The translations under genes were made by a program, and so were the position numbers. Source: Gammaproteobacteria bacterium (lineage in GTDB: Bacteria > Pseudomonadota > Gammaproteobacteria > Eutrophobiales > Eutrophobiaceae). Taken from it: a DNA stretch of 64,000 nt. A model generated the notes under the pieces. That model worked only from the letters and a program-made list of their open reading frames with translations. It was not told where the DNA came from and ran no database searches. The stretch is taken from NCBI GenBank assembly GCA_947480335.1, contig CANKCB010000007.1, positions 62,001 to 126,000 on the forward strand, written 5' to 3'. Position 1 is the stretch's first letter; each line of letters begins with the position of its first letter. Shown in pieces: positions 1 through 64,000 of the stretch.

Positions 1-1
1 T

Positions 2-211
2 TACGTATATAATAATGAACAGGGTGAATTGGCACGAACGTCCTGTCAGAACTATCTGCAGAGATTACAGACTGCTGGATATGCCAGTATTACTACCGAA
101 ATTACGGATGCACCGGATTTTTATTTTGCTGAAACCTATCATCAGCAATATCTGGCGAAAAATCCCGGGGGCTATTGTGGACTGGGTGGAACAGGGGTTC
201 GCTGTAGTTAA
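2..211 (+). CDS. msrA: Peptide-methionine (S)-S-oxide reductase MsrA, 3' end only
   Basis: MsrA repairs oxidised methionine by reducing the S-epimer of methionine sulfoxide with thioredoxin. Only the C-terminal part is in the window: the reading frame is open from base 2, so the gene begins upstream. The visible residues carry the MsrA C-terminal signature ITTEI, then [26 protein letters not shown] and a final VRCS. The cysteines in YCG and VRC correspond to the recycling cysteines of the family. The active-site GCFWG motif lies outside the window. The gene is followed 51 bp later by the decarboxylase gene on the same strand. The family assignment is secure. Confidence 0.9.
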
Positions 212-262
212 GTAGCAAGCACTTTTAACAACAACATGATTAACAGGTAACAAGATAAATTT

Positions 263-1219
263 ATGTACATGCAAAAAAGGGTACTGGTAACAGGTGGTGC
301 CGGATTTCTCGGCTCACACCTGTGTGAAAGATTGCTCCGGGAGGGCAACGAGGTTATTTGTGTGGATAATTATTTTACGGGCAGCAAACGCAATATTGCC
401 CATCTGCTCGACTTCAAGGAGTTTGAGCTAATACGCCATGACGTAACTTTCCCGCTATATATTGAAGTCGACGAGATTTATAATCTCGCCTGTCCCGCAT
501 CACCAATACATTATCAGCATGACCCGGTGCAAACTACCAAGACCAGTGTGCACGGTGCTATCAATATGCTTGGTCTTGCCAAACGTATCCGTGCAAAAAT
601 CTTTCAGGCCTCGACCAGTGAAGTTTATGGCGATCCGGATGTGCATCCGCAACCGGAATCATACTGGGGCAATGTGAACCCGCTCGGTATCCGTGCCTGT
701 TACGATGAGGGCAAGCGATGTGCGGAAACCCTGTTCTTTGATTACCACCGTCAGCATAAACTCAGGATCAAGGTGGCACGGATATTTAATACCTACGGCC
801 CACATATGCATCCGAACGATGGCCGCGTTGTTTCCAATTTTATTGTGCAGGCACTGAAAAACGAACCGATCACCATTTATGGTAAGGGCGATCAATCACG
901 GTCATTCTGTTATTACGAGGATCTGATAGAAGGGTTTGTCAGGCTAATGAAAACTGGTGATGAGATTACCGGTCCGATTAATCTTGGTAACCCGGTTGAA
1001 TTTACTATTAAACAATTGGCTGAGACGGTAGTACGCATGACAGGCTCCTCTTCGAGTCTGGTCTACAAACCCTTACCGGCAGATGATCCAAAACAGCGAC
1101 AGCCGGATATAACACTGGCCAGAAAGCATCTGGACTGGGAACCAGCAATTCAGCTGGAACAGGGGCTGGAGAAAACAATACGCTATTTTGATAAACTGCT
1201 GAGTGAATCGTCAGACTAG
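263..1219 (+). CDS. UDP-glucuronate decarboxylase (UDP-xylose synthase), extended SDR family
   Basis: This 318-residue protein is predicted to convert UDP-glucuronate to UDP-xylose with bound NAD+, supplying a sugar for surface polysaccharide. The N-terminal Rossmann motif TGGAGFLGS spans about residues 10-18. The catalytic set is visible: STSEVYGDP at about 117-125 and YDEGK with Tyr147 and Lys151. The segment [13 protein letters not shown] is typical of this subgroup, and the length is normal. Two in-frame ATG codons (263 and 269) are possible starts. The nearest relatives with similar motifs are dTDP-glucose 4,6-dehydratases and UDP-glucose epimerases, but CYDEGKR and the HPNDGRVV segment favour decarboxylase. 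No other sugar-nucleotide gene is adjacent. Confidence 0.88.
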
Positions 1220-1250
1220 ATTTCTGTTTGATGCAGATCTGGACTGTATC

Positions 1251-1769
1251 CTATAACAACGATCTACCTGTCCCAAATTTGGCTGACCATTCACTGGCAA
1301 CTCGCTGCGGATCAAGATTAACGAGCCCATCGCGGTATTTTTTCTCTTTCTGCTGCGCTTCAATATGACAAATCTGTTCGACGGTTTCGGCCCTTCTGGC
1401 ATCATCAACACTGTGCAAACATAGCCCGATATCAAAATGATCAGCGTATTTTTTCACCAGCACCACTGAACCTGTAAATTTTTCAAGTTCATTCCTGACC
1501 GGTATGGTTAATTCAATGCTTGTACCTGGCGGATAATAGACCGAAGAGCTGAACATGATACCGGCGCGAGTACTGTTGCGTTCCTTCTTACCAGCAAATC
1601 GGCTTATCCACTTCTTTCGTGCTAGTAAGGGTAATGCGCTTGGATGGCGGATAAATCCGGTTTGCTCATCCTGCAAGGCGATTGTTTCAGCCTGGTGGCT
1701 ATGCCTTTGCCTTAGTGAAGCCCTATTGTCCGCATTTTGCAGGAAACGGTTTACCCGGAATTTGTTCAC
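1251..1769 (-). CDS. PilZ-like domain protein
   Basis: A 172-residue soluble protein convergent with the decarboxylase gene. Residues about 60-137 resemble a PilZ domain: a short motif NSTRAG (65-70) followed by IMFSSS, then PPGTSIELTIPV, a GSVVLVKK strand, FDIGLCLHSVD and the segment ETVEQICHIE seen at the end of many PilZ-like domains. PilZ domains usually bind cyclic di-GMP through RxxxR and [DN]xSxxG. Here the second motif is degenerate, with Thr in place of Ser, and the upstream arginine cluster is poorly formed, so nucleotide binding is uncertain. It could also be a non-binding PilZ relative. There is no signal peptide or membrane segment. Confidence 0.6.
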   Translation of the reverse strand: MNKFRVNRFLQNADNRASLRQRHSHQAETIALQDEQTGFIRHPSALPLLARKKWISRFAGKKERNSTRAGIMFSSSVYYPPGTSIELTIPVRNELEKFTGSVVLVKKYADHFDIGLCLHSVDDARRAETVEQICHIEAQQKEKKYRDGLVNLDPQRVASEWSAKFGTGRSLL

Positions 1770-1974
1770 TGCCTGATACCTGTTTATGGATGCAGGAATA
1801 TATTTATCGTTTATTCAGATTAAAATCAAGTTAAACAATATTAAAAACATATAATTACATAATTATATTAATGTTTATTTTTAACTATTAAACTGGGTAT
1901 AAAAACAGCCAAGTCTTTGATAGTTAAATAATTAAGAAAGACGTCTGCTTATTATAAATTTGAGAATGGGCAAA

Positions 1975-2012
1975 AGCGCACCCATTCCAAATTCATCTGG
2001 AATAGGTGTGCT
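1975..2012 (-). terminator. Rho-independent terminator downstream of prc
   Basis: On the minus strand, just past the prc stop codon, a 14-bp stem with G-U pairs (AGCACACCTATTCC pairing with GGAATGGGTGCGCT) closes a 10-nt loop and is followed by TTTTG. The rest of the spacer towards the PilZ gene is strongly AT-rich and shows no other feature. Confidence 0.65.
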
Positions 2013-2026
2013 ACAGATATAAATGA

Positions 2027-4114
2027 TTAACGAACTGCTGTTATAGGTACAGGGAGACTCGGGGTCGGGCTAATCAGGTCACCAAGAATTCTGGCGCTTT
2101 CCTTCAGCAAGATATCGACTGGCTTGGTCTTTTCGTATTCCTCATCGCTGGCATCATCAGCAAGAGGTGGCAGGTTCTGGGCAACCCTGAATTCGTTTTG
2201 CAGACGTTTGGTTGCCTCGGTAAGTTGTTCACGCTCCAGTTTACGTTTGGATTCCAGTAGGCTGATGGTTTTCTTTTCACTAACCTGAAAATTGAGTTCC
2301 AACTCATCCATCAGTAACTTAAACAAGTGATCAGACTTAATGCGTTGTTCATGTTTAACACGAGCGGCGTCGTAACGGTCTGTCGGGGCATTCACGGCAA
2401 CAAAACTTGCCGGTTTGATTTCCGTCCAAGGCAGGGCATTTTTTAAGGCACGCTCGCCATGTTCAGCCGTATTCAGCTTTGCTGTAGGATAAATGATATC
2501 CGGTATGACACCCTTGTGCTGATTGCTGCCACCGCTGATTCGGAAAAACTGGGCAATGGTGGTTTTTAAACGTCCGTGGTCGGTAGCATTCCGAGTAAAT
2601 TTATTCAGGTCGACAATATTTTGTACCGTACCTTTACCGAAAGTGGGTTCACCTATAATGATTCCGCGTTTGTAGTCCTGTATGGCGCCTGCAAAAATTT
2701 CGGATGCAGATGCACTGTTACGGTCAACCAATACACCCATCGGTCCGCTATAGGCAATTGCCGGATCCGGATCGCGACTGATATCGATATTGCCGGAAGA
2801 ATCCCTGGTTTGTACGATCGGTCCGGATTCTATAAACAATCCTGTCAGTTCGAGCGCTTCAGAGAGAGAACCACCACCGTTTTCTCGCAAGTCTATGATA
2901 ATTCCTTCGATGTTATCCTTACGCAGTGTTTCCAGCAGTTTTCTTACGTCGCGTGTAGTGCTGCGGTAATCCGCTTCGCCTCGCGCCTGGGCAGCGAAGT
3001 CACTGTAAAAAGTGGGTAAAGTGATAACGCCAATTTTCTGCTTGTTTTCAAGTTCTATGACTTCGGATTTTGCAGCCTGTTCTTCCAGTTTGATCTCATC
3101 ACGGGTAAGGGTAACCAGCTGGCTGGGCCCATCCGTGCCGGATTCTTTTTGCATAACTTCCAGTCGAACCACCGTTCCTTTGGGGCCACGAATCAAATCG
3201 ACTATATCATCCAGACGCCATCCGATTACATCAACGATTTTTCCATCAGCATCCTGACCGACTCCGATAATCTTGTCGGACTCATGCAGCTTACCACTCA
3301 GATCAGCTGGACCTCCCGGCACGACACTTTGTACTTCGGTGTAATCGGTTTCACCACGCAGTACTGCACCAATTCCCTGCAGGGACAGGCTCATGCTGAT
3401 ATCAAAATTTTCAGAAGTGCGCGGAGAAAAATAGGAAGTATGTGGTTCGATCGACGTGGTGTAAGCGTTGGCGAATATCTGGTATATATCATTAGTATTA
3501 TACTGGAATGTACTTGTCTGCAAGCGCTGATAACGCTTGCTGAGCACGTCCTTAATCTCATCTGCCGTTTTTTTGGTCAGTTGCAGATTCAGGTAATCAT
3601 TTTTGACGCGCTTGCGCCAGACATCGTCAAGTTGTATCTGTTCTAACCAGGGGGCTTTGGAACGATCAAATTCAAAATCTTCATCCACGGTGAAATCAAA
3701 AGGCTTAACAAGCTCAGACTTGGCATAAGCAACACGTTCTTCAACACGGGTGCGGAACAGTCTGAAAATGACAAATACCGGATCGAGGTCAGGAGTTTTT
3801 AGCGCATCATCCATTGTCAGACGATATTGTTCAAATTGTTGCATGTCAGCACTGGTAAAGAAGCTGTGATTTGGATCCAGTGCTTCAATATAGTTATCCA
3901 GAATCTGTGATGAAAGGACATCATCCAGCGGTTTGTTCCGGTAGTGATAGTTCTCGAGAATGTAAACCATGATCTCGGAAGTTTCACCTTCATCCACGGT
4001 GGGAACCAGTTCAGAGACATCAACAAGCGGAGCTTCAGCACGAGCAGACAGTGTCAGTGCTAAGAATACAAGAACAGTTATAAAAGGCTTGTACATATAA
4101 TCCAGATTAACCAT
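2027..4114 (-). CDS. prc: Carboxy-terminal processing protease Prc/Tsp (S41A family)
   Basis: A 695-residue periplasmic protease that trims or degrades proteins from their C-termini, as Tsp does for SsrA-tagged and cell-wall-related proteins in E. coli. An N-terminal signal peptide ends near SARA (residue 26). The order is an N-terminal helical domain, a PDZ domain at about 236-330, the S41 protease core at about 360-560 and the long C-terminal helical domain of the Tsp type. The catalytic residues are visible: Ser469 in NSASASE, Asp480 in AIQD and Lys494 in TFGKGT, with the family spacing. An alternative start at 4096 (MYKPFITVLV) gives a more compact signal peptide. Neither start has a strong ribosome binding site. 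Confidence 0.93.
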   Translation of the reverse strand: MVNLDYMYKPFITVLVFLALTLSARAEAPLVDVSELVPTVDEGETSEIMVYILENYHYRNKPLDDVLSSQILDNYIEALDPNHSFFTSADMQQFEQYRLTMDDALKTPDLDPVFVIFRLFRTRVEERVAYAKSELVKPFDFTVDEDFEFDRSKAPWLEQIQLDDVWRKRVKNDYLNLQLTKKTADEIKDVLSKRYQRLQTSTFQYNTNDIYQIFANAYTTSIEPHTSYFSPRTSENFDISMSLSLQGIGAVLRGETDYTEVQSVVPGGPADLSGKLHESDKIIGVGQDADGKIVDVIGWRLDDIVDLIRGPKGTVVRLEVMQKESGTDGPSQLVTLTRDEIKLEEQAAKSEVIELENKQKIGVITLPTFYSDFAAQARGEADYRSTTRDVRKLLETLRKDNIEGIIIDLRENGGGSLSEALELTGLFIESGPIVQTRDSSGNIDISRDPDPAIAYSGPMGVLVDRNSASASEIFAGAIQDYKRGIIIGEPTFGKGTVQNIVDLNKFTRNATDHGRLKTTIAQFFRISGGSNQHKGVIPDIIYPTAKLNTAEHGERALKNALPWTEIKPASFVAVNAPTDRYDAARVKHEQRIKSDHLFKLLMDELELNFQVSEKKTISLLESKRKLEREQLTEATKRLQNEFRVAQNLPPLADDASDEEYEKTKPVDILLKESARILGDLISPTPSLPVPITAVR

Positions 4115-4288
4115 CTAAAAGTTGAGGAAACACCGCGTAATATACTTGGATATTATCATGGCATGGCAGGCCAGAAGTATACCGTTATATTTAATGTAGA
4201 GCGAAAATTATACAGTAAAAGCTCAGGAAAATCGTGTGTTAACCGGATATACAGAAAGGAGAATGAATTAGTAGATAGTGTAAGTTAT

Positions 4289-4320
4289 GAATCCGGATCA
4301 CTTAAGTGTGATCCGGATTC
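4289..4320 (-). terminator. Stem-loop downstream of the first FKBP gene
   Basis: A perfect 13-bp stem (GAATCCGGATCAC pairing with GTGATCCGGATTC) closes a 6-nt loop 31 bp past the stop codon of the FKBP gene at 4352. No T-run follows on the minus strand, so it may be a 3' stabilising hairpin and not a true intrinsic terminator. Confidence 0.5.
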
Positions 4321-4351
4321 AATGAACTAATTGATACTGCTACTTAATCTA

Positions 4352-5062
4352 TCAGGGGGTCGGGGTCATTGCCGGGGTTTGTGCCGGTGGGGCACCAATT
4401 GACACCAGTTCGATATCAAAAATCAGGGCTGAATTCGGACCGATTGGACCGGCTGAGCCTTCACCATAACCCAGTTTTGAGGGCAGGAAAATCTGCCATT
4501 TGGAACCGACTGTCATCAGTGGCAACGCTTCCTGCCAGCCAGGTATGACCTGATTCAGCATGATGGTGACTGGCTGTCCACGAGTGTAGGAGCTGTCAAA
4601 TTCAGTGCCATCAATCAATGTGCCACGATAATGAACCACAACTGCATCTGTTACCTTCGGTTGAGCACCGGTACCTTTGGTCAACACCTTGTACTGCAGG
4701 CCACTGGCCAGCTCGATGATGTCCTTGTTCTTCTTGTTTTCGACCAGGAAGGCTTCTCCGGCGACCTTGTTTTTCTCTCCTACAGTTGCGAGACGTTTTT
4801 GTTCCTGTTCCTGATAGGTTTTTACTGCCTGTTCCATTTCTGGAATTGTTAATTTTAGCGGGGCCTTGCTAATGGTATCGGTCATGCCCTGGATGAGAGC
4901 CTTACTGTCTACATCCAGTGACTGTGCTTTCAGGTTCTGGCCAATCTGTACGCCTACGGCATAGCTGAATTTCTGTTTGTCTGATGTCAGATCCTGTGCA
5001 GAAACAGCGATGGTCATTACTGGTAGCAACAAGGTAATCAGACAGATTTTTGATTTGAGCAT
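4352..5062 (-). CDS. FkpA/Mip-type FKBP peptidyl-prolyl isomerase, periplasmic
   Basis: A 236-residue secreted FKBP. A cleavable signal peptide (residues 1-22, ending AVSA) has no lipobox. It is followed by the Mip/FkpA N-terminal dimerisation region (FSYAVGVQIGQNLKAQ, then a helical KTYQEQEQKR segment) and an FKBP domain from about residue 115: ASGLQYKVLTKGTG, VVVHYRGTLIDGTEFDSSY, VIPGWQEALPLM and LGYGEGSAGPIGPNSALIFDIELVSI. Such proteins catalyse proline isomerisation and act as chaperones for exported proteins. It is a close tandem paralogue of the downstream-numbered FKBP gene at 5284-6081, and each copy has its own promoter. Confidence 0.9.
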   Translation of the reverse strand: MLKSKICLITLLLPVMTIAVSAQDLTSDKQKFSYAVGVQIGQNLKAQSLDVDSKALIQGMTDTISKAPLKLTIPEMEQAVKTYQEQEQKRLATVGEKNKVAGEAFLVENKKNKDIIELASGLQYKVLTKGTGAQPKVTDAVVVHYRGTLIDGTEFDSSYTRGQPVTIMLNQVIPGWQEALPLMTVGSKWQIFLPSKLGYGEGSAGPIGPNSALIFDIELVSIGAPPAQTPAMTPTP

Positions 5063-5097
5063 AAGTTGTCCCGGAATTGGTTGTTAAGAGAGCGGCT

Positions 5098-5126
5098 AGT
5101 GTAAAGGAGAACATCGGCCAGCTCAA
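5098..5126 (-). promoter_or_regulatory. Sigma-70-type promoter for the FKBP gene at 4352
   Basis: On the minus strand TTGAGC is separated by 17 bp from TACACT. The sequence TTCTCCTTTACACT covering the -10 is shared exactly with the promoter of the paralogous FKBP gene, so the promoter was duplicated with the gene. Confidence 0.6.
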
Positions 5127-5233
5127 AACTAATTATCAAAAAAATGAGGATAAATCTGGCCTAGATCAGCAGTTTGCATGGTTATTAAATGTAAACAGGC
5201 TTCAGGATTTTAATTGGCAGCCTGCCGAATAGA

Positions 5234-5263
5234 GGCCCGTTCAGACTTCATTCTGAACGGGCC
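5234..5263 (-). terminator. Stem-loop downstream of the lipoprotein FKBP gene
   Basis: A perfect 11-bp GC-rich stem (GGCCCGTTCAG pairing with CTGAACGGGCC) with an 8-nt loop lies about 20 bp past the stop codon. The following sequence is TCTATT, only weakly T-rich, so termination may be partial. Confidence 0.6.
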
Positions 5264-5283
5264 ATCAACCAGGTAGCTTATTC

Positions 5284-6081
5284 TCAGGGAGCAGGAGTTG
5301 TTGCAGCTGCGGGAGCCTGGGCTATCGATAACAGTTCTACATCAAATATCAGTGTTGAATTCGGTTCTATCGGGCCAGATGCATTTTCACCGTAGCCGAG
5401 CTTGGAGGGAATATATACCTGCCATTTTGACCCGACCGGCATCATGGGTAAAACTTCCTGCCAGGCAGGGATGACCTGACTCAGAGATATCGTAATGGGT
5501 TCGCCGCGACTGTAGGAGCTGTCAAATTCCTTACCGTCAATGAACGTGCCACGGTAATGTACGACGACCGAATCGGACACTTTAGGCTGAGCACCTGTTC
5601 CTTTGGTCAAAATCTTGTATTGCAGACCACTGGCTGTTTCCGTGACATCGGCATTTTTCTTGTTGGCCGCGAGGAAGGCCTCTCCAGCAGCCAGATTTTC
5701 GCCGGCCTTTAATGCCAATCGTTTTTGTTCCTGTGCTTCGTAGTTGGCAACGGCCTGCTCCATTTCGGGCTGGGACAGTTTCATAGTGCCATTACTGACC
5801 ATATCATTAATACCCTGAGTCAGCGCATTCTGATCGAGATCCAGGCTTTGATTGGCGATGTTCTGTCCCAATTGCACTCCGAGCGCATAGCTGTATTTTT
5901 GTTGGTCAGTTGAAAGCGATGTATCGCTCGCAGCTGGCGGTTCATTGACTTTAGGTGCTTCGTTTATCGCAGCCGTGCTGGATTCAGGTGTTGATGTTGT
6001 GTCGGACGGTTGCTTTCCACATCCAGCAAACATCATAACGGGTAGCAACAGAGTGAGCAGACGCAGTAGGGCTTTAGGCAT
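5284..6081 (-). CDS. FkpA/Mip-type FKBP peptidyl-prolyl isomerase, lipoprotein
   Basis: A 265-residue FKBP with a lipoprotein signal: the hydrophobic leader ends in FAGC, so Cys21 should be lipidated. A low-complexity Ser/Thr/Pro/Glu linker (about 22-55) is followed by the Mip/FkpA dimerisation region (YSYALGVQLGQN) and the FKBP domain from about residue 146 (ASGLQYKILTKGTG, VVVHYRGTFIDGKEFDSSYSRG, LGYGENASGPIEPNSTLIFDVELLSI). It is a tandem paralogue of the gene at 4352-5062. One copy is predicted to be membrane-anchored and the other soluble, which suggests divided roles in folding at the envelope. Its promoter lies at 6117-6145. Confidence 0.9.
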   Translation of the reverse strand: MPKALLRLLTLLLPVMMFAGCGKQPSDTTSTPESSTAAINEAPKVNEPPAASDTSLSTDQQKYSYALGVQLGQNIANQSLDLDQNALTQGINDMVSNGTMKLSQPEMEQAVANYEAQEQKRLALKAGENLAAGEAFLAANKKNADVTETASGLQYKILTKGTGAQPKVSDSVVVHYRGTFIDGKEFDSSYSRGEPITISLSQVIPAWQEVLPMMPVGSKWQVYIPSKLGYGENASGPIEPNSTLIFDVELLSIAQAPAAATTPAP

Positions 6082-6116
6082 GGGAATGTTCCGGGTTCAG
6101 GTTAAGGTAAGTGGTC

Positions 6117-6145
6117 AGTGTAAAGGAGAAAATTGTGTATCACAA
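6117..6145 (-). promoter_or_regulatory. Sigma-70-type promoter for the lipoprotein FKBP gene
   Basis: On the minus strand TTGTGA and TACACT are separated by 17 bp. The -10 region TTCTCCTTTACACT matches the promoter of the adjacent FKBP paralogue. Confidence 0.6.
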
Positions 6146-6192
6146 AACTAAATTAAAAATTGCTGTTAATCGAATAGTGGGTAGTGGGTCAA

Positions 6193-6284
6193 CAACAGCT
6201 TGTGACCCAGGCTGCCTACAGGCAGCCATTAGATAGTATGCAGGATTAAAGAAGACAGAAAATAGTCGGGGTGACAGGATTTGA
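6193..6284 (-). repeat. Degenerate direct copy of the tRNA-Pro 3' end and its downstream flank
   Basis: This stretch is nearly identical to 6353-6446 and contains the last bases of tRNA-Pro (T-arm 3' half and acceptor strand; CCA changed to CTA) plus about 70 bp of downstream sequence with the hairpin GGCTGCC-TGTA-GGCAGCC. The rest of the tRNA is missing, so it cannot be functional. Between the two copies lie two more short hairpins (6286-6306 and 6334-6353). Together with the promoter at 6117-6145 these occupy the gene-free stretch 6082-6423. Confidence 0.75.
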
Positions 6285-6352
6285 CAGATTCGTCTAGAAC
6301 GAATCTGGTCGGACGCCAGTCCGCCCGCAGGGTGCAGACCAGGGATGGTCTG

Positions 6353-6446
6353 CAACAGCTTGCGACCCAGGCTGCCGACAGGCAGCCATTACAAGGCATG
6401 CAGGATTATTGAAGACAGTAAAATGGTCGGGGTGACAGGATTTGAA
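6353..6446 (-). repeat. Second copy of the tRNA-Pro 3' flank, overlapping the intact tRNA gene
   Basis: The copy attached to the intact tRNA-Pro. It begins CAACAGCTTGCGACCCAGG and runs into the T-arm of the tRNA. Compared with the first copy it has a few substitutions and one or two small indels. The hairpin GGCTGCC-TGTC-GGCAGCC may help end the ispB/tRNA-Pro transcript, although no T-run follows. Confidence 0.75.
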
Positions 6447-6500
6447 CTTGCGACCCCCACGTCCCGAACGTGGTGCTCTACCAGGCTGAGCTACACCCCG
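6424..6500 (-). tRNA. tRNA-Pro (CGG)
   Basis: A 77-nt cloverleaf read on the minus strand: acceptor CGGGGTG pairing with CACCCCG, D-arm AGCTCAGCCTGG, anticodon loop TTCGGGA with anticodon CGG, T-arm GTTCAAATC and an encoded CCA. It lies 19 bp after the ispB stop codon on the same strand and is probably on the same transcript. Confidence 0.95.
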
Positions 6501-6519
6501 ACTTGAACTGCAGTATACC

Positions 6520-7527
6520 CTAATGTGTCCTTTCGATCGAAAACTGAGCAAGTGTATGCAGGGCCTCCAGATATTCTGAAGCGGGTAAGCCTGATAATGC
6601 CCGTGTCGCTTTTTCGGCCTCTTCCCTGGCGCGGGCGGTAGTGTACGTAATGGCGCCGGTAGATTCAATCGCTGCGAGAATATCATCCAGTTTATCTATG
6701 CCACCATGCTCAATCGCGTTACGAATTAACGAGGCCTGGGAACCAGTGCCATGGGCCATAGCGTAGATTAATGGAATGGTAGGTTTGCCTTCGGCCAAAT
6801 CATCACCGATATTCTTGCCCATCTCTTCTGCGGAACCGCTGTAGTCCAGTGCATCATCAATCAACTGGAAGGCAATTCCCAGATGTCGCCCATACGTGGC
6901 CATGGCCTGTTCTTCTGCAACAGAACGGTTACATAATACCGCGCCAATTTGTGCGCCAGCTTCGAACAGTTTGGCGGTTTTGTTATGAATGACTTTCAGA
7001 TAATTTGCTTCGGTCGTGTCCGGGTCATGACAATTGATTAATTGTTGCACTTCCCCTTCGGCAATAATATTTGTGGCAGCTGACATGATTTCCATTATCC
7101 GCATGGAATTGACATCGACCAGCATCTGGAAGGCACGTGAATAAAGAAAATCTCCGACCAGTACGCTGGCTTCATTGCCCCAGCGCTGGTTGGCTGTTTT
7201 TTGGCCACGTCTGAGCAAGGAAGCATCAACCACATCATCATGCAAAAGTGTTGCGGTATGTATAAATTCGATTATGGCCGCCAGATTGATGTGGTCTGCA
7301 CCGCTGTAGGCGAATACCCCGGAGCTCAGTAATACCAATGCCGGGCGTAACCGTTTGCCGCCACTGTTGACGATATAAAACCCGAGCTGGTTGATCAGTT
7401 CAACCTCGGAATGCAGTCTCTGTTGTACGGTGGAATTGACCCGTTCCATGTCATTGGCTATCAGTTTACGCACTGAATCCAGGCTGTGGGTTGGGGGGTG
7501 AGTCTTGTTAGTTTCGGGATACGTCAT
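6520..7527 (-). CDS. ispB: Octaprenyl diphosphate synthase (trans-polyprenyl synthase)
   Basis: A 335-residue all-helical prenyltransferase that condenses farnesyl diphosphate with isopentenyl diphosphate to make the ubiquinone side chain. Both aspartate-rich motifs are present: DDVVD at 97-101 after LLH, and DDALD at 214-218 after QLI. GGKRLRPAL near residue 56 is also typical. The length is near the family norm. It is divergent from rplU, the usual gammaproteobacterial arrangement ispB-rplU-rpmA-obgE. The exact chain length of the product cannot be read from the sequence. Confidence 0.93.
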   Translation of the reverse strand: MTYPETNKTHPPTHSLDSVRKLIANDMERVNSTVQQRLHSEVELINQLGFYIVNSGGKRLRPALVLLSSGVFAYSGADHINLAAIIEFIHTATLLHDDVVDASLLRRGQKTANQRWGNEASVLVGDFLYSRAFQMLVDVNSMRIMEIMSAATNIIAEGEVQQLINCHDPDTTEANYLKVIHNKTAKLFEAGAQIGAVLCNRSVAEEQAMATYGRHLGIAFQLIDDALDYSGSAEEMGKNIGDDLAEGKPTIPLIYAMAHGTGSQASLIRNAIEHGGIDKLDDILAAIESTGAITYTTARAREEAEKATRALSGLPASEYLEALHTLAQFSIERTH

Positions 7528-7612
7528 GTCCGGTCCGATGTTGAATTATGCGGCATTTTGCCAATCCTGCCCGTTTTTGCCAAATAAAGTGTAAAAATGA
7601 TGCAATTCCCGC

Positions 7613-7641
7613 TTGTGTCAACAGGCTCAATTCCTTAGAAT
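7613..7641 (+). promoter_or_regulatory. Promoter for rplU-rpmA
   Basis: TTGTGT and TAGAAT are separated by 17 bp, placing a start about 45 bp before the rplU ATG. This is in the short divergent spacer between ispB and rplU. Confidence 0.5.
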
Positions 7642-7691
7642 TTGCACCCTTTGTACAGACGCTCGAACACGAGACTCAATGGAGATGCATG

Positions 7692-8003
7692 ATGTACGCA
7701 GTGATCAAAACCGGCGGCAAACAATACAGGGTAAAGCAGGGCGATACCATAAAAGTTGAAAAACTGGAGGCCGACCAGGGTGCAGCTATCAAATTCAGCG
7801 ATGTATTGCTGGTTTCTAATGGTGACACTATCAAAGTGGGCAACCCGCTGGTAGCAGGCGCTTCTGTTACTGCAACCGTCAAATCGCATGGACGTGGCCC
7901 CAAGATTCGAATTATTAAGATGAAACGCCGCAAGCATTATCGCAAGCGGATGGGACACAGACAGGGTTATACCGAGCTGTCGATAACCAATATCCAGGCA
8001 TAG
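7692..8003 (+). CDS. rplU: 50S ribosomal protein L21
   Basis: L21 binds 23S rRNA in the large subunit. The protein is 103 residues, the same length as E. coli L21, and starts [18 protein letters not shown]. It ends with [28 protein letters not shown]. The frame is open much further upstream, but the ATG at 7692 is chosen because it matches the family N-terminus and has GGAGA 6 bp before it. An ATG one codon earlier (7689) is less likely. It is followed 21 bp later by rpmA. Confidence 0.95.
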
Positions 8004-8024
8004 TAAGTTAGAGGGTAGATAGAC

Positions 8025-8282
8025 ATGGCACATAAGAAAGCGGGTGGTAGTACACGTAACGGTCGCGATTCCGAGTCAAAACGACTTGGCGTGAAGAAAT
8101 TTGGCGGTGAATCAGTACGGGCCGGAAATATTCTGGTACGTCAAAGAGGAACCAAGATGCATCCGGGGCTGAACGTAGGTTGCGGTACCGACCATACCTT
8201 GTTTGCGAAAATGGATGGTCAGGTTATTTTTGAAAAGAAAGGTCCAAAGCAGAGGACATTTGTCAGCGTGGTGGTGAATTAA
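8025..8282 (+). CDS. rpmA: 50S ribosomal protein L27
   Basis: L27 is an 85-residue large-subunit protein whose flexible N-terminus reaches the peptidyl-transferase centre. The sequence [20 protein letters not shown] is the standard N-terminus without the cleavable extension seen in Firmicutes. It is in an operon with rplU and is followed by a strong terminator at 8311-8342. Confidence 0.96.
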
Positions 8283-8310
8283 CCGGATTTTCAGCCCGAG
8301 TTTAAACCGA

Positions 8311-8342
8311 AAACCCCGCCATCGAGCGGGGTTTTTTGTTTA
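8311..8342 (+). terminator. Rho-independent terminator after rplU-rpmA
   Basis: AACCCCGC pairs with GCGGGGTT around a 6-nt loop (CATCGA), followed by TTTTTGTTT. This is a classical strong terminator, so obgE is probably transcribed from its own promoter in 8343-8489. Confidence 0.9.
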
Positions 8343-8486
8343 TTCATGTTTGTGTGGAATCGGGATAAAACAGGCAAATATATTAAAATGTAGTAATAGT
8401 TTTACTGGCTGCTCACGCACATCCTGTGCAACAGATTCTCGCTCAGGCGGGAAAAACAGTTTTACATCCAGGCGACGAGTAACTAA

Positions 8487-9509
<1,023 letters not shown>

Positions 9510-9524
9510 TACAGGAGTCGGGTT

Positions 9525-10649
9525 ATGTCTGCAGAAAGAATCAAGATTACCAAATCACGACGCTGGGTGATCAAGCTGGGCAGTTCGTTGTTGACCAGTA
9601 ATGGTTGCGGGTTGAAAGCGGATACCTTGCAAGTGTGGGTCAGCCAAATCATGCAACTGCGGGAGCAGGGGATCGATACTGTTGTGGTTTCATCCGGCGC
9701 TGTCGCTGAAGGAATTTCACGTCTGGGTCTGAAACAAAGACCTCATGAACTGCATAAATTGCAGGCGGCAGCAGCAGTCGGTCAGATGGGTCTGATACAA
9801 GCCTATGAGAATTGTTTCCAGAAGTTTGGTGTGCACACAGCACAAATCCTGCTAACCCATGAGGATATCTCCAATCGTAATCGTTATCTGAATGCGCGTT
9901 CCACCCTGCGCACGCTGCTCGATTTCAAGGTAGTCCCGATCATTAATGAAAATGATTCTGTCGCTACCGATGAAATCCGGTTTGGAGATAACGACACACT
10001 GGCCGCACTGGTCGCTAACCTGGTTGAGGCCGACTTACTGGTCTTGTTGACAGACCAGTCCGGCTTGTTTGATGAAGATCCCAGACGTAACAGTCATGCC
10101 AAATTGATTCAGCAGGCCAGGGCTGGTGATCGCAGCCTGGAAAAGCTGGTAGGTGAGGTCGGGACATGGGGGCGTGGTGGGATGTTAACCAAACTACGCG
10201 CCGCTGAAACTGCCGCCAAATCCGGTACACCTACTATTATCGCTTCCGGTATGGAACCGGATGTGTTGACCCGCATCGTATCCGGTGCCGAGGTAGGAAC
10301 CTTGCTGACTCCTGAATTTGGACAGGTCGTGGCTCGTAAACAATGGTTGGCCGGGCAATCCCGGGTGTCCGGTCTACTCACACTGGATACGGGGGCGGTC
10401 AGGGTAATCCGTGAAGGAGGCAAAAGTCTGCTGGCTGTCGGAGTAAAAGCGGTTGATGGCAGTTTTCGACGCGGCGAAATTGTTTTGTGTCAGGATACCG
10501 AGGGTAATGAGGTTGCCAGAGGACTGGTCAATTACAGTGCAGATGAGACACGTACCATCATGGGACACGCCAGTAACAAGATAGAAAGCCTACTTGGCTA
10601 TATCGATGACGAGGAACTGATACACAGAGATAATCTTATTCTTGTGTGA
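9525..10649 (+). CDS. proB: Glutamate 5-kinase
   Basis: ProB phosphorylates glutamate in the first step of proline synthesis. The 374-residue protein has the amino-acid kinase fold ([70 protein letters not shown]) and a C-terminal PUA domain at about 280-360. This is the usual two-domain bacterial form, feedback-inhibited by proline. The obgE-proB linkage is common. The stop codon TGA merges into a GTGAGG-rich repeat (GTGTGAGGAGTGAGGGG). Confidence 0.94.
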
Positions 10650-10675
10650 GGAGTGAGGGGTGAGGGGTGAGGCGT
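10646..10675 (+). repeat. GTGAGG-rich repeat at the proB stop codon
   Basis: GTGAGGAGTGAGGGGTGAGG-type sequence starts within the last codons of proB. Related stretches occur in the opposite orientation at 10829-10845 and 10947-10979 and in the same orientation at 13911-13930. The stops of proB, rpsT and ribF all fall at the edge of such a stretch. Confidence 0.6.
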
Positions 10676-10760
10676 AAAGCCACAGCAAATTAACCCCTAA
10701 GGAAATAGTATAAGTACGTAATGCATCCGCGGATTGGTGTTCCTACAAAATATCGACGAT

Positions 10761-11014
10761 TCTGATAATCGGCAGTTTTAAATCTAGCAAGAGTTGAAAT
10801 CAGGAGCGAGGTATCAGGGGAGGATCAACTCCTCACCCCTCACGCCAAAGCGTGTATCTGGTTGTTCAGTCGGCTCTTCTGATAATCGGCAGGTTGGTAA
10901 CTAGCAAGCGTTGAAATCTAGAGCGAGGTATCAGGGGAGGATCAACTCCTCACCCTTCACTTCTTCCCTCACTCCTTACCCCAAAGCGTGTATCTGGTTG
11001 TTCAGTCTGCTCTT
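10761..11014. repeat. Tandem duplication containing the 3' end of rpsT and its flank
   Basis: Two direct copies of a roughly 120-135 bp unit, 10761-10878 and 10878-11014, start with TCTGATAATCGGCAG and end with CCAAAGCGTGTATCTGG followed by a further 18 bases. The end of each unit is the last 11 or so codons of rpsT; only the second copy belongs to the intact gene. The second unit carries about 18 extra bases of GTGAGG-type sequence. This duplication fills most of the gene-free stretch 10650-10975. Confidence 0.8.
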
Positions 11015-11239
11015 GTGACGAGCGGCCTTGTTTTTATGAATCAGGCCCTTGTTGACCATATTATCAATGACCGGTACGGCATCATGGTAGGCTTTTTGAG
11101 CGATTTCCTTGTTACCCTTCTCAATGGCAACAACAACTTTCTTAAGCTGACTACGTAAAAATGAACGCTGACTGGCGTTACGAAGACGTCGGGTGATGGC
11201 CTGACGGGCACGCTTTTTGGCTGATTGAATATTTGCCAA
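10976..11239 (-). CDS. rpsT: 30S ribosomal protein S20
   Basis: S20 binds 16S rRNA early in small-subunit assembly. With the start used here the protein is 87 residues, the same as E. coli S20, beginning (M)ANIQSAKKRARQ and ending KGLIHKNKAARHKSRLNNQIHALG. The start codon is TTG at 11239, with AGGAG 8 bp upstream. The ATG further upstream in the same frame (11296) would add a non-homologous 19-residue leader and overlap the promoter. A TTG start is also used by E. coli rpsT, where it is tied to autoregulation, so the same control is plausible. The gene is divergent from murJ. Confidence 0.94.
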   Translation of the reverse strand: MANIQSAKKRARQAITRRLRNASQRSFLRSQLKKVVVAIEKGNKEIAQKAYHDAVPVIDNMVNKGLIHKNKAARHKSRLNNQIHALG

Positions 11240-11275
11240 GGTTTTTACTCCTGATTCTGGTTTTAAAGGCGCGTA

Positions 11276-11304
11276 ACTATGCTGATTTGTAATCAATTTG
11301 TCAA
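11276..11304 (-). promoter_or_regulatory. Promoter for rpsT
   Basis: On the minus strand a consensus TTGACA lies 17 bp from CATAGT, about 37 bp before the TTG start codon. The -35 overlaps a short inverted repeat, CAATCG-TTG-CGATTG (11302-11316), which might bind a regulator or be chance. Confidence 0.65.
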
Positions 11305-11411
11305 TCGTTGCGATTGATTGTGGTATTCTGCAGATAATAAATAAACCTCAATGAAACAAGTAGATAACCACATTTCATCTTGTACCTTCGGTGTAGCGGA
11401 CAAATAATTAA

Positions 11412-12953
11412 ATGAGCAGGTTGTTAAAATCGACCCGGGCAGTGGGCAGTATGACCATGATCTCTCGCGTATTTGGTCTTTTACGCGATGTGATACTGGC
11501 GCGCGCGTTTGGAGCCGGTAGCGGTTTTGACGTATTTATTGTGGTATTTCGCATACCGAATTTTCTACGACGATTATTCGCCGAAGGCGGCTTTTCCCAG
11601 GCCTTTGTGCCGATACTGGCTGAATACAAGGAAACCCGTAGCAAGGAAGAAGTACAAGCCTTGCTGGATCAAACGGTAGCCACATTGGGCACGGCATTGC
11701 TGATTGTCAGTGCTATCGGGGTCTTTGGCGCCCCGCTGTTGATTACCCTGTTTGCACCCGGCTTTCTAGAAGATCAGGACAAGTTTCATCTGGCCGCGGA
11801 AATGTTACAGATTACCTTTCCCTATATTTTGTTTATTTCACTTACCGCATTTGCCGGCGCCATATTAAATACCTACGGGCATTTCAATGTACCGGCTTTT
11901 ACCCCGGTATTCCTGAATCTATTAATGATAATGGCGGCAATCTGGCTAGCCCCCTATTTTGCTCCGGAACGCCAGGTCGTTGCATTGGCCTGGGGCGTGT
12001 TTATTGCCGGTATCGTGCAAATGGCCTATCAGGTTCCGTATCTGCTCAGGCTGGGGTTTATGCCTAGACCACGATGGAACGGTGACAGGGCAGGTATCCT
12101 GCGGGTGTTTATGCTGATGATCCCTACGCTGTTTGCAGTCTCGGTGACCCAGATCAATCTGTTGGTCGATACGATGATGGCATCCTATTTGCCCGAGGGT
12201 AGTATTTCCTGGTTGTATTACTCCGACAGACTGGTTGAGTTTCCGCTGGGTGTGTTTGGTGTGGCACTGGCCACGGTGATCTTGCCGAATCTGTCGGCAG
12301 AACATGCCAAGGGTGCGGCTGAGGATTTTGGCAAGATTCTGGCGTGGGCAGTTGCTCTGGTATTCCTGGTTTCGCTGCCTGCCACACTGGGCCTGATCAT
12401 ATTGTCCAAACCGCTGATTACTACCTTGTTTCAGTATTCCGAATTCAGCCCCAACGATATGCTGATGTCCAGCAAAAGTCTGTCTGCTTATGCCGTGGGA
12501 TTACCCGGATTTATCCTCGTCAAGGTGCTGTCCTCTGCTTTTTTTTCCAGACAGGATACGGCCACACCGGTAAAAATTGGTGTAGTGGCATTGATCTCGA
12601 ATATTGTTTTGATTCTGATTCTGATCGGCCCGCTAGCACATGCCGGATTGGCATTGGCAACCTCTCTGGCAGCCTATATCAATGCCGGTCTGTTGTACCT
12701 GTTATTACAGCGGCGTGGACAGTACAAGCTGCAAAAGCCACTTCTGATTTTAGTCCTCAGAATCGTGATTGCAGTGGTCGTTATGTCGGTCACATTAATG
12801 TTGTTACTGCCGTCCATAGATACATGGTTGCACTGGAATTTTTATCAACGCGTCATACAACTGGTATTGTGGGTCTGCTTAGGCATGTTGGTTTATGCTG
12901 TCACGTTATGGTCAACCGGATTGCGCCCAGCTGATCTGGGTACACCAGCTTGA
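11412..12953 (+). CDS. murJ: Lipid II flippase MurJ (MviN)
   Basis: MurJ flips the peptidoglycan precursor lipid II across the inner membrane. The 513-residue protein has about 14 hydrophobic segments and the family N-terminus: SMTMISRVFGLLRDVILARAFG followed by PNFLRRLFAEGGFSQAFVPIL. The length is normal. It is divergent from rpsT and overlaps nothing; ribF begins 26 bp after its stop. The murJ-ribF-ileS-lspA order is conserved in many gammaproteobacteria. Confidence 0.95.
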   Translation: MSRLLKSTRAVGSMTMISRVFGLLRDVILARAFGAGSGFDVFIVVFRIPNFLRRLFAEGGFSQAFVPILAEYKETRSKEEVQALLDQTVATLGTALLIVSAIGVFGAPLLITLFAPGFLEDQDKFHLAAEMLQITFPYILFISLTAFAGAILNTYGHFNVPAFTPVFLNLLMIMAAIWLAPYFAPERQVVALAWGVFIAGIVQMAYQVPYLLRLGFMPRPRWNGDRAGILRVFMLMIPTLFAVSVTQINLLVDTMMASYLPEGSISWLYYSDRLVEFPLGVFGVALATVILPNLSAEHAKGAAEDFGKILAWAVALVFLVSLPATLGLIILSKPLITTLFQYSEFSPNDMLMSSKSLSAYAVGLPGFILVKVLSSAFFSRQDTATPVKIGVVALISNIVLILILIGPLAHAGLALATSLAAYINAGLLYLLLQRRGQYKLQKPLLILVLRIVIAVVVMSVTLMLLLPSIDTWLHWNFYQRVIQLVLWVCLGMLVYAVTLWSTGLRPADLGTPA

Positions 12954-12979
12954 GTGGACGGAAAGCAGAATTGAGAACT

Positions 12980-13924
12980 ATGCAGGTTCTACGAGAACTC
13001 TCCAGGTTGCAGACTGGTCAACACCAGTGTGTGCTGGCCGTTGGTAATTTTGATGGTGTGCATCTGGGACATCAATCTGTGATCAGGCAGTTGCGGGCAC
13101 AGGCTGATCAATTACAGGTACCCGCAGTGGTGTTAACCTTTGAACCCTTGCCATTGGAACATTTTTCACCAAAGACAGCACCGGCCAGGTTGACCAATTT
13201 CAGACAGAAAGTTGAATTACTTGAGCAGTTATCTGTCGATAAAGTACTTTGTCTGCGATTTGATGATTCACTGTCAAGCTTGTCAGCACAGGCGTTTGTG
13301 CAAGATTTGCTGGTGAATGCGCTGGGTGTAAGGCGCATCATTGCCGGAGAAGACTTTCGTTATGGTCACAATCGGGCGGGTGATCTTGCCTCGCTGCGTC
13401 TGGCAGGTGACCAATATGGTTTTGAGGTGATACCGGCTGAGACCTTCCATTATAATGGTATTCGTGTGAGCAGCAGTCTGGTTAGAGGATATCTGGCACT
13501 GGGTGATTTCAGCCAGGCCAATGCCATGCTGGGACGACCCTACCAGATCAGTGGTCGTGTGATTCATGGTGACAAACGTGGCAGACAGCTGGGTTTCCCA
13601 ACAGTCAATCTGGCCATGAAACGGAAAAATATGCCACTATCCGGTGTTTATGCCGTACGTGTACATGGTTTGGATGACAAGGTGTATGGTGGTGTTGCCA
13701 GTATCGGCACCCGACCAGTGTTTAATGGTGAAAAGGTGTTGCTGGAAACCTATATCTTTGAGTTTGATCAACAGGTATATGGAAAGCGCATCAGTATTGA
13801 ATTCCTCAAGCATTTGCGCGACGAACGGGATTTCGCCACAGTGGAAGCCCTGTGTGTACAGATGCAAAAAGATGAAAAGCGGGCGAGGGAGTTTTTGGCA
13901 AAGTTGAATAACGGTGAGGGGTGA
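12980..13924 (+). CDS. ribF: Bifunctional riboflavin kinase / FAD synthetase
   Basis: RibF makes FMN from riboflavin and then FAD. The 314-residue protein has the N-terminal nucleotidyltransferase domain (LAVGNFDGVHLGHQSVI, then EDFRYGHNRAGD) and the C-terminal flavokinase domain (GRVIHGDKRGRQLGFPTVNL, GVYAV and ETYIFEFDQQVYGKRISIEFLKHLRDER). The ATG at 12980 is chosen over an upstream TTG at 12950 that would overlap murJ, because it matches the usual N-terminal length. The last codons and stop are part of a GTGAGG repeat (NNGEG, then TGA). Confidence 0.93.
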   Translation: MQVLRELSRLQTGQHQCVLAVGNFDGVHLGHQSVIRQLRAQADQLQVPAVVLTFEPLPLEHFSPKTAPARLTNFRQKVELLEQLSVDKVLCLRFDDSLSSLSAQAFVQDLLVNALGVRRIIAGEDFRYGHNRAGDLASLRLAGDQYGFEVIPAETFHYNGIRVSSSLVRGYLALGDFSQANAMLGRPYQISGRVIHGDKRGRQLGFPTVNLAMKRKNMPLSGVYAVRVHGLDDKVYGGVASIGTRPVFNGEKVLLETYIFEFDQQVYGKRISIEFLKHLRDERDFATVEALCVQMQKDEKRAREFLAKLNNGEG

Positions 13925-13930
13925 GGAGTG
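13911..13930 (+). repeat. GTGAGG-rich repeat at the ribF stop codon
   Basis: GGTGAGGGGTGAGGAGTG encodes the last residues of RibF and its stop codon. It is the same type as the stretch at the end of proB and the inverted ones beyond rpsT. Confidence 0.6.
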
Positions 13931-13998
13931 AAAGGCATTTGTGGTGACTCCACCGCAATGAATTACGAGCGACCAGTTATAAACCAGATGGATAAAGC

Positions 13999-16821
13999 AT
14001 GACTGAATACAAGAGCACATTAAATCTGCCCAAAACGGACTTTCCGATGAAGGGTAATCTCGCCCAGCGCGAACCGGAAATGCTGGAACATTGGAAAAAA
14101 ATGGATCTGTATAACAGTATCCGCAATAGCAAGGCAGGCAAACCGTTATTTATCCTGCACGATGGGCCACCGTATGCAAACGGCGATATACACATCGGGC
14201 ACGCTGTAAATAAAATTCTCAAAGACATTATTATCAAGGCCAGGGGACTCAATGGTATGGATGCCCCTTATGTGCCTGGTTGGGATTGTCATGGATTACC
14301 CATTGAGTTGCAGGTTGAAAAGAAAATTGGTAAACCGGGGCAGAAAGTCACCGCCTCTGAATTTCGTAGTGCCTGCCGTAGTTATGCCTTGCAGCAAATC
14401 GAGAACCAGCGTCGGGATTTTATCCGGCTGGGTGTGTTTGGTGACTGGCAACGCCCCTACATGACCATGGATTTCAATACCGAAGCCAATATTGTCCGGG
14501 CATTGGGCAAGATGATACAGGCAGGTCATTTGCACAAGGGATCCAAACCGGTTTACTGGTGTACTGATTGTATGTCAGCACTGGCCGAAGCCGAGGTAGA
14601 ATATCAGGACAAGAGTTCTCCGGCGATTGATGTCCGGTTTGAAGTTATCGATCAGCAAGACTTCATCAAACGCATCTCCTTAAGCACGACGTTAACCCAG
14701 CAGACCAGTCTGGCCGTGGTCATCTGGACTACGACTCCCTGGACATTGCCCGCGAACCAGGCTGTTGCTTTAAATCCGGAGCTCGACTACCAGTTGATTC
14801 AGATCGATCAGGATCACAGGACAGATTATCTTGTCCTTGCAACAGCGTTAGTTGACAGCTGTATCAAACGTTATGGTTATAAGGACTACAAGTCACTGGC
14901 TACCTTCAAAGGACAGGTTCTGGAAGGTTTGATGCTGCAACATCCCTTTTATGCTAGACAAGTGCCCGTCATCCTTGGAGATCACGTAACGACTGAAACC
15001 GGTACCGGTGCCGTACATACTGCGCCAGGTCACGGTATGGACGATTATCTGGCTGGTTTGAATTACAAACTGAAAGTGGAAAATCCGGTTGCAGGCAATG
15101 GCTGTTTTGTTGAAGGTACCGAATTCTTTGCTGGTGAATTTGTCTTCAAGGCAAACAAACATGTGATCGAGATTCTCAAAGAACGTCACAAATTGGTACT
15201 GGAACAAACTATCCAGCACAGCTATCCACATTGCTGGCGACACAAGACACCGATTATTTTCCGTGCAACCCCGCAATGGTTTTTCAGTATGGACGCGAAC
15301 GGCTTGCGTGAAAACGCCTTGCGTGAAATTGCCAACGTCAGCTGGATGCCCGCCTGGGGACAACAACGAATTGAGAAAATGATTGCTGATCGAACCGACT
15401 GGTGCATATCCAGACAACGTACCTGGGGTGTGCCAATTGCCGTATTTGTGCATAAACAAACCGGTGCGTTGCATCCACGCACGATGGAACTGATTGAAAG
15501 GGCCGCTGTGCAAATCAGCCAGAAAGGGGTCGATGCCTGGTTTGATGCAGACCCGGCTAGCTATGCCGATATCGTTAGTGATGAATATGAGCAGGTCAGG
15601 GACACACTGGATGTGTGGTTTGATTCCGGGGTTACTCATGACACAGTATTAAAAGCGGACCCACGCTTGCAATTCCCGGCCGATCTGTATCTTGAAGGTT
15701 CAGACCAGCATCGCGGCTGGTTCCAGTCATCCTTGCTGACTTCAGTGGGTATTAATAATGTAGCTCCCTACCGCAGTGTGCTGACCCACGGATTTACCGT
15801 GGATGCGCAGGGCAAGAAAATGTCCAAATCGACTGGCAACGTAATTGCGCCACAAAAAGTGATGGACACACTGGGCGCAGATATCTTGCGTTTATGGGTA
15901 GCGGCAACCGACTACCGTGGTGAAATGAGTGTGTCGGATGAAATCATGAAACGCACAGCGGATGGTTATCGTCGTATCCGCAATACAGCGCGCTATCTGC
16001 TTGCCAATCTGGACGGGTATGATCCTGTGCGTGACTTTGTGCCTCATAACGAGATGCTCGAACTGGATCGCTGGGTACTGGGTCAGGTCGCACAGGTACA
16101 GGATGAAATCAAGCTGGCATATGATAATTGCCAATTTCATTTTATCTACCAGAGGTTCCACCAGTTTTGCGTCATTATCCTGGGTAATTTCTATCTGGAT
16201 ATCATCAAGGATCGAATCTATACCATGCGGGCTGACAGTGTGGCCAGACGCTCGGCGCAGACAGCCATGTTCCAGATCGCTGAAGCCTTCGTACGCTGGA
16301 TAGCACCCATACTCAGTTTTACCGCTGATGAAATCTGGCAGTGTTTGCCGGGTAATAGGAGCAAATCAGTGTTTCTGGAAGAATGGTATCAGGGGCTGGA
16401 TATGTTCAAGGCGGATGCAGAAAACTGTAACTGGCAGTATATCATTGCTGTCAGGGATGAAGTCAGCAAGGACTTGGAAGGTCTGCGTGTTGCAGGTGCA
16501 ATTGGTTCAGGACTGGACGCCGAAGTGGCCATCTATTGTGAAGGGGAATACCGTACCGCATTGATGTCTGTGAAAGATGAATTACGTTTTGTGTTGATTT
16601 GTTCAGCCGCTACCGTACACGAGGCCGCTGTTCGTCCAGAAGATGCAACTGAAGCAGAAATTGCCGGGGTCTGGATCAAGGTAAATGCTTCTGCGCATGC
16701 TAAATGCATACGCTGCTGGCATCATCGTGCGGATGTGGGTCAAAACAATAACCATCCGGAATTGTGCCTGCGCTGTGTTGAAAATGTGGACGGTACTGGC
16801 GAGATTCGACACTATGCCTGA
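13999..16821 (+). CDS. ileS: Isoleucyl-tRNA synthetase
   Basis: A 940-residue class I synthetase that charges tRNA-Ile and edits mischarged valine. The HIGH motif is HIGH at 65-68 within [12 protein letters not shown], and KMSKS at 607-611. The CP1 editing domain includes [14 protein letters not shown] and the THGFTVD segment precedes KMSKS. A C-terminal zinc-binding motif has CIRCW and, further on, CLRC. The length matches the E. coli enzyme closely, indicating the bacterial (mupirocin-sensitive-type) form. It is upstream of lspA as in many proteobacteria. Confidence 0.96.
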
Positions 16822-16871
16822 GCTGGTGTTATTAACAGGAATATTGTCCATGCTGGAAATTATTAATCGCC

Positions 16872-17411
16872 ATGGCATTTGATTTTTCCGCTATACGACG
16901 TTTTTATAAGACGAATTCACTCTGGTGGCTATGGGTCTCTGTTGTTGTAGTGATTGCGGATCAGTTGAGCAAGTCCTATATCACGGCAACGTTTGATCTG
17001 CATGAATCCTTAGAACTTTTTCCGTTTCTGGATATTACCTATGTACAGAACACCGGCGCGGCATTCAGTTTTCTTCGGGATGCCGGCGGCTGGCAGCGCT
17101 GGTTTTTTATCCTGCTCAGCAGCGGTGTGAGTATTGGCCTGATGGTCTGGATACATACATTACCGGTAACCTGGCGTTGGCTGTCGATAGCCTTGTCACT
17201 GGTACTGGGGGGTGCCTTGGGAAATCTGGTGGACAGGATTCGGTTGGGTTATGTGATTGATTTTATCGACTTCTATTATCGTACCTGGCATTTTCCGGCG
17301 TTTAATGTGGCAGATTCAGCCATCAGTATTGGTGTCGTAATGCTGATCATAGATAGCTTCTGGTTCAATCACGCTTCCATGGGTCGTCATGGTAGTAATA
17401 TTAAATTCTAG
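16872..17411 (+). CDS. lspA: Lipoprotein signal peptidase (signal peptidase II)
   Basis: LspA removes signal peptides from prolipoproteins after diacylglyceryl transfer. The 179-residue protein has four membrane segments. Conserved parts are ADQLSK, VQNTGAAFSF, GNLVDRIRLGYVIDFIDFY and FPAFNVADSAI; the predicted catalytic aspartates are Asp130 and Asp148. The window encodes several lipoproteins that would need it (the FKBP at 5284 and the two OppA-like proteins). It lies between ileS and ispH. Confidence 0.95.
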   Translation: MAFDFSAIRRFYKTNSLWWLWVSVVVVIADQLSKSYITATFDLHESLELFPFLDITYVQNTGAAFSFLRDAGGWQRWFFILLSSGVSIGLMVWIHTLPVTWRWLSIALSLVLGGALGNLVDRIRLGYVIDFIDFYYRTWHFPAFNVADSAISIGVVMLIIDSFWFNHASMGRHGSNIKF

Positions 17412-17453
17412 ATCCTGCGGATAAATAAACCAGTGAACCAAACCAGAACAGCC

Positions 17454-18431
17454 ATGCAAATAATACTTGCCAACCCGAGAGGTTTTTGTGCCGGTGTGGA
17501 TCGGGCTATCGGTATCGTCGATAGGGCGCTGGAAATCTACGGTGCACCCATTTATGTCCGTCATGAAGTGGTTCATAACAAGTTTGTGGTGAATTCGTTA
17601 CGGGACAAGGGAGCAATATTTGTCGATGAACTGGATGAGGTGCCGGATGGTTCAACCGTCATTTTCAGTGCACATGGCGTATCCATGGCCGTGCGCGAAG
17701 AGGCTGCACAAAGACAGTTGCGAGTCTTTGATGCGATCTGTCCGCTGGTGACCAAGGTGCATATGGAAGTCAGGCATTATCAGGATGAGGGCAGGGAATG
17801 TATCCTGATCGGTCATGCCGGACATCCGGAAGTAGAAGGAACACTGGGACAATACCGGACCACTGCCGCTACCGGCGGAATATATCTGGTTGAAAAGCTT
17901 GCGGATGTGGAAACGCTGGTGCCAAAACGTCCTGATTTTCTGGCTTATGTCAGCCAGACAACCCTGTCAGTAGATGATACGGCTGAAATCATACGCGCAC
18001 TCCGGCAAAAATTTCCGACGATCCATGGTCCAAGAAAGGAAGATATTTGTTATGCCACACAGAACCGTCAGGATGCGGTCAAGAACCTGACCCGTGATTG
18101 TGATCTTGTTCTGGTGGTTGGCTCACGTAACAGTTCCAATTCGAACCGTCTGGTAGAGATATCGGAAAAGAAAGGTATACCGGCCTATTTGATCGATGGC
18201 GAAGAGGATATTCGTAGTGAATGGCTGGAAGGCAAAAGAAATATTGGCCTGACAGCAGGTGCTTCAGCGCCGGAGGTGCTGGTAAATCAGGTAATCAACC
18301 GACTTAAACTATTGACAGGTGGCGCCGCAGTCATCGAGGCTGTCGGGGTTGAGGAGCATGTGGTGTTCTCACTGCCGAAGGAATTGACCAGAAAAGTTGG
18401 TATAGTCCCGGCAGCGACCCGGGACAGCTAG
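17454..18431 (+). CDS. ispH: 4-hydroxy-3-methylbut-2-enyl diphosphate reductase
   Basis: IspH is the last enzyme of the MEP isoprenoid pathway and uses a [4Fe-4S] cluster to make isopentenyl and dimethylallyl diphosphate. The start at ATG 17454 gives [19 protein letters not shown], matching the family; an upstream GTG in frame (17433) would add seven unsupported residues. Cluster cysteines are visible: Cys12 in GFCAG, then [11 protein letters not shown] and [10 protein letters not shown]. The EEDI and SAPEVLV segments are also present. The protein is 325 residues. It supplies precursors for IspB, also in this window. Confidence 0.95.
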
Positions 18432-18432
18432 C

Positions 18433-18888
18433 CTATTTGGATTCGGGTTTAGGCTCAGGCGTAATGTGGCCGGCCTCAGTTAATAACTGAGTCATTGCAG
18501 TTCGGTTATACCCGATAATTACTTTTTCTCCAACTAATAGAACAGGTACTTTTAATTCTCCAGCTAGTTGTTTTACCTTGTCTTGCAGTTCGATACTCAT
18601 TGATACGTCAGTTTCAGTGAATGGTAGGTCCTTGGCAGTCAGGAATTCCTTGACCTGATCACAGACAGGACATTCTGCTATCCGGTACAGTATTAATGCA
18701 GGTTTCGCAGTTGTTATGTTGACCGGCTCACTAACCTCATAGTTTTTCTGGTTTATCTGACTGGTACCTGGGGGGCATGTCGTCTGGAAAGTGCGTTCAC
18801 CCTTACTATCTTCACACACGACAACTGTCACTGCAGCACTGGATTGCATAGTTGCCAGTAACAACAAAAATATTCTGGTAATCGTCAT
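18433..18888 (-). CDS. Exported glutaredoxin-like protein with N-terminal DUF4124-like segment
   Basis: A 151-residue protein with a short signal peptide (ending SSAA), a DUF4124-like segment (VTVVVCEDSKGERTFQTTCPPG) and a glutaredoxin-type thioredoxin fold from about residue 62: ALILYRIAECPVCDQVKEFL, with the redox motif CPVC, then KVPVLLVGEKVIIGYN with the cis-proline in VPVL. It probably acts in periplasmic thiol chemistry, but the partner is unknown. The gene is convergent with ispH, with one base between the two stop codons. DUF4124 and glutaredoxin domains are known to occur together in proteobacterial proteins. Confidence 0.72.
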   Translation of the reverse strand: MTITRIFLLLLATMQSSAAVTVVVCEDSKGERTFQTTCPPGTSQINQKNYEVSEPVNITTAKPALILYRIAECPVCDQVKEFLTAKDLPFTETDVSMSIELQDKVKQLAGELKVPVLLVGEKVIIGYNRTAMTQLLTEAGHITPEPKPESK

Positions 18889-19065
18889 ATTTGACTCCTC
18901 AATAAGTTACAGAATACCAATCTGATTAACTTGAATTATAAAGGGATGGTTATGAATATGAAATGTTGTAATTATTGAATTTTTATCGAATTGTCTGCAT
19001 TCTGGTAATTACAATAGAGAATATTCGACCTATAATCATGATCATATCTTAACAGGGAGCTTCAT

Positions 19066-19437
19066 ATGCATCATTTCCAAGGACTTATTTATCGTATTTC
19101 ATTACTTGGTCTTTGTAGTGCGATCACAATAAATCCTGTTATTGCGACCGAGCTTTATAAATGGGTAGACAAAAACGGTGTTACCCAGTATTCGCAGAGT
19201 CCTCCAACGGATAATACGAGTGTAAAGACCCTGAATCTGCCTAATACGGCAGCCGATCCTGCGGCGATAGAGAAGCTAAAGAGCCGGGTTGAGACCGCGG
19301 ACAAGTTACGTGATACCCGCAAGGAGGATGAACAGTTAAAACTTCAGGTCGAGGAAACAAAAGCACTGAATGAAGAGAACTGCAGACGGGCCAAAGCGCT
19401 TCAGGTCGTGATAGTGTTGCCAAAAATGCCGGGATAG
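19066..19437 (+). CDS. DUF4124-domain exported protein, 3' end running into tRNA-Thr
   Basis: A 123-residue protein with a signal peptide (ending VIAT) and a DUF4124 domain (ELYKWVDKNGVTQYSQSPPTD), followed by a charged coiled-coil-like region. DUF4124 proteins usually continue past an N-C...A motif with a longer tail. Here, after ENCRRAKALQ, the frame ends VVIVLPKMPG, and the stop codon TAG lies ten bases inside the tRNA-Thr gene. The tail therefore looks truncated, possibly by a small deletion that joined it to the tRNA. The function of DUF4124 is not known. A strong start context (AGGGAGC before ATG) supports expression. Confidence 0.7.
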   Translation: MHHFQGLIYRISLLGLCSAITINPVIATELYKWVDKNGVTQYSQSPPTDNTSVKTLNLPNTAADPAAIEKLKSRVETADKLRDTRKEDEQLKLQVEETKALNEENCRRAKALQVVIVLPKMPG

Positions 19438-19503
19438 CTCAGATGGTAGAGCGGCGCATTCGTAATGCGTAGGTCGGAGGTTCGATTCCTCTTTCCGGCA
19501 CCA
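19428..19503 (+). tRNA. tRNA-Thr (CGT)
   Basis: A 76-nt cloverleaf: acceptor GCCGGGA pairing with TTCCGGC, D-arm AGCTCAGATGGTAGAGC, anticodon loop TTCGTAA with anticodon CGT, T-arm GGTTCGATTCC and encoded CCA. Its first ten bases overlap the 3' end of the DUF4124 gene. A T-run and a 9-bp stem-loop (19525-19547) follow. Confidence 0.95.
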
Positions 19504-19524
19504 TATTTTTTTACTGCTCGCGTT

Positions 19525-19547
19525 CAAATCTGATCAAGTCAGATTTG
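19525..19547 (+). terminator. Stem-loop downstream of tRNA-Thr
   Basis: CAAATCTGA pairs with TCAGATTTG around a 5-nt loop, 21 bp past the tRNA. There is no T-run after it (one occurs before it), so the terminator role is tentative. Confidence 0.35.
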
Positions 19548-19667
19548 CCGATGTCTCTTTTCATACGCAGTATAAACAATCAAGAGATAAGTAATGTCTC
19601 CGGTCTGGTTTCATGCAGTAACGGATCGGTAGTTCTATAAATACAATTAGTCTTGAGGAATCCCGTA

Positions 19668-20108
19668 ATGAAACGGTTACTGACACTTGCGACTGTGCTA
19701 CTAATGATTTCAGTGACAGCCTCTGGTCAATCAACAGACGTGGAAGCGACACGGGTGATGGCTGAGCAGGGTGACGCCTATGCCCAGGTATATCTGGGTA
19801 TGATTTACGATCAGGGAAAAGGCGTGCCCGAGGATAATGCCGAAGCTTTCAAATGGTATAAACGGGCATCAGATCAGGGTTTACCTTCGGCCCAATACAG
19901 TATGGCCACCCTTTTTGCAAAAGGTAGCGGCGTTGCCAGGGATGATTTTGCCGCCTATGTCTGGTATGCGGTAGCTGCCGTTCAGAGTCAGGATGGTGCT
20001 GCACAGGCCCGTGATGAAATTGCCATTAGTCTCAGTGCTGAACAACTGGAGGCCGGTCAGAAGTTGGTAAAGCGCTGCATAGAATCAGGTTATAAAGACT
20101 GTAGCTGA
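19668..20108 (+). CDS. Exported Sel1-repeat protein
   Basis: A 146-residue protein with a signal peptide (MKRLLTLATVLLMISVTASG) and two to three Sel1-like repeats: GDAYAQVYLGMIYDQGKGVPEDNAEAFKWYKRA and GLPSAQYSMATLFAKGSGVARDDFAAYVWYAVA. Sel1 repeats are helical scaffolds for protein contacts. The start at ATG 19668 is preceded by GAGGA 8 bp upstream; an earlier TTG in frame (19653) overlaps that ribosome binding site. It is convergent with the paralogue gene at 20142. A second, larger Sel1 protein is encoded nearby on the other strand. Confidence 0.85.
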   Translation: MKRLLTLATVLLMISVTASGQSTDVEATRVMAEQGDAYAQVYLGMIYDQGKGVPEDNAEAFKWYKRASDQGLPSAQYSMATLFAKGSGVARDDFAAYVWYAVAAVQSQDGAAQARDEIAISLSAEQLEAGQKLVKRCIESGYKDCS

Positions 20109-20141
20109 TTATATTGTCAGCTTGTACATCTTGCAGAAGCC

Positions 20142-20855
20142 CTAAAGGAAGCTTTCCAGCAGATCTCGCTCTTCCTCACTGATATTCTTGTTCTGCAAGC
20201 GGTTCTTGATCATATCCTGACTGATATGATTGTGTTCAATCAGTTGCTTTTTCTCTTCCGGCAACAACGTGTCCAGAAAAAACAGGTTACTCGGTGGAGT
20301 AAAACCGGCTAGTACAATCGAATTGATTTCATCCGAAATGAGTCTGAAACGGCCGTTTTTTAGTTGCAAGCGCTGATCGGCAAAAGCCTTGTCGACGATG
20401 CCAGCAGAGTAAATCGACTGGATTTCCATCCGGTAACTGAAGATATGGCTGGCGTCTTCATTTTTGGCGATACTGGCTTCGATGTTGGTCAGTCGTGGAT
20501 TGATCAGCTGCTTGATTGTTTCGAGTATTTGCTGGTCTTCCAGACGTTCGGAATAGATATCCAGAATGTTATCAATACCCAGCTGACTATAGGTGTCAGT
20601 ACTGAATAGTTCATTACTACGGTAGGCCAGCAACTTGTATGACCGGAAACCCAGGGTTGAATAGATATCTGACAAATCACGGATATACCGGTTAAAGCCA
20701 AGTGCACAGACGAGTTGGGAATGATTCAGACCCAGCTGAGCTGCGGCCTTGTTGATCTTGACGATAAAATCCTCGTTTTCATCAATGGTAATCCGGTAAA
20801 AAATCTTGACCAGTTCGGCATCAGAAGCAGTCAATAATTCAGTAAATCCCAGCAT
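20142..20855 (-). CDS. Unrecognised protein, paralogue B of a tandem pair
   Basis: I do not recognise this 237-residue family. There is no signal peptide or membrane segment; the composition suggests a mostly helical cytoplasmic protein. It is clearly homologous to the upstream gene at 20874-21599. Shared positions include an ALGFN/AFGFN motif, LGF, an LFSTDTY/IFTTDIY motif, NILDIY/NVLKIY, an EIQSIYSAGI/EMNAIYSSGI motif and a C-terminal ISQDMIKNRL...ISEEERDLLESFL block. The gene follows its paralogue by 18 bp and is probably co-transcribed. The first third has drifted more than the last two thirds. Confidence 0.75.
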   Translation of the reverse strand: MLGFTELLTASDAELVKIFYRITIDENEDFIVKINKAAAQLGLNHSQLVCALGFNRYIRDLSDIYSTLGFRSYKLLAYRSNELFSTDTYSQLGIDNILDIYSERLEDQQILETIKQLINPRLTNIEASIAKNEDASHIFSYRMEIQSIYSAGIVDKAFADQRLQLKNGRFRLISDEINSIVLAGFTPPSNLFFLDTLLPEEKKQLIEHNHISQDMIKNRLQNKNISEEERDLLESFL

Positions 20856-20873
20856 ATTCCGGTGTCTTCTTGC

Positions 20874-21599
20874 CTAGTTACGATTCATTCGAAGGTAGTC
20901 GCTCAGTACTTTGCGCTCATCTGCGCTGATACTTTTATCATTGATACGTGATTGTATCAATTCTTTCGGGATCAAGCCCTTGTTTAACAGCTTCTGTTTT
21001 TCTTGTGGCAGGATTGAGCTTCTAAAGAATATTTCACCAACTGGGATAATACGGTTTTCCACAATCATGGTTGCTTCATTCAACAAGGCCCGAAATCCAC
21101 AGTCCTGTCGATCCAGTCTTTCTTCCGCAAAGTCGATGCTTGCAATTCCCGAGCTATAGATGGCATTCATTTCCGTCTTGTATTTTTCGATAATCATCGT
21201 ATTGACGGTGGAATCAATTTCAGTCTCGATTTTTTCCAGTCTGCCACGTAATAAATATTGCATTACCGCATGCAGGTCTGTGTCAGAACGGACTTTTTCA
21301 TAGATTTTCAACACATTCTCAAGGCTCAGACGTTTGTAAATGTCCGTTGTGAAAATAGTGTTTCGTTCCTGCGCCAGCTCATTGAACGTGGCAAATCCAA
21401 GTATCGGCAGCACTTCAATCAGATATCTGGCGGCGGGATTAAATCCGAAGGCACTCAGTAATTGTTCCTTGCGCAGCCTGTAGCCGTTGTCTATTTCCTC
21501 AAGCGGAGGAGTAGAGCGTGAATCACCGGATCTGAATTTGTAGAAGCGCTGCAACAAGGCCTCTTCATTTTCATTTAGTATTTCATCAAAAATTGACAT
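20874..21599 (-). CDS. Unrecognised protein, paralogue A of a tandem pair
   Basis: A 241-residue protein of no recognised family, homologous to the next gene downstream. It starts MSIFDEILNENEEALLQRFY, has no signal peptide or membrane segment and looks helical. The middle (KIETEIDSTVNTMIIEKYKTEM) could form a coiled coil. The C-terminal block LIPKELIQSRINDKSISADE is the best conserved part between the two copies. It is 75 bp downstream of the Sel1/SPOR gene on the same strand, so mtdA, the SPOR gene and this pair may form one leftward transcription unit. Two kept, diverged copies suggest a hetero-oligomer, but this is inference. Confidence 0.75.
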   Translation of the reverse strand: MSIFDEILNENEEALLQRFYKFRSGDSRSTPPLEEIDNGYRLRKEQLLSAFGFNPAARYLIEVLPILGFATFNELAQERNTIFTTDIYKRLSLENVLKIYEKVRSDTDLHAVMQYLLRGRLEKIETEIDSTVNTMIIEKYKTEMNAIYSSGIASIDFAEERLDRQDCGFRALLNEATMIVENRIIPVGEIFFRSSILPQEKQKLLNKGLIPKELIQSRINDKSISADERKVLSDYLRMNRN

Positions 21600-21674
21600 G
21601 TGGATTTAATGAATACAGATACAGATTCAGTAGTTCAGCTTTACCGCTTATAGAACTGTACAAATCATGTAAAA

Positions 21675-22834
21675 TTATTTCAGCATTTTTTGCAGGATAC
21701 CAAAATTACGTATCCAGGGAGTAATCTGCTTTAACGAGTCCGGCAGGTTGGCTGCGGCCTGTTCTGCCTCGGCATAAGTAGTGTAAGCACCATAGAGGGC
21801 GTTATAGCGGGTAGTGCCATTAATCACAACTTGTATGTAAGCGGAATTATCTTCAATGTGATGCTGTTTCAGAAATTTTACGATGTCCGCTTCGTTGAGC
21901 ACGCTTCCGATCTGTATCGTATAGGTATCCGGCTTCTGTTGTGTTACCCAGTCCTCGCGTTTAATGCCATTGGTAGTCATTTCTGAGACTGTATAATTTG
22001 GGGCGGGTGTCGCTTGAGGTTCGGGTTCATTAACTGTCGGGGCGGACGGTGTTGTTTCGACACTGGCAACCGGTTCAACCGGTGTTGCCGTTTCACGAGC
22101 GGATAGCGCATTCAGTTTGGTTTTGGCTTCCTCCAGACCCTGCACGGCGGCTCGTTGATACCATTCCCTGGCACGCACCAAATCAGGTGTTACACCATAT
22201 CCGTTTTCATAAAAAATACCCAGGTTATACTGGGCCTGGGCAACATTCTTATCAGCGGCTTTCTCAAATAGTTGCAGCGCGGTGTCATAGTTTTTTTCAA
22301 CTCCGCGGGCAAAGGCATACATAACGGCCAGACTGTATTGTGCATTTGCATGGCCCTTGTCAGAGGCGGATTTAAATAATGCCGCTGCGCGATTATCATC
22401 CTGTGCCACACCCAGCCCACGGTAATACATCAAACCCAGATTGAACTGCGCATCGACCTGTCCGGCACTGGCTGCTTTTTCCCACCATTTGGCGGCTTCC
22501 GTATAATTTTGCGGAATGGTTTCACCCTTGAAGTATTTTGCACCCACCTGGTATTGCACTTCTACCTCGCCCTGTTCGGCTGATTTCAGGTACCAGGCCA
22601 GTGCCTGTTGCGGGTCGGCGATGACTCCGTGACCATAGTCATACATGATGCCCATCATTTTTGGGCTTGCGCATCACCTGCCTCGGCCATCGGCCGGAGT
22701 ATTTCGAGAGCATTCTTGTAATCACCCTTAATGTAGGCTGCACGACCTTCATCATAACCCTGCGCCATAACGATGGTTATCAAACAGAATGTGCCCAGTA
22801 CTATCGTGTAGAGTTGATTGCGTAATCTAGTCAT
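21675..22834 (-). CDS. Exported Sel1-repeat/SPOR-domain protein, apparently split by a frameshift
   Basis: The part from 22658 down to 21675 encodes 327 residues with five or so Sel1 repeats, a Pro/Thr/Glu-rich linker and a C-terminal SPOR domain (YTIQIGSVLNEADIVKFL ... YNALYGAYTTYAEAE). The missing start lies upstream in another frame: from ATG 22834 a 59-residue stretch gives a signal peptide (ending VMAQ), YDEGRAAYIKGDYKNALEIL and MAEAGDAQAQK, which is the beginning of a Sel1 array. It meets a TGA at 22657-22655 just after a run of five A (22658-22662 on the coding strand). One extra A would join the two frames perfectly. SPOR domains bind denuded peptidoglycan at division sites. The frameshift may be a sequencing error, slippage or a real mutation. 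Confidence 0.75.
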
Positions 22835-22864
22835 ATTCAGTCACATCTAGTTGTAGTTAGGGAA

Positions 22865-23725
22865 TTAAATAACCGTTTTCGCCAGTGTAAAGATTGCATC
22901 AGCATCCAGCACCAGATCATTCTGTTCAAACAGGCTGTTGATACATTGTCGTTGCAGTGCCAGTTTGGCCGGACCAAATCCGAGTGCACCCCAAACGATC
23001 TTGCCTGCCACCTGCTTACCTTTATCATTCATTCCTATACCGGCAATGCCTGCCGGGGGAACCGCATTTGCATCCAGTACAATTTCAAGGGACGGATTGT
23101 CCTGCCAGTCAGTCGTTTCCAGTAACCGTACACCGGCCGCCCCTGTTGCCATGACTATTTGCGCATCCTTCAGCTGGTCTATCCGTTGTTCACGGCTATC
23201 TGCTTCCAGCGGTTCGATTTGTACGCCATAGCGATCGTTCAGATGTTGGCAAGTCTGTTCAGACCGGCGCAGATTTCGCGAGGTGATAGCTACTCTGGCG
23301 CCTTCTTTGGCCAGCATCACCGCTGCGCGTCCACCGACCGGACCGGTACCGGCAAGTATAACGGCTTTTTTACCTTTAACACTCCCGCTTTTGAGTATGC
23401 TGGCGACTGCGGCAGCAGCGGTGGTATTGCAGCCATTGCAATCGAGCATGACGGATACCCGGAAATTATCAAAAAATACCCGTTTGACTGCATCCAGTAT
23501 GGCATCGCCAACGGTTACACTACTGCCCCCGATAAACAAGGCGGTGAATTTCTTGTTGGGTCCAGAACGGGTAAAGATGGCACCCTCCACCATGGACTGG
23601 ATCATATCGGGTACACAATGTGAGTAACCAATGACATGGTCAGCGCCACCATCGTAGGCGACTACCGTATCAAATACAGAAGGCTGGTTATCAGTATCAA
23701 GCTGGAACAGAAGTTTTTTCATCAT
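22865..23725 (-). CDS. mtdA: Methylene-tetrahydromethanopterin/tetrahydrofolate dehydrogenase MtdA
   Basis: MtdA oxidises methylene-H4F or methylene-H4MPT with NADP+ in C1 metabolism. The 286-residue length and the N-terminus KKLLFQLDTDNQPSVFDTVV, YDGGADHVIGY, MLDCNGCNTTAAAA and the Rossmann motif KKAVILAGTGPVGGRAAV match MtdA of Methylobacterium, and differ from MtdB, which lacks the LLFQxDTD start. The end is also typical (KIVWGALGFGPAKLALQRQCI). It is divergent from fchA, the next enzyme of the same route. The second ATG (23722) is an equally possible start. Immediately downstream, 30 bp away, is the start of the Sel1/SPOR gene. Confidence 0.9.
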   Translation of the reverse strand: MMKKLLFQLDTDNQPSVFDTVVAYDGGADHVIGYSHCVPDMIQSMVEGAIFTRSGPNKKFTALFIGGSSVTVGDAILDAVKRVFFDNFRVSVMLDCNGCNTTAAAAVASILKSGSVKGKKAVILAGTGPVGGRAAVMLAKEGARVAITSRNLRRSEQTCQHLNDRYGVQIEPLEADSREQRIDQLKDAQIVMATGAAGVRLLETTDWQDNPSLEIVLDANAVPPAGIAGIGMNDKGKQVAGKIVWGALGFGPAKLALQRQCINSLFEQNDLVLDADAIFTLAKTVI

Positions 23726-23791
23726 CAGGGCAGCGAATCCGGCAAATAAAAGGTGGTGGTGAATAGGAGTTAATTTTATTCATGGTTCGAT

Positions 23792-23821
23792 ATTATCTGT
23801 ATTATCATCCGATATTGTCCA
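23792..23821 (-). promoter_or_regulatory. Candidate promoter for mtdA
   Basis: On the minus strand TGGACA lies 18 bp from GATAAT, about 65 bp before the mtdA ATG. The surrounding spacer is AT-rich and offers other possible -10 sites. Confidence 0.4.
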
Positions 23822-23915
23822 TGTTTAAATTTGCAAATAGCATCAACATTTGACAGTCCCGTGACGTGAACGGCAGTGTGTTTACGGAATGTTTTGGCTT
23901 GTTTGCTGGTGGACC

Positions 23916-23930
23916 CGTGCCAGTGGCACG
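23916..23930. promoter_or_regulatory. 15-bp palindrome between mtdA and fchA, possible operator
   Basis: CGTGCCA-G-TGGCACG is a perfect inverted repeat with 7-bp arms, 47 bp before the fchA start codon. It could bind a regulator of the C1 genes, or act as an RNA hairpin in the fchA leader. Nothing else in the window repeats it. Confidence 0.35.
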
Positions 23931-23977
23931 TTGAAATTACAGTAACCCAATTGATAACCTAATCCGGATCCAGACTG

Positions 23978-24601
23978 ATGATTAAAGAACAAAGTATTGA
24001 ATTATTTCTTGAAAACCTGGCCAGTAAATCTTCCACGCCTGGTGGAGGCAGTGCTGCGGCCATTATTGGTGCAATGGGCGCGGCGCTGGTCAGTATGGTA
24101 GCGAATTTTACCGTCGATAAAAAAGGCTATGAAAACGTGCATGCGGACATGCGAACGGTGTTGGACCGTTCAGAGAAACATCGTCGGGAATTTATAGATT
24201 TAATTCAGGCTGATGTGGATGTATTCAATCAGGTGATGGCGGCTTATGGGATGCCACGTGAAACTGACCAGCAGAAACAGAGTCGTTCGGATGCCATCCA
24301 GTTTGCACTGAAACAGGCTACCGATGTGCCACTGGCCTGCGCCACGCTTTGTCTGGAAGTGATTGAACTGTCACGTCAGGTAGCAGAAAAAGGAAATACC
24401 AATGTGATCAGTGATGCCGGTGTTGCTGTGCTGGCGGCAGAAGCCGCGCTGGGCAGCGCAGCATTGAATATCTATATTAATATTGCCAATATTAAGGACG
24501 CCGACTTTGTGAATGATCGTCGTCAAAAGCTGGAAACCATGCTGGCCTCCAGTGGTGATATTACCGAAAGAGTGTATGCACTAGTAAAGAGCAAGGTTTA
24601 A
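23978..24601 (+). CDS. fchA: Methenyl-tetrahydrofolate cyclohydrolase (FchA, cyclodeaminase family)
   Basis: A 207-residue protein of the formiminotransferase-cyclodeaminase family. It has the family N-terminus FLENLASKSSTPGGGSAAAIIGAMGAAL, with VANFTVDKKGY, and the later DAGVAVLAAEAALGSAALN segment. Stand-alone members of this length act as methenyl-H4F cyclohydrolase in methylotrophs, where the gene sits beside mtdA; the divergent mtdA here supports that role. The alternative, a glutamate formimidoyl cyclodeaminase of histidine breakdown, is less likely because no hut genes are near. ampD follows 6 bp later. Confidence 0.87.
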   Translation: MIKEQSIELFLENLASKSSTPGGGSAAAIIGAMGAALVSMVANFTVDKKGYENVHADMRTVLDRSEKHRREFIDLIQADVDVFNQVMAAYGMPRETDQQKQSRSDAIQFALKQATDVPLACATLCLEVIELSRQVAEKGNTNVISDAGVAVLAAEAALGSAALNIYINIANIKDADFVNDRRQKLETMLASSGDITERVYALVKSKV

Positions 24602-24607
24602 TTAGAA

Positions 24608-25162
24608 ATGTCGCTGTCACTGGACGAAAATAAACAATGGTTGGATCCTGTCCGCCAGGTTATTTCTCCTAACTGTGACTTGCGTCCATCAGCTTGTACG
24701 ATCAGTCTGATCGTCATCCATGGCATCAGTCTGCCTCCTGGCCAGTTTGGTAATGACTATATTGACCAACTGTTTACCAATAAGCTGGATCCGCAACAAC
24801 ATGCCTATTTTAGCCAGATACAAAACCTGAAAGTGTCGGCACATGTACTGGTCGACCGTGCCGGTCAGATAACCCAGTATGTCCCATTTGATGCTCGTGC
24901 CTGGCATGCCGGCGAATCGTGTTTTGAGGGTGTCAGGGCCTGTAATGATTATTCGATAGGTATCGAGCTGGAGGGGTGCGATGATCTGGCGTACGAACAG
25001 GTTCAGTACCGGCAATTAGCGTCGATTGTAAAGGTGTTAATGCAGGCATGGCCAGCCATCACGCGTAAGCGTATTGTCGGTCATAGTGATATAGCCCCCG
25101 GGCGCAAGACAGATCCGGGAACAGCATTTGATTGGGAATGTTTTTATAATTTAATTGATTGA
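24608..25162 (+). CDS. ampD: 1,6-anhydro-N-acetylmuramoyl-L-alanine amidase AmpD
   Basis: AmpD is a cytoplasmic zinc amidase that cleaves the peptide from anhydro-muropeptides during cell-wall recycling. The 184-residue protein has LIVIHGISLPPGQFG with a zinc histidine, SAHVLVDRAGQITQYV, RAWHAGES, YSIGIELEG and the final zinc motif IVGHSDIAPGRKTDPG. No signal peptide is present, which separates it from AmiD. It is followed by an AmpE-like gene, the same pair as in E. coli. In other species loss of AmpD derepresses AmpC beta-lactamase; no ampC or ampR is visible here. Confidence 0.94.
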   Translation: MSLSLDENKQWLDPVRQVISPNCDLRPSACTISLIVIHGISLPPGQFGNDYIDQLFTNKLDPQQHAYFSQIQNLKVSAHVLVDRAGQITQYVPFDARAWHAGESCFEGVRACNDYSIGIELEGCDDLAYEQVQYRQLASIVKVLMQAWPAITRKRIVGHSDIAPGRKTDPGTAFDWECFYNLID

Positions 25163-25199
25163 ATGTATACTGGCCACGTGCACTTTATGAGAAGAATCC

Positions 25200-26066
25200 A
25201 TGAATCTGATTAGCATTCTGCTCGGTTTGGCGATGGAATATTTCCTCGGCCCACTGGACCGCTACCGGAATTATACATGGGTAGACACCTATCTCAGCTG
25301 GCTGGAGCCAAAATGCCAGCGTATACCTGCATGGGATGGTCCCGTTGGCGTGCTTGTGACCATGGCGATTCCAATAATGGGTCTGCTCGTGTTGTCCTCC
25401 TTGCTGGCACATATCTCCATAGTCTTGCCCTACGCACTGGGACTGCTTGTTTTCGTTTATTGTCTCGGTCCGAATATTGACACCTTGCTGAGTCACTATA
25501 TCCAGGCGCTGGAAGGCAATATTGCTGAAGACATCGCGGTCATTGAGGGGCAGCTTAACCTGAAGTCTGATCCCCATAAATTCCACGGTGATCAAATCAT
25601 AACGGCTGTGCTTGCGCGTGCCCATGACGCATTATTTGCCGTCGTGTTCTGGTTTATTGTGCTGGGTATGTCTGGTGCGTTGTTGTACACATTAACCCTG
25701 TTGCTGTTAACCAGAACAGCCGGTTCGCGCAGTGGATACGCCATTGCGGTGGAAGAATTACACAATATCCTGATCTGGCCGACTACGCGATTGCTGGCAA
25801 CAGGATTTGCACTCAGTGGCAGTCTGGTAGATACACTGGAAGCCTGGCGCAAGGTTGAAGGCGATACCTTCAATTGCAGTCGTCAGGTGATGCTGAACAG
25901 TGGCTTGGGCGCCTTGCAATATGAAGAAACACAACAGGAAGATGAAGAAGAGGCCAAGTCACGTTATCTGCAATGGATACGTGAAGCACAGGCTTTAATC
26001 AACCGGACGCTGGTTGTCTGGCTGACAGCTCTTGGTTTTATGACACTGGGAAATGTACTTTCCTGA
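25200..26066 (+). CDS. ampE: AmpE-like inner-membrane protein
   Basis: A 288-residue membrane protein of the AmpE family, a distant relative of CobD. It has about four hydrophobic segments: near residues 53-90 (two), 140-165 and at the C-terminus (ALGFMTLGNVL). An early segment LDRYRNYTWVDTYLSWL, and further on HDALFAVVFWFIVLGMSGALLY with YAIAVEELHNILIWPTTRLLA, are typical. AmpE has been proposed as a sensor linked to cell-wall recycling, but its reaction is not known. Its place directly after ampD supports the name. Confidence 0.85.
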   Translation: MNLISILLGLAMEYFLGPLDRYRNYTWVDTYLSWLEPKCQRIPAWDGPVGVLVTMAIPIMGLLVLSSLLAHISIVLPYALGLLVFVYCLGPNIDTLLSHYIQALEGNIAEDIAVIEGQLNLKSDPHKFHGDQIITAVLARAHDALFAVVFWFIVLGMSGALLYTLTLLLLTRTAGSRSGYAIAVEELHNILIWPTTRLLATGFALSGSLVDTLEAWRKVEGDTFNCSRQVMLNSGLGALQYEETQQEDEEEAKSRYLQWIREAQALINRTLVVWLTALGFMTLGNVLS

Positions 26067-26078
26067 TTTTAATACACG

Positions 26079-26837
26079 TTAAGTGTATTGCTGCAGATAT
26101 TCGCTGACCGGTAGTAACTGACTGCCCCTGTCATTCCAGACCAGAATTTTTGCCTCCTCATACCAGTCACCCAACACGGTGCGATGGGCCGGTTTATTGT
26201 CCAGGCTGAATTCATGTATACCGGGCCGGTGTGTATGCCCGTGAATTAATTCGACCACTTTGGTCTGACGCATGACAGTTTCGACCGTCTGTTGCTCGAC
26301 ATCGACTATATAAGCAGTCTTACGCCGGGTAGAACGCTGCATGGCTGGCCTGAGTCCGTGGGCGAGCGCCAGACGCGCTGGACAGGGTAATTTCTTAAAC
26401 AACATCCTGATGACGGGATTCATTACCAATCGCCTGTAGTACTGGTATTTCCAATCCAGGGTGCAGAGCAAGTCACCATGCATCACGAGCACCTGCTTAC
26501 CATTGACCTGTATAACAGCCTGCTCCGGAAGGACCACACAGCCTGTCAGTTCGGCAAACCGGCTATCGATTAACAAATCCCTGTTGCCTTGTTGAATAAA
26601 CAATCTGCTTCCACTACGGCTAAACGCAGCCAGTTCCTCGATAATTTCCGGATTTGGTGGCGTGCAATCATCCGGACCAACCCAGAATTCCTCAAACAAA
26701 TCACCAAGTATATACAAGGCAGAGGACTGGCGTGCTGGCCCACGCAGTAGTTGTTTAAACAAGGCCAGTTTGTCTGGCCTGGCCGGGGATAGATGCAGGT
26801 CAGCGATAAACAGCGTATCCAGGTGGGCTATGGCCAA
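26079..26837 (-). CDS. lpxH: UDP-2,3-diacylglucosamine pyrophosphatase
   Basis: LpxH hydrolyses UDP-2,3-diacylglucosamine to lipid X in lipid A synthesis at the inner-membrane surface. The 252-residue metallophosphatase has the metal ligands in FIADLHLS (DxH), ILGDLFEEFWVGPDD, QQGNRDLLID, VLVMHGDLL and IHGHTHRPGIHEF. It lies 9 bp downstream of ppiB on the same strand; the ppiB-lpxH pair beside cysS is a known gammaproteobacterial arrangement. A 7-bp inverted repeat overlaps its stop codon (26071-26089), between it and the convergent ampE. Confidence 0.93.
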   Translation of the reverse strand: MAIAHLDTLFIADLHLSPARPDKLALFKQLLRGPARQSSALYILGDLFEEFWVGPDDCTPPNPEIIEELAAFSRSGSRLFIQQGNRDLLIDSRFAELTGCVVLPEQAVIQVNGKQVLVMHGDLLCTLDWKYQYYRRLVMNPVIRMLFKKLPCPARLALAHGLRPAMQRSTRRKTAYIVDVEQQTVETVMRQTKVVELIHGHTHRPGIHEFSLDNKPAHRTVLGDWYEEAKILVWNDRGSQLLPVSEYLQQYT

Positions 26838-26846
26838 CAGAATGGC

Positions 26847-27344
26847 TCAATCAATAACAGTTGCACTGTCTATGAGTATAATGTCCTGAGGTACATCCTG
26901 ATGACCGGATCGACTGGTGGTTTTCACTTCCTCAATTTTTTCTACCACGTCCATGCCTTCAACGACCTTGCCAAATACACAGTAGCCCCAGCCATCGTTG
27001 GTTTTGTTACGATGGTTTAAAAAGGCATTATTGGTTGTGTTGATAAAGAATTGTGCTGAAGCCGAATGTGGATCTGATGTTCTTGCCATCGCAATCGTTC
27101 CTTCATCATTGATCAGGCCATTATCGGCCTCGTTTTCGACCGTGTTCGCTGCCGGTTTGGTACGCATATCCTTGTCAAGACCACCGCATTGAATCATGAA
27201 GTTTGGAATTACCCGATGGAAAATTGTGCCTGTGTAATGGCCGGATTGTACATATGAAATAAAGTTGGCAACGGTTTTGGGTGCTTTGACGGTATCCAGC
27301 TCAAGCAGGATATTGCCCATGGTGGTGACTATCTGGACTTTCAT
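26847..27344 (-). CDS. ppiB: Cyclophilin-type peptidyl-prolyl isomerase, cytoplasmic
   Basis: A 165-residue cyclophilin without a signal peptide. The family core is visible: MGNILLELDTVKAPKTVANFISYV, GTIFHRVIPNFMIQCGG, SASAQFFINTTNNAFLNH and GWGYCVFGKVVEGMDVV. It catalyses proline isomerisation in the cytoplasm. It is divergent from cysS and upstream of lpxH, as in E. coli. Confidence 0.93.
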   Translation of the reverse strand: MKVQIVTTMGNILLELDTVKAPKTVANFISYVQSGHYTGTIFHRVIPNFMIQCGGLDKDMRTKPAANTVENEADNGLINDEGTIAMARTSDPHSASAQFFINTTNNAFLNHRNKTNDGWGYCVFGKVVEGMDVVEKIEEVKTTSRSGHQDVPQDIILIDSATVID

Positions 27345-27466
27345 GATCTCTCCGGGGTTATCTGGTTTAAATATTCAGGTGGTACTGCGGATATCATAAC
27401 AATTTTTCTCTCCAGGTGTTTCTTTTGCTAACATGCGCGCTTTATTAATCAGGAATATTAAGCCAG

Positions 27467-28849
27467 ATGTTGAATATATATAACACACTGAGCCGCTCCA
27501 AACAGGAATTCAAGCCTATGCAGCCAGGCAAGGTCAGCATATATGTTTGCGGAATAACAGTGTATGACTATTGCCATCTTGGCCATGCCCGTATGTTACT
27601 GGTATTTGATATGGTTACCCGCTACTTGCGAGCTTGTGACTATGACGTAACCTATGTGCGCAATATTACTGATATTGATGACAAGATTATTAACCGTGCG
27701 CGCGAGAACAATGAAACGATTACTGCTTTGACTGACAGGTTTATTGCAGCGATGAACCAAGATGCCGATGCGTTAGGTATTATTCGTCCCGACATCGAAC
27801 CCCGAGCTACCGGCTTTATTGCACAAATCATTGCCATGATCAGCAAACTGATCAGCAATGGATATGCCTATGTCGGTGCGAACGGTGATGTATTTTATGA
27901 TGTAAGCCAGTTTGAGGGATACGGCAAACTGTCAGGCAAGAACATTGAGGATTTACGCGCCGGTGAACGGGTTGAAATCCAGGAAGCCAAGAATGATCCG
28001 CTTGATTTTGTATTGTGGAAAAGTGCCAAACCAGATGAGCCAGGCTGGGAGTCACCCTGGGGGGCGGGGCGTCCGGGTTGGCATATCGAATGCTCGGCCA
28101 TGTCGGTTGATACGCTGGGCGAGACTTTTGATATACACGGTGGTGGCCAGGATCTGCAGTTCCCACATCATGAAAATGAAATCGCTCAAACCTGTGGCGC
28201 TACAGGCAAGCCCTTTGTCAATTTATGGATGCATAATGGCTTTATCCGGGTAGACGATGAAAAAATGTCCAAGTCACTGGGTAATTTTTTTACCATACGT
28301 GATGTTTTGAAAGCATATCAGCCAGAAGTTATCAGATTTTTCATCCTCTCCAGTCATTACCGTAGCCCGTTGAATTATTCTGATGCGAATTTGAAAGAGG
28401 CCAGGACAGCCCTGGCACGGTTGTACACAGCCATTCGGGACATTACTGACGATACCGCTACGCACGATCAGGCCTTCATAGCAAAATTTCATGAAGTCAT
28501 GGAAGATGATTTTAATACCCGTGAAGCCGTGACTCTGTTGCACGAAATAGCCCATGAAATTAACAAGGCCGGAGATAATCAATCCGAGCGAGCCAGGACG
28601 TTGGCAGCCACCTTGCGTTATCTGGGTGGGATCCTGGGTTTGCTACAGGATAAGCCGGAAAATTTTTTGCAGTCTGGCAAGACAGGCAGCGGGGTGACGA
28701 ATGATCAAATCCAGCAGTTAATTGATGAACGCGCAATGGCTAAATCGCAAAAGAATTTTTCCCTTGCAGACCAGCTACGGGATCAATTGGTCGGACAAGG
28801 TATTATTCTTGAAGACACGTCAAAGGGCACTATCTGGCGGCGTAGTTGA
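27467..28849 (+). CDS. cysS: Cysteinyl-tRNA synthetase
   Basis: A 460-residue class I synthetase with zinc bound at the active site. Motifs: [17 protein letters not shown] (first zinc cysteine and the HIGH-equivalent HLGH), [13 protein letters not shown] (zinc ligands), [10 protein letters not shown] and [11 protein letters not shown] (KMSKS). The length matches the E. coli enzyme. The frame ends 81 bp before the tRNA cluster. Confidence 0.96.
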
Positions 28850-28888
28850 TTTTATTACTGAAAACAGGTCGTAATTTCCGGATAAAAA

Positions 28889-28917
28889 TTGACGCTCACA
28901 TTCCCCGCGCGTATTAT
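28889..28917 (+). promoter_or_regulatory. Promoter for the tRNA cluster
   Basis: TTGACG and TATTAT are separated by exactly 17 bp, with the -10 ending 13 bp before tRNA-Pro. The GC-rich bases after the -10 are typical of stable-RNA promoters under stringent control. Confidence 0.7.
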
Positions 28918-28930
28918 CGCAACCCCATGT

Positions 28931-29007
28931 CGGGGCATAGCGCAGTCTGGTAGCGCATCTGCTTTGGGAGCAGAGGGTCGGGAGTTCGAATCTCTCTGCC
29001 CCGACCA
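28931..29007 (+). tRNA. tRNA-Pro (TGG)
   Basis: A 77-nt cloverleaf: acceptor CGGGGCA pairing with TGCCCCG, anticodon loop TTTGGGA with anticodon TGG, T-arm GAGTTCGAATCTC and encoded CCA. It is the first of four tRNAs in a row. Confidence 0.95.
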
Positions 29008-29092
29008 TTTATTTTTGGGCCGCAGCATGCGGTCAGAAGGGCGGTGGACAATAGGTCTGGCGTGGTTCTTTCTGCTCTTGAAGCCTAGTTTA

Positions 29093-29169
29093 GCGCCCGT
29101 AGCTCATTCGGACAGAGCATCGGCCTTCTAAGCCGAGGGTAGCAGGTTCGAATCCTGCCGGGCGCGCCA
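29093..29169 (+). tRNA. tRNA-Arg (TCT)
   Basis: A 77-nt cloverleaf: acceptor GCGCCCG pairing with CGGGCGC, anticodon stem TCGGC/GCCGA with loop CTTCTAA and anticodon TCT, T-arm AGGTTCGAATCC and encoded CCA. Confidence 0.95.
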
Positions 29170-29197
29170 AACGTGTAAACGACCATGTCAGGTTGGA

Positions 29198-29225
29198 TTG
29201 ACGTGATTTGCAGTGAATGTATATT
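29198..29225 (+). promoter_or_regulatory. Promoter for tRNA-His
   Basis: TTGACG and TATATT are separated by 16 bp, about 40 bp before tRNA-His. It suggests tRNA-His and perhaps tRNA-Lys are read from their own promoter as well as from the cluster promoter. Confidence 0.5.
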
Positions 29226-29264
29226 GTATTATCTGATTCTGTGATCAGACATTTGTGATTTTAT

Positions 29265-29341
29265 GGTGGGCGTAGCTCAGTTGGCAGAGCGCTGGATTGT
29301 GATTCCGGAGGTCGTGGGTTCAAGCCCCATCGTTCACCCCA
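29265..29341 (+). tRNA. tRNA-His (GTG)
   Basis: Includes the extra G at position -1 that identifies tRNA-His, paired with the C at position 73 before CCA. Acceptor GTGGGCG pairs with CGTTCAC (with G-U pairs); the anticodon loop is TTGTGAT with anticodon GTG. Confidence 0.95.
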
Positions 29342-29418
29342 TTATTTTACAGTTCTGCAGCCTTATCGCTCGTCTGGACGTAATACGCCCGTAATGGTGA
29401 ATCAGGTTTTTTTGCATT

Positions 29419-29494
29419 GGGCCGTTAGCTCAGCTGGTAGAGCAGGGGACTCTTAATCCCAAGGTCCGGAGTTCGACCCTCCGACGGCCCACCA
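29419..29494 (+). tRNA. tRNA-Lys (CTT)
   Basis: A 76-nt cloverleaf: acceptor GGGCCGT pairing with ACGGCCC, anticodon stem GGGGA/TCCCA with loop CTCTTAA and anticodon CTT, and encoded CCA. Confidence 0.94.
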
Positions 29495-29670
29495 ATTTCC
29501 GGGAAAAACAACGTATTTACGTACTACTAATGAATCAATGGTTACGTTGAATCTGTCCGATTTTAATTTCTGACAATACCGTTCGTTATTAAGATGTAAC
29601 ACCTCAATGACAAGTAGTATGAATCATACTAATATCATTACTCAACAGTTTTATCCGGGGTTGAATACAA

Positions 29671-29967
29671 GTGGATTGGAACAGAGTAATTTTGACGCAT
29701 GATCAGATTGAGAAAGAAGGGATGCTTGAGCGACTCAAGAACCAGTTCTTGTCAGTTTTCATGAAAACCAGTGATACAACGGATATGGCTATCCTGTCTG
29801 ACAGCGAATACCTGAACGGGCGTATTGCCATCTATTTTTCCCCAGCCTGTAGTCCTGATTGTGATACCTTGCTGCGCTTTTATGAAGCCTTGCCGTGTGA
29901 TGCTCCCAAACGTTCTGCGACATTTGTCTTCGCTGGGGATGAAGACGTGCTGGATTCGTTGAATTGA
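29671..29967 (+). CDS. Small unrecognised protein upstream of the receiver-cyclase gene
   Basis: A 98-residue reading frame with a GTG start (MDWNRVILTHDQIEKEGMLERL). I do not recognise the family. There is no signal peptide or membrane segment. The second half (GRIAIYFSPACSPDCDTLLRFYEALPCDAP) has three cysteines. It lies 107 bp before the receiver-cyclase gene on the same strand and could be functionally linked to it. Coding potential is supported mainly by the absence of a competing gene and by its codon pattern; the start is uncertain, with no clear ribosome binding site. Confidence 0.5.
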   Translation: MDWNRVILTHDQIEKEGMLERLKNQFLSVFMKTSDTTDMAILSDSEYLNGRIAIYFSPACSPDCDTLLRFYEALPCDAPKRSATFVFAGDEDVLDSLN

Positions 29968-30074
29968 ACCCGGGTTCAATGACGAATTCTGCCTTAATTC
30001 CGTATCGCTTCCACAAATTCAGGTTATACAGGCTAAACAGGTAGAACGTCGGTTCTTTAAAGGAAAAACCATAC

Positions 30075-31124
30075 ATGCCGACAACAAACGCCCAGAAGAA
30101 GCCACTTTTTACCGTACTGGTTGCAGATGATGATGCTACGACCCGTGCGGTATTGTCAAAAATGCTCGAATTCAGCGGCTACAGGGTTATTACAGCGGAT
30201 CGGGGCGAAAAATGTCTGTTTCTTGCCCTGGAAAAAAAGGTTGATGCCTTTTTAATAGACATCAATATGCCAGGATTGAGCGGTATTGAAATCTGCAAAC
30301 GCATCCGGGCCATGGCGCGTTACAAGGTGACGCCGGTTATCTTTATTACCTCGATGGATGATCACTCAGACCTGAATGAAGCCTTTGTTGTTGGTGCCAC
30401 TGACTTTATCAATAAGCCAGCCAGTCAGACGGTACTGAGCGCCCGATTACGTTCTCATTTACAGACGGTTGAATATTTCAAGGAACTTGAACAGATACGC
30501 AATTACGCCAACCGCTATATTTCAATACGCACACGCAGAATGGTAGAGGCCTATTCAACCACTGGTCTGCGACCAACTCCCGAATTACATGAAGTCTGTA
30601 TTATGTTTACGGACATACGTGGTTTTACCTCGCTCGCGCATCAGGTCGATTTGGAGACCCTGTTTGATGGATTGAGTAATCATCTCGGTATGCAGGTTGA
30701 CAAGGTGTACAAATACGGCGGGTACATTGATAAGTTTGGTGGAGATGGCTTGATGGCCATCTTTGATGGTGATGATATGGCGATTCAAGCCTGTTATTGT
30801 GCATTTGAAATCATAGAGTCTTCCATGAAATTCATGAAAATAGCCGATCAGCATGATTTGCCGGTCGGAATAGGTATTCATTATGGTGAAGTGATGATTG
30901 GGAATATCGGCTCGGCTGAGCACCTGGATTACTCCGCTATAGGTGAGACAGTGAATATCGCCGCCAGATTATGTGGTTCGGCAGAACCGATGCATATAAA
31001 TGTATCCGAAGAGCTGGTTAGTTTTGCCCAGATGGATCCAGACCTGTATTTTACAGAGCCGAAACTGGTACGTTTAAAGGGGCTGGACGACCCAGTGCCG
31101 GTATACCAGGTGTTCAGGAATTAG
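30075..31124 (+). CDS. Response regulator with class III adenylate/guanylate cyclase output domain
   Basis: A 349-residue cytoplasmic protein. Residues about 12-130 are a receiver domain (VLVADDDATTRAVL; phospho-acceptor Asp62 in IDINMPG; Lys114 in FINKPAS). A short helical linker (ELEQIRNYANRYIS) leads to a class III cyclase domain at about 160-349 with both metal aspartates, Asp170 in MFTDIRGFTS and Asp214 in FGGDGLMAIF, and the motif DYSAIGETVNIAARL. The key residues are intact, so it is probably an active cyclase, making cAMP (less likely cGMP), controlled by phosphorylation. No histidine kinase gene is adjacent, so its partner is elsewhere. Confidence 0.88.
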   Translation: MPTTNAQKKPLFTVLVADDDATTRAVLSKMLEFSGYRVITADRGEKCLFLALEKKVDAFLIDINMPGLSGIEICKRIRAMARYKVTPVIFITSMDDHSDLNEAFVVGATDFINKPASQTVLSARLRSHLQTVEYFKELEQIRNYANRYISIRTRRMVEAYSTTGLRPTPELHEVCIMFTDIRGFTSLAHQVDLETLFDGLSNHLGMQVDKVYKYGGYIDKFGGDGLMAIFDGDDMAIQACYCAFEIIESSMKFMKIADQHDLPVGIGIHYGEVMIGNIGSAEHLDYSAIGETVNIAARLCGSAEPMHINVSEELVSFAQMDPDLYFTEPKLVRLKGLDDPVPVYQVFRN

Positions 31125-31255
31125 CGTTTGCCGGATGGTACGGATAACCGGTGAAAAAGCGGCTGAGCTTGTTGTAAACTTTAGTCGCTATTAACCGGTG
31201 GAAATGTAAAACAATTGAAACTTGCAACACGATCTATGGTCAAATCTGTTCATCT

Positions 31256-31570
31256 ATGTACATGAAATCATTTACAGGCAAATTCGCAGGACTCTACCTG
31301 CTGCTGGTGTTGCTGGCTGGATATGTGCAGGCCGGGGATATAGGCGAACAACTGGCGCAAAACATGCCACAGATGCCAGTACCGGATGATCAACCTTCTG
31401 GCCGTTTACTACTACCGGCTGAACAGTCTGCAAGTGATTCCAAGGAAAAAAAATGCATGACGGTATGTGCCAGTTGGGGAGAGGAATGTTCTTATATTAA
31501 CCGTGGTTCTGGTGGTACCACACGCAGTTGCAGACGTACCTGCCAGCAATACACTGAAGAGTGTTTCTAA
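31256..31570 (+). CDS. Small cysteine-rich exported protein of unknown function
   Basis: A 104-residue protein with a signal peptide (GLYLLLVLLAGYVQAG) and a mature C-terminal part rich in cysteine: C-x3-C-x6-C, a glycine-rich turn, then C-x3-C-x6-C at the end (KKCMTVCASWGEECSY ... SCRRTCQQYTEECF). The six cysteines in two matching CxxxC-x6-C sets suggest a disulfide- or metal-stabilised mini-domain. I do not recognise the family. The second ATG (31262) is an alternative start. It lies 131 bp after the receiver-cyclase gene, probably as a separate gene. Confidence 0.6.
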   Translation: MYMKSFTGKFAGLYLLLVLLAGYVQAGDIGEQLAQNMPQMPVPDDQPSGRLLLPAEQSASDSKEKKCMTVCASWGEECSYINRGSGGTTRSCRRTCQQYTEECF

Positions 31571-31728
31571 CTTCAATTCGCCTTCCATTGGTGTATAACA
31601 TTCCCGTTTAGCTTGAACCTACCCTGATTAATGCACGGTTTTGTCGTTTTGGCCTTGGCAGAATCCGAATTCGGGCTAAATATAAATCCAGAGATACCGA
31701 TAACTTTTCAACTATCTACAGATATTGG

Positions 31729-31756
31729 TTGTTGTTTACGCCCGCATTTGTAAAAT
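31729..31756 (+). promoter_or_regulatory. Promoter for tRNA-Leu
   Basis: TTGTTG and TAAAAT are separated by 16 bp, 27 bp before tRNA-Leu, with GC-rich bases after the -10. The rest of the 31571-31783 spacer shows nothing else. Confidence 0.5.
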
Positions 31757-31783
31757 GACCGCTTTTTTAATGGTTGAACAAAG

Positions 31784-31868
31784 GCGAAAGTGGCGGAATT
31801 GGTAGACGCACTGGCTTTAGGTGCCAGCGGGGCAACCTGTGAGAGTTCGAGTCTCTCCTTTCGCACCA
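31784..31868 (+). tRNA. tRNA-Leu (TAG)
   Basis: An 85-nt class II tRNA with a long variable arm: acceptor GCGAAAG pairing with CTTTCGC, anticodon loop TTTAGGT with anticodon TAG, T-arm GAGAGTTCGAGTCTCTC and encoded CCA. The trigger factor gene begins 49 bp later; tRNA-Leu directly before tig is common in gammaproteobacteria. Confidence 0.95.
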
Positions 31869-31917
31869 TCTATAACACGTTGTATATTAAGTCTTTTATT
31901 TAAAAGGAAACAGATCA

Positions 31918-33255
31918 ATGCAGGTATCAGTTCAGACCACCGGTAGCTTGAAAAGGGAAATGAAAGTGAATGTTCCCGAGGAACGTATTGCCAATGAAGT
32001 GCTAACCAGACTGAAATCGATGTCTAAAACCGCCAAGTTAGCGGGCTTCAGACAGGGGAAGGTTCCTTTCAAGGTTATCGAAAACCGTTATGGTAAACAG
32101 GTGCGGGTTGAAGTAATCGGTGAAGTTGTACAAACCAGTTTTTATGAAGCTGTACAGCAGCAAAACCTGAAACCCGCTGGCAGGCCGGCGATTAATTCAA
32201 TGGAACCAGATATGGGTAATGGTCTGGCTTATACAGCCGCTTTTGAAGTCATGCCTGAATTTACACTGGCCGATGTGAATAGCCTGGAGCTGGTCAAACA
32301 GGTGTGCGATATCAGTGATGAAGATTACCAGAAGATGGTGGATGTGCTGCGTAAACAGCGTCAGACGTTACAGGAAGTGCAGCGTGAATCTCGCACGGGC
32401 GACACGGTAGAAATTGATTTTAATGGTTTGTTGGACGGTGAAGCCTTTGAAGGTGGTTCCGCAAAGGATTTCAGGCTGGAACTGGGTGCGGGTCGTTTCA
32501 TCGCAGGATTTGAGGAAGGGCTGACGGGTAAGGCTTCAGGTGCTGATGTTAGTCTGAATTTGAAGTTCCCGGATGAATATCAAAATGAAAAACTGGCCGG
32601 AAAACCAGTTGTTTTCAATGTGAGCGTCAAGAAAGTTCTGGAACCAGTTTTGCCTGAATTAAATGAAGAGTTCTTCAGAAATTTTGGTATCAAGGATGCC
32701 AGCCATGAAGCGTTTACAAAAGAAGTCAGGGAGCATATGGTCAAGGAGGCAGAGCTTGCGGTTCGTAATAAGTTACGTGATACCGTTATGAATGTTTTGC
32801 ATGATGCGCACAAGGTAGAATTGCCGGAATCGCTGGTACATGAAGAGGCACACAGGCTTTACCATCAGTATATTGACCAGATGAAGGCTTACGGCGTTAC
32901 TCCACCCAGAACCGCCGATGACGACAATCATAACCATGATTTATCCATGTTTACCTCACAGGCGCAGAAGCGCGTTGCCCTGCAACTGATCGTTATGGAG
33001 ATTATCCGTAACAGAAACTTAAAGGCTGACCCGGCAAAAGTCAGAGCCGTGATTGAGAAAAATGCAGCCAATTACGAGGATGCCAGTGCAGTAATCAACT
33101 GGTATTACAGTGATCGCCAGCGCCTGGCAGAAGTGGAAGCGTCTGTGCTGGAAGATGAGCTGGTTGATTGGGTCTGTAATTCAGCAAAAGTTAAGCAAGT
33201 GCAGGTGACATTTGACGAGTTAATGAATAAAGGGCAGACTGGTGCGAACCAGTAG
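31918..33255 (+). CDS. tig: Trigger factor
   Basis: Trigger factor is the ribosome-bound chaperone and prolyl isomerase that first meets nascent chains. The 445-residue protein has the ribosome-binding domain with the signature GFRQGKVPF near residue 43, an FKBP-like domain (GDTVEIDFNGLLDGEAFEGG ... GAGRFIAGFEEGLTG) at about 155-250 and the C-terminal helical arms. It is the first gene of the tig-clpP-clpX-lon series, with AAGGAAA before its ATG. Confidence 0.95.
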   Translation: MQVSVQTTGSLKREMKVNVPEERIANEVLTRLKSMSKTAKLAGFRQGKVPFKVIENRYGKQVRVEVIGEVVQTSFYEAVQQQNLKPAGRPAINSMEPDMGNGLAYTAAFEVMPEFTLADVNSLELVKQVCDISDEDYQKMVDVLRKQRQTLQEVQRESRTGDTVEIDFNGLLDGEAFEGGSAKDFRLELGAGRFIAGFEEGLTGKASGADVSLNLKFPDEYQNEKLAGKPVVFNVSVKKVLEPVLPELNEEFFRNFGIKDASHEAFTKEVREHMVKEAELAVRNKLRDTVMNVLHDAHKVELPESLVHEEAHRLYHQYIDQMKAYGVTPPRTADDDNHNHDLSMFTSQAQKRVALQLIVMEIIRNRNLKADPAKVRAVIEKNAANYEDASAVINWYYSDRQRLAEVEASVLEDELVDWVCNSAKVKQVQVTFDELMNKGQTGANQ

Positions 33256-33286
33256 ATCCGCGACCAGGAAAATCTAGATAAAACCC

Positions 33287-33961
33287 ATGAAAAACAGTGA
33301 GATAAAAGCTTTAAATCTGGTCCCAATGGTGGTCGAACAGACCTCTCGCGGTGAGCGGGCCTATGATATTTACTCCCGTTTATTGAAAGAACGGGTGGTA
33401 TTTCTGGTTGGACCGGTCGAAGACCAGGTAGCCAATCTAATCGTTGCCCAGCTACTCTTTCTGGAATCTGAAAATCCGGACAAGGACATCCACTTGTATA
33501 TTAATTCACCTGGTGGTTCCGTTTCTGCCGGCCTCGCAATCTATGACACGATGCAGTTTATTAAACCCGATGTGAGTACCATGTGTGTAGGTCAGGCCGC
33601 AAGTATGGGAGCCTTGCTGCTAGCAGGTGGTGCGCGCAACAAGCGTTTTTGTTTACCGCATTCACGTGTCATGATTCATCAGCCACTTGGCGGTTATCAG
33701 GGGCAGGCGACAGACATTGATATTCATGCCCGCGAAATTTTGAAGGTTCGTGATCAGTTGAATAAAATCATGTCATTACATACGGGTAAACCACTGGAGA
33801 CTATCCAGCAGGATACGGAACGTGATCGTTTCATGAGTTCACAGGAAGCCAGAGAATACGGGCTGATTGATGCTGTGCTGAGTGAACGCAAGGCTTTGGC
33901 TGAAGGCGCCATGAGCAACACTACACAAGGCAAACCGATAAGCAACCCGGGGGGGGGGTAA
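33287..33961 (+). CDS. clpP: ATP-dependent Clp protease proteolytic subunit
   Basis: ClpP forms the double-ring peptidase chamber used by ClpX. The 224-residue protein has the triad Ser106 (GQAASMGA), His131 (MIHQPLGG) and Asp180 (ERDRF), plus [12 protein letters not shown]. The final 20 or so residues ([16 protein letters not shown]) extend beyond the usual ClpP end and are encoded in part by a run of ten G. The ATG at 33287 has a weak ribosome binding site. clpX starts 22 bp after the stop codon. Confidence 0.95.
33949..33958 (+). repeat. Poly-G tract (10 G) at the end of clpP
   Basis: Ten consecutive G end the clpP coding region (codons CCG GGG GGG GGG TAA). With nine G the frame would miss TAA and read through to the clpX ATG without a stop ([13 protein letters not shown]), making a ClpP-ClpX fusion. 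Such tracts are prone to slippage. Confidence 0.9.
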
Positions 33962-33983
33962 TCCACTTGATGGAGGTGTACTT

Positions 33984-35264
33984 ATGAGTGATAACAAACA
34001 CAATAAAGGTGGAGAGAATGACAGGTTGCTGTACTGTTCCTTTTGCGGCAAAAGTCAGCATGAAGTCAGGAAACTGATTGCAGGTCCATCGGTATTTATC
34101 TGTGATGAATGTGTAGAACTCTGTAATGATATCATTCGTGAGGAAATTCAGGAAAAATCCATAGTCGGTGGTGGAAATAACCTACCGACGCCACGTGAGA
34201 TCAAGAAAATCCTTGATGAATATGTGATAGGTCAGGAACAGGCCAAAAAGATTCTGGCTGTGGCTGTCTACAATCACTATAAACGGCTTGAGCAAGGTGG
34301 AAAAAAGGCTGAGGTAGAGCTGGCTAAAAGTAATGTGTTATTGGTAGGTCCAACCGGTAGTGGCAAGACCTTACTGGCAGAAACCCTGGCCAGATTGTTG
34401 AACGTGCCGTTCACCATCGCCGATGCCACAACTCTGACCGAAGCCGGATACGTGGGTGAGGATGTGGAAAATATCATCCAGAAACTGCTGCAAAAATGTG
34501 ATTATGATGTCGAAAAAGCCCAGACAGGCATTGTTTATATAGATGAAATCGACAAAATATCACGTAAATCCGATAACCCTTCCATCACTCGCGATGTGTC
34601 TGGTGAAGGTGTACAACAGGCCTTGTTGAAACTGATTGAAGGTACCATTGCTTCAGTTCCGCCGCAGGGTGGACGTAAACATCCTCAGCAGGAATTTCTG
34701 CAGGTCAATACAGCCAATATTCTTTTCATTTGTGGTGGTGCATTTTCCGGGCTGGAAAAAATCATCCGCGAACGTTCAGAAAAGGGTGGTATAGGATTTT
34801 CTGCAGAAGTAAAAAGCAAGGACGATAAGAAGAGTATGAGTGAAATGCTGCGGGTAGTTGAGCCGGAGGATTTAATCAAGTACGGCCTGATTCCCGAGTT
34901 TGTCGGACGTTTGCCGGTACTGGCGACACTGGATGAGCTGGATGAATCGCAACTGGTCAAGATACTGGTAGAGCCCAAAAATGCCATTACCAAACAATAT
35001 GCACGATTGTTTGAAATGGAGAGCTGTGATCTGGAATTCCGTGAAGATGCCTTGCGCACCATTGCGCGCAAATCCATGGAACGAAAGACGGGTGCCAGAG
35101 GACTTCGTTCAATCCTTGAAAGTGTACTGCTGGATACCATGTATGATTTGCCTTCGCTGGATGATGTTACCAAAGTGGTGATCGATGCGGGTGTCATAAA
35201 TGGTGAGTCAAAACCGATTATGATTTATGAACGGCCCGAGATTTCGAAAGCAGCGTCAGACTAG
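33984..35264 (+). CDS. clpX: ATP-dependent unfoldase ClpX
   Basis: ClpX is the AAA+ unfoldase that feeds substrates into ClpP. The 426-residue protein has the N-terminal zinc-binding domain (Cys18, Cys21, Cys40, Cys43), Walker A GPTGSGKT at about 122-129, Walker B VYIDEIDK, the pore-loop region GYVGEDVE and sensor segments later in the sequence. The ATG at 33984 is preceded by GGAGG. Expression is coupled to clpP by a short spacer. Confidence 0.96.
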
Positions 35265-35310
35265 TCATCGGGAGATGTTGTTCGGGTATACCGGAATTAG
35301 TCCGGCAGGC

Positions 35311-35339
35311 CTTGAAAATCACAGGCAATATCTCCATGT
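35311..35339 (+). promoter_or_regulatory. Sigma-32 (heat shock) type promoter before lon
   Basis: CTTGAAA is followed 14 bp later by CTCCATGT, close to the E. coli sigma-32 consensus (CTTGAAA, 11-16 bp, CCCCATNT). The start would be about 25-30 bp before the lon ATG, consistent with lon being a heat-shock gene in relatives. Confidence 0.75.
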
Positions 35340-35372
35340 TAGATGCCTGTAACCTTAACTTATTGAGATACC

Positions 35373-37787
35373 ATGAAAGAAATTGCTGACATCACTTCCA
35401 CTGTTTATCCCGTATTGCCATTACGCGATGTAGTAGTCTACCCGCATATGGTAATCCCGCTGTTTGTTGGCCGGGGTAAATCCATCAAGGCGCTTGATAT
35501 GGCAATGGAAGGTAACAAGCAGATTTTGCTGGTTGCCCAGAAAAGTGCTGTCGAGGATGATCCACATATCGATGAAATCTACTCGGTCGGTACCTTGTCG
35601 AACATTCTGCAGCTGTTAAAACTGCCGGATGGCACAATAAAGGTACTGGTTGAAGGTTCAGTCAGGGCACGTATCAAGGAGTTTACCGATTCTGACAAGT
35701 TGTTTGCTGCGTCTGTTGAAATAGTCCAGCAGGAAGAGGCTGATCAGCGTGAACTGGATGTGCTTGGTCGATCTGCCATGCATCAGTTTGAACAGTACAT
35801 CAAGCTTAACAAGAAAGTTCCACCTGAAATCCTGTCTTCTGTCGCTGGAATCGATGAACCCAGTCGGCTGGCCGATACCATTGCTGCGCATATGGCTATA
35901 CGTATTGATGAAAAGCAGAAAGTGCTTGAGTTTATTGATGTAGCCAAACGTCTTGAACATTTAATCCACCTGATGGAATCCGAAATTGACCTGTTACAGG
36001 TTGAAAAGCGTATACGCGGACGGGTCAAGTCACAGATGGAGAAGAGCCAGCGCGAGTACTATCTGAATGAGCAGATGAAAGCCATCCAGAAAGAACTGGG
36101 TGACATGGATGATGTTCCCAATGAGATTGAGGATTTGGGGCAGAAAATCGAAAATTCCGGTATGCCCAAGGATGTCAAACAAAAGGCCACTTCGGAGTTG
36201 AACAAGCTGAAAATGATGTCACCGATGTCAGCTGAGGCAACGGTTGTACGTAACTACGTAGACTGGCTGGTGAATGTTCCATGGAAAAAGAAAAGTAAAA
36301 TCTTCAGGGATATCAAGAAAGCAGAGCAAGTATTGAATGAAGACCATTATGGTCTGGATAAGGTCAAGGACAGGATCCTTGAGTATCTTGCTGTACAGCA
36401 GCGCGTTAAAAAACTGAAAGGTCCTATCCTGTGTCTGGTTGGTCCTCCAGGTGTAGGCAAGACCTCATTAGGTAAATCGATTGCCAGGGCAACCAACAGG
36501 CAGTTTATACGTATCTCGCTCGGTGGTGTACGCGATGAAGCCGAAATCAGGGGGCATCGCCGTACCTATATAGGCTCTATGCCCGGCAAAATTATCCAGA
36601 GTATTGCTAAAACCGGCACACGAAATCCGCTGATTCTGCTTGATGAAGTTGACAAGATGGCAATGGATTTTCGTGGTGATCCAGCTTCAGCCTTACTCGA
36701 AGTACTGGATCCAGAGCAAAATAATTCGTTTAACGATCACTACCTTGAGGTGGATTACGACCTGTCGGAAGTCATGTTTGTTACCACCGCCAATAGTCTG
36801 AATATACCTCCAGCCCTGCTGGATCGTATGGAAGTGATACGTCTTTCAGGCTATACCGAAGATGAGAAGGTTAATATTGCTGAAAAGTATCTGATTAAAA
36901 AACAGATAGAGCGTAACGGATTGAAGGAGAACGAACTGGCTATCAGCGAGTCTTCTATACGGGATATTATCCGCTATTACACGCGCGAAGCAGGTGTACG
37001 TAATCTTGAGCGGGAAATAGCCAACATTTGCCGCAAGGTAGTAAAGCAATTATTGAACAAACCTGAAAGCAAAAGTCAGTTGATTACAGCCAAACATCTG
37101 GAAAAACTGCTGGGAGTCAAACGTTACCGTTTTGGTCGGGCTGAAGACGAAGACCGTATCGGTCAGGTAACCGGTCTGGCATGGACGGAAGTCGGCGGTG
37201 ATTTGCTCACTATTGAGGCAGCCGTTGTGCCAGGTAAGGGTAAAGCTACCCGTACCGGCAAACTGGGTGAAGTGATGCAGGAGTCCATCGAGGCCGCTAT
37301 GACTGTAGTCCGCAGCCGCAGTGATGTTCTGGGTATCAATCCTAAATTCTATCGGGAAAAGGATTTTCATATCCATGTGCCGGAAGGCGCTACACCGAAA
37401 GATGGTCCGAGTGCCGGTGTTGCCATGTGTATTGCGCTGGTCTCGGCTCTGACAGGAATTCCGGTGCGCTCCAGCGTAGCCATGACTGGTGAAATCACGC
37501 TCAGGGGTGAAATATTGCCCATTGGTGGTCTGAAGGAAAAGTTACTTGCCGCCTTGCGTGGTGGTATCAAGACAGTGCTGATTCCACTTGAAAATGAACG
37601 AGAGTTGGCCGAGATCCCCAAGAATATAAAACAGAATCTGGATATACGTCCTGTGCGATGGATCGATGAAGTGCTCGAAATAGCCTTGCAACGGATGCCG
37701 CAGCCACTGGTAGTTGTGAGTGATCCTGGAACTGAAATTGTCAATAGTGATGATGCAGGATCTGAGGATGTTTTGAGGGCACACTAG
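35373..37787 (+). CDS. lon: ATP-dependent protease Lon
   Basis: Lon degrades damaged and short-lived regulatory proteins. The 804-residue protein has the N-terminal LON domain, the AAA+ module with Walker A GPPGVGKT at 357-364 and Walker [11 protein letters not shown], and the C-terminal protease domain with the catalytic dyad Ser680 (DGPSAG) and Lys723 (GGLKEK). It is the LonA type. The promoter at 35311-35339 suggests heat-shock control in addition to read-through from clpX. hupB follows, as in E. coli. Confidence 0.96.
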
Positions 37788-37848
37788 TTGGTTCAAAATT
37801 GCAATCTCTACTTGATGATATTATTTTTTAAAATTCTGATCAGTTCGC

Positions 37849-37877
37849 TTGACGTGATTCTGGCTGCTTGATATAAA
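37849..37877 (+). promoter_or_regulatory. Promoter for hupB
   Basis: TTGACG and TATAAA are separated by 17 bp, about 87 bp before the hupB ATG. It is one of the best sigma-70 matches in the window. Confidence 0.7.
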
Positions 37878-37963
37878 GATTGCACTGAAGTTTCAATTCT
37901 GAAAATTTTCACTTTACCAATTACAATAATCTTCCTCTGGAAGAATCAAGAGGTTTAAATATT

Positions 37964-38236
37964 ATGAATAAAGCTGAGTTGATTGACGTCGTCGCAGACA
38001 ATGCTGATGTTTCTAAAGCTGCTGCTGGTCGGGCACTGGATAGCATTATTACTGCCATTACTAAAGCTCTTAAAAAAGGAGATACCGTTACTCTGGTTGG
38101 TTTCGGAACTTTCTCAGTTCGCAAGAGAAGCGCAAGAATAGGTCGTAACCCAAGAACTGGAGAAGCCATCAAGATACGTGCTTCCAAAGCTCCAGGGTTC
38201 AAGGCTGGAAAAGCGCTCAAGGATGCCGTAAACTAA
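37964..38236 (+). CDS. hupB: DNA-binding protein HU
   Basis: HU bends and compacts DNA as a dimer. The 90-residue protein begins [20 protein letters not shown] and carries the arm segment [22 protein letters not shown] with the intercalating NP motif. Its place between lon and ppiD identifies it as the HU-beta type. Two tRNA genes lie directly downstream and may be on the same transcript. Confidence 0.95.
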
Positions 38237-38248
38237 CGTGCTGTCCTT

Positions 38249-38324
38249 GGGTGCTTAGCTCAGCTGGTAGAGCGTCGCCCTTACAAGGCGAATGTCGGGG
38301 GTTCGATCCCCTCAGCACCCACCA
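38249..38324 (+). tRNA. tRNA-Val (TAC)
   Basis: A 76-nt cloverleaf: acceptor GGGTGCT pairing with AGCACCC, anticodon loop CTTACAA with anticodon TAC, T-arm GGGGGTTCGATCCCC and encoded CCA. It starts 12 bp after the hupB stop codon. Confidence 0.95.
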
Positions 38325-38330
38325 AACTCC

Positions 38331-38407
38331 GGAGTGGTAGTTCAGTTGGTTAGAATACCGGCCTGTCACGCCGGGGGTCGCGGGTTCGAGCCCCGTCCAC
38401 TCCGCCA
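38331..38407 (+). tRNA. tRNA-Asp (GTC)
   Basis: A 77-nt cloverleaf: acceptor GGAGTGG pairing with CCACTCC, anticodon loop CTGTCAC with anticodon GTC, T-arm CGGGTTCGAGCCCCG and encoded CCA. It is 6 bp after tRNA-Val. Confidence 0.95.
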
Positions 38408-38417
38408 AGATAGAACA

Positions 38418-38456
38418 GCGGGCGTAACCTTATGATGGGCTACGCCCGTTTTGTTT
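38418..38456 (+). terminator. Rho-independent terminator after hupB/tRNA-Val/tRNA-Asp
   Basis: CGGGCGTA pairs with TACGCCCG around a 14-nt loop, followed by TTTTGTTT. It ends the hupB-tRNA unit, 30 bp before the ppiD ATG. Confidence 0.85.
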
Positions 38457-38485
38457 CAGGCAAGGAATGTTGCTAGAATAAAAAA

Positions 38486-40369
38486 ATGCTACAAGCAATC
38501 AGAAATATCGTCACAGGATGGGTGGCCGTAATCATATTCGTGCTGCTGATTATTCCATTTGCGTTTTGGGGTATCGATTCGTATTTCGGAACCAGCACGA
38601 TTAGTGCGGCAAAGGTTAATGGTATTGATGTATCCATGGCTGAATACCAACGTACATTCCAGACCGTTCGTCAGCAATGGCAGAATATCAGTCCGGATAT
38701 GGCCGAACAGCCAGAATTCATTAAACAGCAGACGTTGGACACATTGGTGAACAGGTTACTGCTGGTTGAATTGAAGGATGAACTTGAATTAAGGGTCAAC
38801 AGTGATCAGGTACGGGTCTCTATTAATGAGATACCGGCATTCCATAATCCTGAAGGCTTCGACAATGTGGCTTATCAGAACTTTTTGTTAACCCAGGGCT
38901 ATACCCCGGTCCGTTTTGAAACCCAGGTCAGGGAAGACATGTCGCTCGAACAGATACAGTCTGGTTTGCTTGAGACAGTGATTTCCCCCAAAGCAGATGC
39001 ATTAAGACTTGCGGCATTACAGTTGCAAACTCGTGACTATCGTTATGCTCTGATTGCGCATGACAAGTTGAAGGAAGGTGTCAGCAATTCGGAAGCAGAA
39101 ATTCAGGATTTCTATCAAAAAAATCTGCAGGACTTCATGAGTACGGAAGATGTCACGCTGGCCTATCTTCACCTATCAGCTGACACCATTGCCCAAGGGC
39201 TGACAGTTGATGAAGCCTCTCTAAAGGCATTTTTCGATGCAACCCAACAAAACTACAGTGTTGCCGAACGCAGGAAAGTGAAGCAAATACTGGTCTATAC
39301 CGAAAAAGATAACAAGGACAAGGCTGTTGAAGTTGCCAAGGAAATTCATGGATTGGTCACTGCCGGAACCTCATTTGATGAAATCAAGACGAAATATAGC
39401 CATAACGCTGATGTAACCGTCGAGGTCAGTGACTTTGGCTTTATCAACAAAGGTGTGCTGGATAAGGCAATCGATGATGCCGTATTTGCACTGTCTAAAG
39501 GTGGCATCAGTGAACCTGTAACGACTGAATTTGGCCAACAGATTTTGCTGGTGGAAGATATTACCGGTGGTACCAGTGCAACCTTTGAGCAGGCTCGTGC
39601 CGAGGTAGAACTGGATTACCGCAAGGAACAGGCACAGAAACGCTTCGTTGAGTTATATGATGAGTTGGCTGTACAGACCTATGAAAATCCGGAAACACTG
39701 GAAGTGGCTTCTGAATCGCTAGGATTACCTATACAGCAAAGCGGAATATTAACCCGTGACAGTGCCAGCGAACCCTTGCTGAATGATCCACGGGTACTGA
39801 CAGCGGCATTTAGTGATGAAGTGTTGTTGAACAAAAATAACAGTAGTCTGATTGAAATTGCTGAAAATGATGTGGTCGTTGTTCGATTGACAGAACATCA
39901 TCCAAAATCACAAAAAGCTCTTACCGATGTGCATGATAATGTAAATGACCGATTGCTGGCTGAAAAAGCAACGGCAAAGGCCAAAGTTAACGGAGAGGAA
40001 ATTAAACAGAAGCTGGTTCAGGGTTCTACAGCAGAGGCACTGGCTACCGAGTATAGCCTTACGTGGAATCAACAATTTGGTGCCAAGCGTGAAAGCACAG
40101 ATCTGGATCGTGAAATTCTGCAAAAGGCATTCAAGGCGGCCAAACCAGTCGGTAGTGCCACTGTCGAAGGTTCAGCCATGGTTAATGGTGATTATGTCGT
40201 AATACTGCTCGATGCAGTTCATGATGTGCCGGCAGACGCATTGACTGAAGAATCCGTCTTGCCGGTTAAAAACTACCTGCGCCAGTCTATTTCAAACCGT
40301 ACCTTTGGGCTATTGATGGACGACTTGCGTAAACGCGCCAAGATAGAAATATTCGACGCCAATCTGTAA
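38486..40369 (+). CDS. ppiD: Periplasmic folding chaperone PpiD (SurA-like, PpiC-type domain)
   Basis: PpiD is an inner-membrane-anchored chaperone near the Sec translocon. The 627-residue protein begins MLQAIRNIVTGWVAVIIFVLLIIPFAFWG, an uncleaved transmembrane anchor, then a SurA-N-like region (WQNISPDMAEQPEFIKQQTLDTLVNR) and a parvulin-type domain at about 260-360 (VKQILVYTE ... DFGFINKGVLDKAIDDAVFAL). The rest is a long helical chaperone part. In E. coli it follows hupB as here. Confidence 0.92.
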   Translation: MLQAIRNIVTGWVAVIIFVLLIIPFAFWGIDSYFGTSTISAAKVNGIDVSMAEYQRTFQTVRQQWQNISPDMAEQPEFIKQQTLDTLVNRLLLVELKDELELRVNSDQVRVSINEIPAFHNPEGFDNVAYQNFLLTQGYTPVRFETQVREDMSLEQIQSGLLETVISPKADALRLAALQLQTRDYRYALIAHDKLKEGVSNSEAEIQDFYQKNLQDFMSTEDVTLAYLHLSADTIAQGLTVDEASLKAFFDATQQNYSVAERRKVKQILVYTEKDNKDKAVEVAKEIHGLVTAGTSFDEIKTKYSHNADVTVEVSDFGFINKGVLDKAIDDAVFALSKGGISEPVTTEFGQQILLVEDITGGTSATFEQARAEVELDYRKEQAQKRFVELYDELAVQTYENPETLEVASESLGLPIQQSGILTRDSASEPLLNDPRVLTAAFSDEVLLNKNNSSLIEIAENDVVVVRLTEHHPKSQKALTDVHDNVNDRLLAEKATAKAKVNGEEIKQKLVQGSTAEALATEYSLTWNQQFGAKRESTDLDREILQKAFKAAKPVGSATVEGSAMVNGDYVVILLDAVHDVPADALTEESVLPVKNYLRQSISNRTFGLLMDDLRKRAKIEIFDANL

Positions 40370-40380
40370 GCGTCGAATTT
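40352..40380 (+). terminator. Stem-loop over the ppiD stop codon
   Basis: TTCGACGC pairs with GCGTCGAA around a 10-nt loop containing the TAA, followed by TTT. It separates ppiD from the convergent fabI. Confidence 0.5.
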
Positions 40381-40407
40381 CCAGACAAAAATAACGTTTG
40401 TTGCTGG

Positions 40408-41190
40408 TTAGGCTGAAGCTGAGCCCGCGATATTATAACCGCAATCAACGTAGGTAATTTCACCTGTTACCGCAGAGGCCAGATCCGAGCACAGAAACGC
40501 GGCCACATTTCCAACTTCGTCAATTGTGACATTGCGTCTAAGCGGCGCATGTTGTTCCACCTGGTTCAAAAATCCTTTCAGTCCCTTTATACCGGATGCT
40601 GCCAGTGTTCTGATCGGTCCGGCAGAGACCGCATTCACCCGGATGCCCTCAGGTCCCAGACAAGAGGCCATATAACGTACATTGGCTTCAAGGCTGGCTT
40701 TGGCCACACCCATCACATTGTAATTTGGCATGGCCACAACAGCACCGATATATGACAAGGTAATCATCGCGGCCTTTCTACCCTGCATCAGCGGGCGAGC
40801 AGCCTTGGCCAGTGCCGCAAAGCTATAGGAACTGATATCGTGGGCCAGCAGGAATCCTTCCCGGTTGAGATTGTCCAGATAGCCACCTTCCAGCATTTCA
40901 CGTGGAGCAAACGCAGCAGAATGTACGAGGATATCAAGATTGCCCCAGGTTGAACCCAGTTGTTTAAAAACTTCTGCAATCTGCACATCATCGGTCAGTT
41001 CACAGGGAAGGGTGATGGTTGAACCAAGTTCAGCGGCAAAGGTTTCCACACGTTCTTTCAGCTTGTCATTCTGGTAGGTAAAGGCTAGTTCGGCACCTTC
41101 CCGGTGCATTGCCTGCGCAATACCCCAGGCGATAGACCTGTTACTGGCAACACCGGTGATTAATGCACGTTTTCCTTGCAACATTCCCAT
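40408..41190 (-). CDS. fabI: Enoyl-[acyl-carrier-protein] reductase (NADH)
   Basis: FabI carries out the last reduction in each round of fatty-acid synthesis. The 260-residue SDR protein starts [25 protein letters not shown], the FabI-type nucleotide-binding motif. The active-site residues are Tyr147, Tyr157 and Lys164 (Y-x6-K). GAGGGG lies upstream of the start codon. It is the target of triclosan and isoniazid-like drugs in other bacteria. It is convergent with ppiD. Confidence 0.95.
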
Positions 41191-41259
41191 GACATCCCCT
41201 CAGTAAAATGAATTTATCAGGTGGTATTCTATACCGAGAACCCAATGATTAGAAATGTT

Positions 41260-42936
41260 CTAAGGGGTGATATGAGGTTCACTAGATTTGACATTCACCT
41301 GACGATAGCGTGCCCGTTCCCTGATCGGATCCGGTAGTGGTATGGCAGACAGCAGGGTTTTTGTATACGGATGTGCTGGTTGCGCAAACAACGATTCGGT
41401 ATCCCCGGTTTCAACAATTATTCCCTGATACATAACGGCAACCCTGTCCGACATATAACGTATGACAGACAGGTCATGTGAGATAAACAACATGGTTAGC
41501 TGGTTCTTTTTGACCAGCATCAGTAGCAAATCCAGTATCTGAGCCTGAATGGTCACATCCAGCGCAGAAACCGGTTCATCAGCAATGATTAACCGTGGTT
41601 TTAAGGCTATCGCACGTGCAATCGCAATTCGTTGACGCTGTCCCCCGGAAAACTCATGTGGATACTTGCGTATAGAGGCCGGGTCCAATCCGACATCGTT
41701 CATCAATAGAGTGATTTCTTCGTGTATCGTCGATTCAGACAGCGCTCCCCTGATTTGCAGTGCTTCAGACAACGCATCAAAGATAGTCATACGGGGATTC
41801 AGGGACGCATAAGGATCCTGGAATATCATCTGGAATTCGCGTCGATACAATTTCAATTCACTTGCAGAAAGCTCAGCCAGATTCCTGTCATCCAGCAGGA
41901 TTTTACCGTCCGTTATCTGGACCAGTCTCATTACTGATCGTCCCAACGTGGATTTACCGCTGCCGGATTCTCCAACGAGTCCCAGCGTTTCACCTGGAAA
42001 AATCTGTAAATTGACATCATCGACTGCCTTGACCAGATTACGTCCGGAACGAAACAGTTCGTTATCATTACTTTGATACCAGGTTCGCAGATGTTGTAAC
42101 GTCAGCAATGGTTTTGTGTCAGCACTATTGGCTATAAACTTTTCTGTTTTGGCACGCACCGGAATCGAGTCAAGCAAATTTCGGGTATAGGGATGTTGTG
42201 ATTTGTAAAAGATATTATCCGGTGTTCCTTGCTCAACGATCTGCCCTTGCTGCATGACCAGAATATGGTCGGCAATACCTGCGACCACTCCGAGATCATG
42301 ACTGACAAAAATCACCGCGATATTGTATTCGCGCTGAAGTTTCTTGATCAGCTTGAGAATCTGCGACTGGATAGTAACATCCAGCGCAGTGGTTGGTTCA
42401 TCGGCAATCAGTATGTCCGGTTTATTGATCAATGCCATCGCAATCATCACGCGTTGACGCATGCCGCCAGATAGCTGGTGAGGATACAGATTCATGATTT
42501 GTTCAGGATCAGGCAGGCCAACTTCATTGAGCATCGCTATCGCAAGCGGCCAGGCGGCTTTTGCAGTCATGCGTTGATGCAGGCATACGGGCTCTGTGAT
42601 CTGGTTTTTGATTTTCAGATAGGGATTCAATGAGGTCATTGGATCCTGAAACACCATCCCTATCCGATTACCCCGTAAGCCACGTAACTGTCGGTTATCG
42701 GATGTCAGGATATTCTGACCTTGAAATTCAATCGTACCATTTTCTATCCTGGCTGGAGGCATCGGTAGCAGGCCCATTATGCTGGAGCAAAGTACGGACT
42801 TGCCGCTACCGGATTCGCCTACGATGGCTATCGTTTCTCCCTTGTCCAGCTTGAAGCTGGCATTGAGTACGGCACGGGTTATGCCTTCACGGCCATGAAA
42901 ACTGATCGATAGATTCTCTATGGATAATATCGACAT
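41260..42936 (-). CDS. Peptide ABC transporter ATPase, two fused nucleotide-binding domains
   Basis: A 558-residue ATPase equal to OppD plus OppF in one chain. The first domain has Walker A GESGSGKS, signature LSGGMRQR and Walker B ILIADEP; the second has [17 protein letters not shown] and LIIADEP. Each ends in the oligopeptide-type C-terminal extension ([12 protein letters not shown] and [12 protein letters not shown]). It powers uptake of di- or oligopeptides with the permeases encoded immediately upstream (4-bp spacing). It is the last gene of the leftward operon of two lipoproteins, OppB, OppC and this ATPase. YejF, encoded across the divergent region, has the same fused layout. Confidence 0.93.
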
Positions 42937-42940
42937 GGAT

Positions 42941-43828
42941 TTATTCCCGTGCGGAGCGTGGGTCTATTGCATCCCGCAATCCATCGCCCAGAAAATTCAG
43001 TGAAAACAATGTTAGCGAAAGGGTCAGGGATGGAAATACCAGCAACCATGGATATTCTTCCATGGTTTCCACACCGCTGGATATTAATGAACCCCATGAA
43101 CTCATCGGTGGTTGTACACCCAGACCCAGAAAACTCAGAAACGACTCCAGCAGGATAATGCCTGGAATGGTCAAGGTGGTATAGACAATCACCGGCCCGA
43201 GTATATTCGGAAGTATGTGCCGAAAGATAATCCGTGGTCGTGACAATCCCATGCTGATGACCGCATCAATGTATTCCTGATTACGTATGCTCATGACCTG
43301 ACTGCGTACTATTCTGGCCATGGTCAACCATTCAACCGCGCCGATGGTAATGAATAAGAGGTAGATGTTTCTGCCAAAGACGACCATCAGCAGAATAATA
43401 AATATTGTGAATGGCAAGGCGTAGAGGATGTCTACAATTCGCATCATTATCATGTCCAGACGACCACCAAAATAACCGGACACTGTGCCCCACAACACGC
43501 CGATGGTCAGGGCGACTACGGTAGACAGAAAACTGACCAGCAAGGATACCCGGCTGCCATAGAGTATACGGGTAAACAAATCACGACCCAGCGTGTCAGT
43601 GCCAAACCAGTGGGCAGAAGAGGGCGGGGAGGCTCCCAGATCCAGGTTCTGTTCTTCGTATGAATAGGGTGCAATCAGGTCTGCAAAAAGCGCAATCAGG
43701 ATAAAACAGGTTACGACCCAGAATCCGAATACTGCCAGACGGTTTTGCCTGAGTCGACTGATGGCATCCTGCCACAACGAGCGGCCCTGCTGATACTGGT
43801 GTAATGGAAGAGGGGAATCCACGGTCAT
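42941..43828 (-). CDS. oppC: Peptide ABC transporter permease, OppC type
   Basis: A 295-residue inner-membrane permease with an N-terminal cytoplasmic segment, a first membrane helix (FGFWVVTCFILIALFADLI), the typical periplasmic motif HWFGTDTLGRDLFTRILYGSRVSL and about five more helices. The coupling motif is EYIDAVISMGLSRPRIIFRHILPN. It pairs with the OppB-type permease, whose gene overlaps its start by 4 bp (ATGA). DppC is an alternative name; the ligand is not clear from the sequence. Confidence 0.9.
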   Translation of the reverse strand: MTVDSPLPLHQYQQGRSLWQDAISRLRQNRLAVFGFWVVTCFILIALFADLIAPYSYEEQNLDLGASPPSSAHWFGTDTLGRDLFTRILYGSRVSLLVSFLSTVVALTIGVLWGTVSGYFGGRLDMIMMRIVDILYALPFTIFIILLMVVFGRNIYLLFITIGAVEWLTMARIVRSQVMSIRNQEYIDAVISMGLSRPRIIFRHILPNILGPVIVYTTLTIPGIILLESFLSFLGLGVQPPMSSWGSLISSGVETMEEYPWLLVFPSLTLSLTLFSLNFLGDGLRDAIDPRSARE

Positions 43829-44754
43829 TGTTTTGCCTGATAGCTGATACGGGGATTCAGCGTGGCAGCAATAATATCGGAAAGCAGGTTAAAGACTACA
43901 ATCAGCACAGAGAAGAAAATGGTTGTGCCCATAATCATGGTGTAGTCGCGGTTGAAAGCCGCCTGTACATACAGACGACCGATACCGGGTATCTGAAAGA
44001 TGGTTTCAATGATAAATGATCCGGATAGCAAGCCGGCAAATGCCGGGCCGAGGAAGGTCACCACCGGCAGCAGTCCACCTTTCAATGCATGCTTTAGTAC
44101 TATACGGGCTTCTGACAGGCCTTTGGCACGTGCTGTGCGGATAAAGTCCTGAGACAGGATTTCCAGCATGCCACCGCGAGTCAGTCTGGCTATATAGGCG
44201 GCATAGGCAAAACCGAGTGTGAACGAGGGCAAGACCCAGTCCCAACGCGAATCACCCCAGCCCGATACAGGTAACCATTCGAGCCAGATTCCGAACACCA
44301 CTACCAGCAAGGGCCCCATTAAAAATGAGGGCAGACATATCCCCAGCATTGAAATGGACATGCACACATAATCTATCCAGGTATTGGGACGCACTGCGGC
44401 CAGCAAGCCGGCGCTGATTCCGATCATCAAGGCGATCATAATTGCATACAGCCCCAGTTCGAGCGTCGAAGGCAAACCAGTCAGAATCATTTCGGTGACG
44501 CTGCGGTTCACATATTTGAAAGAGGGACCCAGGTCGCCCTGCAAGAGTGAGGACAGATAATCCAGATACTCTTCATAGACTGGAGCATTGAGGTTATAAC
44601 GCTCATTCAGGTTTTTCAGTATCTCGGGAGAAACTTTCTTTTCCGAATCAAACGGTCCACCCGGAGCGGCATGGACCAGGGCAAACGTCACCGTGATCAC
44701 AATCAATAAAACAGGAATCGCCTGTAGTATCCGGAAAAGAATGAACTTTAGCAT
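43825..44754 (-). CDS. oppB: Peptide ABC transporter permease, OppB type
   Basis: A 309-residue inner-membrane permease: FILFRILQAIPVLLIVITVTFALVHAAPGGPF at the N-terminus, about six membrane helices and the coupling motif DFIRTARAKGLSEARIVLKHALKG, ending with GTTIFFSVLIVVFNLLSDIIAATLNPRISY. It forms the channel with OppC. It begins 18 bp after the first binding-protein gene. Confidence 0.91.
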   Translation of the reverse strand: MLKFILFRILQAIPVLLIVITVTFALVHAAPGGPFDSEKKVSPEILKNLNERYNLNAPVYEEYLDYLSSLLQGDLGPSFKYVNRSVTEMILTGLPSTLELGLYAIMIALMIGISAGLLAAVRPNTWIDYVCMSISMLGICLPSFLMGPLLVVVFGIWLEWLPVSGWGDSRWDWVLPSFTLGFAYAAYIARLTRGGMLEILSQDFIRTARAKGLSEARIVLKHALKGGLLPVVTFLGPAFAGLLSGSFIIETIFQIPGIGRLYVQAAFNRDYTMIMGTTIFFSVLIVVFNLLSDIIAATLNPRISYQAKQ

Positions 44755-44772
44755 TTGCGACGGACGGGAGTT

Positions 44773-46422
44773 TCAGTCATCAGACAGGTAAACTGATTTG
44801 AAAGGATGATAGGTCAATGCATTTGGATAGATCCCTTTTACACGCGGATTGACCAGATTCGCGCTCATTTCATAATAGATAGGAGCAACAGGTGATTCAT
44901 CAATCAATATCTGCTCGGCCTGCTGGAATAGCTCAAACCGTTCAGTCTGGTTTGCTGTCTGGTTGGCCAGCGTTATGAGATGGTCATATTCCGGATTTGA
45001 CCAGCCGGTGTGATTATTGCCATTACCGCTCTCGAACATATCCAGAAAACTGGTCGGGTCGGCAAAATCGGCAAGCCAACCAGCCCGGGCGATATCATAA
45101 TCACCCGTCTCACGACTGTTTAAATACACTTTCCATTCCTGATTAATCAAGGTGACATTCACATTCAGTATTTCTTTCCACATCTGCTGTAATGTGGTTG
45201 CCACATTTCGATGGGTGTTGTGGGTGTTATAAAGTATCGAGATGGCAGGAAATCCCTTGCCGTCCGGATAACCGGCTTCAGCCAGCAATTGTTTTGCCAT
45301 GACCGGATCAAAATGGATATTCGCCCTCGGGGTATAACCGGTAATACCCGGTGCGGTAAAGGCTGTGGCCGGCTTTCTACCACCCTTGACGACATTCTTT
45401 GTAATCGAATCACGATCGATTGCCATGGAAAAGGCCCGCCGAACCAACACATTATCAAACGGTGGACGGGTGGTATTAAACAGATAGTAATATGTACCGA
45501 GGAACGGGGTCAGATGGATGTGGTCAGGTTGTTGCTGTTGGTACACCTCAATCTTGTCTGTCAGGATTTGGCCGTCCAGGGTCATGTCAATCTGTCCAGT
45601 GCGATACATACGCTCTTCAGTCTGTTTATTGTCCACCGCATAGTAGTGGATTTCGTCCAGTTTAACGGCCGCCGCATCCCAATAGGCGGGGTTTCTTTCC
45701 ACAACGATCACCTTGTTCGGCGTCCATTCCTTTAACCGGAACGGGCCATTACTGACGATATTTTCTGGTCGTGTCCAGGCAGTGCCTCGATCATCGATCT
45801 TGCCGAACGATTCAATAATATTTTGCGGCACGATATAAGTGCTTTGATGATCGAGCAGTTGTAGAAAATAGGGAACCGGCTTATTCAAGGTTACTTCCAG
45901 TGTATTGTCATCCAGCGCTTTGATCCCCACACTGGTAAAATCGCTGATTTCACCTTTATTAAATGCCCGTGCATTGACGACCGCCTCCAGCATATAGGCA
46001 TATTCACTTGCGAGTTTGGGCATCAATAACCGTTTCCAGGAATACACCACATCACGTGCCGTGATAGCTTCCCCATTAGACCAATGCAGATTTTTACGGA
46101 TATGGAAAACATAATGGGTTTGATCATCAGAAATTTCCCATGATTCAGCCACAGCCGGTACAGGTTCGAGTGTTTGCGGGTTTTTGGAGACCAGCCCTTC
46201 AAACAAACTGAGTTGTATATAGTATTCCGGAATACCCGTTGTAATATGCGGGTCCAGATCCTGCGGTTCGAGCCCATTGTTCACACGCAGGATTTGTTGG
46301 TGGCTGATTACTTTATTGTTGGATTCCGGTTCAGTTTTATTACAGCCGGCAAGCAAAACAACGAGCAGAATAATTGCGCTGCAGGCAGATACTCGAGATA
46401 GCGTGGACGGGATAAATACCAT
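44773..46422 (-). CDS. Peptide-binding lipoprotein, OppA-like (second of the pair)
   Basis: A 549-residue solute-binding protein of family 5. The leader ends in LLAGC, so it is probably a lipoprotein, anchored in the membrane. Family motifs: NNGLEPQDLDPHITTGIPE, EPVPAVAESWEISDDQTHYVFHIRKNLHWSNGEAITARDVVYSW, GPFRLKEWTPN and DEIHYYAVDNKQTEERMYRTGQIDMT. It lies 20 bp after a closely related gene and upstream of oppB. It probably binds oligopeptides; the ligand is not known. Confidence 0.92.
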   Translation of the reverse strand: MVFIPSTLSRVSACSAIILLVVLLAGCNKTEPESNNKVISHQQILRVNNGLEPQDLDPHITTGIPEYYIQLSLFEGLVSKNPQTLEPVPAVAESWEISDDQTHYVFHIRKNLHWSNGEAITARDVVYSWKRLLMPKLASEYAYMLEAVVNARAFNKGEISDFTSVGIKALDDNTLEVTLNKPVPYFLQLLDHQSTYIVPQNIIESFGKIDDRGTAWTRPENIVSNGPFRLKEWTPNKVIVVERNPAYWDAAAVKLDEIHYYAVDNKQTEERMYRTGQIDMTLDGQILTDKIEVYQQQQPDHIHLTPFLGTYYYLFNTTRPPFDNVLVRRAFSMAIDRDSITKNVVKGGRKPATAFTAPGITGYTPRANIHFDPVMAKQLLAEAGYPDGKGFPAISILYNTHNTHRNVATTLQQMWKEILNVNVTLINQEWKVYLNSRETGDYDIARAGWLADFADPTSFLDMFESGNGNNHTGWSNPEYDHLITLANQTANQTERFELFQQAEQILIDESPVAPIYYEMSANLVNPRVKGIYPNALTYHPFKSVYLSDD

Positions 46423-46442
46423 TATCGCTTCAACAGGAATGG

Positions 46443-48098
46443 CTATTCACGGGAAAGATAGATGTCCTTGTATAAATTATAATCAAGAATGTTGTCTTTC
46501 CAGCCTTTCAGGTCAGGAGACATCAATCTGACCTTGGTATAATAATAGATAGGGATCAACGGTACTTCATCGGTGAAGATGGCTTCAGCCTGCTGAAATA
46601 AGCTGAAGCGTTTTGCACGATTAGATGTGCTTATGGCTTGTTTCACAAGTTCATCATATTCCGCATTGGACCAGCTGGTATGGTTCATGCCGCTAGAAGT
46701 CGTGTAACTATCCAGAAAGTCTCCTGGATCAGCAATGCCGGCAATTGATCCCATTCGAGCGATACCAAATTCTTTCTGGCTGAGTGTATCCAGAAATACC
46801 TTCCATTCCTGATTCACCAGTGTGGTCTTGATGTTCAGGCTGGTTAACCACATTTGCTGGATAGCTTGTGCAATCTGCATGTGTGCTTCTAGTGTGTTGT
46901 ACATAATCTCAAAGGCAGGAAAGTCCTTGCCATCCGGATAGCCAGCTTCTGCCAATAGTTGTCTGGCATTTTCAACATTATATTCAATTCCGGGAAGCGG
47001 GTGGTAACCGTCCGGATCCGGTGGATTCAGAGAATAGGCCGGAATTTGCCCACCCTTGGTGACGTTGGTAACAATCTGGTTACGGTCAATAGACATCGCC
47101 AGTGCCTTTCGTACACGGATATCATTCAGTGGTGGACGAGTGGTATTTATCAGGTAGTAGTAGGTGCCATAAATCGGATAGATGTGGATCAGTTCTGGTT
47201 GTTCTTTCTGGTACTCGGCTATTTTTTCAACAGGTAATCCATTGATCATGTGCAACTGTCCAGTGCGAAACATCCGCTCATCCGTGGTACTGTTATCAAT
47301 AGGATAGAAATAGATGCCGTTTAGCTTTACCCGCCCCTGGTCCCAGTATTGCCTGTTGCGACTGACCTTGATGATTTTGTTCGGTACCCACTCATCCAGC
47401 ACGAATGGACCATTGCTGACGATGTTACCGGGGCGGGTCCATTCTGTGCCCCTATCAGAAATTTTGCCAAATTTTTCTATGGTGTCCTGATGTACTGGAG
47501 GAATATCCGAGATGGCTTCAAAAAATAGTGGCCATTCGCGTTCCATCGTAAATACCAGTGTGTAGTCATCACTTGCCTTGACGCCCACCTGGGAAAAATC
47601 GGTCAGTTCTCCCCTGTTGAATTTTTCTGCATTGAGGATAGGGTAATAATTCGTGGCATACTCATTGGCAAGTAAGGGATGCAACATACGATTGAACGTA
47701 TAGACAAAGTCCCGGGCAGTCACCGGGTCGCCGTTTGACCATTTGGCACCCTTGCGCAGATGGAAGGTGTAGGTCATCTGGTCGGCTGATGCTTCCCAGG
47801 TTTCAGCCACTGCGGGTACCAGTTCCAGATTGGACGGATTTCGTGAGATCAAGCCTTCAAACAGTGCCAGAATGATATTACGTTCCGGTTCACCGGTTAC
47901 TGTCTGCGGGTCCAGATCCTGCGGTTCTGTGCCATTACCCAGATGTAAAATCTGGTTTTGGGTGCCGGTATCCACATTACTGGCCTGTTGCTGGTTACAG
48001 CCACCACAAAGCAGTGCAGAGCAAAGCACAAATAGGTAAAATCTGTGTCTAATTGATACTCGGGATCTCAGGAAATCGATCATTTTCATATAAACCAT
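46443..48098 (-). CDS. Peptide-binding lipoprotein, OppA-like (first of the pair)
   Basis: A 551-residue family 5 solute-binding protein with a lipobox (LLCGGC). It is a clear paralogue of the next gene, sharing GNGTEPQDLDPQTVTGEPE, VPAVAETWEASADQMTYTFHLRKGAKWSNGDPVTARDF, GPFVLDEWVPNKIIKVSRN and the MFRTGQLHM segment. Two binding proteins with one permease pair may widen the range of peptides taken up. The gene starts about 90 bp from yejA on the other strand; starts at M4 or M6 are possible. Confidence 0.92.
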   Translation of the reverse strand: MVYMKMIDFLRSRVSIRHRFYLFVLCSALLCGGCNQQQASNVDTGTQNQILHLGNGTEPQDLDPQTVTGEPERNIILALFEGLISRNPSNLELVPAVAETWEASADQMTYTFHLRKGAKWSNGDPVTARDFVYTFNRMLHPLLANEYATNYYPILNAEKFNRGELTDFSQVGVKASDDYTLVFTMEREWPLFFEAISDIPPVHQDTIEKFGKISDRGTEWTRPGNIVSNGPFVLDEWVPNKIIKVSRNRQYWDQGRVKLNGIYFYPIDNSTTDERMFRTGQLHMINGLPVEKIAEYQKEQPELIHIYPIYGTYYYLINTTRPPLNDIRVRKALAMSIDRNQIVTNVTKGGQIPAYSLNPPDPDGYHPLPGIEYNVENARQLLAEAGYPDGKDFPAFEIMYNTLEAHMQIAQAIQQMWLTSLNIKTTLVNQEWKVFLDTLSQKEFGIARMGSIAGIADPGDFLDSYTTSSGMNHTSWSNAEYDELVKQAISTSNRAKRFSLFQQAEAIFTDEVPLIPIYYYTKVRLMSPDLKGWKDNILDYNLYKDIYLSRE

Positions 48099-48188
48099 AT
48101 TAGGTTTCCGGAACCATTTTCTTAGATTCTAACACTAAAAACCACGGTAAATGCATTCAATCCAGCTAGTCCAGATCAGGGATACACC

Positions 48189-49994
48189 ATGAATATAAAC
48201 AAGCTTCACATTGTTGCTGTCACGTTCATTATCAGTCTCTGTTTTAGCCCATATGCGCTGACAGATTCCTCCTTTGGCATGGGGTACCAGCCTAAATATC
48301 CTGCCAATTTTGCCCATTTTGATTACGTCAAGCCGGACGCACCCAAAGGTGGTAAGTTGAACCTGTCTGCTTTTGGCACGTTTGAAACATTGAATCCGTA
48401 CCTGTTAAAAGGCCTTGCCGCCCTGGGCCTGTCACCGCTGGTGTTCGAGTCACTGTCCGTACACAGTCTGGATGAACCCTTCAGTGTGTATGGGCATCTG
48501 GCAAAGGACATGATTCTCGCGGAAGACCGGTTGTCAGTTACCTTTGTGCTGGATGAAAAGGCAAAATTCTCGGATGGCTCACCGGTGCTGGCCAAGGATG
48601 TCAAGGCCACGTTTGAGTATCTGATCAGTGACAAGGGCTTGCCTGCCTATCGTTATTATTATGCCGATGTGGCCAGTGTGGATGTGCTGGATGAACGTAG
48701 TGTTCGCTTTAATTTCAAGAACAAGAATAGCGAGCTACATTTGATACTGACAGAATTACCAGTGTTCTCACCTAAATGGATAGGCAAAAAGTCGTTTGAC
48801 CAGGTGGTAACCGATATCCCCATTGGTTCAGGGCCTTATATTGTCGACAGTTTTGCCGTGGGTAGTTATATCACCTACAAGCGCAATCCCGATTACTGGG
48901 CCAAGGATAAGAACACGGCGAAGGGCAAGTTCAACTTTGATCAAATCACGTTCAAATATTACAAGGATGACAATGTTGCGCGTGAAGCGTTGAAAGCGGG
49001 TGAGTTTGATTTCTATGAGGAGGCCTCCTCCAAAAGCTGGGCGACTGAATACAAGGGAGACATATTTACTTCCGGCAAGATTGTGGTCACTGAAATCCCG
49101 GACAGTAACAATGCTGGCATGCAAGGCTTTATCTTCAACCTGAGACGACCCATGTTTCAAGATAAACGTGTCAGGCAAGCTATCAGTCTGGCTTTTGATT
49201 TTGAATGGTCGAATGAGAATCTGTTTTATGGTCAGTACAAGCGTGATTACAGTTTTCACAGCAACAGTGAACTGGCTGCCACCGGCAAACCGGCGGGTAA
49301 GGAACTGGAAATCCTGAAAGAGCTGGGAGACAAGTTACCTGCGGCCGTGTTTGACGGAATGAAACCACCGTATTCGACGGCTGCACCGAACTCGATCCGG
49401 AATAATTTGTTACAAGCCAAACGACTGCTCGACGAAGCAGGCTGGAAACTGGGAGCCGATAAAATCCTGACGAATGCGCAAGGGGTACAGCTGATCATCG
49501 ATTTTCCTGTGGTGAGTCCAACCTATGAAAGAATCCTGGCGCCGTTTGCACAGAATCTGGGCCGGTTGGGCATCAAGCTGAATTACCGGACCATCGATAC
49601 GTCACTCTATATAAGACGTGCCGAGAATTTTGATTTTGACATGCTTGTTGATGCGCTGGGTCAGTCCTTGTCGCCGGGGAATGAACAGCGGGACTTTTTT
49701 CATTCGTCCACTGCGAACGTTCCCGGTTCACGCAACCTGATGGGTATACAGGATCCGGCAGTGGATGCATTGGTGGACAGAGTCATCTATGCAAAAAACC
49801 GTGAGGAACTGATCGCAGCGACCCACGCACTGGACAGGGTACTCTGGTATGGTGAATATCTGGTCCCTAACTGGTATACCAACAAAAACCGGATTGCCTA
49901 CTGGGACAAGTTCGGTATGCCTGAAAAGCTGCCACTTTATTATATGGCTACGCAATACATGATTGAACACTGGTGGTCGAAAACGGCCAAATGA
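48189..49994 (+). CDS. yejA: Periplasmic peptide-binding protein YejA
   Basis: A 601-residue family 5 binding protein with a normal signal peptide (ending near YALTD), so soluble in the periplasm and not a lipoprotein. YejA features: MGYQPKYPANFAHFDYVKPDAPKGGKLNLSAFGTFETLNPY, and the C-terminal SPGNEQRDFFHSSTANVPGSRN and NWYTNKNRIAYWDKFG. YejABEF imports peptides, including microcin C in E. coli. The gene overlaps yejB by 4 bp (ATGA). It is divergent from the Opp-type operon. Confidence 0.93.
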   Translation: MNINKLHIVAVTFIISLCFSPYALTDSSFGMGYQPKYPANFAHFDYVKPDAPKGGKLNLSAFGTFETLNPYLLKGLAALGLSPLVFESLSVHSLDEPFSVYGHLAKDMILAEDRLSVTFVLDEKAKFSDGSPVLAKDVKATFEYLISDKGLPAYRYYYADVASVDVLDERSVRFNFKNKNSELHLILTELPVFSPKWIGKKSFDQVVTDIPIGSGPYIVDSFAVGSYITYKRNPDYWAKDKNTAKGKFNFDQITFKYYKDDNVAREALKAGEFDFYEEASSKSWATEYKGDIFTSGKIVVTEIPDSNNAGMQGFIFNLRRPMFQDKRVRQAISLAFDFEWSNENLFYGQYKRDYSFHSNSELAATGKPAGKELEILKELGDKLPAAVFDGMKPPYSTAAPNSIRNNLLQAKRLLDEAGWKLGADKILTNAQGVQLIIDFPVVSPTYERILAPFAQNLGRLGIKLNYRTIDTSLYIRRAENFDFDMLVDALGQSLSPGNEQRDFFHSSTANVPGSRNLMGIQDPAVDALVDRVIYAKNREELIAATHALDRVLWYGEYLVPNWYTNKNRIAYWDKFGMPEKLPLYYMATQYMIEHWWSKTAK

Positions 49995-51043
49995 AGCTTT
50001 ACATCCTTAAAAGGTTGTTGCTGATGATACCGACATTGTTCGGAATCATGTTGATCACATTCAGCGTAACCCAGTTTGTACCAGGTGGCCCGGTTGAACA
50101 GATGATCAGCCAATTGCGTGATAACGGGCCTCATGGTGAAACCAGAGGCAGAGGTTCATTTGGTTATCGGGGAGACAAGGGGCTGGATCCGCAACAAATC
50201 GAAGAGCTGAAAGTACTGTATGGCTTTGACAAACCAGCCACTGAACGTTTTATCAATATGGTCAAGAATTATGCCCGTTTCAATCTGGGCGAAAGTTATT
50301 TTCATCACAGTTCGGTGTTTGGTCTGATTGTTCAGAAACTGCCGGTGTCAATGAGTCTGGGCTTGTGGACTTTTTTTATTGTCTATTTCACCTGTATTCC
50401 GCTCGGAATTAAAAAAGCGATGCGTGACGGTTCCGTTTTTGATGTCACCACCAGCACTATCATACTGGTCGGCTACGCTGTGCCGGGGTTTATGTTGGGT
50501 CTGGCCTTGCTGGTGCTGCTCGGTGGTGGAGGATTTCTGGATCTGTTTCCCTTGCGCGGACTGATATCGGACAACTGGGATGAGTTGTCCTGGTTTGGAA
50601 AGATAACGGATTATCTGTGGCATATCACCCTGCCAGTGATTTCTTCAGTGGTGGGCAGCTTTGCGGTAATGACGTTGTTGACTAAAAACAGTTTTATTGA
50701 AGAAATCCGCAAGCAATATGTGACCACGGCGCGTGCCAAGGGTCTGAGTGAAAACAGTGTGTTATACAAGCACGTCTTTCGTAATGCGATCCTGCCCTTG
50801 GTGACTGCTTTCCCGTCCCAGTTCATTATGGCATTCTTTTCCGGCAGCCTGCTGATTGAAACCATCTTTTCGCTGGATGGTCTTGGATTGCTTTCGTATA
50901 ACTCGGTAATCCAACGTGATTATCCGGTCGTGTTGGGTACGTTGTATCTGATTACCCTGTTAGGTTTATTGGCGAAACTGATAACCGATATCAGTTATGT
51001 TCTGATCGATCCCAGAATACAATTCGACGCGCTGAATAATTAG
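49991..51043 (+). CDS. yejB: Peptide ABC transporter permease YejB
   Basis: A 350-residue permease. The ATG at 49991 overlaps the yejA stop and gives MKLYILKRLLLMIPTLFGIML, matching the family; an earlier GTG in frame (49973) lies inside yejA. A long periplasmic loop (RDNGPHGETRGRGSFGYRGDKG, glycine/arginine-rich) is characteristic of YejB and longer than in OppB. The coupling motif is KQYVTTARAKGLSENSVLYKHVFRN. Confidence 0.93.
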   Translation: MKLYILKRLLLMIPTLFGIMLITFSVTQFVPGGPVEQMISQLRDNGPHGETRGRGSFGYRGDKGLDPQQIEELKVLYGFDKPATERFINMVKNYARFNLGESYFHHSSVFGLIVQKLPVSMSLGLWTFFIVYFTCIPLGIKKAMRDGSVFDVTTSTIILVGYAVPGFMLGLALLVLLGGGGFLDLFPLRGLISDNWDELSWFGKITDYLWHITLPVISSVVGSFAVMTLLTKNSFIEEIRKQYVTTARAKGLSENSVLYKHVFRNAILPLVTAFPSQFIMAFFSGSLLIETIFSLDGLGLLSYNSVIQRDYPVVLGTLYLITLLGLLAKLITDISYVLIDPRIQFDALNN

Positions 51044-51046
51044 CCA

Positions 51047-52084
51047 ATGAATAAGCCCCGGTTACGGTCCCCCCGAGATCGGGCATGGGCCAGATTCAAA
51101 TCCCAGAAACGCGCCTATTATTCACTGATCCTGTTCAGCATCCTGTTTGTTATCAGCCTGTTTGCTGAATTCCTGAGCAATGACAAGCCCTTGCTTGTCA
51201 GTTATCAGGGGGAATACTATCTACCGCAATTTGTGGTCTATCCGGAAACAACTTTTGGTGGCCTGTTCGAAACTGAAGCGGACTATGCAGACAGCTTTGT
51301 CAAAACCGCAATTACCAGCGAGGGTAATTGGGCCATTTACCCACCCAATCCCTATTCATTCGATACGATCAATTTCGAGACAACTGCACCGAACCCGGCA
51401 CCGCCTTCGTCTATCAATATTCTAGGTACGGACGATCGTGGCCGCGATATTTTTGCACGTCTGTTATACGGGTTTCGATTGTCAGTCTTGTTTGCATTTG
51501 CCTTGACCAGTATCGGTATTGTACTTGGTATTATTGCCGGTGCCTTACAAGGCTATTTTGGTGGACGGTTTGATCTGGTCAGCCAGAGATTGATAGAAAT
51601 CTGGGGTTCGATGCCGGAGCTCTATCTGTTGATTATATTCTCATCTATCTTCGAACCGAGTATCTCGTTATTGCTGGTATTGTTATCGTTGTTTGGCTGG
51701 ATTGGCTTGTCGGACTATATCCGTGCTGAATTCCTGCGTGGCCGGAATCTGGATTATGTCATGGCCGCCAAATCTCTGGGTGTATCAAACCTTGCAATAA
51801 TGTGGCGTCACCTGTTGCCGAATGCGATGACGCCTGTCATTACCTTTTTGCCGTTCAGTATCAGCGGTTCGATACTGGCGCTGACCAGTCTGGATTTTCT
51901 CGGCCTGGGTGTTCCGCCCAGCACACCCAGTCTAGGTGAGTTATTGAATCAGGGTAAGGAAAACCTGCAGGCATGGTGGATTGTGTTGAGTACTTTCTCT
52001 GTGCTGGTGGGAACGTTACTGCTACTAATATTTATTGGAGAAGGATTACGCGAAGCGATGGATACGCGTAAGAATTCGAGCTGA
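51047..52084 (+). CDS. yejE: Peptide ABC transporter permease YejE
   Basis: A 345-residue permease with the YejE N-terminus (RDRAWARFKSQKRAYYSLILF), a long periplasmic part after helix 1 (QGEYYLPQFVVYPETTFGG ... GNWAIYPPNPYSFDTI), then NILGTDDRGRDIFARLLYGFRLS and the coupling segment LDYVMAAKSLGVSNLAIMWRHLLPNA. It starts 3 bp after yejB. Confidence 0.93.
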   Translation: MNKPRLRSPRDRAWARFKSQKRAYYSLILFSILFVISLFAEFLSNDKPLLVSYQGEYYLPQFVVYPETTFGGLFETEADYADSFVKTAITSEGNWAIYPPNPYSFDTINFETTAPNPAPPSSINILGTDDRGRDIFARLLYGFRLSVLFAFALTSIGIVLGIIAGALQGYFGGRFDLVSQRLIEIWGSMPELYLLIIFSSIFEPSISLLLVLLSLFGWIGLSDYIRAEFLRGRNLDYVMAAKSLGVSNLAIMWRHLLPNAMTPVITFLPFSISGSILALTSLDFLGLGVPPSTPSLGELLNQGKENLQAWWIVLSTFSVLVGTLLLLIFIGEGLREAMDTRKNSS

Positions 52085-52086
52085 TT

Positions 52087-53691
52087 ATGACCGATACACT
52101 GATAGACATACAGGATTTGAGTGTTGCCTTTGGCAGAGGAATGCAACTGACAGCGGTGGTGCATAATATTAGTTTCACCATCCCGCAACGAACCAGCGTT
52201 GCAATAGTGGGTGAATCAGGCTCAGGCAAGACCGTCACAGCCTTGTCCATTCTCAAGCTGCACGATACGAATAATGTAGTCCACCCAAGTGGCAAGATAC
52301 TTTACCAGGGCCGCGATATCCTGGCTCAGTCAGAAGACCAGTTACGCAACATACGTGGCAAGGATATTGCCATGATTTTCCAGGAGCCGATGAATTCATT
52401 GAATCCACTTTACACAATTGGTGAACAGCTGATCGAACCGCTCATGTTGCATGAGCAACTAAACCGTAACGCTGCTCGCGCCCGTATGCTGGAATTGCTG
52501 AATCGTACCGGTATACCCGAACCACACAAACGCTTTGATGACTATCCACACATGCTGTCAGGCGGACAACGTCAACGTGTCATGATAGCGATGGCACTGG
52601 CCTGTAATCCAAAACTGTTAATTGCCGACGAACCTACTACTGCGCTTGATGTCACCATTGAAGCACAGATTATGGAATTGATTAAGGATTTACAAAAAGA
52701 GTTTGAGATGGCCGTTTTGTTGATTACCCATGATCTGGGCATAGTAAAACACTTTGCGAGTAAAACCATTGTGATGGAACACGGGGTGATAGTAGAGCAG
52801 GGTGTAACAGACAAATTGTTTAACAATCCATCTCACCCCTATACCCGGCATCTAATGGACAGTAAACCGGAGCGTCTGGTAGTAGACGATGAGACTGATG
52901 CGAATTCGTTATTATTGTCTGCCACGAATATCCGTTGCTATTTCCCAGTGAAGCAGGGGTTTTTCAAACGCACAGTTGATCATATCAAGGCAGTAGATGA
53001 TGTCACCATCACTATAAACGAAAAAGAAACCATTGGAATTGTCGGTGAATCAGGCTCAGGTAAATCCACTCTGGGTAAATGCCTGTTACGCCTGCAATCC
53101 TGCGAGGGTGATATTGTGTTTCGAAACACTGATTTGAAGTCCTTGTCTTCAAATGAGTTGCGTAAAATTCGCAGTGACATACAGGTCGTGTTTCAGGATC
53201 CGTATTCCTCCCTGTCGCCACGTATGACAATCGAGCAAATCCTGATGGAAGGGTTGCGCATTCATTTCAGCAAACTTTCCAGGGAAGAACAGTTACGTCA
53301 TTGTCATGAAGTGCTTGATGAGGTGGAATTGGAACATGACAGTTTGTTCCGTTATCCACATGAATTTTCCGGAGGTCAACGTCAACGTATCGCAGTGGCC
53401 AGAGTACTACTACTCAAACCCAGGCTAATTGTACTGGACGAGCCGACCAGTGCACTGGATGTCTCGGTACAAAAGCAGGTGCTGGAATTATTGCGCAAGC
53501 TACAGATTCGTCACGGTATCAGTTATATCTTTATCAGCCATGACCTTAAAGTGATACGTGCGATGTCACACAGGGTATGGGTCATGAAAAACGGGAAAAT
53601 TGTCGAATCGGGGCATACCCGGGAAATCTTCGAACACCCGCAACATACCTATACGCGGGAACTTTTAAATGCGGCCTTGATTTATCAATAG
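52087..53691 (+). CDS. yejF: Peptide ABC transporter ATPase YejF, fused domains
   Basis: A 534-residue ATPase with two complete nucleotide-binding domains: GESGSGKT, LSGGQRQR and [12 protein letters not shown] in the first, [17 protein letters not shown] and LIVLDEPTSALD in the second. It starts 2 bp after the yejE stop codon and ends the yejABEF operon. The same fused layout occurs in the Opp-type ATPase across the divergent region. Confidence 0.94.
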   Translation: MTDTLIDIQDLSVAFGRGMQLTAVVHNISFTIPQRTSVAIVGESGSGKTVTALSILKLHDTNNVVHPSGKILYQGRDILAQSEDQLRNIRGKDIAMIFQEPMNSLNPLYTIGEQLIEPLMLHEQLNRNAARARMLELLNRTGIPEPHKRFDDYPHMLSGGQRQRVMIAMALACNPKLLIADEPTTALDVTIEAQIMELIKDLQKEFEMAVLLITHDLGIVKHFASKTIVMEHGVIVEQGVTDKLFNNPSHPYTRHLMDSKPERLVVDDETDANSLLLSATNIRCYFPVKQGFFKRTVDHIKAVDDVTITINEKETIGIVGESGSGKSTLGKCLLRLQSCEGDIVFRNTDLKSLSSNELRKIRSDIQVVFQDPYSSLSPRMTIEQILMEGLRIHFSKLSREEQLRHCHEVLDEVELEHDSLFRYPHEFSGGQRQRIAVARVLLLKPRLIVLDEPTSALDVSVQKQVLELLRKLQIRHGISYIFISHDLKVIRAMSHRVWVMKNGKIVESGHTREIFEHPQHTYTRELLNAALIYQ

Positions 53692-53774
53692 GTTATACCC
53701 GGCAAACCGGTAATAGTTTCACAATTACCATGATTTTTTCTGTTAGACTTGAAGCTATAGTTAATCAATCATGA

Positions 53775-55082
53775 GTGGTGTTTATTGTGAGCAAGGTAAG
53801 CACAAATCAGGATGTTTTCATCGTTGACGGTGCGCGTACACCGTTTCTGAAAAACACCGGCGTACCCGGACCATTCACCGCATCGGATCTCGCTGTGCAG
53901 GCGACCAGGCCCTTACTCGCCAGACAGCCGTTTGCCGCATCAGTACTTGATGAGGTAATCATGGGATGTATTATGCCATCTCCCGACGAAGCCAATATCG
54001 CCAGAATTATTGCTCTGCGTCTGGGATGCGGTGACAAGGTTCCTGCATGGACGGTCCAGCGCAATTGTGGATCCGGCATGCAGTCGATCGATTGTGCCGT
54101 CAGTAATATCCGTTCAGGTCGTTCGCATCTGGTGCTCGCCGGGGGCACCGAGTCAATGTCGCATGCCCCACTCATGTTTAACCAGAATTTTGCCAACTGG
54201 CTGGGACGATTCAGTGCGGCCAAATCATTCCGTGACAAACTCACCCAGGTCATCCGGTTCAGACCGGGTATGCTCAGTCCGGTGATTGCCTTGTTACGTG
54301 GTCTTACCGATCCGGTAGTGGGGCTGAACATGGGGCAAACGGCAGAGGTACTTGCTTATCGATTCAAAATCTCACGCAAATTAATGGATGACTATGCAGC
54401 GCGTAGTCACCAGCGTCTGGCTGCCGCGCAGGCGGAAGGCAGAATGTCTGAAATCGAAACATTATATGATACGAGAGGAAAATTTTATAATTTTGACAGT
54501 GGCGTCAGGACTGACAGCACGGCTGAAAAATTGGCAAAATTGAAGCCGGTATTTGATCGTGATTTCGGCAATGTAACAGCCGGTAACAGTTCGCAGATCA
54601 CCGATGGCGCTGCGCTGGTCATACTGGCGAGTGAGCAAGCCGTACAAAAATACAAACTGCCTGTTCTTGGCAGGATAATCGACAGTCAATGGTCTGCATT
54701 AATGCCGCAACAAATGGGGTTGGGGCCGGTGCATGCGATGACACCTATCATGCAGCGTCAGAAGCTTGCTATTCAGGATGTAGATTACTGGGAAATAAAC
54801 GAGGCCTTTGCAGCACAGGTGCTGGCCTGTGTGGCCGCCTGGAATGATGACGATTACTGCCGAAATGAGTTGAACCTGGATGGTGCCTTTGGTTTGTTGG
54901 ATCAGGAAAAACTGAATGTGGACGGTGGTGCAGTCGCACTTGGTCATCCGGTGGGTACCAGTGGAGCCAGAATTGTGTTGCATCTGTGTCAGGTGTTGGC
55001 ACAGAAAAAGGTACACCGGGGCATGGCCGCCATTTGTATCGGCGGCGGTCAAGGTGGCGCGATGTTGATAGAACGGGATTAG
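53775..55082 (+). CDS. fadI: Acetyl-CoA acyltransferase (3-ketoacyl-CoA thiolase, FadI type)
   Basis: A 435-residue thiolase that releases acetyl-CoA in the last step of beta-oxidation. The acylated cysteine is Cys98 in QRNCGSGMQS; the other active-site motifs are NEAFAAQ, GHPVGTSGAR and ICIGGGQGG. The overall length and the extra loop (residues about 140-185) fit the FadI type that partners FadJ, in contrast to the shorter FadA. The start is uncertain: GTG at 53775 and at 53787 are both possible. The multifunctional partner follows 58 bp later. Confidence 0.87.
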   Translation: MVFIVSKVSTNQDVFIVDGARTPFLKNTGVPGPFTASDLAVQATRPLLARQPFAASVLDEVIMGCIMPSPDEANIARIIALRLGCGDKVPAWTVQRNCGSGMQSIDCAVSNIRSGRSHLVLAGGTESMSHAPLMFNQNFANWLGRFSAAKSFRDKLTQVIRFRPGMLSPVIALLRGLTDPVVGLNMGQTAEVLAYRFKISRKLMDDYAARSHQRLAAAQAEGRMSEIETLYDTRGKFYNFDSGVRTDSTAEKLAKLKPVFDRDFGNVTAGNSSQITDGAALVILASEQAVQKYKLPVLGRIIDSQWSALMPQQMGLGPVHAMTPIMQRQKLAIQDVDYWEINEAFAAQVLACVAAWNDDDYCRNELNLDGAFGLLDQEKLNVDGGAVALGHPVGTSGARIVLHLCQVLAQKKVHRGMAAICIGGGQGGAMLIERD

Positions 55083-55140
55083 GACTTTGGATCAGCAACT
55101 GTGGTTACGTCACGTGTTCCTGACCGAGGATAAATAAATC

Positions 55141-57177
55141 ATGAGTAATAAACCATACAGACATTGGCAGCCACAAACCGACGAGGCCGGCATAGTCTGG
55201 TGTCATCTTGATGTACAGGATTCCTCGGCCAATATACTCTCTGCTGACGTACTGGATGAGTTCATTGAAATTCTTGAGACACTCGCTACCCATCTTCCCA
55301 CGGGTCTTGTGATTTTGTCAGACAAGCCTAACGGTTTTATTGCCGGTGCGAACATCAAGGAATTTACCACGATTGAAAATGAAGAGCAGGCAGTAACCAT
55401 GCTAACGCGTGGTCATACGGCATTTGATAAACTTGATACACTGGCTTGTCCCACGGTCAGTCTGATAAATGGTTTTTGCCTCGGTGGCGGCATGGAACTT
55501 GCGCTTGCCTGCGATTACCGGATTGCTCTGGAAAGTGAGAAGACCAGATTGGGATTGCCTGAAGTGATGTTGGGTATTCATCCGGGGTTTGGCGGCGTGA
55601 TGCGAATGATACGGTTGCTTGGACCACTCAAGGCTTTACCGTTGATGTTGCAAGGTCGTACTCTGGAAGCTGGTGCAGCACGTAAACTGGGTCTGGTTGA
55701 TTATGTGGTGCCAAAACGCCACTTTCTGGATTCGGCGCGTCAGCTGGTGCTCAAGCGCCCCAAGCCACGATGTGCCAGTTCACTGGCCGCCTTGCCGGGT
55801 AAATCACCATTACGGCAGTTGACTGCATACATTATGCGGCGCCAGCTCAAACAAAAGGTCAGACAGGACCATTATCCTGCACCCTATGCCTTGCTGGGTA
55901 TCTGGGAACAATCCGGTGACGGTGAACAATCCTTGCTGAAAGCTGAAATCCGATCTGTGTCGAAATTAGCAATCAGTCCAGCGGCCAGAAACCTGGTGCT
56001 GGTTTATTTGTTACAGGAACGATTGAAAGCCGCCGGTACAAACAAGGATCAAAAAATCGGGCATGTGCATGTGGTGGGTGCCGGTGTGATGGGAGGTGAT
56101 ATTGCGGCCTGGTGTGTGTTACAGGGCATGACAGTCTCACTGCAGGACAGGAAACCTGAGTTTATCGCTCCAGCGATTAAACGAGCGTATCGATTATTCC
56201 TGTCTAAACTGAAAAAGCCAAGACCAGTACAGGCAGCGATGGATCGTTTGATAGCGGATATCGATGCACGTCAGGTTGAAAAAGCCGATGTCTTTATCGA
56301 AGCGATAGTTGAAAAAGCCGAAGCAAAGACTGAGTTGTTTGTCCACATGGAATCACGCTTGCCTACACATGCCATACTGGCGACCAATACATCCAGTATT
56401 CCGCTGGAAGTGATAGGCAATACATTGACCGATCCAGGGCGTTTGGTCGGGATACATTTTTTCAATCCGGTGGCGAAGATGCAGCTGGTTGAAATTATTT
56501 ATGCGGCCAATACCGGAAAAGTGTGGATTGACCGCGCTGCCGCCTTCTGTTGTAGCATAGGCCGATTGCCTTTACCGGTGAAAAGTTCTCCCGGGTTTCT
56601 GGTTAACCGCATACTCACACCGTATCTGGTAGAGACCATGTTGATGACGGAAGAGGGGATTAGTCCAGAATTGATCGATCAGGTCGCACTCGCCTTTGGC
56701 ATGCCGATGGGGCCAGTTGAACTGGCCGACACCGTTGGTCTGGACATTTGCTTGTCCGTTGCCAGAAATCTGGGCGCACATATCAATATTGCCGTGCCTG
56801 ATAAACTGGTAAAAATGGTCGAAGCCGGTCAGCTGGGGAAAAAATCCGGCTCCGGGTTCTATCAATACAAAAATGGCAAGCCGCTTAAAAACAGAATCGA
56901 AGGCAGTCAGCATTCGTTCGCGGATATCGAGGACAGATTGATCCTGCGTATCCTGAATGAATGCGTGGCCTGTTTGCGTGAAGAAATAGTAGAAGATGCA
57001 GACTTGCTGGATGCGGGTATGATTTTCGGTACCGGTTTTGCTCCGTTTCGGGGCGGACCATTGCATTATGCCGCGGACCGTGGCTATCAGAACATTGTTG
57101 ACAGACTGTTATCATTGTCAGCTAGTTGCGGTGATCGTTTCCAGCCAGACCAATACTGGCAATCACTATTGAAATAA
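55141..57177 (+). CDS. fadJ: Fatty-acid oxidation multifunctional enzyme (FadJ/FadB type)
   Basis: A 678-residue protein joining enoyl-CoA hydratase and 3-hydroxyacyl-CoA dehydrogenase. The hydratase part has the catalytic glutamates Glu119 (GFCLGGGMEL) and Glu141 (LGLPEVMLGIHPG) and an oxyanion loop FIAGANIKEF. The dehydrogenase part has the NAD motif VVGAGVMGGDIAAW and the active-site GIHFFNPVAKMQLVEII. At 678 residues it is slightly shorter than E. coli FadJ (about 714) and FadB (729). The partner thiolase is upstream and the acyl-CoA ligase starts 4 bp after its stop. Confidence 0.88.
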   Translation: MSNKPYRHWQPQTDEAGIVWCHLDVQDSSANILSADVLDEFIEILETLATHLPTGLVILSDKPNGFIAGANIKEFTTIENEEQAVTMLTRGHTAFDKLDTLACPTVSLINGFCLGGGMELALACDYRIALESEKTRLGLPEVMLGIHPGFGGVMRMIRLLGPLKALPLMLQGRTLEAGAARKLGLVDYVVPKRHFLDSARQLVLKRPKPRCASSLAALPGKSPLRQLTAYIMRRQLKQKVRQDHYPAPYALLGIWEQSGDGEQSLLKAEIRSVSKLAISPAARNLVLVYLLQERLKAAGTNKDQKIGHVHVVGAGVMGGDIAAWCVLQGMTVSLQDRKPEFIAPAIKRAYRLFLSKLKKPRPVQAAMDRLIADIDARQVEKADVFIEAIVEKAEAKTELFVHMESRLPTHAILATNTSSIPLEVIGNTLTDPGRLVGIHFFNPVAKMQLVEIIYAANTGKVWIDRAAAFCCSIGRLPLPVKSSPGFLVNRILTPYLVETMLMTEEGISPELIDQVALAFGMPMGPVELADTVGLDICLSVARNLGAHINIAVPDKLVKMVEAGQLGKKSGSGFYQYKNGKPLKNRIEGSQHSFADIEDRLILRILNECVACLREEIVEDADLLDAGMIFGTGFAPFRGGPLHYAADRGYQNIVDRLLSLSASCGDRFQPDQYWQSLLK

Positions 57178-57181
57178 CGCT

Positions 57182-58975
57182 GTGAACCTGTCGCAAGACA
57201 TTATTACCCCTCATGAAGCAGGTACGTTGCCGGGTTTGTTCAAACAACGCGTCAACCGATCAGCGGATAAACCTGCCTACCGATATTACGACAGCCTGAA
57301 TGCAGTCTGGATGGATATTTCCTGGCGCGAAATGGCCAACGAAGTAACCCGTTGGGAACAGGCATTACATGCAAGTGGATTGCATCCGGGTGATCGGGTT
57401 GCAATCATGGCTAAAAATTCCAGATTGTGGGTGATGTTTGATCAGGCCGCGTTATCACTGGGGCTGGTCGTGGTTCCTGTCTATGCGGAAGATCGCGCCG
57501 ATAATGTGCAGTATATACTTGAACATTCCGGTTCGAAGTTGTTGCTGGTAGGTGGTCCGCCACAATGGGACAGACTCCGGGACAAGATGAAAAGCTGTCA
57601 TGTGCTTAAACACATTGTGGCCATATCAGATTGTGGCAAGTCGGAAGATAAACGTTTGAAGACACTGTCAGATTGGTTGAAGAAGGGAATCTCCGCCGTC
57701 ACCAAACCAGTGTTGTCACCGGGTGATTTGGCCACTATTGTCTATACCTCTGGTACTACAGGTGCGCCCAAAGGCGTTATGCTAAGTCATCGTAATATTC
57801 TGGCCAACACCTACAGTTGTGCGCAAACCGGTATGGCCGAGCGTGATGGCGTGTTCTTGTCATTTCTGCCTCTGTCACATACATTTGAACGTACCGTCGG
57901 CTATTACCTACCGATGATGGTGGATGCCGTGGTCGCCCATTCCCGCAGTATTGCGGATCTACCGGAAGATTTATTACAGGTCAGGCCACAAGGCATCATT
58001 TCTGTCCCGAGAATTTTTGAGCGTATCTATCTTAAAATCCGTGAGAATCTGGCCACACAATCAGGAATGGTTCAGTCAATGTTTGATCTGGCTGTGCAAG
58101 TAGGTTGGCGCCGGTTTGAATATCAGCAAGGCAGGGCAAGCTGGCATCCCTCCTTATTAATGTGGCCTGCACTCGAAAAAATGGTTGCCAAAAAGGTACT
58201 GGCGCGGTTGGGAGGACGTTTGCGGGTAGCTATTAGCGGTGGAGCGGCCCTGTCACCGGAGATTGCCCGGGTGTTTATTGCGTTTGGTGTCCCCCTGTTT
58301 CAGGGATATGGACTGACCGAGACCAGCCCGGTCGTCAGCGTTAACACGCGTACACACAATATTCCCGCCAGTATCGGTTTGCCCTTGCCGGATGTACAGG
58401 TCAGGATTGGCGAACAGGATGAATTACAGGTCAAGGCAGACAGCGTGATGATGGGGTATTGGCAAAATGAACAGGCCACCCGACGTACTGTGGATCAGAA
58501 TGGATGGTTACATACCGGTGACAAGGCCAGAATCAAAGACGGGTATATTTATATAACCGGCAGGTTGAAAGATATTATCGTTCTGGCAACGGGTGAGAAA
58601 GTTCCCCCTGCCGATATGGAACTGGCAATTTGCAATGATCGCTTGTTTGAACAGGTTGTGATTATAGGTGAGTCGCGACCGTTTCTTTCCGCACTCGTGG
58701 TCGTTAATAGTAATGAATGGAATAATTTTTTGCAGCAGCATCAGTTGCAAGCAGAACCGACAGACAGCGACAGGCTTGAGCAAGCCTTGCTTGCAAGAAT
58801 GGCTCTGACATTGAAAGACTTTCCGGGGTACGCACAAGTCTATGCCGTCAGGTATATGCTTGAGCCATGGAGTGTTGAAAATGATTTATTAACACCCACA
58901 TTGAAAGTGAAACGCAATAAAATCCTGGAAATCTACAGACAGCAGATAGAATCGATGTATCAGGGGCATAAATAA
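57182..58975 (+). CDS. Long-chain acyl-CoA synthetase (AMP-forming)
   Basis: A 597-residue adenylate-forming ligase that activates fatty acids as acyl-CoA, feeding the two enzymes encoded upstream. Motifs: IVYTSGTTGAPKGVMLSHRN (P-loop), FQGYGLTETSPVVS, GWLHTGDKARI, TGRLKDIIVLATGEKV. It is of the FAA1-like COG1022 type, not the E. coli FadD type. The start codon is GTG or TTG-like at 57182 (GTGAACCTG), just after the fadJ stop. The convergent modC gene ends 10 bp beyond its stop. Confidence 0.87.
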   Translation: MNLSQDIITPHEAGTLPGLFKQRVNRSADKPAYRYYDSLNAVWMDISWREMANEVTRWEQALHASGLHPGDRVAIMAKNSRLWVMFDQAALSLGLVVVPVYAEDRADNVQYILEHSGSKLLLVGGPPQWDRLRDKMKSCHVLKHIVAISDCGKSEDKRLKTLSDWLKKGISAVTKPVLSPGDLATIVYTSGTTGAPKGVMLSHRNILANTYSCAQTGMAERDGVFLSFLPLSHTFERTVGYYLPMMVDAVVAHSRSIADLPEDLLQVRPQGIISVPRIFERIYLKIRENLATQSGMVQSMFDLAVQVGWRRFEYQQGRASWHPSLLMWPALEKMVAKKVLARLGGRLRVAISGGAALSPEIARVFIAFGVPLFQGYGLTETSPVVSVNTRTHNIPASIGLPLPDVQVRIGEQDELQVKADSVMMGYWQNEQATRRTVDQNGWLHTGDKARIKDGYIYITGRLKDIIVLATGEKVPPADMELAICNDRLFEQVVIIGESRPFLSALVVVNSNEWNNFLQQHQLQAEPTDSDRLEQALLARMALTLKDFPGYAQVYAVRYMLEPWSVENDLLTPTLKVKRNKILEIYRQQIESMYQGHK

Positions 58976-58985
58976 CCCGGTTATG

Positions 58986-60089
58986 TCATGTTGGGATGGG
59001 GGAAGTCTTCATCAGGTGTATACCACTGGCGAGCAATGAAACAGCAACTGACTGACCTGTAGCCAGTTGCTCCTGTCGTGACAGGTAAGTTGAGATATTC
59101 AAAGTCAGTTTTTCCGATGTTTGCGGAAGTGCCAGGGTCACAACGGTACCTTCTCCCAGCTGGATTATTTCAGAAATGGTTGCCTGCAAATGATTGGTTC
59201 GGGAAGCCGCTTCAGATTCCTGATGGGACAGGGCTATTTGCGTAGAAGAAATAAACCAGTCAACTTTTTCATTCAGGCTGAACTCAGGCTGATAGTCACA
59301 CTGCAATTTTATTCCCTGCCAGTCTATCCAGCTCTTGCCAGCTTGCGCATCCTGCGCACACACAGTAGCAGTATAAGCATTGTCATGACCGGTTAACCTA
59401 GCCACTTCCGCACTGACAGGCCTGTTCATTATGGTGTCAGCAGAACCAGTTTGCAGTGACTTGCCCTGACTGATGATGCACAATTTATCCGCCAGTCTTC
59501 TGGCTTCATTGAGATTATGGGTGACATGAATCACCGGTATATTAATCCGGGTTTTTAACTGCACCAGTTCACGCAGCAGGTGGCGGCGGGTCTGCTGATC
59601 AATCGCCGAGAATGGTTCATCCAGTAGCAATACTTCCGGTGAACAGGCCAGCGCACGCGCAAGCGCAACACGTTGTTGTTGTCCACCAGATAACTGATGT
59701 GGATAACGTTGTTCGAGTCCTTGTAAACGCGTCAACGAGATCAATTCGGAAAGTGAATGTAGCTTTTGCCTGTCCTTTATAGCAATGCGTATATTGTCCT
59801 GGACGGTAAGATGCGGGAACAGGGCGTAGTGCTGGAACACAAATCCGGTTGCACGTTTTTGCACTGGAATATTGCTGCCAGTGTCACTATCAAACCAAAG
59901 TTGATCACCACACAGGATTTTACCGGATGACGGTTGATACAAGCCTGCAATACTTCTCAATGTCGTAGTCTTGCCGCTGCCGGAAGGTCCTACCAGTACA
60001 AAAATCTCGGAGGGTTGGCATTCTATATCGATATCCAGTGGAATCGGTCCCGACTGGAATAGCCTGACATTGATTGAGTTAGCGGGCAC
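58986..60089 (-). CDS. modC: Molybdate ABC transporter ATPase
   Basis: A 367-residue ATPase: Walker A GPSGSGKTT, signature LSGGQQQR, Walker B LLLDEPFSAID, H-loop THNLNEA. The C-terminal part from about residue 240 is a TOBE-type (molybdate-binding) domain, with LQATISEIIQLGEGTVVTLAL and STYLSRQEQLATGQSVAVSLLAS. The gene overlaps modB by 11 bp and is the last gene of modABC. Confidence 0.92.
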   Translation of the reverse strand: MPANSINVRLFQSGPIPLDIDIECQPSEIFVLVGPSGSGKTTTLRSIAGLYQPSSGKILCGDQLWFDSDTGSNIPVQKRATGFVFQHYALFPHLTVQDNIRIAIKDRQKLHSLSELISLTRLQGLEQRYPHQLSGGQQQRVALARALACSPEVLLLDEPFSAIDQQTRRHLLRELVQLKTRINIPVIHVTHNLNEARRLADKLCIISQGKSLQTGSADTIMNRPVSAEVARLTGHDNAYTATVCAQDAQAGKSWIDWQGIKLQCDYQPEFSLNEKVDWFISSTQIALSHQESEAASRTNHLQATISEIIQLGEGTVVTLALPQTSEKLTLNISTYLSRQEQLATGQSVAVSLLASGIHLMKTSPIPT

Positions 60090-60753
60090 GACGTTGTTCT
60101 TGCCTGTCGTTCAGCACATAGATCGTCGTGATGGCCGTTAGGCTGATCAACAGTAGTAGCGCAGACATGCTGGCTGCACCAGCATTATCATATGCCTGAA
60201 CATGGTCATAGATTGAAATGGCAATGGTTCTGGTTTCGGACTGGATATTGCCACCCACCATCAGTACCACACCAAATTCACCCAGTGTGTGAGTGAACGT
60301 CAGGATAATGGCAGTAAGAATACCTGGCCAGGCCAGTGGTAGTTCAATTCTCCAGAACGTGGACCAGTTTGACAATCCACACGTCCAGGCCGCTTCACGG
60401 GTCACGAGGGGGATGGATTCGAAAGCACGCTGCATCGGTTGTACTGCAAACGGGATATTGAAAATAATTGATGCCAACAAAATGCCCTCAAAGGAAAACA
60501 CCAGGGAGGTGCCAAACAGGTTTTCATACCATTGACCCAGAATTGATCGGCTCCCGGTGAACGTCAGCAGGTAGTACCCAAGTACTGTAGGCGGAAGTAA
60601 TAAGGGTAAGGACAGAAAAGCTTGTAGAAAATTTCTGCCTCTGAAGCGTTGCCACGCCAGTATTCTGGACAGCAAGATGCTGGATGGGATCAGTACTGCG
60701 CAACTGATCAGGCCAAGTTCAATCGATAGTTTGAGTGCTTGCCAGTCCATCAT
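60079..60753 (-). CDS. modB: Molybdate ABC transporter permease
   Basis: A 224-residue inner-membrane permease with about five helices and the family motifs LSLPLLLPPTVLGYYLL, the coupling region EAAWTCGLSNWSTFWRIELPLAWPGI and FTHTLGEFGVVLMVGGN. Its ATG shares a base with the modA stop (TAATG). It forms the channel with ModC. Confidence 0.92.
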   Translation of the reverse strand: MMDWQALKLSIELGLISCAVLIPSSILLSRILAWQRFRGRNFLQAFLSLPLLLPPTVLGYYLLTFTGSRSILGQWYENLFGTSLVFSFEGILLASIIFNIPFAVQPMQRAFESIPLVTREAAWTCGLSNWSTFWRIELPLAWPGILTAIILTFTHTLGEFGVVLMVGGNIQSETRTIAISIYDHVQAYDNAGAASMSALLLLISLTAITTIYVLNDRQEQRRAR

Positions 60754-61532
60754 TACCGGGTTACCGGTATGTTGTAGCCGTAATCCCTGAGTATCGCTTG
60801 CGCCCTGTCACTACCCAGAAACTGTTCAAACTCGCGGGTAACATCACTGGCTGTATCCAGCAACACGACATACTGGGTGACTGGTTTATACCAGGTATCC
60901 GGAAAAGGAATGTAAATACCACGGTCCTTCATGTTTTCTTGTTGCATGAACGAAAAAGGAATGACGGCAATATCCACGTTACCTGACAGTGCGTAGGGCA
61001 CTACCTGTGATACATCCTCGGCCAATAGCATGCGGTCTTGTTCAATTACCCAGATACCGCCACTTTGCAAGGCGCGTACAGCGGCAGCGCCATAAGGTGC
61101 AAGTTTTGGATTGGCCAGTACCAGTTTGCGATAATCACTGTATTTTAGTGCAGTGATTACAGAAGCGAGGCTGGCCCCAGCGTACAGCGTGGATTCATTA
61201 GGAATAAACAAGCCGATGGGTCCTTCTGCAAAGGCCCAGCCACTGGAACTAATTACCCCTTCGTGGAACAACAATTCCACAAAATCGGCATTTGCCGAGA
61301 TAAATAATTCAAACGGGGCACCCTGGATAATCTGTCTGGCGAGTGTTCCGGACGACCCGAAGGTCAGACGCAGTGTAGTACCTGTGTTGGTTTCAAACTC
61401 TTTGGCGATTTGGGTTAATGGGGCCGTCAGGTTTGACGCAACAGCAATCACCGGCGAGTCAGCTGTTACACAGACAGTAAATATCAGCAACAGACCGAGC
61501 AATATGAATTTTAAATACATTGAGACGCGCAT
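60753..61532 (-). CDS. modA: Molybdate-binding periplasmic protein
   Basis: A 259-residue binding protein with a signal peptide (ending CVTA). The conserved core includes VIAVASNLTAPLTQIAKEFE, LTFGSSGTLARQIIQGAPFELFISAN and the ligand-binding SGNVDIAVIPFS region. It supplies molybdate or tungstate for molybdenum enzymes; which oxyanion is preferred cannot be told. The gene leads modABC on the minus strand. No ModE gene or operator is recognised. Confidence 0.92.
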   Translation of the reverse strand: MRVSMYLKFILLGLLLIFTVCVTADSPVIAVASNLTAPLTQIAKEFETNTGTTLRLTFGSSGTLARQIIQGAPFELFISANADFVELLFHEGVISSSGWAFAEGPIGLFIPNESTLYAGASLASVITALKYSDYRKLVLANPKLAPYGAAAVRALQSGGIWVIEQDRMLLAEDVSQVVPYALSGNVDIAVIPFSFMQQENMKDRGIYIPFPDTWYKPVTQYVVLLDTASDVTREFEQFLGSDRAQAILRDYGYNIPVTR

Positions 61533-61588
61533 AACGGGATGATACAGAATCCTGACCAGTTATTGTATTAATGCATTTTATAAAGTTT

Positions 61589-62941
61589 TTAGCGAGGCAC
61601 CATTTTCATGGTGACAAATTCTTCGGCTGCTGTCGGGTGTATGCCGATAGTAGAATCAAACCCGGACTTGGTCACGCCTGCATTGATGGCAATAGCAATC
61701 CCCTGAATAATTTCACCGGCTTCCGCGCCGACCATATGGGCCCCAATGACACGGTCTGTGGCCTTATCGACTATCAGCTTCATGAAAGTCTTTTCATTTA
61801 TGCCAGTCATTGTATGTTTCATCGGTCTGAAACTGTTCCGAAAAACGTTTACTTCTCCATAATGTTCTCTGGCCTGTACTTCGGTCAATCCGACCGAGGC
61901 CAGGTTTGGTTGACTGAACACACAGGAGGCAACATTAGCATAATCAACTTCTGTGGGTTGGTTAGCAAACAGGGTGCTTGCCAGCGCCATGGCTTCTGTT
62001 ATCGCCACAGGGGTCAATTGTAACCGATTGGTGACATCACCCAGCGCAAGGATAGAAGGAATATTCGACTGGAAAGCACGGTTGATAATAATAGCCCCTT
62101 CCTTATCCAGCAATACTCCAGCCGTTTCAAGACCCAGTGACTCTGTATTGGGACGTCTGCCTAGTGCACAAAGTACCAGTCCGGCTGATTCAGACTTGCC
62201 GTTATTGAGCTGCACATTCAATTGTCCGCCTGCAGATTCGATGGCAGTTACCTCTGTATTTAAAAGCAGTTGCACACCTTTTTTACTGATTTCTTGTGCC
62301 AGCACTTCACGGGCTTCCTCATCAAAGCCACGTAGCGGTAAATCACCGCGATGTATCAGTGTGGTCTGTGCGCCCAGACCATTAAATATTCCCGCAAATT
62401 CAACCGCTATGTAGCCGCCCCCGATGATGATTATTTTTTCAGGCAGTTGAGGCAGATGAAAGGCCTCGTTTGAGGTAATGGAAAAATTGGCACCGGGTAT
62501 ATTTGGCAAGACGGGTGTGGCCCCGGTCGCTATCAGGATATGTTCTGCCGTATAGCTTTTGCCGTTGATGAGTACACTGTGCGGGCCTGTCAGCACTGCC
62601 TTGCCATACAAAATGACTATTCCGGCATCGACCATCAGTTTTGTATAGATTTGGTTTAGCCTGAGAATTTCACGGTCTTTATGCTGGATCAGGCGGTTCC
62701 AGTTGAACTGCGGCGGCAAGACATCCCAGCCATAACCGTTTGCATCCCGGAAAGCTTCGGCAAAGGTCGAGCCATAATATAAAAGCTTTTTCGGCACACA
62801 TCCGGCATTGACACAGGTTCCGCCAGGTTGTGCCATTTCGGCAATTGCGACCCGTGCTCCCAGTCTGGCGGATACTCTGGCGGCACGCACTCCGCCGGAA
62901 CCGGCGCCGATCACAAACAGGTCAAAATCATATCGACTCAT
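61589..62941 (-). CDS. gor: Glutathione-disulfide reductase
   Basis: A 450-residue flavoprotein that keeps glutathione reduced with NADPH. FAD motif DLFVIGAGSGGVRAARV; redox disulfide in GGTCVNAGCVPKK (about Cys43 and Cys48); NADPH domain IIIIGGGYIAVEFAGIF with arginines in LIHRGDLPLRGFDEE; second FAD motif PSILALGDVTNR; and the active-site HPTAAEEF near the C-terminus, with His in the dimer interface. The length matches the family. It has no operon partner here. Confidence 0.94.
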   Translation of the reverse strand: MSRYDFDLFVIGAGSGGVRAARVSARLGARVAIAEMAQPGGTCVNAGCVPKKLLYYGSTFAEAFRDANGYGWDVLPPQFNWNRLIQHKDREILRLNQIYTKLMVDAGIVILYGKAVLTGPHSVLINGKSYTAEHILIATGATPVLPNIPGANFSITSNEAFHLPQLPEKIIIIGGGYIAVEFAGIFNGLGAQTTLIHRGDLPLRGFDEEAREVLAQEISKKGVQLLLNTEVTAIESAGGQLNVQLNNGKSESAGLVLCALGRRPNTESLGLETAGVLLDKEGAIIINRAFQSNIPSILALGDVTNRLQLTPVAITEAMALASTLFANQPTEVDYANVASCVFSQPNLASVGLTEVQAREHYGEVNVFRNSFRPMKHTMTGINEKTFMKLIVDKATDRVIGAHMVGAEAGEIIQGIAIAINAGVTKSGFDSTIGIHPTAAEEFVTMKMVPR

Positions 62942-63276
62942 TCAGTGCAATCCTGATTAAAGGGTATTCGAGTGTATCCGTGGGCTTGTCATGACTGCAA
63001 TAGCACCGTAATGAAACCGGATAGAGGTATAAGACCATACCTTACTTACTGGTCTGTCATACGGGAGACAGTAGCCGTACCAGGCCAGGATTAATGCGTA
63101 TATAATACTAATATATACAATAGGATGCAGAATATATCTCTTGTTAAATAGAGACGTGTCTTCCATCAGATTCCAGTCACCTGAATGCAGAGTCAAAAGA
63201 CTTGGCTTTTTTATCGCACAGGGTAATATACCAAGCGGGTGTTGCCGCCTTCATCAATTGAGCACGGGGAATAATA
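62942..63276. other. Gene-free divergent spacer between gor and the MlaC-like gene
   Basis: No convincing coding frame is present. The middle (63080-63125) is very AT-rich, with TATATAATACTAATATAT that could serve as -10 elements on either strand. The promoter at 63202-63229 and the leader of the mlaC-like gene lie on the right side. Nothing repeats elsewhere in the window. Confidence 0.5.
63202..63229 (+). promoter_or_regulatory. Candidate promoter for the MlaC-like gene
   Basis: TTGGCT and TAATAT are separated by 16 bp, about 48 bp before the ATG. Confidence 0.35.
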
Positions 63277-63900
63277 ATGATACTTCGTTTACTGACACTG
63301 GTATTTCTGCTGAATTTTTCCATACAGCTTCAGGCCGCTGATTATTCAACGCCAATGGGGCGCGTCAAGGACACCACGGACAGGGTAATCGTTATACTTA
63401 AAGATACCACGCTCAGTCGTGATACGCGCTGGAACCAGATTGCCGCACTTATTTACGAGGGCTTTGATTTTCGCAGCATGTCGCAGAGTGTGCTGGCAAC
63501 CCACTGGGAACGTGCCACCGAGGATGAACGCAAAAAATTTACCGAATTTTTTTCCCAGTATATTGAAGCGACCTATCGCGCCAAAATCGAAGCATATACC
63601 GATCAGAAAATCATCTACAAGGATGAAGTTATACGTGGGGACCGTGGTGTAGTTGAAACGATCATAATTGCAGGTGGTACCGAGATACCGGTAAATTACA
63701 AACTGAAGAAAAATCAGGACAGCTGGTATGCGTATGATGTGGTGGTAGAAGGTGTCAGCCTGGTCGCGAATTACCGCAGTACGTTTGCAGCAATCGTCAA
63801 AAATGAAGGTATGCAGGGATTGATGTCCAATATCCAGCGCCGAATCGACAAGTACAAGCAGGAAATGAAAGCCACAGAGCAGACCGGCAAGCAGGGATAA
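63277..63900 (+). CDS. MlaC/Ttg2D-family periplasmic phospholipid-binding protein
   Basis: A 207-residue protein with a signal peptide (LLNFSIQLQA) and an MlaC-type fold: IYEGFDFRSMSQSVLATHWERATEDERKKFTEFFSQYIEATYRAKIEAY, then VETIIIAGGTEIPVNYKLKK and WYAYDVVVEGVSLVANYRSTFAAIVKNEG. MlaC shuttles phospholipid between the membranes. In most genomes it sits in mlaFEDCB, but no such partner is visible on the left, and the next gene on the right seems to be on the other strand. The hopanoid-associated HpnM proteins share this family, so that role is possible. GGGGAATAATA precedes the ATG. Confidence 0.85.
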   Translation: MILRLLTLVFLLNFSIQLQAADYSTPMGRVKDTTDRVIVILKDTTLSRDTRWNQIAALIYEGFDFRSMSQSVLATHWERATEDERKKFTEFFSQYIEATYRAKIEAYTDQKIIYKDEVIRGDRGVVETIIIAGGTEIPVNYKLKKNQDSWYAYDVVVEGVSLVANYRSTFAAIVKNEGMQGLMSNIQRRIDKYKQEMKATEQTGKQG

Positions 63901-63960
63901 ACAGCAGGTTTCGCTGATGACCTGAACCGGTTAATCAGCAGTTGGTAGCGGCAGGCTGTG

Positions 63961-63999
63961 TTACTCCTTGCTCTCGAAGATATATTTGCTGATCAGCTC
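63961..63999 (-). CDS. Possible 3' end of a gene on the minus strand, cut by the window edge
   Basis: On the minus strand the last bases of the window read ELISKYIFESKE followed by TAA, which would be the C-terminus of a gene beginning outside the window and convergent with the MlaC-like gene. Twelve codons are too few to judge. Confidence 0.25.
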   Translation of the reverse strand, partial: ELISKYIFESKE

Positions 64000-64000
64000 T

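Follow-up and report, generated by a model that had tools for sequence, protein, structure and literature searches.

The window, that is, the whole stretch of 64,000 nucleotides analysed here, contains two adjacent genes on the minus strand, A and B, which lie downstream of mtdA and of a gene for an envelope protein with SPOR and Sel1 domains. The features of the locus are the following:

20142..20855, minus strand: gene A, 237 amino acid residues, predicted to be all-helical, member of the A clade
20874..21599, minus strand: gene B, 241 amino acid residues, predicted all-helical paralogue of A and first of the pair
21675..22834, minus strand: gene for the SPOR/Sel1 envelope protein, directly upstream of B, frameshifted near 22660 in the present assembly and intact in congeners
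22865..23725, minus strand: mtdA, first gene of the run, in conserved order (Pfam Mpt_N, 5.4e-28)
23978..24601, plus strand: fchA, encoding methenyltetrahydrofolate cyclohydrolase, divergent from mtdA and part of the setting only (NCBIfam NF045657, 4e-95)

The two genes are separated by 18 bp, and BLASTP aligned their products over the full length with 31% identity, 54% positives and one gap column (E 3e-38). This similarity is far beyond chance, and A and B are true paralogues, which agrees with the original prediction of two tandem paralogues of these lengths on one strand. Likewise, no hydrophobic segment is present in either protein (the highest 19-residue Kyte-Doolittle mean is 1.32 in A and 1.04 in B), as had been claimed for membrane segments. 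When the window genome was searched with B, only B and A were matched at E ≤ 1 and no third copy appeared. Relative to three congeners, pN/pS of A and B is 0.14–0.26, with synonymous sites saturated, and both genes look to be under purifying selection. Promoter and terminator signals are near background. The mtdA and SPOR/Sel1 genes that had been recognised upstream were borne out by Pfam, which gave Sel1 (1.4e-47) and SPOR (1.1e-12) on the part at 21675–22658. The SPOR open reading frame had been given these limits; it is present, but it makes up most of a frameshifted gene, the start and signal-peptide-like region of which extend up to 22834, as seen when the reading frames were compared with those of three congeners. 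A second, short gene for a Sel1-repeat protein (19653–20108, plus strand) faces the 3′ end of A.

A known family was searched for in several ways. Against Pfam-A and NCBIfam, A and B gave a best E of 0.09, far below the curated cut-off, and when 36 members were scanned singly, at most one member matched any family (best E 0.019 in Pfam and 0.012 in NCBIfam). Across Pfam, NCBIfam, PHROGs and PADLOC, the 36 members gave weak, scattered matches only. The family phrog_3550, matched by four of the 36 members (best E 0.0022), was taken as a chance match; in two of ten rescanned members the match spans about 43 residues, mostly long-helix sequence. In the sequence search of the PDB, B had no match at E 1 and the profile gave one match, at E 0.97. 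No relatives were found for A in phages, for a family member of the third group in plasmids or for the 36-row family alignment in viral contigs, and the A model had no match at E ≤ 0.001 in a viral fold library. In the literature searched on mtdA gene sets, SPOR, Sel1, type IV pili and TOG/alpha-solenoids, no title or abstract describing the A/B pair was found. The claimed lack of a recognisable family therefore holds for A, B and the 36 members in the profile searches of Pfam and NCBIfam, and it is well supported that A and B are members of an uncurated, unnamed gammaproteobacterial family.

In the order to which the window belongs, 33 of 53 genomes have a match and 32 of them carry both copies, always adjacent on one contig, whereas a single copy, B, is present in G046, where transposase-like ORFs (named by eye) lie directly downstream of it. 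Of 369 genomes drawn evenly from the class, 22 matched, 18 of them outside the order and spread over nine other families; among 398 drawn evenly from the phylum, the window's own genome was the sole match. Fifty loci came from a scan of genome contigs, and almost all bear the title of uncultured gammaproteobacteria or proteobacteria; L032, L073 and L079 are titled Klebsiella pneumoniae MAG, carry genes of the uncultured gammaproteobacterial kind and are probably mislabelled. In a tree of 100 rows, which omits rows of less than 180 residues and four duplicates of named contigs (L109, L110, L112 and L114), all 37 A rows form one clade (100/100) and every A adjoins a B (37/37). An old and single duplication is well supported by this tree, and the pair is, as the original prediction held, both diverged and retained. 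Besides the window's order, A is found in three or more other families (G060; G184 and G296; G191), always directly after B, and B alone has a wider spread than A. A further group in the tree consists of second, unlinked copies of G264, G143, G391 and G171, the position of which is unsure because the tree builder warns of long branches meeting there. These second copies (L097–L100) lie near a Na+/H+ exchanger gene (by Pfam on L097 and L098, by eye on L099 and L100), and a gene for a MoxR-like ATPase is on the opposite strand in L097, L098 and L099 (by Pfam on L098, by eye on the others). In L099, the second copy and the exchanger gene are separated by a CMD-Rieske fusion gene. Taken as a family, these proteins are conserved and selected but have no curated entry. 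They occur in ten or more families of Gammaproteobacteria, many of which are known chiefly through metagenomes, and A and B offer a clean example of an old duplication whose two copies always stay together.

The typical gene order is fchA on one strand and mtdA, SPOR/Sel1, B and A on the other, often followed by a TonB-dependent-receptor-like gene (by eye). Among the 50 named loci, A is present in 33; the gene directly upstream of B is SPOR in 37 and mtdA in eight, and neither is seen in five, four of which start at or near a contig end (L035, L070, L076 and L081) and one of which has NadC in front (L073). The gaps between B and A range from −4 to 67 bp and are at most 21 bp in 31 of the 33 loci, a spacing as in a co-translated pair. 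In 32 of the 33 loci on named contigs that hold A, SPOR immediately precedes B, the exception being L035, which begins too near a contig end; A goes with B and, within what the contigs show, with SPOR. SPOR is accompanied by B without A in L059, L061, L064, L074 and L072 (the contig of L072 ends 312 bp past B), and SPOR–B occurs with no mtdA in the locus in L040, L052, L053 and L061. In L064, a Sel1-type gene is on the opposite strand right after B. The eight loci with mtdA directly upstream of B come from lineages without SPOR, have gaps of 29–148 bp and contain no A; B also directly follows mtdA in L101, L102 and L108. Since B can follow mtdA without SPOR or A, and SPOR–B–A is kept where mtdA is gone, neither neighbour is obligatory. 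In L104 and L073, B lies in an interval from NadC to PPS in which neither mtdA nor SPOR was found, and in G004, G018 and G035 the SPOR–B–A block is missing after mtdA. The original prediction had also suggested a hetero-complex, possibly of cytoplasmic partners of a division- or envelope-associated system. Its linkage part is sustained by the loci with A, but the mtdA–B loci without SPOR and A, and six order members in which SPOR occurs without A/B, speak against a tight partnership with the envelope or division. No neighbour of A/B is a pilus gene, and the examined loci showed no division gene beside the pair. In G118, the 3′ end of B is overlapped by a gene for an Arf/Ras-like small GTPase (L103:6555-7133), a piece of which follows B in G352. 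The GTPase query, which does detect its match in G118, had no match at E 1e-5 in any of the 53 order genomes, so the GTPase is not a general partner.

Structure prediction of each chain, which had been suggested as a check, gave all-helical AlphaFold2 models for both, with 16 helices and no strands in each (A: pLDDT 92.1, the other four A models 71–75, and pTM 0.84; B: pLDDT 86.9 and pTM 0.81). Twelve residues are invariant over 36 members from all groups, namely G52, F53, G68, D86, Y88, R120, Y140, E143, Y148, R161, R170 and E200 in B numbering. On re-alignment with VIA, HEAT-type chains came to the top for both models and the same TOG domain (4g3a) led both, with Z 7.8, rmsd 3.9 and 173 aligned residues for A and Z 8.8, rmsd 4.6 and 189 aligned residues for B, values that by the VIA guide may reflect merely a common helical arrangement, in a ranking confined to the folds listed by VIA. 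We read the models of A and B as small HEAT-like solenoids, and no tubulin link is claimed from the resemblance to TOG domains. They share with HEAT/ARM-type alpha-solenoids, including the TOG domains of MAST/Orbit and CLASP, the all-helical build, the similar size and the top VIA match. They differ in that the identity is 6–8%, Foldseek of both models against the PDB gave nothing at E ≤ 0.001 (best E 0.15 or worse), and there is hardly any sequence repeat, the best probability from hhalign of profile segments being 21% (residues ~143–166 against 200–223).

Across the 53 genomes of the order, the presence of A/B is nested in that of SPOR, which all 33 carriers have (Fisher p 1.6e-8, kinship ignored). 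Type IV pilus genes, scored as a match to PilM or PilT with the PilM fragment of the window genome (G000) counted as loss, occur in 44 genomes; SPOR is present in 38 of these and in one of the nine without (p 2.7e-5, kinship ignored; the weak SPOR match of G035, 3e-42 over half the length, was counted absent). A/B are associated with the pilus genes more weakly, being present in 32 of the 44 and in one of the nine (p 0.001, kinship ignored). The one carrier counted as pilus-less is G000, so that 32 of the 33 carriers have pilus genes. The six genomes with SPOR but not A/B also hold pilus genes (in G027 the SPOR match stops at a contig end), and six others have pilus genes and no SPOR. PilM is missing in 12 of 53 genomes and PilT in 12 of 53, both being missing in G004 and in seven genomes of the genus g15. 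The raw single-gene tables, again with kinship ignored, agree more weakly with the combined one, PilM being found in 31 of the 33 carriers against 10 of the other 20 genomes (p 0.0004) and PilT in 30 against 11 (p 0.005). Outside the order, PilT is present in 17 of 18 carriers of the family. As controls, FlhA of the flagellum showed no association with A/B (p 0.5), and neither FlhA (p 0.41) nor MtdA (p 0.67) was associated with the pilus. FlhA and PilM were the only systems tried before the pilus signal showed, and PilT was chosen afterwards as a check. The nine pilus-less genomes, namely G000, G004 and the seven of g15, amount to about three independent losses, and G004 is much smaller than its close relative G001 (2.2 vs 3.6 Mb), so the joint loss of SPOR, A/B and pilus there is weak evidence. 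The profile of A/B and pilus is a lead, not proof.

In G000 itself, the pilMNOPQ operon has an internal deletion relative to G001. Matches to PilM residues 1–102 and PilQ residues 518–712 stand back to back at about G000:C1:234022-234908 (L129:8023-8909), and the site lies inside the contig with both flanks conserved. Given this deletion and no match to PilT in G000, the type IV pili of the window organism are probably lost. The reading frames of A and B are still open there, and the frameshift in the SPOR/Sel1 gene may reflect decay of the same module or an assembly error.

Considering these data, we tentatively propose, with a probability of roughly 0.3, that A and B work in the cytoplasm as an adaptor pair, in an accessory role to a SPOR/Sel1 envelope factor of type IV pili. 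The two HEAT-like proteins would probably be in complex with each other and serve an envelope machine as an adaptor without enzymatic activity, jointly with the SPOR/Sel1 protein, which would be exported and bind peptidoglycan across the inner membrane from A/B. The proposed machine is the type IV pilus, and the trio would act as an accessory positioning or assembly factor, like FimV in Pseudomonas aeruginosa. About equally likely is that A and B are free-standing cytoplasmic adaptors with a partner encoded elsewhere, the mtdA/SPOR setting being an inherited position and not a sign of function. The loci with B between NadC and PPS, the second copies near the Na+/H+ exchanger gene and the GTPase gene overlapping B in G118 agree with such independence, but A is never seen apart from B, SPOR precedes B in nearly all loci with A, and SPOR–B–A is absent as a block after mtdA in three genomes.

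The place of B directly after mtdA in eight loci and in L101, L102 and L108 could also mean that A/B act as partners or regulators in the one-carbon (folate) module of MtdA and FchA, where B would bind MtdA or set its level, A would be a specialised copy and SPOR a later insertion. This is unlikely, as G019, G021 and G031 carry A/B but match no MtdA at 1e-20, many genomes including the genus g15 have MtdA without A/B, and the association of A/B with MtdA has p 0.08 (the MtdA fragment of G007 counted as present and genomes with weak matches alone as absent). Even less probable is that A/B and the SPOR/Sel1 protein serve polar growth or cell division. Division proteins such as FtsN are known to carry SPOR domains, and the SPOR gene is upstream of B in most named loci. 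Moreover, the SPOR protein RgsS and the Sel1 protein RgsF act in polar growth and division of Sinorhizobium meliloti (PMC7327166). But A/B and SPOR are absent from complete genomes of the order, such as G004, so any division role must be dispensable, and no division gene was seen adjoining A/B in the loci inspected; the distribution across genomes, with kinship ignored, favours type IV pili over division. If the pilus link is true, A, B and the SPOR/Sel1 gene would name a new accessory factor of a machine important in surface life and DNA uptake; if it is false, the family still merits a name and a profile.

For the proposed pilus accessory, two known systems offer a comparison. The Rgs proteins are alike in that SPOR and Sel1 envelope proteins cooperate with further partners, but there SPOR (RgsS) and Sel1 (RgsF) are on separate proteins, and nothing like A or B is named in the part of that account available to us (PMC7327166). 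In P. aeruginosa, FimV and PilQ require peptidoglycan binding for pilus placement (PMC5285504). No sequence family common to FimV and the A/B set was found. In its fullest form, which is improbable, the HEAT-like pair and the secreted SPOR/Sel1 protein would be a split scaffold flanking the inner membrane that installs the pilus at peptidoglycan sites in a large set of uncultured gammaproteobacteria, with three genes doing a FimV-type job. The likeness proposed with the polar landmarks FimV/HubP would lie in the combination of a peptidoglycan-binding periplasmic part with a partner-recruiting helical-repeat part, as the available parts of the two reports present it (PMC5285504, PMC12918733), whereas FimV spans the membrane as a single protein carrying LysM and TPR, and here the parts are encoded by separate genes, with SPOR in place of LysM.
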